NCBI GenBank assembly: GCA_030141605.1
Contig: JAQGDQ010000017.1
Location: forward strand, 1 to 64,000
Direction of reading: 5' to 3'
DNA length: 64,000 bases
DNA from: Tubiluchus corallicola
Lineage: Eukaryota > Priapulida > Priapulimorpha > Priapulimorphida > Tubiluchidae
This document shows, piece after piece, positions 1 to 64,000 of this stretch. The notes beneath the pieces are model-generated. The model was not told the DNA's origin and did not search any database. It saw only the letters and a list, made by a program, of their open reading frames with translations. The first letter of the stretch is position 1, and each line of letters starts with the position of its first letter. Both the position numbers and the translations under genes were made by a program.

Positions 1-713
1 GCAACCCATGCACATGCACTGCACGCATTTTTAATCTTATAACTTCCGGTCAACAGACTGTTTAAACCCCATAGCCGACGCATCCTTTGTCAATTTGTCT
101 TGTATTTGCGGTCAGCAGGTGAACAGGGAATAATATTCGTAAATTAAATCCGGTAAAAAGTTGGTTAAAGGTACTTGCAACCTCTGAACGGAATTCAAGG
201 AACGTGGGCATCTAAGTTGAATTATTTTCTTGGTAAATCTGGTCTTATTTACTGATAAGGCAACACTCTGGCGGCAGTTTATTTTGCCTGCGAGAAGTTG
301 AAATTTGCCACCAAAACAAGCTAAATGATTGACTTCAGTCCAGGCAATCCTTTCACAAAAGATTATGCTGCTTAAAGGCGCCCGTTCTGACATTCTAAAT
401 TAATGTCATGTTTGGAAATGAAAATATAATCTTAATCGCCGACAAGTAGTCGGAATAAGATCGCAGGAAACTTAATGAAAATCATAACCGATGCTCATAG
501 GCAGAAGACATCTTTGATTTTATCAGCTTATCATTTTGTCATTTATTTATTTAAACACTTGATGACTAACGCTCATCAAAGCAGTAAATGAATGCAACAG
601 TTTGGACAAAATTTTTACTTAAAACGATTTTTGTATTTCTGTAATTTGAAGAATTAGCAAAAATTGCGAAGGCTAAGAGAGTCACGTATAATAACATGTT
701 GAATTAATTGGAG

Positions 714-970
714 TTTCCAGACGTTTTGTGTGCATACTATATATATATATATATATATATATATCCTCAGTGGGGAAGAAGAGTACATGAAATTTAAATT
801 AAGAAATTGCAAAATTATCTGTTTCTAGTTGTAAAATTCACAAGTCATGAAAGCAATGAAATTTTACAACTTGGGACAGATTGTTTTTAATTCTTAAAAT
901 TTTCAATTTTAATTGTAAGTATTCTTCTCCTCAAAGGATGCGCATAGTATGTACATGAAACGTCTGGAAA
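714..970. mobile_element. Foldback (long inverted-repeat) MITE-like element
   Basis: The ends are a perfect 13-bp inverted repeat: TTTCCAGACGTTT at 714-726 and its complement at 958-970. The complementarity continues inward with mismatches: GCATACTAT near 732 pairs with ATAGTATG near 947, the GAAGAAGAGTAC block near 775 pairs with the TATTCTTCTCC block near 920, and TTGTAAAATT near 830 pairs with AATTTTACAA near 861. The whole 257 bp could fold into one imperfect hairpin centred near 843. A (TA)n tract at 738-764 interrupts the left arm. No transposase is present. I could not identify a target-site duplication, so the family is unknown. Confidence 0.6.
738..764. repeat. (TA)n microsatellite
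   Basis: An uninterrupted TA dinucleotide run lies inside the left arm of the foldback element. It probably arose by slippage after insertion, since the right arm has only ATAGTATG at the equivalent place. Confidence 0.9.
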
Positions 971-3520
971 GTGAATGTATGTGTTTTTATGTTTGGCTGT
1001 TTTGACTTTGCAATTTGTGATCCTACTGAGGTTCATCAAGAGTGATTAGATTTATAGAATTATCAATGCTAATTTCTATATTCTCATCAGTTTTGGTTTT
1101 TTATTCATTTGCACTATGTAATTAGTAGACTTGGTGGTTTGTGCGTTTATAGTAATTTATTTGAAATTTTTATGTGTTATACGGTAATTTTATGCCGAAA
1201 TAGAACAAAAAAATTTAATAAAGTAGACGTCTTTGATTTTGACAATAATTCATAAGACACCATGCGTGTAATCATGATATTTTGAACCTTAATTACATAA
1301 GAATTGAAATAATAATGTTTTAATTATAATTTTCCCAGGTTTATAATTATAATTATAGTTATAATTATAATTATAAACTAATATAAATAAATTAGTTTAT
1401 TTACTTAGGTTATTGTAAGATTTCCTAAAAAAAGAAAATATTCTACATGCTGAAGAATTACTTTAGTAATTCACTTCAAAAACTTCAGTGAAGTTAAATG
1501 CGTGGACTCAAACTGATCATACTAAACTTTTTGAAGACAATTTCTGGTCCCTTTTTAGAGCTGTTAAAGATGAGCAAGCAAAGAAGGTGCATTTTCACGC
1601 AACAAAGGTCTCTCTTTAAAAACACGATACCTCGGAACCCTCTGGCTTTTGCACTTGTAATCAGCCTTTTTTCCGGGTATCTAAAAACCAGACACGGTCT
1701 GCCGTTTTCTGCTATGCAGTGCAGTCTTTCCTAAATACCCAGTCTTCAACCTCATGAATTTTAATAACCTTAAGAAAACTGAACTAGAAATCCAAATACT
1801 CATATATGGTGCATAGAAGAATAGTCAGGTTTAAAAACTTCAACGGGCATATGAGTTTGACTCGCCTAGCTCCATAGGGCTTCAGCTTTTTTCTGTTTTC
1901 ATAGTAACTGATATGGTATGATGTCGTTTATTAATCGTTTAATTTTCTAATCCCCTCTAGTTTGGTAAAGTTCACTTTCACTTTTCAGTGAAGTAAAATT
2001 AAAAGTAATAATATGAAGAATGGCACATATGTAAAATCGTTTTTGAAGCACCACAGTTTTCTGGTCGTTTTAACGGCCATACAATCAGTAGCGCTTTGCT
2101 ACAGAGTATCTTCTTTCAAACACACATAAAGGCATCAGAAACAACAGTGATCATTTATTTTCACAACAACTAAAATGCTGATTAGCCGCACTTTACTGTT
2201 GAAAACAATAACTTTGCCAAAGCATATCGAGTGAGTGCGAACCAAATAAAACACGAGTCCGATCTGCTTATAGAGAAAATAAAGTAAGTCTGAGTTGTGG
2301 CAGAGATAACATCGTGTAGCCCTCGTATGCGGCTTCTTCGCTTTCCAAACATTGCCTGTTTTTATGCCAAATAGGCAAAGTAGTTTGTGTTGTTGAACAA
2401 GGAGCAAACACCAACAAACAAACAGAATTGTGATAACACTGATAGGGAGCAAGTGATGTCTGATATGCAGTGCTGTTTCCAGACGAGCCGTAAGACACAT
2501 CTAAATAAGCAAACCAGAAGAGAGATATGCTTCGATGGGAATTAATTGGAGTAACTGGTAGTCAGGATCAAGTGATAGGCAGGTCTGAGCGACTAGGCTA
2601 AAACTGTAGGGTGGTAAATTACCGACAGAGGGGTTCAGATCTCTTTTAAAACCTAAGAATCCCCTGACCAAAAAACGATTTTACACAAGCGCCCATCTTC
2701 ATCTTATTACTGCTTATTCTTCTTCATTCTACTTCATTAAAAACGTGAAAATGAACATAACCAAACTAGACGGGATTAGAAAATTGAACAATTAATAGCA
2801 ACCTCATACGCCAGTTGAAGTCTTTAAACCTGTCTATTCTTCTATGTGCCATATATGCGGCATTTTGATTTATAAATCGGTTTATTTCAAGTTATTAAAA
2901 AACATTATAATTGCATAAGATTAACGTACAGTTACATAAAGTACGGGTTGCTGAACTTAAATTAACACTTACTTGTTCAAAAAAGAGTGTAATATAAGTT
3001 TATTTAATATGGACATCCTTGAGGTTGGACGCACAGAATCTTAATATTTGTAGGCTTGGTATTACGCTGATCTTTGAGATGTTGTGTAACAGGCATTGTG
3101 TTAAAAAATTGGTAAAAATAACATTCATTTTTTCAACCACGTGAAGCCATAAAGCTCTCTGCATGGAAACCCACAGGTCATGCTCGGTTGATTACGCCTG
3201 CAAATGTTGCTTAGAAACCATGAGGCCACAACTTTTGGAACAGAAAGAAACCATAGTTAACCTCGTCTCTGTGCGTATGCTTGTGTTGTCAAGTTTTCTA
3301 TTTTTGTCTCCGTAACCAAAACCACAGCACCGCTCGTATCTTTGTTTTCTTAGATCACAAATTCAACTTATATATGCAAGCTGTATTGCGCAAACTGTTT
3401 ATTTTCGCTGGCATGGTGTTCGACTTGCAAACGAGTATAAATAAATACGTCATTTTTGCAAAATGAACTAAAGAGTTACGCAAAAACCAAGTTTACGTCT
3501 GAACCTGCTCGGATATCATA

Positions 3521-3980
3521 ACATGTTTATCACCTGAGGCAGAAGGAAAATAAATAAGCGACTCACACTTACGAGGGAAAGGCCTCCTTAATAGATTTAG
3601 TACCCAGGAAATAAACAGTCAAAGTCGAGATGTCGTGGAATAGTGTCTTAACTATTAACAACTAAATCCATATTTTTCGGAAGCTGTTTTATTTTAAAGA
3701 GGACAACAGTAATGTGAATGTGTGAAGATGATGATGACGATGATGATGATGATGACAACGATTGTAATAATGATAACTACAACAAAACCTATAAAGCAGA
3801 GTCTTTAATTGCCCAATTTTAGTTCAGTAATTTTGCTCTAGAGTATCATTCTGGTGCAGTTGAAAGAATCATATGAGTGTGTTTATCACTTAGGGCATAA
3901 GGAAAATAAATAAGCCACAAACATTTACACGAAAGAAGAAACTCTTTAAAAAGAAATAAATAGCAAAGATGATATCATAA
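3521..3980 (+). repeat. Two diverged direct-repeat copies about 360 bp apart
   Basis: The block near 3522-3640 and the block near 3881-3980 share TGTTTATCAC followed by a GG-CA-AAGGAAAATAAATAAGC pattern. Further similarity follows downstream, including an AAATAAA-CAAAG segment and a GAT-TC motif. The copies differ at many positions, indicating an old local duplication or two copies of one interspersed repeat. No coding capacity is seen. Confidence 0.6.
3727..3757. repeat. (GAT)n trinucleotide microsatellite
   Basis: A run of GATGAT units with a few GAC interruptions. It lies between the two copies of the diverged direct repeat. Confidence 0.85.
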
Positions 3981-4270
3981 CAAGTGATAAAGTTATCTGA
4001 TCAGTCCGACAGGCTACACAGAGAAAAACACGAATGGAAGTTCAGTAGAAAAAATAAAGCCCATAATATAAAGGTCCTAGTGAGAACAATTTGTAACTTC
4101 TAATGCTCATTTCCGTTGCAGTTATTTTCATATCATGGGACATCAGAAAAAGTTCCAGCGTTATAAGGCTTGTGCATTAATGCACATTGAATACGCGACT
4201 AAGGACCTACATTTCGCTGATGCATCAGATTAGCTTTTCACTAAACAACCTATCTATCAGCAAGTGATAC

Positions 4271-4768
4271 GTGTCAGTCAAAGATCGAATCGTTTTACGA
4301 TTATCGTCAGTTCAGCACGTTCAGCCAGCTCGAACCACACAGGACGATAGTTTCCCATGGGTGGCTAAATTACTTTCGCAAGAGACAAAATCGTTGGCAG
4401 AAAGAAGTATATTGTTACCGGGACAATATGAGCAAACGAAGAGCTGTTCGGACATTATGAGCTGCATTCAGAGTGCCTCTGCCTGCTTGCAAATATTGGG
4501 TCTTCTACTGTTTATCTAGGCAACTCATCTTTTCACCTCTGCGCCAGGCCACCGTGATCTCGCTGCTAAATTGACAAACCAGGACCATGACTCACTAAAA
4601 GGGTTTTGTGTTGGGGAGTGCATGCAGCCACAGAAAGGGTATTCTGATCCGAGTAAAGATGCCGGATCAGTACGGCGGATTGCCGAGAAAAAGGCCACGG
4701 AGCACGTTCAGTACACAAGCCGAGCCCACGGTATAGAAGCATTCCCAGAAATTAGCTGCTTCTATTGA
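4271..4768 (+). other. GC-elevated patch with two short open frames, unidentified
   Basis: Base composition here is clearly less AT-rich than its surroundings. Frames of about 82 codons (4271-4519) and 65 codons (4571-4768) are open on the plus strand. The second ends in a charged stretch (KDAGSVRRIAEKKATEHV) that looks protein-like, but I recognise no family and see no paired splice sites that join the two. It could be an exonised or decayed transposon fragment, or an unrecognised exon. Confidence 0.2.
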
Positions 4769-7429
4769 GAAGGGCCATCAATGTCTTAAAAGTGGCTTTG
4801 TAAAACGCGACTGAAGATGGAAATCAGTACGTTTGGAGTTAAATCAATGTAACTATCTAGTCAGACGTCATAAAAAGTTTTTTTCTAACACAAAACTCTG
4901 CAAAAATAAGCCTACAGACTATAAAAAAATAAACCATCAACACTTTGAAGGCATCCAAGTAGGTTTAGAAGTTAAAGTTACGTTTCAGGTGCCTATTTGA
5001 AGTTTTTAAAGTTTTATGTGCGTATGTATTTATACTCGCAAAATGCCCCAAAAAACTCTTTAAATGGCGTACAGATACGATTTTTTCACGTTAATCCATA
5101 ATTAAAAAAGCTGCATACTTTTGTGATGTTGCCCATGGTATACCTTGGATAAACTGGACGGATGTATGACAAGATGACCGATTTTTATTACTTCTTATTA
5201 AACGACCGCCTGAAGATCTAGATCTAAGTGTGTTGCATTTTTAAATTGTTTGAGGTTTTGATGTGTTAGTTGAGTATTTCTTTCATAGTGGCGTCGTTTC
5301 AGGTTGCTTAGTGGTATTTTTAACCGAATGCCGCATGACTTGCCTAGGTAGATGTGGCGATGAAAAAGAATACTGTTTAAGAAAAAGTTCTGATTATTAC
5401 TACGAATTTTCCTCATCAGTCTATGTATAATTACACTAATTAATGGCCTTAAGGCTTTTATCATATTCGACTATTTCGATGATTTCGCTAGCTGATGATA
5501 TTTTCGTGACATCTTTGTTGACCTTTAAAATCAATTATTACAATTTCTTAATTTACAAAGTATAAACACATTTCTACTGATCGGAAACTCATTTAGCTTC
5601 TACGACTGAAAATGTGGGCTACAGAAATACTTTAAGATACAAAATAAAGTACAAAGTTAAGATACGAAAAGACACAAAGTTTCCGTTACAGAAACCATAT
5701 GTGAACTCTAAAATGCCGAACATTTAAAAAAAAGAAATACAAGATTATCGGTACAAAATAAAAAATGTTAAACTACAAGATATGGTGTCGCGTTCCAGGA
5801 CATTAGTATATTTTGTTCTTGTGTGCATGTCATTAACCATATGCAGAAGCAATGCATCATTATCTCTTACTCAGCTTTATGTATCCTATGTGTTTGCTTG
5901 TCATACAGGTGCTGAGCTTACAATAACACAAACCTTGCATTAAATATGCAGAACAAACTCTGCATGTTGTTAGCATACGGATTGTGTTTCGTACAATTAG
6001 TGAACATGGAAAAAATTGTGTCAATATTCGCCCAGGTAAGAAAGATAGTTGCGTCATAGATGGCCTTAGTTATATGATACGTGAAACTAAAACGTAGAGG
6101 GGAGAAAAGGCTGACGTCATCTGTGAAGCATTTTGAAAGCGTAGACCCAAAATTTGTTTATGCAAATTGACTGATTACCTTAGTTGAGTCTAACGTTAAT
6201 GTAAGCTCTGAAAAAGCTCAGTCAATGTTGTTCTCGGTTTTTATTTGCTAGCACTTTAAATGTTGCGTTAATTCTTCGGTTAGTTTATTTATTTATCGCC
6301 TCATCTTCATTCGCTTATTAATCGCTTAAATATTTCTTCTAATTTTGTGACTTTTCCTTTAACTGTTTCATTTATTAATTCATAAATTCATCCGATTTTA
6401 TCACGCAGTCGCCATTTTGAAACCAGAAATGGCCAAGCCACACAGTTTGACCACCTTATCTTATCATCACTTAGACCAAAATTAAAAATGTGCTCTTTGT
6501 AATAAGATATATTTTTTATTTTCACATTAATAAATAGTTAAATACAAGAAACATTTCTCTTAATCAAAGTAAAAGACAAAGTTCTTGCTAAATGTTAAAG
6601 TATCATTGTGTTTTCTTGATAATGAAAATTCATCAATTGTTTGTGGTAAGCAAATACACAAATACATCAACTTTTTCTTGGTAAAAATAAATTATTGACA
6701 CACACACTTTGTTAATAAAAGACTAGAAAATCATTTTTTCAGCTATTAATTTTTACATTTTTTACTGATTTTATATTACAATACGCAGCCTATACAATAT
6801 TCTGTGTATAGGTAGCCTATATGTGAAACTTGGTGCCCGTTTTTGCACTACAGTTATGATACTTTAGTAGCTGTATTTTTGTCAATTATGGTGCGCAATG
6901 ATGTGATAAGTTCTATCAACTTAGTTCTCTATTGAAACTTTAAATCGATGTTGCACAGACAATTGAGGCAAATAAAAAGCTGATCATCTAAAATACCAAA
7001 AACGAGTAAAAATAACAAAACATACGCTGCCTATTTTCACTTGTAAAAGCTTTAGTAAAATTCACTTGTCATTATTAATATATATATACATAATATATAG
7101 GTTGGCAAGAATATTTCCGAACTTTTCATGAAAATGATTCATCTAAATATAATGCACAGGCCCATATACTGTATCCTATTATACGTATTCCAATTTACTG
7201 TTAACGGTGTCAGGATTCAGTCGTTATATTGCACTAGTTTGATAGTATAAGATTCCAATAGAAGACCATTTTTCAGCAGAGACTTCAAAACATCTTTTCA
7301 AGGAAGTAATTCAGTATAATTTCAACTTACGAAAACACTATCATTGCTATATAAAAGACATTTTGAACTATTTAAACCTAACACGACTTTAAAGATGATA
7401 AATTAATTTAAATTACGAAATGAAAAACT

Positions 7430-7624
7430 TTGGCTAGGCGTCACCTTAGCATGAAAGGTGCGTCTCAACGCTGCAACAAGGTTCATCGAGCCAGAGTTGC
7501 AAAACACAAGCTCGAATGCTTGAGTCATGCGGCTGAGTCAAGTTATGAAACACAAGCCCAAATGCTTGAGACAGGCGGCAAATTTTGCAGTAAAGTCCCG
7601 CTGTTCAGCCCCGCCCTCTGGTAG
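7430..7624 (+). repeat. Short internally duplicated GC-richer patch
   Basis: An approximately 57-bp unit containing CACAAGCTCGAATGCTTGAG recurs as CACAAGCCCAAATGCTTGAG. The segment ends in a GC-rich CCCGCCCTCTGGTAG run. The 64-codon open frame across it probably follows from the repeat and the composition. It may be a SINE or other interspersed repeat; I find no A/B box pair. Confidence 0.35.
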
Positions 7625-8820
7625 AACTAATTAGCTAAATTTACAAAACTCTTTTTAAACTTTAGCAGTAAAATTAATTAGTAAGGCTAGCAGCAGTGTG
7701 GAATAATATTTTCTTAGGCAAGGCAGCATATGGAAAATGCAGAAAATTGGTCGGAAACCGGGTATTATAATGAACACGCCATTTTATATATTTTCCGACT
7801 CCGAATTAGTAACTTTGCTGGGCTAAACATACCCAGCTTTCGCAACGAAGCCTTTAAAATTTTGTTCCTAAAACTCACTGAAATGATAAGATTTATATAT
7901 TTTACTATAACCCCAAAACAAATAGGGTCTAATTTAATATAAAACCAAAATAAATATAACAGCTTTAAGCTTGTGATTTTAAAATGTGCACAAAATAAAC
8001 ATGCTTAGTTGCTTACCGTTCTCACCTTAGATTACGATCATTTATTTTGCCGGTATATTTTAATAACTAGAATCTGGGTTTATTTTACTTATCCCACTTC
8101 GTGGTATGATTCATTAAAATTTTTATTAGCCGCTGGTGTGATACTCTCATAACCTTATGCTGAGTAGCTGAAAGCGTTGGAATACTTTATAACAAATAAC
8201 TTAACAAAAATTCAGTCCTTTAATTTATTAGTGTAAAAATAATAATGCAAATTAACTATTGCAATTCTAAACTAGTATAAGCTCTAATAATTAATTCTTA
8301 ACGTAGCAATAAATTAAAATTCCGAATCCTTAAATTCCAGAATTAAAAAATAATGAAAAAAAAGAAAAACAGAACGCTTCAAACAATTGCAGCAGTGTAT
8401 CTTCAGGTGAAAGAAAAGGGACAAAAAAGAGTCACATCGAATAACTAATACTTTTTTGGAGAATTTTTATTTATATTATTATATAAATTAAGACAATACT
8501 AAAAAGGTATGAGCACGTAAAAAAGCACCGAAGCATCAAACATGGCAAATAAAAACACGGATGAGAAACATATATGTACAAAACCACTGGCCACAGTCAC
8601 AGAACAGAGTAAGACACAACAGACTATAATAAATGTCGCGGTTTTTCTTCTTTTTTTCCTTGTTTTTTAATTACGCGATTTTTAATTCGTTTAATTCGAT
8701 TTAAGTATTTCTCAGCCATTCCAGTCGTCCTGCTCTTAACCAAAACTACAAGCTTTACCACCATGTGCATTAAATTACTTGTAAAGAAGCGAGAATGCGG
8801 CGAGCCTCAATCCAGAACTG

Positions 8821-8829
8821 CCTTTGATC
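8821..8829 (+). promoter_or_regulatory. Consensus TCF/LEF site in a candidate non-coding element
   Basis: CCTTTGATC matches the TCF/LEF consensus exactly. It lies in a 250-bp patch of mixed composition (about 8,750-9,000) that contrasts with the AT-rich surroundings and also carries ATTAATTA-type homeodomain cores. A single nine-base site can occur by chance, so this is a lead only. Confidence 0.2.
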
Positions 8830-8975
8830 TGGCCGTAAAACAAGTGTAGCTCATTAAGAAAACGCGCAGTTTTTCCTTCTCATTTAATTAATTGCGATAT
8901 TGTGACTACGCGCCCAGACCAGTTTAAGAAAAATTTTCGACCAACACTCCCGAAATACCTACATCATCGACGACG

Positions 8976-8987
8976 GGGGGGGGGGGG
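8976..8987. repeat. Poly(G) tract
   Basis: A run of about a dozen G residues, unusual in this AT-rich sequence and potentially able to form a G-quadruplex. It lies between CGACGACG and TCGTGCGG. Confidence 0.7.
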
Positions 8988-9527
8988 TCGTGCGGGGCTG
9001 ACGCTCATAAATTGAAACGACTATTATTATGTTGAAAAAGCTAATGAGGCAGTAACTATGATATCTTATATTGTTAACATTAAAATCCAGGACCACTTTT
9101 CGAGGTTGAACAGTGATTAGGATAAATTCCAATAAGTGTCTGGCATTTTATTTATTCACTGCGCAGTATTTGTGTAATAGTAAAACGTACATACAGTTAA
9201 AAATTACACAAAAATAAAAAAAGTGCTCTTTGAAATTTTGATTTTAACCCCTTTTCGAAGTTCAGATTTTACTGAACTTTTAGCGTATTTTCAAACATGC
9301 CTAGAGGTGCACAAATTACTTTCAAAGTCACTTTGTGGTTCAATCATAACCATATTTATCTACACAACAGCAGTTTTTGAATATGCAGTTCAGCATTTTA
9401 GAAACCAGAATTCAATACTTATCAGTGCGGTCACCCATTTAAGTCTGGCGTTGCTTCCCTGCTAAGCAAACACCGTGATCACTCAGTTCTCTAATATCAC
9501 TTGTCATCCTCTGTCATCCTCAATAAC

Positions 9528-10300
9528 TAAATATATATTATATATATATATATATTAATTCTTTATTTGTCATAAAAACGGTTCCCTCATTATAATAAAA
9601 TTGAGTTAGCCTCAGCGTAATGTTAAAATAACAACACTGTTCAAGACAAATGCGTCCAGTGCATACTAAAAAAACTAAAGTGCAAACTATATACAATATA
9701 ATGAACATATTTACAAATACCATATTAAAATATTTTCACAGACAATTATAGGAAAGTACATTAAATTTTACATTACATAGTGCACACTATTTATACATTT
9801 AACATTACGAAACACGAAACTAACATAACACGTATTACATTACATAATTTTTTTAAAAAAATTTCATTTTTAATCATTATATGGAGTCAGGGGCGGGGGT
9901 ATATGAAAGTGGAGTCCGTGTAATTAGTATCAGATGCACAATGTGGAAGTTGAAACCTGTTATATTGATATTCTTTTAATTTCTTTTTAAAGTGGTGGAG
10001 AGATTCTATTTGTTTTATTTCACTGGGTAGTAAGTTCCATATTCTCGATAGCATTTATGGCCCTTCTGAATCGTTATGCTGCTACCCTATTGTATAATCC
10101 TAAAAAAGCGACTCTACCCTGAAGTCCTAGGTATTCTAATTTATTTAGTAAAATATTCTATTTAAAAATGTAAGCTGATTCAACAGCTTATCCTTTCTTT
10201 CCTCGCACATGTAATTAGATTAACCATTTATTTAGATTCACATATTATACCGTATTGTATGTTGCGTACACAGAATTTTATAACATATTTTTATACCAGC
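9528..10300 (-). mobile_element. LINE fragment, 3' end, abutting a (TA)n tract
   Basis: On the minus strand a degraded frame reads RIWNLLPSEIKQIESL followed by HHFKKKLKEY. This is the typical C-terminal end of a non-LTR reverse transcriptase ORF2 (R-x-WN-x-LP ... SL-x-x-FKK). Further upstream the frame reads YLGLQGRVAFLGLYNR with stops. The 3' terminus ends in GACAAATAAAGAATTAATA followed directly by a (TA)n run at about 9528-9555. The element is 5'-truncated and dead. A related copy lies at 24308-25330. Confidence 0.6.
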
Positions 10301-11082
10301 TTTTATGTTAGAGTGGTTAGCTTACTCTGCGCAGCTCAGGTGTCTCATACTGACATGGTTGATAAACATATCTTACGACATCAAACAGCGTTCTGAAAGC
10401 GAACACCGGACACGGGCTGACCAATGGGACTGTTTTCTTGACCCCTCTTAGCATACGAGATGATCAGCTGTTCGCCCTCACAGTGCGGAGCACAGGAAGT
10501 GTAAGAAAAACATGTAAACTACTAACAGAACATCATAATAATTATAGGGTTGGAGTTCAGCAATAAACTTTTTCAAGCTCAATTCTTCGACGCAACTTAA
10601 AATTTGTGAGAGAGATTACAGGAACTATAGGAACAATTGCTACGGGCGTTTTAGCAAGCAATTTTCATGCAGTGTTCGACGCCTATATCAAGACACGATT
10701 CTTTCAAGCTCAGTTTGTATGCAGTGTCAAAAAATGAACAAGATAACAGGAGTTCTCTAAAATAAATGAATTTCTTCAAGCCCTTCTGTAACTAATTTTC
10801 ATAAGCTGAACATATGCGTGTTGTAATCTCTTGATGCGCAGTTTTTCTCAACATTCGTCAACAGCTCAGTTCTTTAAACGGCAAAATTCGCTTTTCATGA
10901 TCCAGCCTCCAATCGCTGAACCTTGGCTAAATGGATACATTGGTTAAACATTGCAATAGGGAAAATATAATTGCTCATTTTATATAATAATTATGAGGCA
11001 TCTAACTAACTATAGAAACTTCGCAATTTTGATTTTTTTTTCGTTTTTTTATTGCAACGTCACTGGTCTTATTATTCTGTAC

Positions 11083-11142
11083 TGTGTGTATGTGTGTGTG
11101 TGTGTGAGTACGTGCGTGCGTGCGTGCGTGCGTGTACGGCAA
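11083..11142. repeat. Compound (TG)n / (TGCG)n microsatellite
   Basis: TGTGTGTG dinucleotide repeats pass into GTGCGTGCGTGC tetranucleotide repeats. Confidence 0.9.
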
Positions 11143-12507
11143 TAAACTTATTAAACAATCACATGAGCATTGCCATTAAACATAATGATCAAGTTTGCCA
11201 CATTCGATAACAATTTTTTGCATTATTATTATTATTATTATTATTTGTGTTTGTATTTTCATAAACAACTGGAACTAATTATTCTATTTGCTGAGTACAT
11301 ATGTCGGCCCATAATCACATGCACATATATGTGCTTTTGACAACATTTGAAACACACATATCATTGCAGATTCATTTATTTAGGCCTACAGATATCATTT
11401 ATCATGTCAAAACAATATTAAATTGTAAATAACTAAGACTGGCTCTAGCGAAAGAAAGCATTGTCAGCTATATAACAAAATTTACGTTAATAAAACTAAC
11501 AAAAACAAGTCATTTCAATATAATATAATTATTATGCTTAGTTTAGCTCTCACATCCCTGGACACTGGCTAACAGAGTAAGGAAAATGCCCAGAAATTAG
11601 GCCTACTTAGGGCGCCAGAATCTAGCAAATTATTCAGGATAATCCTTTAAGGTCAGACCGTCAGACACTAAAATGGCATAAGGGTTTTAGTCATGCCATG
11701 ATTGTCATATATCCTCCGTGAAAGGTTACACATAAATGAAAATTCATTACTATTTGCATTCATTATGTTTAAATTACACTGCAAAAACAAAGGAAATCAA
11801 GCCTAACTGTCGTTAAACAAATTTTATAATCAATGCTTTATAGCCAAAGTTTAGAAAAATTATTGAATGATCAAATCACAACAGGAATTCTCCAGCATTG
11901 AGTTTCTGAAGCATCCAGGCTCAGTGTGTAAACTACTACAAAACTGATCGCCGGGCGCCACCTTCTGTCAAAAAAGCTAAAATACGAGACCATATATATA
12001 TCTCTGTTATTTTGCATTACTTAAGGCTTCACTAGCTTCAATATCTTCACACTACCACGTTTTCAATGCAAGTCAATAAACTGCAAATACATACTAAAGG
12101 ATCGTGCAAAGTCATTGGTTTTAGGGAAAAAAATCCCTCAAAATCTTTTTTGTCAAAAACTCAAAAGGATAATTTTTACTATGTGGGCTTTGCTTAACCT
12201 TGTTTTTGATGACATATTCTTATTAGAATCCTTAACTCATGAGATCCTCATATAGATGGTATCTATATTATCCCTGTTTAACTATTTCTAGAAGCTGGAA
12301 TTCTAGAAAATTACGGAAAGAAAATTCCTTCATTCCTAGTGGTTATCAACTACTTTTGTCACAATTTGTCCAAAAAGAAACTCACATTACCAATTGCTGT
12401 GGTTGTCCTAAGGAAGTGGCCTCTGCATAATCTTCATAAATTACAGCAAATAGCAAATAACTTAGCACTTCTAACATTTGCCAATGTTTGCAAAACATTT
12501 AAACAGA

Positions 12508-15500
12508 TCAAGTCACCAATTCTCGTGGAGGAGGTCTCAGTGGAATTTTGCCAAGGGTAAATTTTTCAGCTTCAAATTGTTCACGTTCTTCATTAGTTAA
12601 TTCACCAAGTGGCGTATACATCTGTGCTACAGAACTTGCAGCACTACTACCTGGAGAATGGATGGAGGTGAAATCTCCTCCAGCTGAACTATCAAAAGGC
12701 TTACTTGTTGTTGTAGAGGAAAGAGCTTGTGATGGGAACAAACTAGGATGATTTGAAGGCTGAGACGAAAACATACTTGGAGTTGACAAAGGAGTTGATA
12801 AACTTTGTGGCTGCGAGTTGCTGAAAAAACTACTTGGCATTTGAGTTTGTCCAAATAAGCTCTTGGAAGAGGGTACAGGTGAAGTGAAAAAGGATTTTCC
12901 ATCTTGCACAGTATTTTGGGAAGAGGTGGCATTGTTTCCACCAAATATGGTGCCAGATGAAGGCTGATGGTGACTGAAAAAAGAATTGTTAGCAGAAGAT
13001 GCACCAAACAAACTTGGCTGAGTAGGTGCAGCACTTGCACCACCGAAAATGCTTTTTGTGGTTGATGACCCTCCAAAAACACTTGATTGCTCCCGATTTT
13101 TGTTCACTGAAGAAAAGACAGAAGCTCCCTCTTTGGCGAATGCACCAAACGTGTTCCCAGAAGTCTGATTGCCAAAGATGGATCTTGAAGAAGGACCTGC
13201 ACAAAAACATAATTACAGTCAAACCTCTTTATGACACCAGCCACACTGTATAATGCCAACATTGCTTAATGCTCGAATTTTTCGCAAAACAAAATATCCA
13301 TATTTGCAAAAACATGAATGTTTTAAAGCACCTCGATATAATGCCAAACTCCCTATAATGCCAACTATGTTTGCAGTCCCAAAGTAGGTGGTATAAAGAG
13401 GTTTGACTGCACCAGACATTAAATTAGCCAAATATGTTTTTTAAAATTTCTGAAGAAAAGAACAACGTATCTCACATGTGACACAATGTGTTGGTATTAC
13501 AGTAAGGAACAAAACTAGACAAAGCAAAACTTAACTCATAAAATGATCTTTTTGCTTTTTGGGTACTGAGAAGAGATGAGAAGGTAATTTAATATGTGCA
13601 TGCAATTACTTAATGTATTATGTGAAAAGCGAAAACTGAAGAATACGTGATCTCGGCATGTACATTCACACACGATACAAGACTTTCTTACCCCAGGGTG
13701 AATTTTGAAACATTGCCAGATTTTTTTAGCAACGAAAACTCCTTTGCAATTTGTTTTAAAATTTTAGAGCATTTCAGATAGGTTATAGTTATGATTAGGC
13801 TTACTTACTTGATTTATAATTTTCCATCTAGGGCAGTCCTTTTCTTGATGGTAGAATATATTTTTCAATAATAATGTAGGTTCGTTAAGAACCCACAATT
13901 TAATGAAAGGAGCAATAATGAAGTATTTCTGAGTTGACAGTAATCAAATTGGAAGGGATGTAAATGTTGCATGTTGGATGTTTTTGAATCAATAAACTAC
14001 TACTTCTAATTACACCACTCTTAGACGTCAAACATAATTATTTGGGCATTATAACAGCAAAGGTGAAAAGGAGAGCACTTACTTGAAATTTTATGAGCTT
14101 GAATTTCTTGAATCTAAAAATAACAAGTGATGCTATATTTATTACCCAAATATAGTGCAAGAAATTATACAGCACTCCAATTTGTTTGCAATGCAGGAAA
14201 TTAAATAAACAGGCCTTCCACAAAAAATTCTGACTAAGCTATACGGTACTATATGGTACAATAAATACACAAAAAACGACAAATGATGAGTTACAATAAA
14301 AACTAGTCAACAATGTTTCTGACATGGTCAGAAACTGAAGATTTTGCCAACAATAGTTGTAAAATTCAGCTTTAAAAATGAAGAGATGGCAGCCTTTTTT
14401 AAAGTGCTTACTTTCTTTTATTGAGTTGCTTGAATACATGGAAAGAGCATTTCACAATGAAACCTCAGCATTTAACTGTTCGGCTCATCACCCACGGGTC
14501 AAAGGTCAACAATCTTGGCATCATTATATCATTATGGCAAACTTATATCATTCAGTTTGTCTCATTGAGACCTTTCATTTGATACACAACAACCTGTTTT
14601 TGATGGACCCTGGAAGGCAGTTATTCTCCTTATTCTGCCCCTCACTGGGTCACAGGTTAACGATTCACGCTGTAACCTATACCATTCTATTCGCCTCATC
14701 AAGGCTTTTCATTTGATATGCTACATGGTACTATTCATAGACACTTGATGCATTTCTATTTCCGATCCCCATTGTTCAGTTTTTGCCCCCCAGCGGGCAG
14801 GCGGATTAGCTATTCTCATTGCAACCTATGCCATTTGATCCACCCCATCGAGACGTTTCATTTGATATGCTACATGGTACTATTTGTAGACACTCGATGC
14901 ATTTCTGTTCCCGACCCCCATTTTTCAGTTTTTGCCTCCCTAGGGGTTGTAGGTTACCAGTCTCACTCTAACCTATGCCATTCGACTCGCCTCAACAAGA
15001 CCTTTCATTTAGTATGCTACAAGGCACCTTTGCTCAATACTCGTGCACTTCAGTTCCCAACCCCCATTTGTCGGTTTTTGCACCCAGCGGGCTCGCAGGT
15101 TAGCTATTCCCGTTGTAACCTTTGCCATTCGACTCACCTCATCGAGACCTTTCATTTGATATGCTACACGGTACTATTCTAAGACACTTGATGCATTTCT
15201 GTTCCCAACCCGAATCTTCTGGTTTTTGTCTCCTAGCGGAAAATTTCCCCCTCTAAATCACCCATATTTTGCCGTACCCAACAACTTGGGCCCACCTAAC
15301 CACATACGAAATATTGTCACCCTAGCTCAAAAACTATGGGAGCAGATGGATCCTAAAGAAAAATAATTGAAGACCCAACCGCACCGTGACCCTTTGACCC
15401 GGCAACTTACGTCAAGTGTATACGTATATAACGTTGGCCAGAGAGTGTACACTGCGAGTTTTGTGTCCCTAGCACTCAGCGTGTAAAAGGTCACAAATTG

Positions 15501-17454
15501 GGGACCCCAAATTTTGCATTTTGGCCCCTCACTCAGGCGTTTGAAGCTTGTCAACTTTTTAAAACCCCAGGTGCACACCTGCCCCACAGTACCCAAATAC
15601 GTGTGGAAAAAAATTGCAAAAAAACGAAAGCCCTAGGAGGAGTTGAATTCTAAAGGAAAAACTGGCCAATGCCCACTGTCCTTTCCCCCTTGACCAGTGG
15701 TCAGCGATTGCTATACAATTGTACATGCCCTGCCCAGGGCTACCAACCCTGTAAGTTTGGTGATCCTAGCTTGCAAAACTTAGGAGTTATTCGCAATACC
15801 AAAATATTAATTAATAATAACTCAATGAAAAACAGTAAGATTTTGCTATAGCAAAATCTTAATTAGATCAAGCAGTTCACAGTACAAGAAAAAGTTTGCT
15901 TATTTGTTAAAGCAAACTAAAAAAAATAATAAAACCACTGAAACAATTTATGTTATAATTATGGTCTCAACAAATAGTCAACTAATTTAAATTTCATACA
16001 GTTGAGACCGCTTAAACAAATAAATAATACATGGCTTCTATATGCCATAAAATTTCCTTTATAATGGTAATAACTGCCAGTTGATTTTCAGAGATTGTCA
16101 TCTTCATTTTCAGCACTAAATTTGATATTAATTTAACCAAAATAAGCATTAGATTAGAAGACGTTCTCTTACAGATGATGTGGTAACATAATTGTTTAAC
16201 AGGTCTCAATGGAATTCAGAAGCCAGTGCAGTTTCAACTGCTGCACTTGGCTATTTTAGTTTTTTCAGCACCAAGATAGTGATCATACTTTTTCAAGCAA
16301 TAATAGTAAAAAAGCCATTAAAATCAATACCTCAATACAGCCAAAAGCAAAGAATAATTTGAAATTGATGCATACCAATTTTTGCTTGAAACTGGGGTCA
16401 GCAGATGGATTAATCAGTTTTGCAATCTTTTCCTTCCAAATCTGAATAGTCTGCATTACTTCTTGCTCCTACATGAACATCATCCATAAATGAACTTAGT
16501 TACATTTTTGAGTCGGAGTTCACATTGCGAAGGCACCAAATATTAAGAAAATTTCAAAATAACTTCATGAACTAAGCAAATGGCTTGCTTAACAGTCTTG
16601 GATTGAAAACAGCATGTAGACTACAAAATAAGACAAATCTTTGCCACAGAAGGTGCACAAAATAAAATGATCATGACTTATATGACTTCATTAACATAAA
16701 ATTGGATGTAGACCTATTCAAACAATTATCAGCCATTTTGGCAGTCTCAGCATGAAACTGTATCACCTCACTTAATGAAAACAACACCATGATTAAATGT
16801 AACTTGTTGAAAATATTTAAGATAACCTACAAAATGTTTACTAATTGTTTATTAGTTGTAAAAAAATGGTCAAGATTCATTTATGTACCTGATTTACTGC
16901 AAAAATTGTGCATTACATTTATTTATTACAATTTAAATTCGGTTGAATTTTTTGGCAGTCCCAGTATAATAATATACTTGCTTACATAGTGCAAACTTTT
17001 TCCATTGCTCATAGATTCATATGCAAATTGTCTGAGCTCTTCTGGCGAAACATCATCAAAACCTAGGAAGCAAAACACCAGAGCTTTACATAAATTTTTG
17101 TTTTCTATACATGAAACTTGCCTTTAAAAGCTTAAAAACTAAACCTGCAAATGCTGTACAAGCAGAGTCTCTAAAAGTGTAAATGGCTCATTATTTTTAA
17201 GTAGCAAGAGCACAAGGGTTCTCATCGTGAGCCTTCTCTATGTCACATCCGGTCATGCTCAAGTTTTCAATACAAAAAAAATGCAAAAAAGAATGATCGA
17301 GTATGGTGTATGCTATGATCAGCAACAGCCTCAACCCACAATCGTTATTTATTACTTACCATCTAGACATGGACCATCTTTTAAATAACCGTAACACGAC
17401 AACTGCCACATTTTACTTTCTAACCACACTCTGGCTTCCAGTGATATAAGTTCC
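12508..17454 (-). CDS. NUP42-like FG nucleoporin (3' part of gene)
   Basis: Nucleoporin that in other animals sits on the cytoplasmic face of the nuclear pore, binds GLE1 and aids mRNA export. I recover four exons, read from high to low coordinate: 17454-17360, 17062-16986, 16468-16376 and 13196-12508. The first three join in phase and read [20 protein letters not shown] then [14 protein letters not shown] then [20 protein letters not shown], matching the NUP42 central region. The last exon is a serine/FG-rich tract (SIFG, NTFG, SLFG, TIFG) ending in [19 protein letters not shown], the conserved GLE1-binding tail. Phases show a missing exon: exon 16376 ends in phase 0, whereas the last exon needs one preceding base. 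The N-terminal CCCH finger exon was not found upstream of 17454. Family call firm; gene model incomplete. Confidence 0.85.
13216..13409. mobile_element. pogo/mariner-like MITE next to a NUP42 splice acceptor
   Basis: A 194-bp element with a perfect 17-bp terminal inverted repeat: CAGTCAAACCTCTTTAT at the left and its complement at 13393-13409. TA precedes the left end, as expected for a TA-targeting Tc1/mariner/pogo element, although CA follows the right end. Its left end lies 20 bp from the last NUP42 exon (13196), so only about 19 bp of intron separate it from the coding part and the acceptor region must lie in that gap. A second copy is at 55962-56129. Confidence 0.7.
14445..15245. repeat. 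Satellite-like tandem array of about 147-bp units
   Basis: The anchor GAGACCTTTCATTTGATA recurs with small changes near 14567, 14700, 14850, 14997 and 15144, giving about five units with spacings of 133, 150, 147 and 147 bp. Each unit also carries TGCTACATGGTACTATT, a GATGCATTTCTGTTCCC block and a CAGTTTTTGCC-CCC-AGCGGG block. Composition is richer in GC than the flanks. An open frame of about 154 codons (14718-15182) runs through it, but its period simply follows the DNA repeat. The array lies within the large NUP42 intron. Confidence 0.75.
15246..15770. repeat. GC-richer non-coding block flanking the satellite array
   Basis: Directly after the tandem array, about 500 bp remain richer in C/G, with blocks such as GACCCTTTGACCCGGC and GGGGACCCCAAATTTTGC. 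No frame is convincing. It probably belongs to the same interspersed repeat family as the array, but only a genome-wide repeat search can show this. Confidence 0.35.
15837..16009. repeat. Cluster of three perfect inverted repeats
   Basis: Three hairpins follow one another within 173 bp. A perfect 24-bp palindrome spans 15837-15860, with arm AAGATTTTGCTA. AGTTTGCTT (15893-15901) pairs with AAGCAAACT (15910-15918). GGTCTCAAC (15963-15971) pairs with GTTGAGACC (16001-16009). They lie in the NUP42 intron. Such hairpins may mark a decayed foldback element or form structure in the pre-mRNA; the function is unknown. Confidence 0.6.
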
Positions 17455-17600
17455 CTAAATTTTAAAATAACTGCTGAGTAAACCCATAAAACAAGCAGCA
17501 TAGTTCAAAAATGTGTGATCATGGTGCTGGTACTCATAGTTGACTTCAGGTTATTTTAGATATGAAGTGCGGTAATATATATAACTAGGTATAACTAGAT

Positions 17601-17919
17601 CAGTGGTTCCCAAGTAGGGGTAAATTACCCCCCGGGGGTAATATGGTTTTTTTGGGGGGTAACGGGCACCCCTCTGAAATTTTTTAAAACTTCGCTCGGA
17701 ATGCATTTTACGTAGTTTTCTTCTTGAAGAGACTGCCTCCGGCAGGCAACACTGTGTCATGGGGTCCATCATTCCCACGACCAATAAATAAGTTTGCTTG
17801 CTTGTGGCATATACGTGCGTTTACTTTTTGAGTTGGAGATGTAGTACTAGGTGGGGGGTAATGGACACGACCGGGTTTCCCGATTTGGGTAACGGTCCGA
17901 GAAGGTTTGGGAACCACTG
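17601..17919. mobile_element. hAT-type MITE with perfect 8-bp target-site duplication
   Basis: The element starts CAGTGGTTCCCAA and ends TTGGGAACCACTG, perfect terminal inverted repeats of the hAT superfamily. It is flanked on both sides by the identical 8-bp duplication AACTAGAT (17593-17600 and 17920-17927), the hallmark of hAT insertion. The interior (GGGGGTAATATGG, GGGGGGTAAC) resembles the ends of ZBED-type hAT elements and lacks a transposase. Non-autonomous and apparently young, because both TSD copies are intact. Confidence 0.9.
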
Positions 17920-18178
17920 AACTAGATATATAGCAATGATCAGTCAAGATAAAAAACACTTTAATATGAATATCTTCAATGTTTCTCTTTATTTTAAAAA
18001 AATTGTTTTAGATATTCATATTACAGTGCTCTTTTTAAGATTCAAAAAGAAATGTGTGTGTGTGTTAGTTTTCAAGTTTTCAAGTGTATTATATTTACTA
18101 CAAGTGAATATAAATAATCCTGGGAAATGTGTGAAAAAAACAGACATATGGCAAAGTAACTAATAATATCTACTAACA

Positions 18179-18795
18179 AATTAGACTGAGGAGATCTTGG
18201 CATTGCATTTCCGCCGCTTTTCGCAAATGTCGCAGTCATAAGAATATGAATGCAAAGTCTACAACTTACAATGCAATTTTTTTCAGAAACATAACTTAGA
18301 TGTTTCAGCAAATGCTTTATTGCACCAATGTAACTAAAATAGGTTTGGACACTGACCATTGCAGTCAGCTCAACAATAAAGTCTTTGCGATGACAAGTGT
18401 GAATGACTTTTCTTCAGTTCAGTGCTGCAGCACTGCCAAACACCACTGTTACAGGTAGACTGGAGAAACGGCCTGGCTTTTGCTTGGATAATTCCGCATT
18501 TTAGGTACAGAAATGTCAAGTACCATTTTTTAAGCTACCATTAAGAATCTCTTAATTGTGCCTAGCTGTAGAGTCAACCTCAAAACTTCTTGGATGGCGT
18601 GGGAAACGTAATACCTTATTTGTCATAGGCAAATGTAATAGCTCACCAGTGTAAATACACCTTAAGAATTTTATGTTAATTCCCTAATTAGGCTTACAAA
18701 TAGGCTCACATAATTTCCTGCACAGACGAGTCTTTGTTAACTACACTAAGCTTTTTTGACTGTTCATGTTGCTGCTGTGGTTGAGCTTCCAAACC
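18179..18795 (-). other. Possible unassigned exons, gene not identified
   Basis: Several minus-strand segments look exon-like but do not assemble. 18795-18710 is bounded by TTTCTTTAG and GTGAGC and reads GLEAQPQQQHEQSKKLSVV. 18660-18615 continues its phase and reads CIYTGELLHLPMTNK. About 18411-18270 reads DFIVELTAMVSVQTYFSYIG and ends at a strong GTAAGT. 18259-18186 reads YDCDICEKRRKCNAKISSV before a stop. The latter pieces do not match in phase to each other or to the NUP42 exon at 17454. They may be unrecognised upstream exons, a separate small gene, or chance. Confidence 0.2.
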
Positions 18796-20040
18796 CTAAA
18801 GAAACAAACTAGAAAGATAATAAGCGCAGATGTGCATGTTTGAACATATTGTTTTAAAACACATAATTTCATGAAGGTATTCACTAAAGTATTTGAACGC
18901 AAAATGATGCAAATTCATTTTAGTATTTTAAAAATTTATATTTTATTTCATTCTATACAAACTGAAATTCCGCTATAGTGTGTCCTAAAATGACACTATC
19001 GCTAAGGACGAATTTCAATTTCTTTGCAACTGTAGATCAGTCTCTAAAACAGAAGCTTCTATCTATCCGCAGAAAGAAAATAAAATTTTTTGGCTTTTTG
19101 TTTATAGGTACATGCATGATTTCAAAACATCTATCACAATGTATCACAAATGTTGCCACATACCCATGAGCTTACAAGTTACCTTAAAAACACTTAGTAA
19201 TATAAAAGAAGTTTCACAGAGTGACAGAACTAAAACAATTCACATGCTAAGCTGAACAAGCCTGCCCAGAAAATAGACCCCCATTTCAAAGTATAAATGC
19301 ATCCAATGTACCGTGACTAATATGATTGATTCTTGTCTACATAAACATAGTAGCAGTTCAAATAACATTACAAAATACCCAAGAACTTATAAGAATTGCT
19401 GGCTAATAATATATTTAGGGTAAGCTTGATAGTGGTTAGCAGACAAGGTCTATGTAGGCAATACATGGCACTATATGCCTGCCATGAACAGTAAGAACTC
19501 CACTGAAAAGGTCACACATAACTAGTTGATTGCACATTGAAAAAGTAGTGCTAAAATATTACTGGTTTTATACAGATTTTTACGACCACATGGAAAACAT
19601 CACATGACCAAATATAAAACTATTAATAATTATGTGAACAATTTTCAGGGAGCACAGGTCTAACAATTAACATTTTTCTTTGGGCAGTTAAAGCACAACT
19701 ATTTCATAGCTCATGGGTCAAATTTATATTTTGTTATCATCTTAGTAAAGGGGTGGCAAACTAGACAAACTTTTTGTCTTTTCGCTGCCCGTTTCTTTTG
19801 GCTGCTGTGCCAGCTGTCACTGCTATGTTGTTATGCAACTGAGGCAAATAAATTACTCTGTATTCTATATTCAGTACCCTAGGTTAGGTTCCAATTTCTT
19901 TTTATTTGTAAAGTGAACTGATACCCTGAAAAGTTTACATACAAACAATGAAATATTAGAACTTCCGTTAACTTGGTGCTTGACACAGAAATAAGGCACT
20001 AACTGCACTCTGAAGACAGGTTTATCAACTGTGACATAAA

Positions 20041-21580
20041 ATGGCAGAGAAACTGCATCTTCGAAATTTAATTCTGTTTCTCTTATTTTTTGCGTTGTGT
20101 TTAAATGTTTTTGTTCCTCGGAAAATTTACTATGGTATCATTGGTAAGTTTGCTAAATAATTCTTTTGTTATTATTATGAAAGATTCTAACCATAGGCTA
20201 GGCTAACAAAGTCAATGCCGTTCAGCCTTTTTAAAGCTAACACTGTAATTTTACAATGTTGTAAGAAAAGAGTAAGTCACTAGCACATTTACACGTTTAT
20301 CAGTCCAACGGCAAACATAAAATTGGTAAAATGTGCAATCAGCTAATTTACCATTAGACGGTTTAGATTTTCTTGACACAGCCCAAAAAAACAAAAATTG
20401 AATGGCAAAGGCATCAAGTTTCTATTAAATAACTGCAGAAATGTGTAAGTGCCAGCCACGCTGGCTCTGCTCCTACTCCAGTGGCACTGTGTAATAGTTG
20501 ATGATGGATAAGAAAAATTTTTTGTCAGATTTTGTTGATGCTTCTATTCTTGTTGTTGTTTCTGCTGTTAACGTGTCTTGTATTGTTACAGGTAAGAGAT
20601 ATGATTCTGTACCATTATTTTCACCTACTAAAATCTCATGGCAAATGACAAAAACAGAAGAAGAAGGCAAAAGGCGACTTCTCCAAACACAGAAATACTG
20701 CAAAGAACTTAAACAAAAAGAAGAATTAGAACTCATCTCCAAAAAAACTTTGTCTCAATTATTTGTCGACGACGTACATAAAGTACTGTGGTGTGCTATA
20801 CCAAAGGTTGCAACTACTAATTGGAAAAAGCTTTTGCTGGCCTTGTACATTTCTTCTCAACAAAATGGAAGCAGTTCAACTGATATACAACAGGCAATGG
20901 AATTCATAAAAGGAAAAGCAACATCACTTGTTCGCAGAGGCACTTACATTTACCGATTAAAAACAGTGGGTAATGTGAAAAAAAGGAACAGAAAACTAAA
21001 GGATTACAAAAAGTTTTTCTTTGTTCGACATCCATTTACAAGACTGCTGTCTGCTTATCGCAATAAATTGGCAATGATTGGCATGGTTCATCCCGAAGAA
21101 GATAAACATAGTCGTATTAGCAAGCTCATTCACAAAACATATTCTTCTGGATATGACGACAAAGAAAAGAACTCTTATGCAACCTTTTCTGAATTTTTAA
21201 CTTACTTGTTGGATGACAAAAAACCATTAGCATCACCAAACAACGATTTATTACAGGTTTACAAACATAACATCCACTGGGACAGTTTCTTCAGTCTTTG
21301 CGATCCTTGTCGTATTCATTACGACTTTATAGGAAAATTAGAAAACATTGAAATAGAATCAGCATATATATTAGATCAGCTGTTTCACGTTTCAATTTCG
21401 AACTCATTCGGTTTGATGCCCAGTACTAAAGCAAGCGCAAATCAATCAAAAACCAGTTTTGAGATAACAAAAATGTTTTATTCAAATGTTTCACAGTCGT
21501 TAATTGACCGTATATATGAGATGTATAAACTGGATTTTCTTGCGTTTAATTATGCACCCCCTTCAGACTATTTTAGATGA
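20041..21580 (+). CDS. Golgi carbohydrate sulfotransferase (CHST8-14/HNK-1 ST family)
   Basis: Transfers sulfate from PAPS to a sugar of glycoprotein or proteoglycan chains in the Golgi lumen. Two exons, 20041-20143 and 20592-21580, splice as G|GT to give 363 aa. Exon 1 supplies a short cytoplasmic N-terminus and a signal anchor (about residues 9-26, LILFLLFFALCLNVFV region), making a type II protein. The 5'-PAPS loop is at about 99-114 (VLWCAIPKVATTNWKK); the 3'-phosphate motif is at about 176-194 (FFFVRHPFTRLLSAYRNKL). The CDPCRIHYDFIGKLENI block and the C-terminal YKLDFLAFNY are typical of Pfam Sulfotransfer_2. A longer frame opening at 20498 begins inside the intron and is not the true start. 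Substrate (chondroitin, dermatan, HNK-1 or GalNAc) cannot be told from sequence. Confidence 0.92.
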
Positions 21581-21603
21581 GTTGTAAATTGATATCTTTT
21601 CAG

Positions 21604-22219
21604 CAGTGGTGGATCTGTAGTTTTGGGACCCCAAAGCTTGAATTGTTGGGAGACCTTCGCAATCAGTAATAATGCAGCAGCATCCAACAAGATCCATAGA
21701 GCTTTGCTGCCCTTATAAGTATCGTGTATTGCCCAATGTGTGAGCAATGGGGTTGAAACTTTGAAAGCAAGCCCTTACCTCTATGGGTAATCACTATTAT
21801 CTTATTAAATAAGATTCGGATGAATCAAAGACTTCTATAACCAGATGCATTCACTTCTATCCAATTATTTCTTCTTTGAGCTTATTTTGATGTGCATTAA
21901 CTAAAGCTTAGCGTTATATTTTAAGGTAACGCAACTTTTAACATTTATGAAAAGGTGGACTTCTCTCATTTTAGTCAAGAGTTAAGAGTTATAAAATCAT
22001 CAAGAGCTATAAAATCTACATACAAAATGGAATGTTGGAATAAAACATTCAAAAACCATTGTCAGTATAATTTTATATCTCAGATACTTGTGAGAAGAAA
22101 AACGACATGATACGATTTTGTCAAAAATTTCACTTATCAAAAAATTGCTCCTAGAATCCCTTCAGGTTTACGGGATCTGAAAATTAAGCTTCGGTAGTTT
22201 CAAGGTTGATCAACCACTG
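21604..22219. mobile_element. hAT-like element just downstream of the sulfotransferase
   Basis: Termini CAGTGGTGGATC (21604-21615) and GATCAACCACTG (22208-22219) are inverted repeats matching at 11 of 12 positions. Flanking 8-mers CTTTTCAG (21596-21603) and CTTTTTAG (22220-22227) agree at 7 of 8, consistent with an aged hAT target duplication. The 616-bp interior has no transposase. It begins 23 bp after the sulfotransferase stop codon, so it probably forms much of that gene's 3' UTR. Confidence 0.65.
22039..22044 (+). terminator. First AATAAA downstream of the sulfotransferase
   Basis: The first canonical poly(A) signal I find after the stop codon at 21580 lies inside the hAT-like element. 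A further AATAAA occurs near 22400. Use in vivo is inferred. Confidence 0.4.
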
Positions 22220-22457
22220 CTTTTTAGAGCCTCACGAGATTGGTGGATGGGTTTTGTGATACCTGAACTGAAATTGCTATTGATTTTTATATCATTTATC
22301 TGATCATTTATACTAGAAAATGTGCAGAATTAACATACCTATATAACAACAATGATGTAGTGTTGATAATTTTGCTCCATTTTTATGTTTGTGTGGCTTT
22401 AATAAAAATAACCAAAATGGAAAACTAGGTTTGTTAAATTATCATTAGGCACTTTTG

Positions 22458-22718
22458 CAGGGCCGGTTCTACCACTAGGCAAACTAGGCAGTGACCTAGG
22501 GCGCCAATTTTCAGGTGTGCTAAATTCTGGAAGTAAGTGATTTCCTAAGATTACATCACTTCACATAGACATTACTGACACATTGACTTGCTTTTGCCTG
22601 CAGTGTCTGTATAAGTGCTTATAGAGTGATCCTTAAGTTAATAAAAAAAACAACCGTTTGACCGTTGAGGAGGGCGCTTGCTAAGAATACTTTTGCCTAG
22701 GCAGTCAAGCCGGCTGTA
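22458..22718. mobile_element. hAT-type MITE with exact 8-bp target-site duplication
   Basis: The left terminus CAGGGCCGGTTCTACC followed by CACTAGGCAAACTAGGCA is a familiar hAT-type end. The right end (TTGCCTAGGCAGTCAAGCCGG) mirrors it imperfectly. The 8-mer CACTTTTG occurs exactly at both borders (22450-22457 and 22719-22726), supporting the boundaries. Non-autonomous; no coding capacity. Confidence 0.75.
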
Positions 22719-22726
22719 CACTTTTG

Positions 22727-24283
22727 ACATGCCTTTTAAACATGCTTTGCTTTTCAGAAACGATAAGGAGACTTCATTTTATTGAAGAAACTTGATTGTG
22801 GAGGGAAGTTTCGTACTACCACACTAAAAATTTCAGAAAAAATACTTGTACGCACTTAAGCACATCACAAACAATTATGCAACATGTCGGCAGGCCAAGC
22901 ATTTTTTGAGGATAACAGATGCCATTGTGGTAATGACTAGTAAAAAGTAAGAAAAAAGCTAATCACTGCAGATAGCTACTAGAGCATGAACATACGACAA
23001 TATGTTATTAGTTTTACTGAAAACAACAAACAGTTATTTGCTACATGTGCATGCACAATTGCGCATATATGCAAGGTTTGTGACTGCTTCACTTTTAAAG
23101 GTACAACTACTACATACAAAACTGAGGTGATTTCTACTTCCACAAGCACCCACTTTCCTTTAAAACTTTTTAATGTTTTAGATTCAATCCATTTCTTGTG
23201 CTGAGAAACAAATGTTTGCAAGTACTGCACAATTTAAGGTACCTTTTCATGTATTTCTTGAACAAGGAATTTGTGGCATTTTGTTTGTTTTTGCATATCT
23301 ATATGGAAAAAACATGACAATGAAAATGCTTTTCTTGTTACCAGTAATTTATTTTATGAAAATCAATGTAGGTGTTGCTTTTTGGTTTACAGAAAAAACT
23401 AAAGAAATATAATATGCCTTCCAAAGCTACATTACTAGCATACCATAACTATGCACCACTTATCAGATGTTTTAGCATCGAGAATGAGAAAACAGGACAG
23501 GAACATTTAGTAGCACATAATTTGAAATTAAGGCAAGTTTCATATTCATTATTTGCAAAGGCAAAGCTTTTTTACAACTGTAACATAATAACACTACTTT
23601 GGTTCCTTGTAGAAAGCAGACCATAAACAAGATCATATAACTAATCTGAGAAATGTATATTAGACCTTACAAACTTTAAAGAAGTGGCAAAAGTAAAATA
23701 TGATAGATGTCAAAGTATAGTTCAGACACTGCTGTTAACCAAACCATATTCAAAAACTGGCGAAAAGCTTTCTACTGGCAAAAATAAAAGATAAATTAAT
23801 TTCGGCGTTACGTCATTGGTATCTCTAGCGCATTTAACAATGCATGCGCATATGCGGAAAAGCACAAATAAAATGCTATTGTATCAGAATTTTTCTCGCT
23901 GAATTTATACCGATTATACCATATTGCGCATCAAAGATGGCAAAAATAATCTTGGAATATATAATCAGAGGCACTCAATAAACTGGCACTGTGCAAATAA
24001 ACTATGAGATCTGCTTAAGAAAAGATAAGATAAAATTTATTCTGCCTTGTGGTAATCATACATCACTGATTTCTCTTGGCTATCAGTGGTCGCTGATTGC
24101 ATGTGCAAATTACGAAAATGTTGTCCTGTTTACATAAGTTATGTTTTATATGATTCACATTTTGCATAAGAGAACGAAACATTGAAAGTGCATTCATAAA
24201 AAAGATTGAAGTGAGCATGAATTGGCGAGCGATGTGGTGTTCTATTAGTGTGTTCCAGTATCAACAATAATATATAAACACAG
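22727..24283. other. Spacer, nothing identified
   Basis: AT-rich intergenic DNA between the two hAT elements downstream of the sulfotransferase and the LINE tail. The short open frames have no recognisable domain and no paired splice sites. Confidence 0.5.
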
Positions 24284-25330
24284 TATATATATATATATAT
24301 ATATATACATTAAATCTTTATTTGCCTGATAAAACGGATAAATACAATAAAATCATTGCAAATTCATCATTCAGTGATAAGGATTAAAAAACCAACACTG
24401 CTTAATGGCAAATGTGTCTGGTGCAAATTATACTGATTCCCCAAAGTACAAGTTAAAATGTTAAAATTATAAGTACATGTAAAGTTAAAAAGCAACACAC
24501 AAGCATTCACCACCAGAACTATTATACAATATTAGATCATATGAAATAATCAAAAATACTATGCACAGTTAGCACACAGTCATCTAAATAAATTTTACAG
24601 AGACTAACTGTAAAATTTAACATGTGTATCAAAATAATAATTAAACGAAATTTTAGATTGGCATTAAACACAGATGAATGAAAAGAATTATATTATTTAT
24701 TAAATCTGTAATTCAGATGATAGACTATTGGGGCATGGGAAAATGAAAAATGAGTCTGAATTAATATTATCATTTTGGTACAGTGGGTATTCTAATCTGT
24801 CGTTAGTATGTTTCTTCGCTAATTTTTTAAACAATGTCAACGAAACAGCCTGTTTGATTTCTAAAGGGAGAGCATTCCAAAGACATACAGCTTATTTGGT
24901 AAACACATTATGGCCATATTTTTGAGTGAATTGTGGTATGTTGGTGTTATCAATGTATTTGAATATAAATAGAAGGGTGAAACAGTCTCAGTGAGATTCT
25001 AAGATGGGAATTTTCAGTGACTGTCTTAATTCGGTAGCCAAGTGCATGTTAGTCTTTGATGATTTGTGTGAATAGTGTGATTATATAATATATATCAGAT
25101 ATAGTTCTGCAATGTATTTAGTTTTACAAAATTCTCTCTTTTTACTCTTTTTTTGGAAAAGATGACATCCGTAAAGATATTGTGGAAAGATCAGAGTTTT
25201 ATAGACTAAAATTTTGGTGCTCTTAGTTAATTGACCATAATGTGGCGAGTACTGCCGAAAATCAAATCTGTGATCTAAACGTAAGCTGCTAGCCACAACA
25301 TTTTGGATTATACTTGCACAGCAGTTAAAG
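24284..25330 (-). mobile_element. Truncated LINE, 3' part of reverse transcriptase, abutting (TA)n
   Basis: On the minus strand the segment 25296-25081 reads STKILVYKTLIFPQYLYGC, a conserved block of the region after the reverse transcriptase fingers/palm in CR1/L2/Jockey-type LINEs. Further on come KYIDNTNIPQFTQKYG and WNALPLEIKQAVSLTLFKKL, the usual C-terminal end. Stops and frameshifts break the frame. The 3' end (GGCAAATAAAGATTTAATG) runs straight into a (TA)n tract at 24284-24306. Its sequence resembles the LINE tail at 9528-10300. Confidence 0.7.
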
Positions 25331-25489
25331 GCGATAACAAACTTTTCTGGCTAAACTTCATGAAAACATTATTTAGCTGAGGTTTGGAATTACTGAGCAA
25401 ATTTTGAGCATTTCTGCAATGATAATAACTGTTTTAGTGAAACTACTGTAACCCATAAAAATATTTCAGAAAAAGCCATACTAACTTAT

Positions 25490-25810
25490 TTTAAGCCTAC
25501 AATGTCTCAAGTACGCTAAAATTAGCAGATGCACAGCATGTGGCCTTTGTGCAAAAGAATGAACTGATTGTAATTTAAGTGGTTCCATGTCAACTACTGA
25601 AATACAGAGCAAAGGAACAGCAGTTGGTTTCAGTTTTCTTTTCCTTTGGAACCTCAAATTAAGTTCAACAGCATGCCCAGTATGGCGAGGCTGAAAACAT
25701 ACTCTGTAATACTGCATCAGTGTCCAGTTCATTTCTCATCAATCACACCACAGAACTTACTGTTCTTTTACAATTTTTTTCCTTTAGAAAATGTGTAACT
25801 GACCAATCTG
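25490..25810 (-). pseudogene. Possible THAP-domain remnant
   Basis: On the minus strand a frame reads MNWTLMQYYRVC, then RFQRKRKLKPTAVPLLC. This resembles the second half of a THAP zinc finger (W-T-P...R-V-C-S-x-H-F then KLKPxAVPTLF). A fragment in another frame just upstream, SYTFSKGKKIVKEQ, resembles the HKFPKD-type block. The expected C and H ligands are not all present and frames must be switched, so if the match is real this is a relic, perhaps of a THAP-bearing DNA transposon. It lies downstream of the glycosyltransferase stop. Confidence 0.3.
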
Positions 25811-26114
25811 TCAGAAGCACAGAGAGCCTGCACAAGGAGGCAACATGTCAGTGATGCATTTAAACAACAAAAATGATTAGAAAAAATAAAAACTAAACAT
25901 GCTGTAATAATAAAGTGGTGCAGCACGAGATACCAGGGACATCACGTTAAAACTTTTGCACACTGCACCTTGTCACCAACATTTTTTTAACTATCGCATA
26001 CACTGCACTGAAATTCGTGTGGACAGAGCTATCAATTGAGTTTAACATTAAAAATGCTTTCAGTGCTGCTTTAAAGATACTATTATTATACAGATACCAT
26101 TGTGCCAATATAGA

Positions 26115-28140
26115 CTAAGCTTTATTACCTACAGATATCAACAAATTTCCATGATATTTTTGTGATAAATTTTTTCTTGATGTCTGGCATGTGTCACTAA
26201 AATTCCTATTGTACCTGTAGAATAAGATCTTCTGAGATTGTGGATTTATGTGGTGAATGGCAAATGCAAATTTTATAGCATCGTGAGGCACACAAGCTAA
26301 CTCCCTGTATACATGAATAGTATTGAGTCTTGTAGCACCAATCTCTTCTGCCAATACTCCAGTTACATATGCATCCTCCATTGGGAAAATTTTTGTCTTC
26401 AATGACTGATCATATAAGCGCAGTGGAAGATCCATAGACATCACATATCCTACACCTTGTAGGTATGGTGGGTAATGGCTCTGATTATACTCATTTACTG
26501 ACACATACCACTTGTTTCCTTTTGCTCTAATTACTGGCACCTTTGACGTTAATTTTCCAAATATTGTGTTTTTCTGAGGGCTGTGCTGAAGGTAATTCAA
26601 TATCTGGTGAATATTTACCCATGTATCAGTGTCTGTTTTCATGAGAAACTTGCAGTTTTCACAAATCTTGGTGGCTGCATGAAGCACCATGAGAGTTTTT
26701 AAAGTTAAGTTTCTATAGCTGTCAGAAAAATTTCCAATTATTAAATCTTTGTGTTCTACCATCTCTTGAAATACTCGTGCATTAAGAAAAATGCTATGAG
26801 AGTCAGCTACAGCAAAAACCAGACCAACACCTGTGTGGTTACGTGCGACAGAGCCCCATGTGTTTCTGATTATAAACCTTTCTTTGAAGAAACCTGGTGT
26901 TGACAATACAGCTACCATAAGTATGCTTTGGTTGCTGAAATCTCCACTATACCTAGTGTAAGTGTAGGAATAGTTAAAACCATCTGCAATAAATGTTGAC
27001 ACAATTCTTCTGTGTGATGTATACTCTTTTGCAGGATCCATAGTACTTTCAACAGTAAAGTGTCGCTTTGATCTGTACAACAAAATAGCATTAGTGACAT
27101 TGAAAACATTAGCTTTCAATGTTTCGTTCCTTAAGCAAAATGTGAATCATATAAAACACAACTTATGTAAGCAACACATTTTCTTAATTTGCACATACAA
27201 TTGAGATTAATCAGTGACCACTGATAGCCAAAAGAAATTAGTTATGTATAATTACCACAAAGCAGAACCTGTTTTTCTTTCCTTATTTAGAATGCATGTA
27301 AGTATTCATAAAATTATAAAGTTTTTCAAATTTTGTATAACAAGAACAATATCTGTTTCAAAAACAACCCACCATACAATAAATTTTAGTAAATTTTTAT
27401 TAGAAAAATTAAACGATATTGTTAATAGAATGAATAAAACTACCAACAATCTTAAGTACGGGGAAAATCTTCTTAAAATGAAACACCTAGGCAGTTCCAA
27501 CCTTGTAAATAAACAACATACTTAGACATCTCGCCAGATGGTAATACTGAAACTTAAGTTATGTCAAAAACATACGTCCACATTTGTGTTACTAAATTAA
27601 AATAAGGCACATGTCACCAACTGGAAGAGTGGAGTTTTGAAGTACTGCTTTATTAGGACACTATGTTTTGACAGAAACTATCTTCACCAGGTGTTTAAGA
27701 ATTCACAGACAGAATTTTTATTCATATAATAATTGTTATTCTCTTGTTCTAGTTGAGTTCAGCTGCTGCTTTGTTTAATTTACCTCGATAATTATAATTT
27801 TTAATTTTAATATGTTATATCTTTTAATACTGTAGTTTTGATTTATTATATTTTAGCTTTCACCTGATGAAGACAGTAGCTATTGAAATATAGTGTCCTA
27901 ATATTTCCATAAATTGCACTATTCTGGCGTGTGCCACATACTCTATTCTAACATTAAAACTATGTATTATGAGAAGTACCCATTCTCTAACTCTGTTTGC
28001 TGCTTAGTGATGATGGTAGCAGTGCTAAACTCCACTACAGAATTAATATTTGTAAGAATGCCAGTAAACAAACACAGAATAAAAAACAATACTGCTAATA
28101 ACAGAAACACAAAAAAAATTCTCTGCACTTTCTTCGCCAT
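26115..28140 (-). CDS. Beta-1,3-glycosyltransferase, GT31 family (B3GALT/B3GNT-like)
   Basis: Golgi type II enzyme that adds Gal or GlcNAc in beta-1,3 linkage to glycan acceptors. Exon 1 (28140-27980) and exon 2 (27072-26115) join as GG|A to give 372 aa. Residues 8-29 form the signal anchor (IFFVFLLLAVLFFILCLF). The stem is short. GT31 blocks follow in order: RFIIRNTWG (about 119-127), LVFAVADS, KDLIIGNFSDSYRNLTLKT (about 162-180), the metal-binding DxD as DTD in MKTDTDTWVN (201-203), and MEDAYVTG (about 285-292), equivalent to the family's EDV-x-x-G motif. The downstream start at 27119 lies in the intron. Donor or acceptor specificity cannot be assigned. It is convergent with the sulfotransferase and divergent from mL37. 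Confidence 0.92.
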
Positions 28141-29050
28141 TGCGAGTACAAGCTGTCTAGCCCAAAAGTCTTTAGAACATAATAGCTCAGATTGTTTGCT
28201 GAATGTTTGGTGATGCAAACAATCTAGCAGGCACAAGTTTACTGAAAGTTGTCCATGTATTCGGCTGTTTGTAGAGTAATAATGCTCGGGCCAAATAGTA
28301 AGTTTGTTCAATTCAGAATTTGCATTTTTTTATTTTAAACGATAATGATTATCCAAAATGTTTTTATACAATTATGTTACCTACTTTTCATACTGATCTA
28401 TTGATCATTAGTGACTTATCATCTGATAATTAAAGATTAAGTTTAAAAGCATAACATTGCAGTTTCTCTTCCACTTTTAATTAATTAATTTTACCTCATT
28501 AAGAACCTACATGCATATAAACACTACACTGTCCTCATGAGTCATAAACTCAAGACCCATAATTTGTCTATCACAGCCTAGAATTGAAATGAACTATGAC
28601 TTAAAGGAAGAGGTCAATGAGTGCTAAGCCAAAATATGTTTTAAAATTAATTTAAATTGTTAAGCAAATCAAGACTACTACAAAAAATAGAGAGAAACTG
28701 ATAACTAATTAACATTACAGCTCTAAATATGGATACATGAATAGGTGGACCTTGATATAACCCCAGTCTACAGAATATCACCAGCTAAATTGTAATTTGA
28801 TCTAGAAGAAGCAAATCCAGCCAAAAACTGTGCTCGAATTTGGATTTGTCATGAAATAATTACTTGTTGAATAGGAAACCAATCTGGTTTTCCTAATCTC
28901 ACAAGCAGGAGGTGGTCCTGGATTGCTTTCCTACAACGTCAACAAATACCTAGCCGTATAATTTACAATAAATATTTTTGATGTCATGTTATGAGAATTA
29001 TTATTATGTTTTCATTTTCATTTGCTTTCACTTACATGCAACTAATAGCT
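28141..29050. other. Upstream flank of the glycosyltransferase gene, nothing identified
   Basis: AT-rich DNA with no convincing coding exon. It must contain the promoter of the minus-strand glycosyltransferase, whose initiator codon is at 28140, but I see no clear TATA box placed to serve it. Confidence 0.4.
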
Positions 29051-29052
29051 TC

Positions 29053-29604
29053 CATTGCTGTTGTGTTTTGTTTCTCTCGGAAGGCTCGTAGAGAAAACCA
29101 GAAAATACTTCATCAAATTAAACTAGTTTATTAAGCAAGAATTCTACAACACAAAAGTATGAAGGAACGCAAAATGATTACACTAAATCTAAACGTGAAA
29201 ATCTGGAAAACGTTAAAGTGTATCTGAAAATACAAGTATACAAAAGAATGCATAAGTGGCGTGCGTGTGAATCTGCGTGTGTGTGTCAGCGGCCTGCTTC
29301 GCCTTATATAGCGTGCCCGAGAAGTTTCTAGAAGTTTTGTTCCAGAAAATTCTACACGGTAAGACGATTATTCTAACGGAACATTCTACAATGTTCTATG
29401 TAATTCTAATAGATGCCAGCGATCTCCACAACAATCGCTAAGTAAAGTGGATTCAAAAATTATAGTTACCTCTTTCGACAAATGCTAAGCAAAACTAGTA
29501 CAACTTCAAAAACATGCTGGCTCAACTGATTTTAAATCAAATCTTCAAGCAACAAATCCCGCGGCAAACCAGAAGCACATTTCAGATGGCACCACCTGCT
29601 ACAC
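29053..29604 (-). mobile_element. Solo-LTR-like unit with heat-shock elements, TATA box and poly(A) signal
   Basis: Read on the minus strand, heat-shock-element arrays (29321-29406) are followed at once by TATATAAGGCG (29302-29311) and then, about 170 bp on, by TTAATAAACT (29128-29133 as AATAAA). That order, enhancer-TATA-short transcript-poly(A), with no ORF between, is the layout of an LTR (U3-R-U5). Approximate borders begin TGTTGTG (29059) and end GCTACA (29602), giving TG...CA ends, but I could not find a matching target duplication. Alternatives are a promoter of a short non-coding RNA or a decayed heat-shock gene promoter. Confidence 0.4.
29321..29406. promoter_or_regulatory. Clustered heat-shock elements (HSF sites)
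   Basis: GAAGTTTCTAGAA (29321-29333) is a perfect three-unit HSE (GAA-n2-TTC-n2-GAA). TTCCAGAAAATTC (29340-29352) is a second perfect three-unit array. GAACATTCTACAATGTTC (29379-29396) is a four-unit array with one CAA for GAA. A TTC unit follows at 29404. The density far exceeds what is expected by chance, and the cluster sits directly beside a minus-strand TATA box. Confidence 0.65.
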
Positions 29605-32600
29605 CAAACTGACAGCAGCAGTACATAAACTCTTCAAAAAGCGTTAAACAATAATATAACTGTACCTATATAATAGGACAAGTTTTTAAAATAACTCAGT
29701 TTAAAATGTCAAGAAACGTACACCACATGATATAATAAGCACAGTACAACACTCATGTGTTTATGGTTGCTATGTTTAAAGTTTAATATTTAATTTTTGT
29801 TTATAATATGATTTAGAAGTTTAGAATGATTTTATTGCCTATTAACAATCTAGTCATTTAAGATAACTGGGTGGTATGTTTCCACATTGTTTGTCACACA
29901 GTACGTATTGTATATTCAATTATCTATTTACCTACAAGCTTCTTTATATGAACAAATAATTTCAAATTCTTTTTTGTATTCAGATCAGGATGCATAAGCA
30001 CGGGAGTAAATGTTTATAGAAAGTGTAAACTTACAATACTTAAAAATGTCTCTTTTTGACTTATTTGAAAAGCAAAAAAATCACAAATGGATATTGTCCT
30101 ACCTGGTACTTGTTGAAAGTCTGAGTTATATTTTCATAACCTATCAGAAAACACAGAATAAGATTTTCAGTGAATCTAAATAGTACATGTTGCTAAAAAA
30201 ACAAACAATAGTAAAACAGAGTCAACGCTGACTGTCAACAAAATGGAAAAATGGCAAAAATGCGACATAAAATCAAGTAAGGATGTTTTTGGATTAATTT
30301 ATCAAGGTTTACATAAGTAAATAAATTCGAGAAGTACGTAGTGAGTTCTAATTTTTTCAACCAGTACACCTGTTGTATGTAAGCACATATGTAATTGACA
30401 AAGTTACAAAACAAGCGCAGAAGAGAAGTCAGCTGATATCCATAGAGCTGCATGCTTATAAAGATGTTTACAGCGATATCTGCAAGACCAAAATACAGGA
30501 TACATTTATATTAAGCTGATCATAATAAAGGTTTACAAGTAATTTTCTTTTGACGTATATTATTACACTAAATTGCAAACCGAAAGTGCATTCAAATAAT
30601 GCACAAAAGTTTTAGAAACCTATATAAATAATAATTAATGCTAACTGCAAAAAATAAACTTATTGCGAGATTACAAAAAAATGAAAACAGTCAGCCTGCT
30701 TTCATAACCGATAGTTAAATGGCAATATACATATATACATACATACATATATATATATAAAGACTATAAAGACACATGGTAACTGACAGTCCTCTGTAGC
30801 AGATAGGAAATCTTAATAAACACTTTCATTACAAAATACTATCAGTATTAAAAAGCAATTAAAGCACCTGGCACCGCTGCTACAATGGCACAGGGTAAGA
30901 AATTCAGACGCACACAATGGGACAATTATCATATGACGGACCCAGTGACAGAAATACTGGTAAGCATTTAAAATCACTGCTACATCATTTGGTTTAATCA
31001 TAGATCGAAATTGAAGCATATTAGGCTGCACAGTCTTGTGTGAACCAAATATGTAACAGAGAACGACACTTTTTTTTGTTTTTCGATTTAGATTTTCAAG
31101 GCCAGTAAATGAAGCTGCCCAAAATGATGTAAGTACTACCTCATCAAAACTTCCAAATATTTAAAAAGTTAGATGCAGTTTCACATAATGATAAACAGCG
31201 TCTGAGTAACATGTCAAAATGGTAATAATTTTTTAAAAATAAATTTGGAAGCAAATTTAAATTTTAATACTGACTGTAAGCTTATAATAAAAACAATGGT
31301 ACTGGTCAATGGTCATTGATATGGCCAATGGTCAATGGTCAGTGTGTGCATGTATAAAAATTAGTGCCATAAAATACCAATTATCAATAAGCAGCTCAGA
31401 ATTAGTAACATGAATATTCAACTGTTCAAAACAACTAAGACAACAAACCTTTGTGTGAAAGACTGGAGCTGCCTGGATGCTGGTACCAACAATTGTCTCC
31501 AAATTTACAACTACCTCTAATGAAGTATTTACAAACTGGCATTGGTGCACTCATAGTTAACTTAGATGCGAAAAATTTCTAGTCCTATTTAGTCATAAAC
31601 TGCAAAAAATAGCAATAGTTAAAAATTTTAGTAATTTATATAACTTTTGTGAAATACTACAAAGTAAAAAAGTCAAAAACCTCAAGAAAGCTTGACAGTT
31701 TTCCATTAGCCAATTTACTTAAAAACAGATTTCATAGCAAAGAAATGAAATTCACATGTTCTAATACAAAGATGAGCAATATGATACATTTCAGAAGTGT
31801 GCATGTAATAAAGCATAATATAACGATCTGGCTCCACAGACTTACACCACAGTCACTAATCACTAATCAAACTGGTAACACACAAGAAACATGGATGCAT
31901 TAGCAATGTTACGTACAAACAAAATGACGTTTGACTACTGTCAAAGAAGACTGGCAGTAAAACATGACTGTGTTTCAATAACTTACAAATAAAATGTTAG
32001 TGTTCTATCCTAACTAACAAATGTATTTTGCTGATCTGTATTTCAGTTTTGTATAGTATTAGCTTTATGGAAAACTTAACTTGTCTGTTTATGCTATCAT
32101 TGTATGTAGGTAGTGACGTGCTGTTTATACATGCAACACATGCACGGCATACCTTCTACTTTCCAAAAAAGAATTATGACGTAAAAAGCACTTGTAAATA
32201 TTTCTAATAATTAACTATTATTGCTAATATTTCCTAACATTTTACGCTTGAATTGTATTATAACGTTGGAAGGCTATAGGTTTTGCTAAACCATTACAAC
32301 ATGAAACGACACAACTGTATGCATTCAATTTTTCAAAGTTAAAACAAATTCATTACAACTTCAGACAGGGTGCTTGAAGGCATGGCTTAATCGGAAATTG
32401 TCCAATCACAATTAGCGGCAGCATATATGTGGGAATGCAGCAGATAGCACAAGACATGTGGGGCGCCACTGAACTAAACTGCTCAGAATCAGAAACACAT
32501 ACTGCATATTGCAGTTCTCAAGTACATCTTCCTAGTCTGAAATTTTTTGAAAGACATATGATTATTTAAAGGAGTTCAGAAGACAGCTACTTTGGAGAAT
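29605..32600. other. AT-rich spacer with microsatellites and minor tandem repeats
   Basis: No gene is supportable. It includes a (TA)/(TACA) microsatellite near 30728-30760 and a short tandem repeat of CCAATGGTCAATGGTCA type near 31285-31345. Open frames are short and composition-driven. Confidence 0.5.
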
Positions 32601-32619
32601 CGGGGAGACCAATGGACTG

Positions 32620-33420
32620 CCTCATTGAAATGAATTACTTGGTATGGCAAACCTAGCAACAAGGCAAGATTTAAGTGAAACCTTCAGACATTCATAAAAT
32701 GCTTTCATGATATTGATTGTAAACCAAAATTTCTTAACACTGAAAGACAACCCCAAGAAGACAGCACAATCCCAAGGAAGCATTCCTGGACCACTGTTTT
32801 TTAAATCTTCATTGTCAACATTGATAGTGGTGTCATCTCCAAACTGAGCCAATATGCTGACGATATAAAATTTGCTAGTTGTAAGCACTCAATGTGCATA
32901 CGCTACCAACTTGCAAGGTGATTTAGATAAAATGAACCAGAGAGACAAATGCCAGCAGGTGTCTTTTAGCAAAACAGATGGAAAATGCAAAGTGCTATAT
33001 CTCAGAAAAGACAATCCTTACAATTCGTTGAAAGTGTCCCACCATTATGGATCACCAATGCAATTTCCGAGTCCACATTAATGATAAAGTTGCAAAGGCA
33101 AATCAAATACTTAGAGCCATTTCTCAAACAACTGTTAATAGAAATGGAGACACCACCATATACCAATACACAAAGCCTTTGTAAGACTGCGCATTGAATA
33201 TATGATGATCTATCATCAAAGCAGATCACAGTCTGCAAATATATAAGAAACAGTCACTAATCTGGATATGAGGAAATTCTTAGATAGATTTTTAGTTAGA
33301 GAATCATAAATGCCTGGAATGAGCTTCCGCAGTTTAAGTTCTTCAAACATTTTTCTAAGATTTATACAATTTCCAATAAAACCACACACTCCTTTCAATG
33401 TTTTTTCAATTGTCACTTAA
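32620..33420 (+). mobile_element. Degraded LINE reverse transcriptase fragment
   Basis: With several frameshifts, the plus strand reads the ordered blocks of a CR1/Jockey/L2-type reverse transcriptase. First comes GSIPGPLFFKIFIVNI (the GVPQGSVLGPLLF block), then LSQYADDIKFA (the catalytic F/YADD). Next is NLQGDLDKM followed by SKTDGKCKVLYLRKDNP, then FRVHINDKVAKANQILRAIS and finally NAWNELPQFKFFKHFSK near 33310-33360. The YADD motif survives but stops and frameshifts show that the element is dead. Flanking DNA is AT-rich spacer. Confidence 0.75.
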
Positions 33421-33819
33421 ATCATGTCTGCCTTCACATTTGCTTCTTTTATTAACGTTTGGTTTACAGTTGAAAAGATGCTCAGTTGACTCCTCTTCTG
33501 AGGACACAATAAATCATTTTTACAAACGTTCTCGTAATTGCACTTAATTTAGTAATAGTAACATTGGACAAATTTGCATGTGACAGAAACCTACACATTA
33601 CTACCTCATAATTTAGCGGTATAATAAATTAGCACCTGTGTTTGGCACACAAGGATCACAAATGGAAACGTTCATTAGAATGTGAGCAAACTCTAGAAAT
33701 CGCCTACTCAACTTGTATATTAACACTCAAACACTCTATATTAACACTCAATACACCCAAACACTCAAATTTTAGTTTTTGAGAAATTAAACACGCATTT
33801 GAGAGAACATTTTTCTTCT

Positions 33820-34150
33820 TCAAAATCTCATTCCACCTATTGTAGGCATTGAAGTATCAGCACTTATCAGAGTTTTCCACTCACTTCTATCTGCAGCTAA
33901 CAGCGTACGTTCTTCTACTCCTAAAGACAGATTTAGTTGAAGTTGTTGAACATCTTTATATATCTTACCTATCCAAGTTATTTTAGGTTTGCCAGGTGTT
34001 TTTTGCAAGGTTTTAAGGCGATTCCTACGGGCGCTTCATTTGGTAATCTTAGAAGATGTCCTAGCCATCTTAATCTTCGGACTTTGACTTTTGAACTCCA
34101 ATAAATTTCTTTCGTACTGGTATGTAAAATTCTATATTTCTCTCGTCCAT
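33820..34150 (-). mobile_element. LINE remnant, C-terminal end of an endonuclease-reverse transcriptase
   Basis: The minus strand reads VRRLRWLGHLLRLPNEAPVG, then after a frameshift KTPGKPKITWIGKIYKDVQQ and LLAADRSEWKTL. This succession (RWLGH, G-x-P-x-x-TW, A-x-DRSEW) is the familiar C-terminus of many invertebrate non-LTR retrotransposon polyproteins. Truncated and frameshifted. Confidence 0.65.
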
Positions 34151-34599
34151 GTTAGCCGCAATACCAGAAATCAAACTTTAATTATATCTTAGTGAACAGT
34201 CTTGTATAAGGTTCCCCGTGTTTCTAAAACCAAACTCGCAAGAGTTATCATACCATACCATAAGAGTGGTAGAGGTTAATCAAGCAAGCTCATTGTGTAA
34301 CCCCATATTTCGTATCTGAATATCTATCCAGCTTGTTCTTGAACTTGTTCATGTGTTATGTTCATTAAAGTAAATATCAGTGAATTTAATGTTATTAAAG
34401 TAAAATAGTAGACTGTAAATAGTAAAAAATAATCATTACTCACTTATGCTTATAATCTAATTTCAAATGTGTCAAAATTTTGCCAAATTGTGTACAATAT
34501 ATTGCTAAAGGTCCTAAACGAATTACTAGGCTCGCTTCGAATGGCTTTAGTGTTCAATATATTATTGGTTTTTCCGATCAGATAAAATGATATTTATAA

Positions 34600-34860
34600 T
34601 TATAATATATTCTATTTGTTCTTTATTTGTCATTAATATGGTTCACTATTTCACCCTTGTTACCGATTCGATGCTATCCGTTATTGCAAAAAATTTCCTA
34701 TTGCCATCGTTATTTTTTATCAAAACAATTGTGTTACAGTAGTTGCTACACAATTGCAAATTTGTGTGTAGACCTGTCAACCATTTGATGTAAAAATAAG
34801 TGCGAAATGTAGAAAGCCCGGGGTGTTGTCTCGTCCCCATGCAAATTAATGCTCCAAAAA
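34600..34860 (-). mobile_element. Possible LINE 3' end related to the copies at 9.5 and 24.3 kb
   Basis: On the minus strand the end reads ATTAATGACAAATAAAGAAC into AT-rich DNA, resembling GACAAATAAAGAATTAATA at 9557 and GGCAAATAAAGATTTAATG at 24308. The 64-codon frame across 34646-34840 has no recognisable domain. Only the terminal similarity supports this call. Confidence 0.35.
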
Positions 34861-35067
34861 TGTTCCAGTATACAGAATAAAAAAATGAGACAATTTTTGG
34901 ATATTACCTAAGTTTCTTATGGTGATATTGCATTTAACTTTCTTTATAAAATATGCAAATATGTTTTTAGTATACATGAAAAAAGCTCAATAGCACCTAG
35001 AAATGCTTAATTTTCATTGTTAATACTTTAATGCTGTGAGACCAATGAATGCCACTGTATTATTGAG

Positions 35068-35838
35068 AGTAGTACTGTAGGGCGCTGTGTCACTAGCCGA
35101 AGTAGGACACTTCCGCTAAAGTGCATGTGGTAAGTTTGCGGGAAAGCAGGGTCGGACATGGGCAGCCCAAGTAGGACACTGGCGATTTCTGCCGAGAATC
35201 GAGAATTATGGCATAATGAAACAAAACTAAATTTGTTTTAGAAAAAAATAACTTTATAATAATGACGGATAGTCCTTGACAATATGCAAATGTATTTTTT
35301 ACAATAATATCATCATTATTATTAGTTCATTAAAATCATCATAACATTAAACTAAGTATCTAATGCTTTAAAGAGAGAAACTGTGTGGGCATATAGCTTG
35401 CTAGCCCGTTTACTTAGTAGAAAACAATTATTTGTCCAAGAGGTAGTGAAACTGATCACCTGTCTGTGAAGTGAGACAAAATGAAAAAATGATATACCTT
35501 AAACAAATGTTGGAATCGCCTAAAAAGCGGGATTGTTTCACTTCAAAAAGATTAGTATCAAAGCCAAATTTAATATTGGCCATTTTACTAGCTCAAAATA
35601 AGATTCTTTTGTTTTCCAGATGTATAATAAATTATTCAACGTGTATTAACGTTTTCAATTATTATTATTAAATAAACAAAGACATTGGACATTGCCAGTA
35701 CGGTTAATGACTCAATTCGTGACCTGTCTAGTGTCCTACTTGGGCAGCCCATGTACGACGCGTCCTACTTGGGCTAGACCATGTACGCCAATTGTCCTCA
35801 TTCGGCTAGTGTCCTACTCCGCTCCCAACAGTACTACT
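35068..35838. mobile_element. 771-bp non-autonomous DNA element with long complex TIRs
   Basis: The outermost 11 bp, AGTAGTACTGT (35068-35078) and ACAGTACTACT (35828-35838), are perfect inverted repeats. Inside them both ends carry CACTAGCCGAA (35091 on plus; complement near 35801) and multiple copies of AAGTAGGACAC and GGGCAGCCCAAGTAGGAC in opposite orientations. The interior is AT-rich and has no transposase. The clustered subterminal repeats resemble transposase-binding arrays. No clear target duplication; the inner CACTA...TAGTG ends might instead place it near the CACTA group. Confidence 0.65.
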
Positions 35839-37069
35839 AATTGCATCGTAATTGATGCTGATGGCAAAAGAAGGTGATTTTGCAAACTTGCATGTGATGT
35901 TGCGGAATGTTTTAAAACTGAAATTTTGATGTGTGTGCACATGTTAAAGACTTGAAATGCATGTGACACATGCCTAATGCATGAGAATTGGAGGTCTGCA
36001 TATAACAGTCTGTAAAAAGTGTATAGTATTAATTAACAAAAATAGTTTATTACTGATAATTCGCTATGTGTTTCAAAATATTTGTCATTAGCAATATGAA
36101 TCATATGAAATATTTAATTTTCATTTTCAGTGTTAAAATTCCAAATAAATATGACGGCATTGTTTAGCATCCATAGACTCCACTACGTATTAGAAAAGGA
36201 AAGTCAGTTCCAAGTTCTGCAGTGGAAAAATAGGCCTAATTAGTTTACAATTTAAGTTCCAAATTTGAAATATTATAGCACTTGTACAGCAGAAATAGAA
36301 GCATACTAACAAATTAGTTAGCAACTTGTAAACAACCAGTCTACAAAGTACTTCTCATGGCCAATGGTGCTTACTTATTGAAGATAGAATGAGTGTTTAT
36401 TTATAATTCTAATAATTAGGTGTTCCAATTTCTAAGATATTAAATTAGTACATATACTCGTAGGCAATTCAACAGTCTAAGCAGCATTAAAATATAGTGC
36501 ACATTCCATAACAACAAAGTAGTAATCTGTTCTGTTTTTAATACCAGTCATTAGAAGTCGAAGTAACTAAGCAAATTGCACTTTTAAATTTGAACCCACT
36601 CTGCAGGCTGCAGGGAGTGCAGTCTACAGCTTGGCAGCCTGAGTGTTTCCCTTTATCAATTTTTAATGACTAGACAACAAACTTGCCAGACAAAAATCAA
36701 TAAAATCTTATCACTTTTTTGGGTGTGTGCAATGTGCAGGTTTATGAATCATGAAGAGGGTTTATGAATTAAAACACTATTTATTCATTGCCCATATTAG
36801 GAGTGTGCTGCTGATGGATGGATTCAGATCTTGCCACAACAAACTGCATCAATCATGCCATTGGGTGTTTGCAGAGTGCCAAGCTTTATAAAAAAATTGA
36901 CAGAGTTGCTTAGTTGCACAAGGATAAATCTGATCAGATTGCATTGATGAATCTTGTTTGAGATAAAGTTATCTCACAAGCTAGTTATCATAATTATGTC
37001 AGTAATACTTTCATTTGTTATAATACCTATTTCTGCATGCATTTTACATGTAATTTTCACATTTTTCAG
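35839..37069. other. Spacer upstream of mL37
   Basis: AT-rich DNA with no supportable gene. It should contain the mL37 promoter, or the upstream part of a 5' UTR intron ending at 37069. No TATA box or other clear promoter signal is evident. Confidence 0.4.
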
Positions 37070-37150
37070 GTTTTCGGGATAGCAGATTTAGAGAATAAGT
37101 CGCCTTGTATGTTTTCTGGTACACACTGATGTTGAAACCACAGATCAAAC
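37070..37150 (+). promoter_or_regulatory. mL37 5' leader preceded by a strong splice acceptor
   Basis: The sequence TTTTCACATTTTTCAG ends at 37069, 81 nt before the mL37 start codon. It is an excellent 3' splice site, implying either a 5' UTR intron or a trans-spliced leader. Within the leader a short upstream ORF (ATG near 37109, six codons) precedes the main start. Function inferred. Confidence 0.4.
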
Positions 37151-40100
37151 ATGAAAGTTACAGTGCCACTATGCAAGCAACATATTCAGCGTGCCTTCAA
37201 AAGGCTTTGGGACATGAGAAAGAATCTGAAAATTGAAAATCCAAAGGTAAACAGCAAAATAATGCTGGTGTTAATTTCATTTGTAAATGTTCATCTTGCT
37301 AACCTACTCCTATTAGCATTTATCTGGACATCAGTAATAAGTGACAATTGAATGCTTTTACAACCAATATGAAATAGTTTTCAATTAATTTCTAATGTCT
37401 AAACCTGCCACTAGATCTTAATTACATGACAAAGTGACATCATTCTCTTGTGAATAGTTTTGAATAGCTGTATTTGTTGTGATGAGCTTATGTTATCCAC
37501 TCTTTTAGAACATCCATGCCTGTTTTTCCAAAAGGGAAGGTTTTCAGGTGCCCTGACTTCTCAAAACTGAGGACCTTATGCCATCATTCAGCTTCTGTTG
37601 TTTGAATTCCATTTAAAGTATAAGAAAACACTCTTCATAAATGAACTTTAAAAATTTGTTTTGGAATTTTACATTACTCATATGCTGTTTTATTACATAC
37701 AAGACTTGTGTTAACAGTAACACTGTATAAAACTTGTAAATCTAAACTACCACATTGAATATTAGGTGCAGTCATTTTAATGGTAAGTCATTTGAAACAA
37801 GTTTAGATGACATTGCGTAAAGGTAAGAATAATCAGAGCATTCGTAGTATGCACACTGTCGATATGATGAATAATGTGTTTTTGCTAAATCAGTGTGGCG
37901 CACCTGGATGGTGACGCATGCCCTTTTACCAAGTGCCATGAATATTTTTAAATGTTTAAGAACTTGCTTTTCTAGTTGCATCAAGTCTTTCAGACAGGTA
38001 AGCATCAGGCTAGTAATATAATTTAGGGATATACTCTAAAATTCCCCTTTCTTCCCTTTTAATCATCTAGGCTGTCAGAGCCACTTGTAGTATTCCTGAC
38101 ATTTTTGGTATGGGTAACTTTGGAAAAATGATGATGGCCCCAAGATCAAAGGTTATTATTAAAATTATTATATTATTATTATTATTATTTATTAAATATA
38201 TCCACAACGATCGTTACAGCATAGCACATAAGAGAATTTAATAATATATTTATTATTATGTGCACAAGATGCCAAGCTGCAAATGACCCGTGGGGTACTC
38301 AAGAAGGAATTACTTGTTCAGAGCACCCCAAATGAATGTGGATTGAGTGTAGTAGAAAAGAGCAGTAGAAATGAAAAGTTAATAGAGAACTATAGAAATG
38401 TAAAATTGACATAGCCAGCAACGCGATAAATTCCGACAGGGACAGCAGCGTAATTAGTCAAATTCATTTATCCTATATAATTAGAAAAGATTTCACTTTT
38501 AAAATTTGTTTTGAAGTTATTTATAGATAAAGAATTTTTTATGTATTTGTTGATGTTATTCCAAAGTCTAGGGCCAGTGTTAGTGACGAAGTGCCTTGCC
38601 GCGTCAGTCCTGCAATACTTAATAAGAAATTCATTAGATCTTGTTGAGTAATGTCTTACGTTAATAGATAATGGGTTTAAAAAGAAAGGGGGTAGAACTT
38701 TATGTTTGGTTTTATAGGTGTAAACAGCGGTATTCAAGTTTATTAGATCATTTGGCACTAGAATAGAATAGTTCTTAAAAAGATTAAGACCTACATGTTC
38801 ACGCTTGTTCAAATTAGCTATCAATCTTATAAACTTATGTTGTTGAGAATTTAGTTTAACTAGAGATGAAGGGTAGGTGTGCTCCCAAAGTATATTACAG
38901 TAGGTCAAGTATTGCAGTACTAAACAATTATAAACCAGATGGTTATCCCGGGACATGTCCAATTATATACCAGACGGTTATCCCAAGACATATCCAGAAC
39001 AGGGGTAAACAGCGAGAATCCTGCACAGCAATGGTAGGCATAGTGGGAAGACAGCTCGATGCAAGAAATTAGAATGGCTTTTCGGGTGTGTGTGTACTGA
39101 CAATCAACATTGGCAAAGCACATTTTGTCCTCTCCCTAAAGAAGGAAAGAGGATCCAGGATGGTAGGCAAAGTGGAAGAATCTGAGTCAGCTCTATTTAT
39201 GGAATTACAGTGAAACTATCACCTGTTGCAAACCCAGCTATGAAGCTATGACAAAACTATTTCATCTCATCATCAACTCCTAGAAAGGGAGGATCCATGA
39301 TTTGAACAATTGCAAATGTAGTGTAGGTTTTTGTCACGCAAAATAAGTAAGAACTTTTAGGCAATGGCATTCAGTGATCCAGAGACAAAGATAAAAATTG
39401 CCAAATGTGGCCAAAAATGCCAGCTGTGGGAAACTTGCTTATGAAATTTAGACATGAAAAACAGTTGTTGTTGTTGTTTGACCAGGGGGCACCGCTTGGA
39501 AGTTAAGTGTTCTTTGCAGACCTTTATGGCCTGTGAGAAGTTGGGCACCATATTTGTGTCAAAAATCCAAATTCTCAAATGGTCAAATGGACCTGCAAAA
39601 TCAGGGAATGCTGTGGTTTAATTGGGAATGCTGTGGTTTAATTGTGTTCTAGTCATTTTGCCAAAACTACAGACTGCACTACAGGCAGCCTTCTTGGTTC
39701 GAGTTCTAATAGCTAGAAACTTTTTCTGTCAGTTAATACTACACATTCCTATAGAGCCCTCAGAGTGTCTATTGAATCACTACAGTTAAATGGTATTGAC
39801 AGGTCCGGCACTGGTGCTGTAAACCAATCTGGGCCGGGTTATCCTATAGGCTAATATAGGCTGTTGTCTAGGGCCTCAAGCCTGAGGGGCCCTGCTAAAA
39901 GATTTTCAAATATTTTTTTGAAGAATGAGTGTAATGTTTTAATATTTTGCATTGCTGAACATTTCATTTAACTTAAAGTAAAATTTCAGTTTAAAAAAGG
40001 AGGCCCACAAATCTGAAAACCCAATTTTAAAAAAGTGGCCCCGTATTTGAAAAAGGGTCCTTGTTTGAGGCCTTTTATTTGAGATAAAGGTCCAAGTTTC

Positions 40101-43100
40101 AGGCCCTAGCTGTAAATCATGGGCCCCAGTCTATGTTTGTTTTATCACCTTTAGAAGATGACTCCATCTGAGGAGGCCTCCTATATTTCGTTAGCTTCGA
40201 GGGTCCCAAAAGGTCATAATATGACCCTGCACATATCTGTAATACATAGGGCTAACCAGTCCAGAATGTCTAATTCTTGAAAGCGTGAGCACAATAGATG
40301 TGTTCAACTGTTGAGTTCAAGTCCTCATCTCATTTCAAGTTTTCAATATCTCGGTTGTTATATTTCATTTAGCCGTTTCAAGCAGTTAAAGCACTTGTTT
40401 TCATGGTGAGCAAATAGCTAAATGAAAAATGTTGTGCCTTACTCACTCACTGAACTGAATACAGTATGCATGGTGTGTCATTATACACTACATTATAAAA
40501 CTTTGCTTAATTTTTTAGCTGTTAGCTGTGAATGTATTTTGCCAGTTGGCTTTATGCTACTTGGGATACAGTGAAACAAAAATAAGACGCATAATTTATT
40601 CGTATAATGTAAAATTTAGATTCAAGTTCTCTTCCACATTTTATAAAAGTTACTTGCATACACCTCATTTGAGACTGAATTTGTAAAAATTATAGCGATT
40701 AAAAATAAAAATAAATTATCAACACACATGAGCAAAATATAATTTTTGAAAATAGTACAACACATAACTTTCAACTGTTACAAATAAGTTAATGAATATA
40801 TTGTCATAGTTTGGCAGTTGACACTATATAGTGAAAGACTTTCGTACTCTTGCTATATCTTTTGCACGTGCATACATTAGTTAGTTTAGCTAACCAAGCG
40901 ATTGTAAGTTCTCTATAAAATAGGCACACTGCATATCCCTGTCCAACTTTTCAACGGCATCCCATACTTTTAAAAATTTTCTATGGATTTCTTCAACTTT
41001 GCTTGCGTCATTATTGTGCTTTGCATACAGTTTTGGTTGCATAGCTGACCAAATCGTATTGGATTCTGGCTCCAAAATTCCATTGTTGGTAGGAATGTTA
41101 CCAGTTTTTAGATGGTTTAGGATACCATAAGCACACAAGTACTTGGCATAAAGTGTAGGGAGCATCTGAAGGTCTGAATGCTTGGCATGTTGTATTATAT
41201 TCACATCTTCCAACATGGGACTAGGCAGGCATCCGTTGCTACAACAACTAACTATATACTCAAACATGCTAATAAGACGCTCTTGAAACTTATCTGCAGT
41301 CCAATCTGCATCATATTTATACTGCTCAATTTCATTTAAAAATGCCACTTTAGAAACATATGAATCTATTAACATATCTGCCATGTATTTCAACTTTATG
41401 TACAAGTCAGTCACACTAATGCCTTCTGCCCTCAGCAAGGCATCAGTAGAGAACACTTCGTCTCGCATTTTTGCTTTTATGCTCGTTATCAGCTGTGCTG
41501 GCGGGACATTTTGCGAGTACAAACGATAGTCCAGGAGAATTTTTGCAAGAATGGCTACCATCTTCCGCTCTTTGCTCAGGCTTTTAATTAACTGTGTTTC
41601 AGCTGCTGCACATGAGATGCACCACAGCAAGTTTGTATCTTTTCTATGAGAACTTGACGGCTTCGGCACTAAGTGAAAATAGTCAAAGCCAGTTGGGTAC
41701 AAACTTGTTGCATTTGGTGGTTTTGTGCAAATTTCTATTGCTGGTGATATGTCGATAGATACGGGTAGCATGCCATATTCCTCTGTTTCAATCTTTAACT
41801 TGAAACAAGTACAAATTTTGTTCCATTGTACTATAGCTGAATTGGTATTTGGGATTATTCCTGGAACTTCTTCCCGAAGTACACTTGCCGCAGCCTGACA
41901 AAGGATCTCAGTAAATGCTTCTTTAACTGTTACTTTTAAGTACCGTTCATTGGTAGCAAAGTCTGACCAGGATGTAAGAACATTTTCTTGAAGTTTAACT
42001 TTGACTGTGCCATTTTCTTGAATCTCGTAGGACTCACAGTTGGCACTAAACACAGTCAATACAAAGAAAAAATCAAATTCATCGGGGAAACCACATTTCA
42101 AGTTGCAGGAGCTACTTCCAATCATTATGCATTCACAAGCAAGTGATTCATCTATTTCTTTGACTTTTTCACATATTCTGGCTGCTAGGTTATGCACTTT
42201 GCTGTGAATTTTCTCTATATCAGATGAATGCTGTAACTTGCCCATGCCCGGCATGTGAAGCAGTTTTTCAAATAAGTTGTGCTTGGTATTGTCTTTCACT
42301 AACTGTCTGATGTTAGTCAGAGATTCATCAGTTACAGGAAGATATTGACTTTCCCAATCAGACAAGTGTTGGCATTGCAGATCTCTGAAATACTGATAAC
42401 TAAGAAAACTGCCTAAAGATTTCCTGTACGGTGTTGTGTCTGCTTTACTGTTTCCCATGTCGAGGCACATGCTATATGCAGTCTGACCGTTCTTATTTTT
42501 CACTGAAGTATCACAGCTTTTTAGCAAGAGATAAAGCACTGTGTTGCTGCGACCGTACTGTGCAGCCCAGTGCAATGGTGTCCTTCCCAAGTGTGAATCT
42601 TGTGCATTAATATCTGCGCCATGACATAGTAACAAGTTCACAGTATCTGTATGACCTTTTCCTGCAGCAAAATGCAGCGGGGTTATATTATTCATGCAAG
42701 ATTTGTTCACCTCTGCACCACCATCTAATAAGATCTTGCATACCTTTGTATGGCCATGCATTGCAGCACGTTGTAGTGTAGTGATTCCAAACTTTGGAGC
42801 ATTAAGATCGATTCCCATGGCCACAAATGCAGACACTTGCAATTCATCACATTCGTCTACTGCTTTAAACAAGTTGTTCAATTCTGTACTGTAGCCATTT
42901 TCGTGTTCTTCAGCGCGATGGAGTTGGAGTGTTTCCGTATTAGGTTCGGATGGTATTCTGCAGATTAAATGCTTCGCACCTTCGCGATGACGATCGTGAT
43001 CTTCTAAAACCAGTTGCAATAACATTTTTCCGTATTTGAAAATCGATTCCTCCTTTGATGGCTAGTCTAGATATTTCTTCCAGCGAAAAGTTTCATTTAT

Positions 43101-46100
43101 TATCTGCAATTCTTGCATTGAACACATTACTTTAAATGCCAAAAAGAGATCTATAACAGCATTAATGTTACGTGTTACTCGATGCTTAATTCAGCTTAGG
43201 CTTCTGTTCACGCAACTCTCAGCGTCTGGTTTTATATATGTAACGTTTCTTGAATGGTCACGTGGTCATGTGGCAATGATGATTCCCGAGAAGCTGAATA
43301 CGTGCATGTACCAACTGACGCGTACGTGTGTGCGAGTCTGGCGCTGCTGCGTTAGCATGAGTCATGTTTCTATGGCTGCTGACCTGTTTAACATAAAATG
43401 ACATAATTCAATAGCTATTTTTGGTTTCTCTTAATTATATTCTTTTCCATTTTCTTGGTCGCTTTATAGATGCAGCTTTGGAAAAAAACTTGTACAGTTA
43501 AGAAATATTTATATAGCTTGCATTATTCAAAGTGTATAAGCTTAAGGAATTTTACAGAACAATTGTGATCGTCAGAATGTTAGCTTCTTCATTAATTATC
43601 TGCAGTTCCTAAGCCGAAATTTTCAATTTTTGCAAAATTAAGACAAAGGAAAATTTCTGTTATTACTGCCACTGTTCTTATATTACTCATGTGAAAAACA
43701 GTGTAGTTAATCGTTAGATAGTTCTATTTATTTAAGAATAATGATTTAATGTCATTAAAAAGTATAGAGTCTTGAAATACTTCATTCACATTATTTCCAT
43801 TCGGTTTTCTAGGCTTGTTAATTATACATGTATATGAAGCAAAAGATGGAAATGCATAATTTTCAACTTTATATTTATTATCGTTTTCTCTTCAGATATC
43901 TATTGTTTAAATAACAAATTGCAGTTCATGTAAAATATGTGCACTTACCGGCTGGCCATGCATTAAATTTTGCTTGTTCGGGCGGCAGTAATCACTAATC
44001 ATTTGTCATATGATGGATGCCTTGTGATCAGTTATCACACAACAACGTCTGTACTCACTTAGAAGTTAGAACTCTACATCCTGTTTGTTTGTAAGCAGCG
44101 GCTCTGTGTGTGTGTGAGAGCAGTGGTGCAAAAAGTTCTAAATTTAGAATAAATACACTAGCGGCAACAAAAAACGTGCAGGCAAGCCTGCCTCTCAACA
44201 GTACTTAGCGCTTCACCTAGCAAATAGACGCACGAGGGCCAGTAATTGAACCGAAACCAAAAATTTTTTGCAACACTATGGCATCATCATCTCCGTCCAC
44301 GCGGGAGTGGGTGGTGTGGGAAAAAAATCTCTGCCATAAATAGTTAAACCTCGAAATTCGAAAGTATGTTTGATTGTTTGCAATGCATTTTGTTATTCAA
44401 AAAAAACATTTCATGTCCAACTATTATGGCAATTATGTTTAGTGCTCATAAGACAGTTTCACTTTGCTTTAGCATCTTAAAAACACCCATTCTTAAAAAC
44501 ACCCAGTCAGAAACTTTTGTATGCTCGTTACGTTCCGATTGCGGTTTTATATTCTCATGTAAACATTTCCTAGGAATGAATTTAATAACAAAATGTACAA
44601 GGCATCTTGCTCTTGCCACACGTTAGCAACTGAAAACTAAGATACTTTTTAAATACTGTGCAATTTTTTTTCCTGTTAGTTTACTAGTTCCACATTGACT
44701 TGAATTTATATTTTTGTTTTCTAGGTTCCAAAAGCTTGGGTAGAGCAAGGAGTGAAAATCGTCGATCCAAATAAAAAACCGGAGAAAAAATTAGAACCTT
44801 TTGTTTTTCATAATTGGAAATTTCGACTTAAACCAAAGGGCCGGGAACACCCGAACTGGCACGACAAACCGGCATATCTTTTCAACACTACTACCAGGAT
44901 TTGTGGAGGTTTGTCGTTGCAGTTGCATCTACACATTTATCTGCTTATCATAGGTTTCTTCCTTCACTGTGACTTTTTTGTGCAAGTGGAAGCTTATTTG
45001 CACTTTTTTACTGCATTTTGTCCAAGAGACATTATAGATTGACTGTGAAGAATGGTTTAAAATGCAAGTCTTTGCGTAACGTCTTGAGTGTACATTGCTT
45101 TCTGTAAAAATGTTCTTCTAAAACTACTGTGCTTTTTTGAACTTTTCATTTTAAGCGGCAGAGTAGCCTGAACTTGCTTGGATTAAACCATTCATTTATG
45201 AAGACATTGTTTTCTTCTCAGCCTTTGCAAATTTTTCTGTGAGATTCCGTTTCATATGTAAAGTTCTGTGCGTCTGCGTAAAGCTGTTTGTATCCATGTA
45301 AAATCATCAGATCATGTGCAAGTTATTTGTACACAAATTTGAAGATTTGTGGAAAAGATTTTGGCAATCAGTTGGTGAATATTTAGTGAGATTGTTGCTA
45401 CTTTATCTTTGTACATATTTTGTACATCATCACAGATGTATTTTATAACTTATCGCTCTCTTTAGTGAAATGAATGGCAATTTGAGGCAATCATACAACC
45501 AAAGATCTGCTGTTTAGTTAATCGGTGTAGTTTGCAGGCATTACTGTACTTTTGAAAGCTGCAGATATACATGTAAAAGCTTTTGAATGAGTGCAGTAAA
45601 ATGGATAGCAATAATTATTTTTTTTTCAGATATTCAAATGGAAGGGGCTGTTGTTTATTTTTATTTGCAATTTATGTGCAATTGTGTAAACAATATAGGC
45701 CCAAATTATTGTTCTTGTAAGACCTTATTTTCTAGGCCTCACGTTGTATAATCTAAGAGCTCTCTCTAAGTTTATTTCATAACCAATTGCACTTTGGTGC
45801 AAAGGCTAATAAAAAAATCTTAATTCCTTGTACTTCAATCGAAAATTAATGCTAACTACTATCAAAAGTGAAACTAATATCAAATATTTTGAGAAATCTT
45901 AATTAAAGGTCCCTTTTAACTGATGTGCATAAACGTCACGATAAAACATTATCAGTTTCTTTTCAAGTCGCTTGTAGAATATTGCGAATACAGAAGTGAT
46001 AGATATAGCTATTTGTAATTATAATTTTCTAAATTCTATATATTATTTCTGTGTTAGGTGGTCCGCAGGCTCAAGTAATAGGCAAAGCTAGTGCCAGGTA

Positions 46101-49100
46101 TCACTTGCCTGAGAGAATACAAGCATTAGTGGGCAAAGAACAAATACCAAATCAAGATGAACTAGTTCAAAACAACATACTACATGCGCTTTTATGGGAT
46201 GCATACATGGAGAAGCTGCCTAAAGAACCTGATTTTAGCAAGCTAGGAGTGCCATCTTCAAAATATTATGTTCCACCAACATTTGGCATACCAGCAGCAA
46301 GAAAGACGTAAGTAAAGTCAGTATTTTAGATCAATATGTTTGAAGATATGTTGTGTTTTCTGATTTTGCGTTGCATATTAATAGTCATTGATACAATTGC
46401 TTCAATAAATGACTGCCATATTCCAACTCAACTTTTGTAGTCTTTTACACGTCAGTTCTATTAAAAAATAAAAAAGCCATTTTACAATTTTGCACCTAAC
46501 CAAAAACTGCTATCAGTATAACTACGATAGTTTGACAAATTAAACCACTTTATATGAAGTGAAAAACCTAAATTTAATGTGCTGTTCTCTATATCAATAA
46601 TACTTCACGTACTTCTATACTCAATAATACATATAGATAATACCACTTTACAAAGACAGTAATAAATTGTCTATTATAATTTGTCATTCTTGACATTGTT
46701 AATTTTGCAGTTATAAAATCTACTGAACATAAGATGTAGTTATAAATCATTCTAATTTAACAATTTAACAATTATCGAATTGAGCAGAATTGGCATTAAG
46801 TAATTTAAAGTGCACGAAATTATTAGTTTATAACAATCCAAAATAACATAAATGTTATGTATTTACTTATATCATATGTGTTCATCAAGCAGATTTAGTA
46901 TTTATCTATGTATCTAACAAAATACAACGTCATACTGTGAAACTGTTTTTATCATTACATTACATCTGCAAACCGTAATCTGCAAATCAGATAAGCACAG
47001 GATTGCAGTCACCTACAAATGCTTTTTTCCTACAACTATTAGCCTGTTTGCAGCTAGTGTTTCTTTATCTAACATTTTTTTTCATCAGTACCTAATGTAA
47101 CTTAATAGGAATAACCTTTTTTTTTCTAACAAAATATTGTATGTGATTTTGATTTTGTTTCAATTTCAGAACATCTTTAAATACTAACATTTAAACCTAC
47201 TCGAAATGTAATGCAACTTCTTCATTGTAATGGCTTCTTCATTGTTTACCAAGTTTGCAGCACATAATATGTTAAGTTTTTCAGCTTCAATTTTCCAAAT
47301 ACATCCCATGCCTTATATTTCAGTTATTTTTCGTAATTTTTTTAGCAAGCTTTAGCTGCGCTTTTGTTCCAGGATGCTGCTGTTAAGTAATTTAGTAAGA
47401 CTTGCTAGTACCATTGAAGGTAAATATCCAGAAATGGTGAATGATCGGTACCTCGTCCGAAATGCAGTTTTATCCTGTCCGTTCGAGAAAGGTATAGCAA
47501 TTATTTGTGTTTATCAAATAATGTAGAAGTAAAATTGTAAAATCACATTGTTTGACTGAAGACCTCTTCATTGCTGATAATAATTTGGCATGCCTGGCTA
47601 CCTGACTTGGTCAATGTGTTGGATTTAAATCAGTGTTGTTATCTCAGTACCTTTCCTTTTTTATTTTCTTTGCTTTACCTTTTTCCTTTTCTCTTCTCTT
47701 TTCTCTTCTCTTCTCTTCTCTTCTCTTCTCTTCTCTCCTCTCCTGTCTTCTCTGCTTTCTCTCTTCCATTCTTTTCCTTCTATTTCATTCTTCTCTCATT
47801 ACCTTATCATGCTCTTCCCTTCTCTTTTCTTGGTTTTGTAATAATTTCTAGATTCTTGTTTCCTGATGGTGAAAAGATATACACTTCTGGAAAATCTGTT
47901 GAGTCTGCAAACTGTGTAGATTCATGGGCTACTTTATTATTCTTAATTTGCTAATTTGCAGTAACAACGCACTTCACATAAAGTAACATGGGTAATGCAT
48001 GTAACATTTTAATGCCATTTCATTTTTTTCTGTCACTGTTAAAGTATTTTTTTTTAATTCTTCACGCTTCATTTTGTTTAGAGGGACATCTACTTCAGAT
48101 ACATGGCACTGCAAATACATTGATCACTAGTAAGAAGCCACTAATGCCATTTGCAACACCGGAGGAGGTAGCTGATACTGTCAGTGAAAAGTTACCAAAC
48201 ATTCATCCACTTCACTGGACGATAGATTTTCACAAAGAAAATATTTATGATTTAAAAGAATCGTGGGGTAAGAATTTCTGTATAGAAACAAAGGTTGAGG
48301 TTTCGCAAGAAAATTGTGGATGATAAATTTGATGGAATTTCAGAGTGATTTGTCATTAATCAATCATTGCATTAAACAAGGGACGAAGGAAAAAGAGTTA
48401 AATTTGTAACATGGAGTTGCATGCAAAGTTAGGAGCTAGCAAGCATCAGGTCAGAGTTTGAAGTAAGGAAAATTGTTAAAAAAATTTACTGTGTATAAAG
48501 CATCATACTACATTTCTGAAGCTTGAGAACTTTTGTACGTTTGGTAGCATTAAATAATACATTCATATATCATTTCAGAATTCTTGCTTTGTGATTACTG
48601 ACTAGTGCACTAGTAACTTAAAGTTACTATTACATAATTGCATAAAGCACTGACATTGTTGTTAGATTGATGTGTATGTTAATCTATTTACGGAGATTCG
48701 GCCCCGAAGGCGAAGGCAAGATAACTGGCACTCTATAGGTTCTTCTTCTTTATCTATGAAGTTACAGCATCTTAATATGTGCATTTTGTGACAGCAGCAG
48801 TGTAGGAATGGCAGACTTGGAAACTTATTTACATTTAAATGGAAACCAGCTGTTACCACGTAATTGAATTCATAATAATTAATTTGAATTTATAAATTCG
48901 AACTGTTGTAGAAAAAATTTGCAAATTTATAATTCACTTCAAGAACTTTTACATTCTTACTTTCAGGATTGGGTAATTATGAATTGTACCCGTACCCTCA
49001 CACCATGTACATTGGGCAAAATCGTTGGTGGTATTTTGAAGATCAGGCGAAAGCCATGGCCCTGCTCAACTGCCTAAGTCACTGTATTAACCTTGCACGA

Positions 49101-52100
49101 CGATTGTATGGTGTAAGTAATTATTATTTTCTCCAACTAATTTGTAATTGAAAAAAATTGTAATAACTACAAATTTGAATTGAGTGGCAAAACTCAGGGA
49201 TAGTTTACATGTATTTTTCGTCTACTTTCATTTGTATACTAGTCCCATTGCGAAGCATTGGATTACATGCTTACTGAGTTTTTTATCCCGGTTTGCATCA
49301 GCTTCGAGGTATGAAATACAGTGCTATTATAACTAAGCAAAAATTTCAGCTTCCTAGCTGCTGTACTAGCCAAGCTACAACCCTTTTTAAAAAAGTAGCT
49401 GCTCTAAAAGCCGAGGTATGGTCACAAACACATGCACATTTTGCTTGAATGTATTTGTAAAATGTACAAACTTTACTATACTTCAGATGATGCCCCTTCC
49501 ATTAGCTGCTTCATGACATTCAACAATTTTTCTACAATTATGCTCTATTGTGATGTCGCAATATTAAAAAGCCGTCCCACACTACCCACTTTTTCCCTCA
49601 CTGCCTACAACATGCCACTCACCACACGACACCATCCACACAATGCCACAAAAACATCAACAACAAAAACATTTTGCACAATGATAAATGCTAATAAATT
49701 CATCTACAGGTGATCAGTAATGTACAAACTTTTACATAATCTTTGCTTTCTGTTCCTGCAATGATGCATGAACATTCTACATAGCCCTCACTTTCTGCTT
49801 CCGAAACATGTTTACAGTTGTCGAGAAATTCAAATTTTTGTCAAGACTTAATATTGAACTATATCTACATTGCTTGCCACGCAGGAACTAAATGGCAGAG
49901 TTTTGTATTACATGAACTACGAGAATAAGAACAAATAGAAGACCTGCTTCACGGTGAAAAAGTCCTGTTTATAGAAGTTACATCGCAAGTAAATGACACA
50001 AAGGTCACACTATTTATGAATGTACAGTTTGGACTGTTAAAAGATTATTACCATGCTCTAAGCAAGCAATGGGACGTCTAGTTGCAGTCACAATACATAA
50101 GTTGGCATAGTCCAACTTGCCTGCCTTTCTTGTCCACACTTCATAACCAGAAACTTCGAGAAATTCCATAATATGGGAGTTTTTAAAATCCCTAAAATGG
50201 TAGGCGTTTCAAGTTGGGATTCTGGATCAGTAGATATCTTTGCAGTGAATCTGCTGTTGTACCTGTCAGCTCATATAGATATCTCAGTTGATTGTCACTT
50301 ACTTTATACCTTCCCATTTTTTAAAACACAATGTAATCGCACCATGAAGGATGCGATCACAAGAGTATAGTTGAATAATTATTGAAGAGTGAAAATGTCA
50401 AAATGGTTTTCCAGCAGATAAAATGATGTAATAAAACAGCAAATGAAGTTTGATAAAGGTCAGAGTGACAGGTGAAAAAGGTCTACCATCAGAGGTAGAG
50501 TGACAGGTAAAAAAAGCTCTGCCACCAGAGGTTCAATTTTTTTGCCAGGCCGACAAAGCTAGTCAGATGACAGAGAGTCTCATTCCTATTATACAGTTTA
50601 GGAACCAATCCTGCTAAATATTAAAGTCCTCTTAAACTCTTACCTCACTTCCTGGACATTTTTTTAAAGACGAACTGTTGCTAAAACTTTTTTGCACATT
50701 TTTGCTATACATTTATTCAGCTACTATATTAATTATCTAGTTAAAATTAAATTAAAATAAATATCTAGTGCTCAATCTATTATTTACCCACATCTTCCGG
50801 AGTCATCAGGCTTATTCCTTTTATTACATGTTTAGGGGTGGTTGCAAAGTGACCGTGTATGGTATTTCACAACGCTGTTTCAATACAGTTGTATTAAATT
50901 GTGCACTGTATATTGTGTTATGTTATAAATATGTGGCATGAGATGAAACAAATAAACTCAAATCAATCAATTGCACTGTATGGGACGGCTTTTACACTCA
51001 CTCATACATTGATATAAGTCACTAAGTAGTAAGCACACACCATCATAGCCCACACAATACGCATTTTTGTTTAGCCATATCTACACCTGAAACTGGAAAC
51101 TGTTCTATCAAGTTTAATTGCAAAACTTCCTGGATTTTGTTCAATCTAGTGTACTGCAGTTACCATTTAATATTTTTTTCTGGGGTGGGGTTGGGGGTGA
51201 AATCTACATTCCTGCAATAATATGCTTGCATTGTGCAACAACTCTCCAGTTTCAATGTTTCTCTTCCAGTGGAATGAAATGTTATCAGGACTGCATTATA
51301 CGTCTTACACTGACATATTACAGATTAATTTTGAAACATTGTATTGTTAAACTGAACATGATATAAAGTGACTGAATAATTTTTGTACTTATGAATTTTT
51401 CAGCCAGAAGTTAAGAATTTACCAGAACCGATCACAACGCAGCATGTTATGCTACACAAGCAAGCCACTACCTTGCACTTCACAGCCTTTCAGTTGAACA
51501 CATTGGATTTCGATAATCCTGAAGGAATTAAAAACTTGATCTGGTAGGTGCATCGATGTTATTCTACTGTTTAAACTACAAAACAATGTGTGCATCAAAT
51601 GTTTGTGAGAAAAGCCCAGATGTGCAAGCATTTACAGGCTCATAAATTGTAGCAGTATTTAAGTCATTAGTGACTCCTTGCAACAGCAGGTAGGCTTTGT
51701 TTGATCATTGGTATTCCGTTTATAAAATTATAAATACTAAATATTATAGTCTGAATAATACTAGTAGTCTGTAACATGTGTTTTTGTTCTTTTTCAGCAG
51801 CTACAACTTTTATACACATAAATGTAATAAGTAGTAGTATTAGTTGTCACTTAACTTTTCCTTTTTTACTCTAGTGTCAACTGGCAATGTGTTTATACTG
51901 TAAAATTAGTAATACCTGCTATTTGCTACTTTGACAATTTGGCTTAAGTGCAATCACCTGCACAACAGTGCGACAGCAGGTGCTGGTTCTTGTGTCGTAA
52001 TGCACGTAGGCGTGCATCACACAAATACATTACTTTGCAAACAAGGCTTTGAAGCTGAATTTGCAAAAGTTTGGCTTGCACTTTTTTGGCTTGCTTTACA

Positions 52101-52394
52101 CTTCATACTGTGACTGAAATGATAGCCTACTTCGAGAGTTGATATTTAAAGCGAATTGTATGCACTGTATGGCTAAATTTTTTGCCTTGCATTCTTAATA
52201 CTGAATTAAGTGAAAGTTACTGTGTAATCAATGTTGGAATATGCCCAAAAGGAGAGATATTAATTTTATACATTGAAATTATTTTCAGGTACGACCATAG
52301 TAACCCACTCTTCTCAGAAGTGACAGAAGGCAAAGTTGTAGATTATAACCCGGAGACATTTCAAAAGTTTCTAGCTTTTTACATGAATAAGTAA
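37151..52394 (+). CDS. MRPL37: Mitochondrial large-subunit ribosomal protein mL37
   Basis: Nuclear-encoded component of the mitochondrial ribosome large subunit. Eight exons: 37151-37246, 44725-44908, 46058-46307, 47373-47491, 48082-48267, 48967-49112, 51404-51543 and 52289-52394. All junctions keep frame and give 408 aa, close to the human length of 423. The N-terminus MKVTVPLCKQHIQRAFKRLW is basic and amphipathic, fitting a mitochondrial presequence. Family blocks include ARYHLPERIQALVGKEQIPN, HLLQIHGTANTLITSKKPL, IDFHKENIYDLKESWG, YPYPHTMYI, FQLNTLDFDNPEGIKNL and the C-terminal YNPETFQKFLAFYM. Intron 1 is about 7.5 kb and contains the antisense ankyrin-Mab21 gene and a LINE. Convergent with HINFP. 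Confidence 0.93.
38160..38962 (-). mobile_element. LINE fragment with 164-codon intact reverse-transcriptase C-terminus
   Basis: On the minus strand 38962-38468 is an uninterrupted frame containing LQYLTYCNILWEHTYPSSL, LNSQQHKFIRLIANLNKREH, NAxVYTYKTKHKVLPPFF-like blocks, and RTDAARHFVTNTGPRLWNNI near the end. This is the conserved tail of CR1/L2/Jockey-like ORF2 proteins. The 3' UTR runs to about 38160 and ends in an AAT trinucleotide tail. The 5' side breaks into a tandem duplication (38930-39000). It sits inside intron 1 of mL37 and is the best-preserved LINE in the window. Confidence 0.8.
38930..39000. repeat. Tandem duplication at the 5' break of a LINE
   Basis: A unit of about 35 bp containing ACCAGATGGTTATCCCGGGA is repeated as ACCAGACGGTTATCCCAAGA. 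It marks the 5' truncation point of the adjacent LINE. Confidence 0.6.
39604..39643. repeat. Exact 20-bp tandem duplication
   Basis: GGGAATGCTGTGGTTTAATT occurs twice with no spacer and no mismatch, indicating a recent slippage or repair event within mL37 intron 1. Confidence 0.9.
40890..43025 (-). CDS. Ankyrin-repeat / Mab-21 (cGAS-like) nucleotidyltransferase protein
   Basis: Single-exon, 711-aa protein nested antisense in intron 1 of mL37. Residues about 52-190 hold ankyrin repeats, with the classic cores TTLQRAAMHGHTKVCKILLD, TPLHFAAGKGHTDTVNLLLC and TPLHWAAQYGRSNTVLYLLL. From about 260 a Mab-21 domain follows: MIGSSSCNLKCGFPDEFDFF gives the nucleotidyltransferase GS...E-x-D motif (G303-S304, E316, D318), and PVSIDISPAIEI supplies the third acidic residue (D425). 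The C-terminal helical part has LLWCISCAAAETQLI (about 466-480), matching the W-x-x-S-x-x-x-E element of the family. All three metal ligands are present, so catalysis is plausible. The family includes cGAS and cGAS-like receptors, which make cyclic dinucleotides, but also inactive Mab-21 proteins; ligand and product are unknown. The reading frame is intact. Confidence 0.88.
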   Translation of the reverse strand: MLLQLVLEDHDRHREGAKHLICRIPSEPNTETLQLHRAEEHENGYSTELNNLFKAVDECDELQVSAFVAMGIDLNAPKFGITTLQRAAMHGHTKVCKILLDGGAEVNKSCMNNITPLHFAAGKGHTDTVNLLLCHGADINAQDSHLGRTPLHWAAQYGRSNTVLYLLLKSCDTSVKNKNGQTAYSMCLDMGNSKADTTPYRKSLGSFLSYQYFRDLQCQHLSDWESQYLPVTDESLTNIRQLVKDNTKHNLFEKLLHMPGMGKLQHSSDIEKIHSKVHNLAARICEKVKEIDESLACECIMIGSSSCNLKCGFPDEFDFFFVLTVFSANCESYEIQENGTVKVKLQENVLTSWSDFATNERYLKVTVKEAFTEILCQAAASVLREEVPGIIPNTNSAIVQWNKICTCFKLKIETEEYGMLPVSIDISPAIEICTKPPNATSLYPTGFDYFHLVPKPSSSHRKDTNLLWCISCAAAETQLIKSLSKERKMVAILAKILLDYRLYSQNVPPAQLITSIKAKMRDEVFSTDALLRAEGISVTDLYIKLKYMADMLIDSYVSKVAFLNEIEQYKYDADWTADKFQERLISMFEYIVSCCSNGCLPSPMLEDVNIIQHAKHSDLQMLPTLYAKYLCAYGILNHLKTGNIPTNNGILEPESNTIWSAMQPKLYAKHNNDASKVEEIHRKFLKVWDAVEKLDRDMQCAYFIENLQSLG
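43026..44724. other. Promoter-side flank of the ankyrin-Mab21 gene, rest of mL37 intron 1
   Basis: No further exon is evident. The first few hundred bases must contain the promoter of the minus-strand ankyrin-Mab21 gene. A GC-richer patch occurs near 43,250-43,380 and another near 44,090-44,330 (with a short TG run). I found no convincing IRF or NF-kB site. Confidence 0.4.
47690..47760. repeat. Polypyrimidine (TTCTC)n microsatellite in mL37 intron 4
   Basis: About 70 bp of TTCTC/TCTCT repeats within a longer C/T-only stretch (47650-47830). The long open frames through it are composition artefacts. It lies upstream of exon 5 and could compete for polypyrimidine-tract-binding factors. Confidence 0.85.
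50455..50532. repeat. Imperfect tandem duplication of about 38 bp in mL37 intron 6
   Basis: Two copies share GAGTGACAGGT-AAAAAG-TCT-CCA-CAGAGG with several substitutions between them. No coding significance. Confidence 0.7.
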
Positions 52395-52480
52395 ACATTC
52401 TGTATATAAATACTTGTGTCTGTAGATAGATAGTTTATTAGACACAGCCGCTTCTTACAAATGAGTGTTAATTTATAGAG

Positions 52481-52486
52481 AATAAA
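52481..52486 (+). terminator. mL37 polyadenylation signal
   Basis: AATAAA lies 87 nt after the mL37 stop codon and is the first canonical signal downstream, so it very likely ends the transcript. Confidence 0.7.
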
Positions 52487-52794
52487 TTTATACAACATTT
52501 GAAAATTTAATTTTGTGTTTCGTTATTAATACACAACAATTGATACACCAATGACAATAATATTGATGTTATTGTTATTGAACAGACAGAAAAAATATTG
52601 ATTATATATGCAATCCCATTAGACAAAAATTCAATGAAAATTGTCAGGAGAGCCAAGCCAATAAGTACTGTCATTTAGCTTGAATACTACTACTACAGCA
52701 TTAATTATTATAAGCTTAATGTCACGATTATTATTAATGCTAGTACAAAACTACAATAATTAATTAAACTTAGATACCAAATTTGAAAGAAAGG

Positions 52795-52880
52795 AAATGC
52801 GAGAAAGGGGATACAGCCTGGATTTGAACCAGGGACCTTCCACCAAAACAGTCTGATAACCAAAAACAGTCTGACAAAAA
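52795..52880 (-). repeat. tRNA-derived fragment (T-arm with B box), probable SINE
   Basis: On the minus strand CCTGGTTCAAATCCAGG (52817-52833) forms a perfect 5-bp T stem with a seven-base TTCAAAT loop and includes a consensus RNA polymerase III B box. Upstream the variable region (GGAAGGTC) and part of an anticodon-like arm can be read, but no D arm or pairing 5' acceptor strand is present, so it is not a functional tRNA. CAGTCTGA is duplicated beside it. Confidence 0.5.
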
Positions 52881-52886
52881 TTTTTT

Positions 52887-53690
52887 CCTGGACATAGAAA
52901 TTTTAGATAACTTTACAAAGGCATTACATAAGTTTATGCAACAATAATTCCTTAACAACACTAAAGTTTGCAAATAGTCAAAATAATTGCAATGCTCTAA
53001 TTGAAAAAATGCTTATTACCACAATAACTTTAGCAAATTTTGTTGCCATAATCATTAAAAGTCATTAATTTCACTTTCAAATGCAGTAACATGCAAAAGC
53101 TATATTTGTGTGGAAAAAACAGCAGAACAACAGAAACTGTTTTTGCTCTGTGTATTGAAAACTAACAAACAGGTAAACACTGAACTCTTTGTGCTCCAGT
53201 TTGGTATAAGAGCATCACTTTATTTTTACTCGCATATTTCAGACAGGGCCTGAATTTATGAACAATTTCCACGAGTAGTTAGTGTGATTCTTGCTCTTAC
53301 AATTTCTTGCAGAAAAATTAGAATTATTAGAATTAATTGCAATTATATTGATTCGTCATCTAACACTTCAAATCGGTAATAAAGAAAAAGCAACTCTAAT
53401 ACAATGTGGTTAAGAAGTTGAATTTCCAAACTGCTAGCAGAAATTTGACGCAAATGCATCGCAATATACACTGCAAGTTTTTCTGTCATCATTTGCGGTG
53501 GCTTTGAAAAAAAATCACTTTTTGTTAATTAGGTGGTAACTTCATCTACCACTGAATTGACTTTAAAACTGCACAGCAAATGCACAACATCACGACAAGC
53601 AATCGTCTTCATCTGTAGAATGTGTACGATAATCAAACTGCACATGTTGGCTGCAAGTGATGTTATACGTGTGCAAAATTTTAAATCAAA
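52887..53690. other. Intergenic tail-to-tail region between mL37 and HINFP
   Basis: AT-rich, with no coding exon. It should contain the HINFP 3' UTR; the first minus-strand AATAAA I see is at about 53219-53224, some 470 nt past the stop codon. Confidence 0.45.
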
Positions 53691-56600
53691 TCACAGCTGA
53701 ACGTGGGGCATGTTCACCAATGTATATGCAGCTTCCGTTTCAGAATCTATACAAGCTTGGCGGGTCTCATTACTAGCGAGTGTCACTGCGTTAGACAAGG
53801 TTGTATACTGTGGTAGTCGATGGTGAATACTGATGCTCGCCAGTGAGGGCAATGCTGACTGCAGACTAACAATAGGCATTAAGTTGGACATTATCACGGT
53901 TGACGTGCCCACATCCTCTGTGTGAAGAGATTCGAGAGTGCCTCCCAGAGGAGTAACCGTTGCAGCCTGTTGCATGTTGCACAGTGTAGAACTGCTGTCA
54001 AGCAACACGTCATTTCCTTGTGCCATTTCGTGAGGATGATCATATGGTGAAGCTTGCAAATTATCAGCAGAAACAGTCACCATGGAAATGCTTTGAGCTG
54101 TAGAGTCTGTATTAGCCTGAAAGAAAATTACATTTATTATTCAATTTACAAGATTTAATTGCTTTTCGTGATTTATTTTGCTATTATAAAATGTGGAAAA
54201 CCAAATGACAAATGAGATGCAACTAGATTTTTAATTAATAAAACTACATTATGAACTGAAGCAGATATGTTAGAACTGTTTTAGGATAATGCATTTTGTA
54301 TTGGTCGTGAACATTTTATTTCTGCTTCTGTACTTTTGAAATTGTTATTTTCATTATTCTAACTTGATCTTTAATACAACATAACCAAAAAGTGACCTTT
54401 TTAAGAATTTTAAGGTTTATGTGTCTTTTATGCAAGTAACATAGCAACAAGATGTGATTACAGTAAATACATCAAATTTTAGTATGCATAGCATTCATAT
54501 TTCTAGAATTACGTAAGACTTACTGGAGACATGTCTGCTTGTACTATACTTGTAGCATTGGTTTCTGCTGTCTCATTAAGCGAGGCTGGCTCAGCATCTG
54601 TGTTAATTAACATTTGCTGTAATTCGACACTCTCATAACGAACTGTTTGCAATCGTAGATACCCGTCACTCTGTAGGTGATACCTGCGAGAACACAAATA
54701 AAAATGTGGTAATTAGTCATCACTCTGTAAGGGTTGTCTACAACAACTAAAAACATATATTTGTTCATCGCTGTTTAAATGACTTGCACGATTCCCACAA
54801 AAACATCCATCAACTCTCTGGGTAAAATTTATGGTGCGTAAAAATAAAAATCTATTATAATTATAATAATAATAATAACAAAAAAATAATAATTTATCAA
54901 CCAGCACGTGACAATAACAATACAATCACTTAAATTGCAAGAAATATCATTGATAAATATGGGCAAAATGTGTTAAATGCCCACCACAATTTAATGCAAT
55001 TCCCATAAAAACAAAAAAATGCACAGGAAATACAAGTCACTTTCTAGGCGACATATGTGGTACAAAAATGTGCTTACTCAGTCAGTGATATCTAAGATGC
55101 ACATAAATAAAAATGTGCAAATTACTCGTAGGTAATATCTATAACGGATGCAAATAAAAATGTGTTAAGTGTCCCTGATTATTTACATATCTATATTTTT
55201 TTTAAATTTTGGGGTTACGGCCAGAAATGCAGCACTCAGTGAAAGAGTCCAATTAATGGGGATGGTTGCTGAGAGACTGGTACCTAGCTCATTATCAGGG
55301 ATAATGTTCTGCAATAAGTCTTAAAACAAAAGTGTAATTGGATGCATGTACATCCTTCTTTAGTTACAATACCTACAAACAGTGATTTGACAAATGCATC
55401 CAATAAATCCATTTTCTAAAATCCACCACCCAATAGACAATACCCTATCACAATCATACACGAAAATGAGCTAACATCCATCTCTTTTCGCGTTATTACG
55501 CAAGAACACACCAACAATTCACATGACAGAATCTGAGTGCAGAATCATTATACCTTGCGACAGTGCATGCAAAAATATTAAGTGTAGTGTTTTGACTGGT
55601 GTACAATGTGCAGTGTCCACCATTTTAAAATCAAAGAATTATTTTTAAATTTTTAACGATTTTACCAGTTATGGATTCTAGATTAAATGGAGAACAACGC
55701 AACTAGTACCGAAATCTAGAGTGTCCAGGCGGCCAATGATAATTGTGCTTTTTCTTCAAATGCTCTGTCAGGATTTGTCCTCTAGTAAAAACTTTGCTGC
55801 ACATATGGCAGGCATACTTGGCTGCATTTTCTCTCTATAAAAGGAGAAGTAAAGATCTTTTCTGAAGTTAAAGCACCATTCAAAACATGTCAGTAAACTG
55901 TGTAGTATACTTGTGCATGACACGAGTGGTTTTGTGAAGTTTTGCCGCATTTCTACAAATATGGTCAAACCTTTTTATACTGCCTACTTTGGGACTGCAA
56001 AAATTTAGTGCGTATGACATTATAATGAGGTGAATTAATGTGCAAACACAGACATTTTGTTTTACTAACAATTTGGGAGTTATTCGAGGTTGGCATCATA
56101 AAGGGGGGCGTTATAACAAGGTGTGACTGCATTTGTCCACAAGAAGGTCTGTACAAAGGAAACAACGTTGACAGTTTCTTATTACACAAGTTTAGACACT
56201 CTTACAAACAAACAATTTACTGATCTGGCAATAATATAGAGAAACCACTAAGTGAATAGGAAAAAATACATTTACTGTCCATGTGATTCCACAAAGAGTA
56301 AATGGCTTGAGGTTTGAGGAGGTTTTTCAAATCAAAATGTGCATGCCAAACAAAGCATTAAAACACTTTCTGACAGATCCGAGAGGTCCACCCTATTCTT
56401 GTTTTAATGCAACAGCAAACAAAAGAAGCAAACCTGGTGCACTTTACGAAAATGAGAAGTGAGAGTCTGTGCGTTTCTGCAGCTAAATTTACAACCCGGT
56501 TCTTCACATTGGTATGGGTTCTCTTCTGAGTGAGTTGTTAGATGCCTTCCTAAGTCATACTGCGACTTAAACCTAAACAATAAAGACAAAACCATGACTT

Positions 56601-59600
56601 ATACATGTCAAACTAAATTAGTAATTTTGGCTTTGACTAGAAGATAATGTAGAATCAATTGAAATTTTATTGCAACTTTCAGACAATCTGGCTGGCGAGT
56701 ATTCCAAACTTGAAGAAATAATTTAAACTCATCAAACTAAATGATGATAGCAGGGAACCATGGACCTTTAATGATATCTAACTTTTTGCTCACTGTTGGA
56801 CGAACTAACTAACCATTATTGATTCAAGCCCTGATCCCTGATGCTTTCCTGGCATGAGAACCTCACATTAAAGGAGTGTAACTTATTTCACAGGAAAAGT
56901 GAACAAAAAAGGCCAATTTTTGCAATTTCATGTGGTATTCAGGTTGCATTCTACATTCATAGGACTAGTTCATAGGGTTGTGAGATGCCATAACTGAAAG
57001 ATTGCTAAACATGTTGCTGAAATGACAGTTATGAATGGTGAACGAAAAGAAGCACGATCACAAATTATACATCCCTTGCCGTATTTTTAATTCAAAATTG
57101 TAAAATTGGCTGAGATAGGCATTAAACTACTCTTACTTCAATTATGTTACCTAACTAATCTTCTAATACATGACAAACTCCACAAACCATAAAAAAATTA
57201 TGTAAAATTTTTACCTAACTTCACAATAGTTACAACTGAAAGGTTTCTCCTCACAGTGTCTATATCTGACGTGCTTCCTTACAGTAGCCGGTGCGGGGAA
57301 CGTCATATCACAATATGGACACTTATAATAATTCACTGAAAGAGAAAAAATAACAGAATTTCAAATGATTTTCCTTTCCATCCAATCAAGTATATCCTTT
57401 CAAGTACATTCAATATTTGATTTTCAAAAAAGCAGGCATTTCACAATAACCATCATGCAGTGACCAGTTGAAATCTTTAATATTCCTGACTTATACTATT
57501 TTGAAACTAGCAAATAGATGATCAAACTAAGCATTGTTGTTTAGATTAATGGTCACAGAAACAGATTAGCAAAGACTTCTTTATTTTGCTAAACAAAACA
57601 ACCGATCCCCTTCAAAGACGACAATTACTAATTTATTTTCATTTGCAGTAACATTTAATCAAATCAAGATAAATAAAGTTATTTAGTTAGACATTAATTT
57701 GTCTTTAATTGCTCTTCCAGTGTTATACCAAGGAATCTTTATTGCATCATTAAGTTTGCTGTTTATCATTCGAATATAATTTTGTACGGAAAGATTTCTG
57801 TGACATACTTTACAATTGCTATTTTCCCTTTTAAAATGTCAGAGTCCTCATTGAGAACACACATCAGATGAGACGTGAACAAGCAACAGGCACTAATTCC
57901 TTGAATATAAAACAGTTGAAATTTTGTAAACTTGCAGTCTGAAATTTGATTTAGTTTGCTGCCTTGGCCAAGTTAAAAAATATAAATCTACCATGTTGTC
58001 TCATGTGGTCCTTTAAAATCCTTTTAGATCCAAACAGCTTAGAGCAATGAGAACATTGGAAGGTCATAGCTGAAAACAAAATTTGGCAGATAAAATGAAA
58101 AGCAGAGATTAAGACACTGACATTTTCAAAATAAAAAAAGATAGTTACAATGCAATGGATGGAATTTACAGTCAGTGCGAACACGCGATTCAGAAAATCT
58201 CGACAAAATGCACTACCAAATCAGCAGGGGAATTTTCGTGAATCTCTACTCGTTCAATAAATGCGATTCTGCAAATTCTGCACTGCAATGTCATTTAAAA
58301 AAATCAGTTTAATATATACAAAAAAGCCTTTATCTTAAAAACCAAATAAATGTAGAATAAACTGCTTGCTGAAATCGTATATATTAATTTTGCTGGTATA
58401 TATATATATATATATAAGATTCGAGGCTACAGCTTCGATGGCGGCTCCATTTGCAGAGATCTATATACCACATGAAAGGTCTCAATCTGGTCTCATTGGG
58501 GGTTTGCTTTTCGAATCGGGACCACCGGGAAGAACAGGGGGCGGGCGAAAGACCTCCAAAAATGACCATTTTTCGGCCGTTTTTTGCAAAACTTATACCT
58601 CTTATTTCTAAAGAACGGGAAAGGGCCATTGGTGGTGCTGGCTGTGGATAGATAGCCCGTTCAGTGGTGGGTGTAGTAGGCATATTTAGAATTTGCGAGA
58701 GGGCCACAGCATCCCGTAACGGACGTGTTCCCGAACCCAACTCCAGATTTTTTCGAAATTTTGATCAAACAGCCAGCAGGAAAAACGTTCTAGCGGCGCC
58801 TGGTGGGACTCTCGAAAGGAGATATATATAGCTCCTTAGAAAGAGGAAGAAAAGGGCTACACGATGATGTGGGCTATATTTTAGTAAACATCCACCAAGA
58901 GGAGTGCCGACGAGTTAATCAGATGTTCTATTTTTGGCAATTTTCGCTTGGAAAACTGCTGAAGCAAAGTCATTGTTTTGATGTAATCCATTAAACTCTG
59001 TCTGTAACCTTATAACTTTAATTCAGTAAAAGCTGCAACTTTTTCGAAATTTTGTGATTTACACAGCTTTCTTATTATCAGATAACATCAGGTTAATACA
59101 TAACTACATTGCCATTTCTTAACTAACGTTGTGAAAAACTGTTTATTTATATACTTACAGCTAGGACTTTTAAAACGCTTAAGATGGTCAACCAATCTTG
59201 TGGTACTTGAGAAAAGAAGTCCACAGGAAGGACAAGCGGTAGGCTTTTCTTGAGTATGACCTCGCAAGTGATCCTTCAATTTGTGCTTACTCCTGAATGT
59301 TGAATCGCACTCTAAAAAGCAAGAACACGACAAGATTAGACAAAACACTTTATTAAAAGGCACATTCAGATAATTGGCACTTTCCAATAATAACAAGGTT
59401 TAAGTAATCAATAGGTTATGAAACTAAACCTCTCTTATGATATTATTTATCAATTTATTGGAAAGAAATTCTAATGAATTGCCATTGGATGCCGATCAGA
59501 ACACACGATCAACAATGTCAATGCAACGTACATATACTATTGGCAATCCAGGTTGAAAGTACTGCGTTGTTCTGTAAGTTTAATGAATAACCACAATGGG

Positions 59601-62497
59601 TGCTAACTGTGAGACTTATACGCAACAGAATATTGCTACAGAAGTTACTATATTTTGATAATAGTAAAAATATGTGAAAATATCATGATGTAATTAAATT
59701 GGAAAAATATAAGAATTCTTCAATGTTCAGATTTTGAAAAATTGAGAAATTTCTTGCCGAGACAAGTGTTAAAAACTATGTCAATATTCTACACACTAAT
59801 TTGCTAAATTATATCATTTAGTAACTATTGGGTTACATTTAAGAGTTCTTACGACTAGAAATGCTATTCTACAAACTGTGGACGGTATAAAATCTGAGCA
59901 ATAATTACAAGCACTAACCTCAAATTAAATAAACATACAAATGAGTGCAAAGTTCCTAGGTAGGCAACAATAAAACATGATGTAAAAATCATCATCCTAA
60001 CACCTAGTTGAAAAGATTTACTTTTTTAAAGTACACTGCTCAAATTATAGACATACAATAGAGCATCTACTTACGTTCCCATTCACAAGGTACTGGTGTC
60101 GTGAGGTTATTGCCTCCAGGAATGTTATCTGCATGTTGAGAAACATGTTGGTAAAACACTTCCGGATTGTCATACGCAACCTGAGAGTTGAAAAGAGCCT
60201 TCAATTTAAAGTGATAATCTGAATAGCTTGGCCATAGAGAGTTTGAGATACATAAAATCATAAATCCTCAACAATTACACTTGGTACTAGTGAATATGGG
60301 CCACAAATCATACAAGTGCTTGCTCGTACAGACATCAGTACTGAAATTCAAGAACGACATGCAAATTATGGGCAGCAGATACCATATAAAACTGTAAATA
60401 TGCCCGTGAAACTTGGATTTCTATGACAAAAACTGGGTGCCGATATAAAAACCTTTCAGATCCATCAGAAGTGCCAGCTTAGTCCCTGAATGATATTAAG
60501 CAAGTCTTATTCCTTTTACAATGCAATAAGGGATTAATTAAAATTGTTAATGTATTAGTTATGTTACCTGGCAGTGCTTTATTTCAAATACGATAGGCGC
60601 CGCTTAATAGACTCACTTTGGGACAGTAGTGTTCTGATCCAATTAACCGATTGAATCTATTAACCGACAGATGTAGTATTACTAGCATAGAAGTATGAAT
60701 CGTCAGCTTAGTGTAGACTGCAAAGGCTTTTGATAAATTTTAGAAATGCAGTAATGCCTAAATTCCTACGCAATTATTTAAAAGTGTTGATTTATAAAGT
60801 GAATTAATAAAAAAGAGATTAAAAAAGTTTACTTTTCTAAATCACATATTAGATTCTATTAACCGTGAGTCTAATAAACGGCACCTACTGTATAATATGT
60901 TTTAAGCAAAAAGTTTCACTGAACATTTTGCAACGACTAGTAGTAGCAAAACAGTGTTTTAGATTACATAAATGGGTCGTTGTTCAGTTTGGTTTGTGCA
61001 AACTAAATTACAGTTTTCCAGTACATTACTGAACAAAAATCATGTGTTATACAACAGTTTTGGTTAAAACACTTCAGCAAACAGACAGAATTGGTTTCTT
61101 AGTGTTCTAGTGTATTATTATGAAAAATAAATTTGTGTCTCAGTGGAATGGGTTATATAACCTTAAGTTCAGATCATTACAAAAAATATAAAAATCGGTA
61201 AAAAATCAACAAGAATTGGTCACATTATAAAAGTTCTTGACCGACATTCACAGCTCAACAATTTGCACAACTTACACCGCAATGCATGATTCCACAGGTT
61301 AAGCTGTCCGGTAACTCAGGAATCATATTTCGACCGCTTTCATTGCCACATGTGTCCAAGCCATGACGAGCCATTATATTTGCACCAATGCACTTTACTT
61401 TAGTGTGGTAAGCATGGAAGTACACATGTCGAATAAACTCTGGGTAGTTATCAATAACTGAACCACAGTCGCACCAGTCACATTTGAAATCTGCAATGAT
61501 AACATGAAATTTAGCAAACACTATCATAATTAAAAGAGGTTGAAGAAGCTTGTGCTTTTCAAAGTCGCATGAGCAAAGTCAAAGTTAGTGTTATGGCGGA
61601 AATGTATCTTCAAGCCCAGCTTCATTATGAATGAAGCCAAGAAATGTAATAAAGCTAGCATCAAAATTCTAGCTACACAAAACACTTTTAATTGAAAATA
61701 ACAAAGTTTGTAAAACCCTAAATTCCACTTTTAAGCTTCTTAGTGTTTTCAAAACAGGTCACACACTTCGTCATGCTCATTGAAAAATTGAAAAAAGCAA
61801 AACGCGAAAAGGGCACCACAACGAGTGTGCTTAGTGCAGTGGCAATAAGGATTACAGCAGTTCCTGCAGCACATATGGCGAATCTAGCAGTTGCAGAGGT
61901 CTGATATTTTACACGACAACAAATAATCACCATATTGTACATATTATACACCTGGCATCACTAGACTATTCCACAAAACAATATTACAACTCTAGGTGGT
62001 TGCAAAGCACAAGAGCTTAAAGCTAGCGGATGTACAGAACAGAACACACACTGTACTTCGAAAAATTTGGAAGAGGCAGCAGATTTGTAAAATGATTTGT
62101 GAAACATTTGAATTAGACTTTTTGTCATTTAATTAAAATCGCACTTAAGATGAATTGCATTTTTATGCTGTCAGTTATTTTTGTTACAAAATTATTTATG
62201 CAAAATTGATATAGACATTTGTACCATACCATTAAATATGCAACATAACATGAACAGCTAAAAATAACAAAATGCATACATACCTTTGTCAACTTTCCCA
62301 AACAGGCAATCTTCGAGATGTGTTCCGCAATGCTTCACAAACTCCATCATATCAAAATAGAGATCACTGCAGTTTCCCCATTCACACTGAAGTGAAAGCT
62401 TCTCCAGCCTTTTTGGTACAACTTTAGTTATGTCCCTCTCAAGGCACCTCTTTTTATTTGGAGGTGCAGTACTTTCTCCACAATCTGAAGTTTCCAT
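53691..62497 (-). CDS. HINFP: Histone H4 transcription factor HINFP (C2H2 zinc-finger protein)
   Basis: Nuclear zinc-finger factor that in vertebrates activates histone H4 genes at the G1/S transition. Ten exons, from 62497: 62497-62284, 61490-61276, 60180-60075, 59311-59159, 58069-57992, 57335-57215, 56572-56434, 55834-55710, 54683-54524 and 54116-53691. All splice in phase to 578 aa (human 517). About nine C2H2 fingers span residues 35-370, including LQCEWGNCSDLYF, FIRHVYFHAYHTK, EQCDSTFRSKHKLKDHLRGH, FQCSHCSKLFGSKRILKDHM, YKCPYCDMTFPAPATVRKHV and YACHMCSKVFTRGQILTEHL. The HINFP-specific block RFRYHLQSDGYLRLQTVRYE (from about 381) follows the last finger. The C-terminal exon is low in complexity and less conserved. 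CHRAC1 lies 277 bp upstream on the same strand. Confidence 0.93.
55962..56129. mobile_element. Second copy of the pogo/mariner-like MITE, in HINFP intron 7
   Basis: It begins TGGTCAAACCTTTTTATACT after a TA and ends GTTATAACAAGGTGTGACTG, matching the termini and internal phrases (TTTGGGACTGCAAA, near TTGGCAT) of the element at 13216-13409. It is more diverged, about 168 bp, and has no coding capacity. Confidence 0.6.
58384..58840. repeat. GC-rich interspersed repeat in HINFP intron 4
   Basis: After a (TA)n run at 58397-58417 comes about 400 bp of distinctly higher GC. It includes CACATGAAAGGTCTCAATCT, whose complement resembles the GAGACCTTTCAT anchor of the tandem array at 14.4-15.2 kb. The 118-codon minus-strand frame across it has no recognised domain. 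The block is probably a member of the same repeat family, though this rests on a short match. Confidence 0.4.
60591..60890. mobile_element. Tc1/mariner-type MITE in HINFP intron 2
   Basis: The 300-bp element has inverted ends: CGATAGGCGCCGCTTAATAG and, at the right, the complement of CAGTAGGTGCCGTTTATTAG, both followed inward by ACTCAC. TA flanks both sides (60589-60590 and 60891-60892), as expected for a TA target duplication. The interior repeats the motif ATTAACCG near both ends. No transposase. Confidence 0.75.
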
Positions 62498-62774
62498 CGT
62501 CTTCGGAATCTTAAACGTTGCTATTCAATTTAGCAACAAAAAAGCAGCTAATAAAGGAGAAATATACGTCTAAATACTTATTCGTTCAGAGCTCATGCCA
62601 CAGTTGATAGAAATACACCATGCTTCTATGTCCACAGAATATCTGGAGCTTCAAATATATCTGTCTTTCAAAAAAATTGGAAGGTTTATGTGACAAAGAA
62701 TGCAAAACAGCAAGAAACAAATTTTGTCACACAAATAACATGCTGACCGTTATTTAGACACAAAAACCTAATTG
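62498..62774 (-). promoter_or_regulatory. Short CHRAC1-HINFP intergenic region
   Basis: Only 277 bp separate the CHRAC1 stop from the HINFP start on the same strand, and I see no canonical AATAAA on that strand within it. TTTCTCCTTTATTAG, ending about 60 nt before the HINFP ATG, is a good 3' splice site. Compactness, missing poly(A) signal and acceptor together suggest either an operon resolved by trans-splicing or a HINFP promoter with a 5' UTR intron overlapping CHRAC1. Confidence 0.35.
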
Positions 62775-63089
62775 TCAACGATCTTCATTTTTCTTTGCTT
62801 CTTTCATCATCTCAAAGTACTGTTTTGCTTTTATCTTCCTGGGCACAATGTCCTGCAAAAATTCCATGTTTTCGGTCGTGTTCACTACTTCGGCAAAATC
62901 TTTGTAATCAATATAATCAGGCTCTTTACTTTTTTGTTGCGTAAGTAGAGCTGCATGTTTTATAAACAGTTCGGTAGCCTTTGCTATAAGAAAACTGGAT
63001 TCTTGGCTGATAGCCGACACTTCAGGAGAACTTTTCATGATAGTACGAACTCTTGAAAGTGGCAAGAAACTCTTGGAAAGATCATCCAT
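62775..63089 (-). CDS. CHRAC1: Chromatin accessibility complex subunit 1 (histone-fold protein)
   Basis: Histone-fold protein (CHRAC-15/p15) that in other animals pairs with POLE3/CHRAC-17 in the CHRAC nucleosome-sliding complex. Complete single-exon frame of 104 aa. Residues about 7-80 form the NF-YC-like fold: SFLPLSRVRTIMKSSPEVSA, then SSFLIAKATELFIKHAALLT and the YIDYKDFAEVV segment. LQDIVPRKIKAKQYFEMMKE ends the protein with the family's basic C-terminal helix. The start is supported by its fit to the family N-terminus. A strong splice acceptor (ATTAATTTTCAG) ends just 2 nt before the ATG, so the leader is spliced, in cis or trans. Confidence 0.92.
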   Translation of the reverse strand: MDDLSKSFLPLSRVRTIMKSSPEVSAISQESSFLIAKATELFIKHAALLTQQKSKEPDYIDYKDFAEVVNTTENMEFLQDIVPRKIKAKQYFEMMKEAKKNEDR

Positions 63090-63091
63090 GA

Positions 63092-63107
63092 CTGAAAATT
63101 AATCTAA
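63092..63107 (-). promoter_or_regulatory. Splice acceptor abutting the CHRAC1 start codon
   Basis: On the minus strand the sequence reads GATTAATTTTCAG, then TC and the ATG. This is a strong 3' splice site leaving only 2 nt of leader. No upstream leader exon can be identified in the remaining 0.9 kb. Confidence 0.5.
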
Positions 63108-64000
63108 TCATTCATCAGACAGTATGTAGTGTCACTTTGTATGAGATGATAAAGCTCTGTGCACAAGGAATGGCAACATGTAATTCATGATTTGAAGTAC
63201 ATCACACTAAGTACATCGAGATGCTATGTTTATGTCACAGCAATTAAACACTTTATTTGCCTTCTACACAAAAATAAAGCAAATTTCAGGTGTAGCAGTG
63301 TAAATATTTGAAGTAACGTAAATATAATAAAGTTGCAACCAGTGTTAAACTCTACATCTGATTCCTTAAATTAGACTAACTTAGGATACATACTTTCCTA
63401 GAATTCTAGATATAAAACAGACTAGCGAGAATATGCACACACTATCTAGCCAAGAAGGGTTTATTACATATTACAAAAAGGTAGTTCTTGGTGAAGGCAG
63501 TATAGTAAACTTGCACAACTGCCACATTATGATTATATTTCATTACTAAAACTTGTGCTGAACTAAAAAACTTCACTACACATAAAACAAAATCAAAATT
63601 AAGTCCTTGCTACACTTATTAAACATTTAAACATTAGAAAAGATCAGGCAGCTCAATAAGAGTCAAGCAGCTGTTGCAACGGATTTAAAATAACGCAGTG
63701 TCTAACAGCCCGGATGAGAAATATTAAAATAATGGGTCAAGTGCAGTAAAAGTGTACCGTGTGCAAGATTTACATTACATCACCTAGCTGTGATCTAAAA
63801 GTGTAACTGTAGTAACATAGTGATCCTAGTCAGTAGTTGCAGGTATAGGCCTACTTGCTGTGCCAGTGAAACAGCTGCCAGTATGCTAAAGTATTGCTCA
63901 TATACGCAATTGACTTTTATAGCACACTGAAACATTTCAAAAGTTATAGTTTCAAATAAAAAAACAAATCAAATCAATTATTTTTTACTCCAGGCATAAA
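63108..64000. other. Right-edge flank upstream of CHRAC1
   Basis: AT-rich DNA without a convincing exon on either strand. It may contain a leader exon or promoter for CHRAC1. The extreme right end (CAAATCAAATCAAT) resembles the short-repeat tails of LINEs, but there is too little sequence to classify it. Confidence 0.4.

Follow-up and report, generated by a model that had tools for sequence, protein, structure and literature searches.

The 64,000-nucleotide stretch of Tubiluchus corallicola DNA analysed here (hereafter the window) carries on its reverse strand a gene for a protein in which ankyrin repeats are joined to a Mab-21 nucleotidyltransferase resembling cGAS in predicted fold and active site. 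Judged from sequence, this gene is one of a large family of about forty in the same genome, a circumstance that the preliminary description of the locus had missed, and in the youngest members of that family the contact face of the ankyrin groove carries a signal of diversifying selection. The architecture itself has been known since 2023: ankyrin-fused cGAS-like receptors (cGLRs), which the preliminary description had likewise overlooked, appear in the consulted sections of Li et al. (2023, PMC9980059), as do expansions to many cGLRs and the presence of several STINGs in one genome. Unlike the present work, those sections contain no selection analysis of the repeats, and the selection signal on the ankyrin groove of cGAS-like fusions appears to be what is new here. 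The reading that we favor, with a probability of roughly 0.6, is that the window protein would be a cytosolic cGLR-like sensor in which target binding by the ankyrin repeats leads to a cyclic nucleotide perceived by STING.

Domain organization of the window protein

The features of the gene and of its product are collected in Table 1. The preliminary description had claimed an intact one-frame fusion of at least three ankyrin repeats to a Mab-21 enzyme with GS at residues 303-304 and the acids E316, D318 and D425; both points are borne out, the first by Pfam and the open frame, the second by the presence of each residue at its position and by alignment to the cGAS sites. At the base composition of the window, the random expectation for a frame of 711 codons is ~10^-23. 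The best ankyrin family reaches a Pfam E of 1.4e-24, and both enzyme domains score above their curated cut-offs of 24.1 bits: Mab-21 (PF03281) with 47.3 bits at residues 308-481 and Mab-21_C (PF20266) with 38.4 bits at residues 553-621. Ten Pfam families are listed for the protein; two ankyrin side models and one TPR model stay below their own cut-offs, and OAS1_C is absent from the list, with which a distant relation would be compatible.

Table 1. Features of the ankyrin-Mab-21 gene and its product, in window positions.
Feature	Position	Strand	Basis
Ankyrin + Mab-21 nucleotidyltransferase frame	40890..43025	(-)	Single open frame, ATG to stop, 711 aa
Ankyrin domain, residues 47-217	42375..42887	(-)	Pfam; AF2 helix pairs from 47 to 217, pLDDT mostly >90; repeat scan
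Nucleotidyltransferase core + Mab-21_C helical lobe, residues 250-648	41082..42278	(-)	Part matching cGAS/cGLR structures
C-terminal helical hairpin, residues 649-711	40893..41081	(-)	AF2 helices 655-669 and 674-710; beyond the cGAS-aligned part
GS motif, residues 303-304	42114..42119	(-)	Frame translation; family alignment
E316-F-D318, catalytic acids one and two	42072..42080	(-)	E316 = 42080-42078, D318 = 42074-42072; alignment to solved cGAS
D425, third catalytic acid	41751..41753	(-)	Family alignment; alignment to solved cGAS
TATA-like box	43233..43238	(-)	~210 nt 5′ of ATG; consensus match only
AATAAA	40595..40600	(-)	~290 nt 3′ of stop codon; consensus match only

The repeat scan delimits three canonical 33-residue repeats (starts at 77, 110, and 144, spanning 77-176), whose groove positions include F79, I81, M89, I114, F119, L146, W153, and Y157; such a partly hydrophobic face would suit protein binding. 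In the enzyme, GS, D-E-F-D and S-V-D of the profile built from 44 family members align with GS, N-E-F-D and S-V-D of the solved cGAS chain 7lz3, and convergence of E316, D318 and D425 on one site is supported by this alignment together with the match of the whole predicted fold.

A large family in the same genome

The 343-Mb assembly (2,344 contigs) was searched with Mab-21, Mab-21_C and two family proteins, and members with frames of at least 390 residues were kept. The window gene and 43 further members make up 44 aligned single-frame relatives, a count that is a lower bound because the searches scored only the best candidates, and that is approximate as a number of genes, since the assembly contains exactly duplicated contigs and alleles may account for a few of the close pairs. 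Over the enzyme domain the other members share 27-33% identity with the window protein. Nevertheless S304, D318 and D425 occur in all 44 members and G303 and E316 in 43 each (Asp replacing the former in L006 and the latter in L032). Pfam finds ankyrin in 41 of the 44, leaving three without it, and our own repeat scan likewise detects no repeat in three (L008, L026, and L028). By comparison, 87% of the cGLRs in the consulted part of PMC9980059 are without an extra signalling domain, and in Stylophora pistillata, whose ankyrin-fused cGLRs share with the present family a Mab-21/cGAS-type enzyme joined to ankyrin, many copies and several STINGs, 3 of 42 carry further domains, for example ankyrin or death domains.

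Left out of these counts were two fragments (L051, L052), a MAB21L-type gene (L010), contig copies with the same score (C2262, C2263, C1935, C2101, and C1480, the last judged by match scores alone) and short or broken matches on C221, C547, C1996, C1235, C2025, C2082, C2272, and C2100:68367; L066-L068 are not part of the family set, L042 was taken only as far as its first stop, and two half domains (L049, L050) were omitted from the tree. In that tree, built from the members in this genome and L010, the window gene forms a lone long branch within a 21-row set (support 100/91), which pairs it with a 20-row clade containing a recent burst of 14; its position is unsure, because long branches meet there.

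Several other origins and affinities were considered and set aside. Transposon-borne copies were rejected, since the two sets of three contigs concerned (L053-L055 and L056-L058) are 100% identical over pieces of ~7 kb or longer, flanks included, and are read as assembly redundancy. A fusion to a retroviral protease was suggested by a single RVP match among the 44 members, which most likely reflects the phrase LLDSGAD of ankyrin repeats, found in L043, L047, and L048. Names of bacterial ankyrin effectors and of MzaA in NCBIfam are due to the repeats, with scores far below the cut-offs, and as to relatives in viruses or prokaryotes, 59 and 60 pattern matches were obtained, none of them confirmed by tblastn.

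Two kinds of related sequence lie beside the family. L066 and L067 (C865, C134) are further Mab-21_C frames that continue into Gly/Ser-rich tails, with no ankyrin in the frames inspected, and on their sequence are a separate small group. A tandem array with a unit of ~0.95-1.2 kb occupies L069 1-6001 (C221:66000-72000; matches from ~62.5 to 75.3 kb); its units contain short frames in which the first half of the nucleotidyltransferase (GS, D-E-F-D) survives in decayed form, and the S-A-C-G-x-K phrase is repeated further inside, so that the array resembles a satellite made of gene fragments.

Predicted fold and class assignment

The enzyme part was aligned with the 43 relatives and folded by AF2, which gave a mean pLDDT of 94 and a pTM of 0.91. 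In the full-length model (pLDDT 89, pTM 0.86) an ankyrin stack beginning at residue 47 is followed by the enzyme and the C-terminal hairpin, with residues 1-42 at pLDDT <50. Comparison of the predicted part at residues 250-711 with cGAS and cGLR structures, as proposed in the preliminary description, indicates a cGAS-type fold. The top Foldseek match of the enzyme-part model is oyster Cv-cGLR1 (8gjw; best E 1e-13), and mammalian cGAS is also among the best. The best 50 VIA-align rows have Z of 26.7 to 29.0, and none extends beyond model residue 400 (= 649); cGAS and Cv-cGLR1 occupy the top (Z ~29, 2.8-3.0 Å, ~320 residues), and MAB21L1 is not among these 50, which is no evidence of its absence from the full list of matches. 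Against solved chains, the family profile matches cGAS, in both lobes, with an E of 6.5e-15 and cGLR1 (8gjy) with 1.3e-13, and then MAB21L1 with 9.8e-9, so the family lies nearer to cGAS and cGLRs than to MAB21L1.

Among known systems, human and mouse cGAS share with the window protein the fold, the GS motif and the E/D/D triad, whereas the window protein is acidic, lacks the zinc thumb, and has N-terminal ankyrin repeats and an extra C-terminal helical hairpin. The resemblance to Cv-cGLR1 (Z 28.9 over 323 residues, 18% identity) is confined to the matched stretch, oyster residues 292-633. Absence of an evident cGAS zinc thumb had been noted before, and it extends to the family: the H-x-CC-x-C pattern occurs in none of the 44 enzyme domains, and the four alignment rows inspected contain no thumb-sized insertion.

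Predicted structural homology to cGLRs or CD-NTases, one criterion of PMC9980059, is provided by the pLDDT of 94 and the Z to Cv-cGLR1 given above. The cGLR motif printed in the same paper, as far as it was consulted, is h[QT]GS X8-20 [DE]h[DE]h X50-90 h[DE]h, and the window protein departs from it in two details while possessing the GS, an 11-residue spacer, E-F-D-F and I-D-I. The residue before GS is I (V in 40 and I in 4 of the 44 members) instead of Q or T, which is not a strict criterion because the solved cGAS chains 7lz3 and 7kxs also have V, and the gap between D318 and D425 is 106 residues (70-115 in the family), above the 50-90 of the motif. On account of these two details the protein is called cGAS-like, on the strength of fold and active site, and is not classed among the curated cGLRs.

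Diversification of the ankyrin groove

Pairwise Nei-Gojobori ratios were calculated for 15 hand-picked, overlapping pairs and for 12 disjoint pairs that a greedy procedure chose among 42 members. The ratio exceeds 1 in the ankyrin part of 10 hand-picked pairs and in the enzyme part of 2; the corresponding figures are 8/12 and 1/12 for the disjoint pairs, over which the pooled ratio is 1.07 (0.94-1.23) in the ankyrin part and 0.59 (0.52-0.68) in the enzyme part. As contact set we took the six repeat positions randomised in designed ankyrin proteins. By our own count, positions 2, 3, 5, 13, and 14 of this set are borne out by residues named in the consulted part of PMC3602593. Over 2,263 in-register codons from 10 of the 12 pairs (L006-L019 and L021-L026 gave none), contact positions have a ratio of 1.74 (1.23-2.61), vs. 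0.96 elsewhere, and none of 20,000 random six-position sets reached the amino-acid divergence observed at the contact positions. The excess belongs to the recent clade, where six pairs give a contact ratio of 2.77 (1.80-5.01); the four informative pairs outside it show none (0.82, 0.47-1.58). Other exposed positions have a ratio of 1.12 (0.73-1.96), not significantly above 1.

The codon models M1a and M2a were compared on 13 recent paralogues with a script of our own and naive posteriors. A class of sites under positive selection is favoured in the ankyrin part (2dlnL 342) and, to a lesser degree, in the enzyme part (199); when each part is cut into four blocks with a tree for each, the 2dlnL is 12.7-116.5 and 15.0-75.3, respectively, whereas the highest value in 20 null simulations of the ankyrin part is 7.65. 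With a posterior above 0.95, 50 of 384 ankyrin-part sites are selected, 35 of them among the 271 sites lying in repeats, where they comprise 23 of 51 contact positions vs. 12 of 220 others (Fisher 3e-11; four of the 12 fall at repeat position 10). In the enzyme part 37 of 414 sites are inferred to be selected, several with patterns resembling gene conversion; since gene conversion inflates such tests, the selection totals are perhaps too high, but gene conversion alone would not place changes at contact positions. Throughout these 13 paralogues the catalytic residues are fixed while the ankyrin contact positions diversify.

Misaligned repeats were rejected as a source of the signal, as none of 71 repeat pairs has more than 12 amino-acid-changing codons. 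Counting against the signal, the contact ratio falls to 1.36, 1.11, and 0.99 when only repeats with no more than 8, 6, and 4 such codons are kept, values that are biased downward because the restriction conditions on few changes. The preliminary description had supposed that sensing, localisation or regulation runs through the ankyrin repeats; sensing is made plausible by this diversification, within the scope of the recent paralogues from which the results come. The window gene is without a close paralogue for a test of this kind and would, by kinship only, behave like its recent relatives. A full-text literature search, mostly without subscription papers, returned no report of selection on the ankyrin repeats of cGAS-like fusions, and the consulted portions of PMC6321704, PMC9334734, and PMC13319465 describe no such fusions.

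Proposed mechanism and alternatives

The window protein may be pictured as an innate-immune sensor in the cytosol that works like a cGAS-like receptor. Its ankyrin groove would bind a target that is most likely a protein, and would thereby switch on the attached Mab-21 nucleotidyltransferase; the enzyme would then make a cyclic di- or oligonucleotide, to be read by STING receptors of the same animal. A sensor with changing targets is suggested because the catalytic core stays constant while the groove diversifies in the youngest members, and the simplest account would be that the groove meets changing targets and the enzyme sends one kind of signal. In plant NLRs and other variable-repeat receptors, exposed contact positions of the repeats diversify and the signalling domain is conserved; plant NLRs differ from the present family in having leucine-rich rather than ankyrin repeats, and here a nucleotide synthase would be the output. 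More tentatively, and at somewhat less than even odds, the family may constitute a germline repertoire in which the variable ankyrin groove, not the enzyme surface, reads protein ligands and all members share a cyclic-nucleotide output to STING. If so, this many-membered protein-sensing family would be a nucleotide-signalling counterpart of NLR receptors. The diversifying contact face of such a large ankyrin-fused family hints at the ligand site and at the probable nature of the ligand, a protein, and the paralogues that differ most at groove positions offer a testable set.

Activation might still come from nucleic acid, as it does for cGAS and fly cGLR1, with the ankyrin repeats only placing or restraining the protein. 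The cGLR ligands identified in the consulted part of PMC9980059 are indeed dsDNA and dsRNA, and four of the 44 members have a pI above 8.5, the range given there for nucleic-acid-sensing cGLRs. However, the enzyme part of the window protein has a pI of 5.9 and a net charge of about -8, and 40 of the 44 members stay at or below 8.5 (values computed on the enzyme domain, not the whole protein); according to the same part of that paper some acidic cGLRs may sense something else, and what acidic, self-active ones sense is left open there. The acidic enzyme part and the lack of a zinc thumb make nucleic acid less likely as the ligand, and the selected ankyrin sites of the recent relatives lie on the contact face, so that we regard this alternative as unlikely.

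The nature of the product bears on a second alternative, in which a protein brought in by the repeats is the substrate and receives a nucleotide from the enzyme, with no free second messenger. Ankyrin grooves do hold partner proteins (PMC8229355 and PMC3602593, in the portions consulted), the triad by itself leaves the product unspecified, and the part aligned to cGAS stops short of the C-terminal hairpin. Against this stand the two-lobe fold, which matches second-messenger synthases, and the STING exons of the genome, where the search proposed in the preliminary description yielded 22 STING_LBD matches on 10 contigs; nucleotide transfer to a protein is accordingly judged improbable. The exons of L065 carry SYYLGY, RNYGRNSVYK, and EFATPL, those of L059 close variants thereof, and one L065 frame matches solved STING chains with an E of 1.9e-13. 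An innate-immune second-messenger synthase, as first suggested, is therefore in keeping with fold, family-wide triad and STING exons, synthase activity being the predicted part of that suggestion. Separately, five loci (L060-L064, on C2192, C235, C414, C2160, and C1844) hold pairs of STING ligand-binding exons on the same strand, ~1.4-2.3 kb apart, each exon of the L063 pair scoring ~40 bits; they may represent several copies or alleles of a STING that has two ligand-binding domains. OAS1_C gave no match in a genome search run without a positive control. Searches of the genome, whose genes point to an animal, for innexin, connexin, mollusc haemocyanin and COX1 likewise gave no match, COX1 alone having been run with a positive control.

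A non-catalytic Mab-21 protein with a scaffold or developmental role, like MAB21L1, is quite improbable. MAB21L1/2 belong to the same Pfam family, the activity of the window enzyme is a prediction, and the genome has a single-frame gene of MAB21L1/2 type, L010 (C162:342500-345500), which aligns over its full length to solved MAB21L1 (5eog, E 7e-199). That gene, by contrast, lacks GS, and Q replaces its third catalytic acid (aligned by eye), while 43 or 44 of the 44 members of the window family keep each catalytic residue despite their low identity to the window protein, and the family profile is weaker against MAB21L1 than against cGAS. That the window gene is a dead or dying intronless copy, as its intronless frame and the fragments or in-frame stops of some relatives might suggest, is highly improbable given 711 open codons, intact key residues, TATA-like and AATAAA signals of its own and, with a next-best genome match to its enzyme part at 33% identity, no close source copy.

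Surroundings of the window gene

Nothing in the other scanned content of the window suggests a defence cluster. An Rfam scan of the window gave no match and, of five other long frames scanned, two had no match, one is a sulfotransferase, one a galactosyltransferase, and one has weak FG-nucleoporin similarity below the cut-off. In the presumed 5′ leader of the window gene (43060-43165), four upstream ATGs are present, at 43162, 43127, 43118, and 43096.
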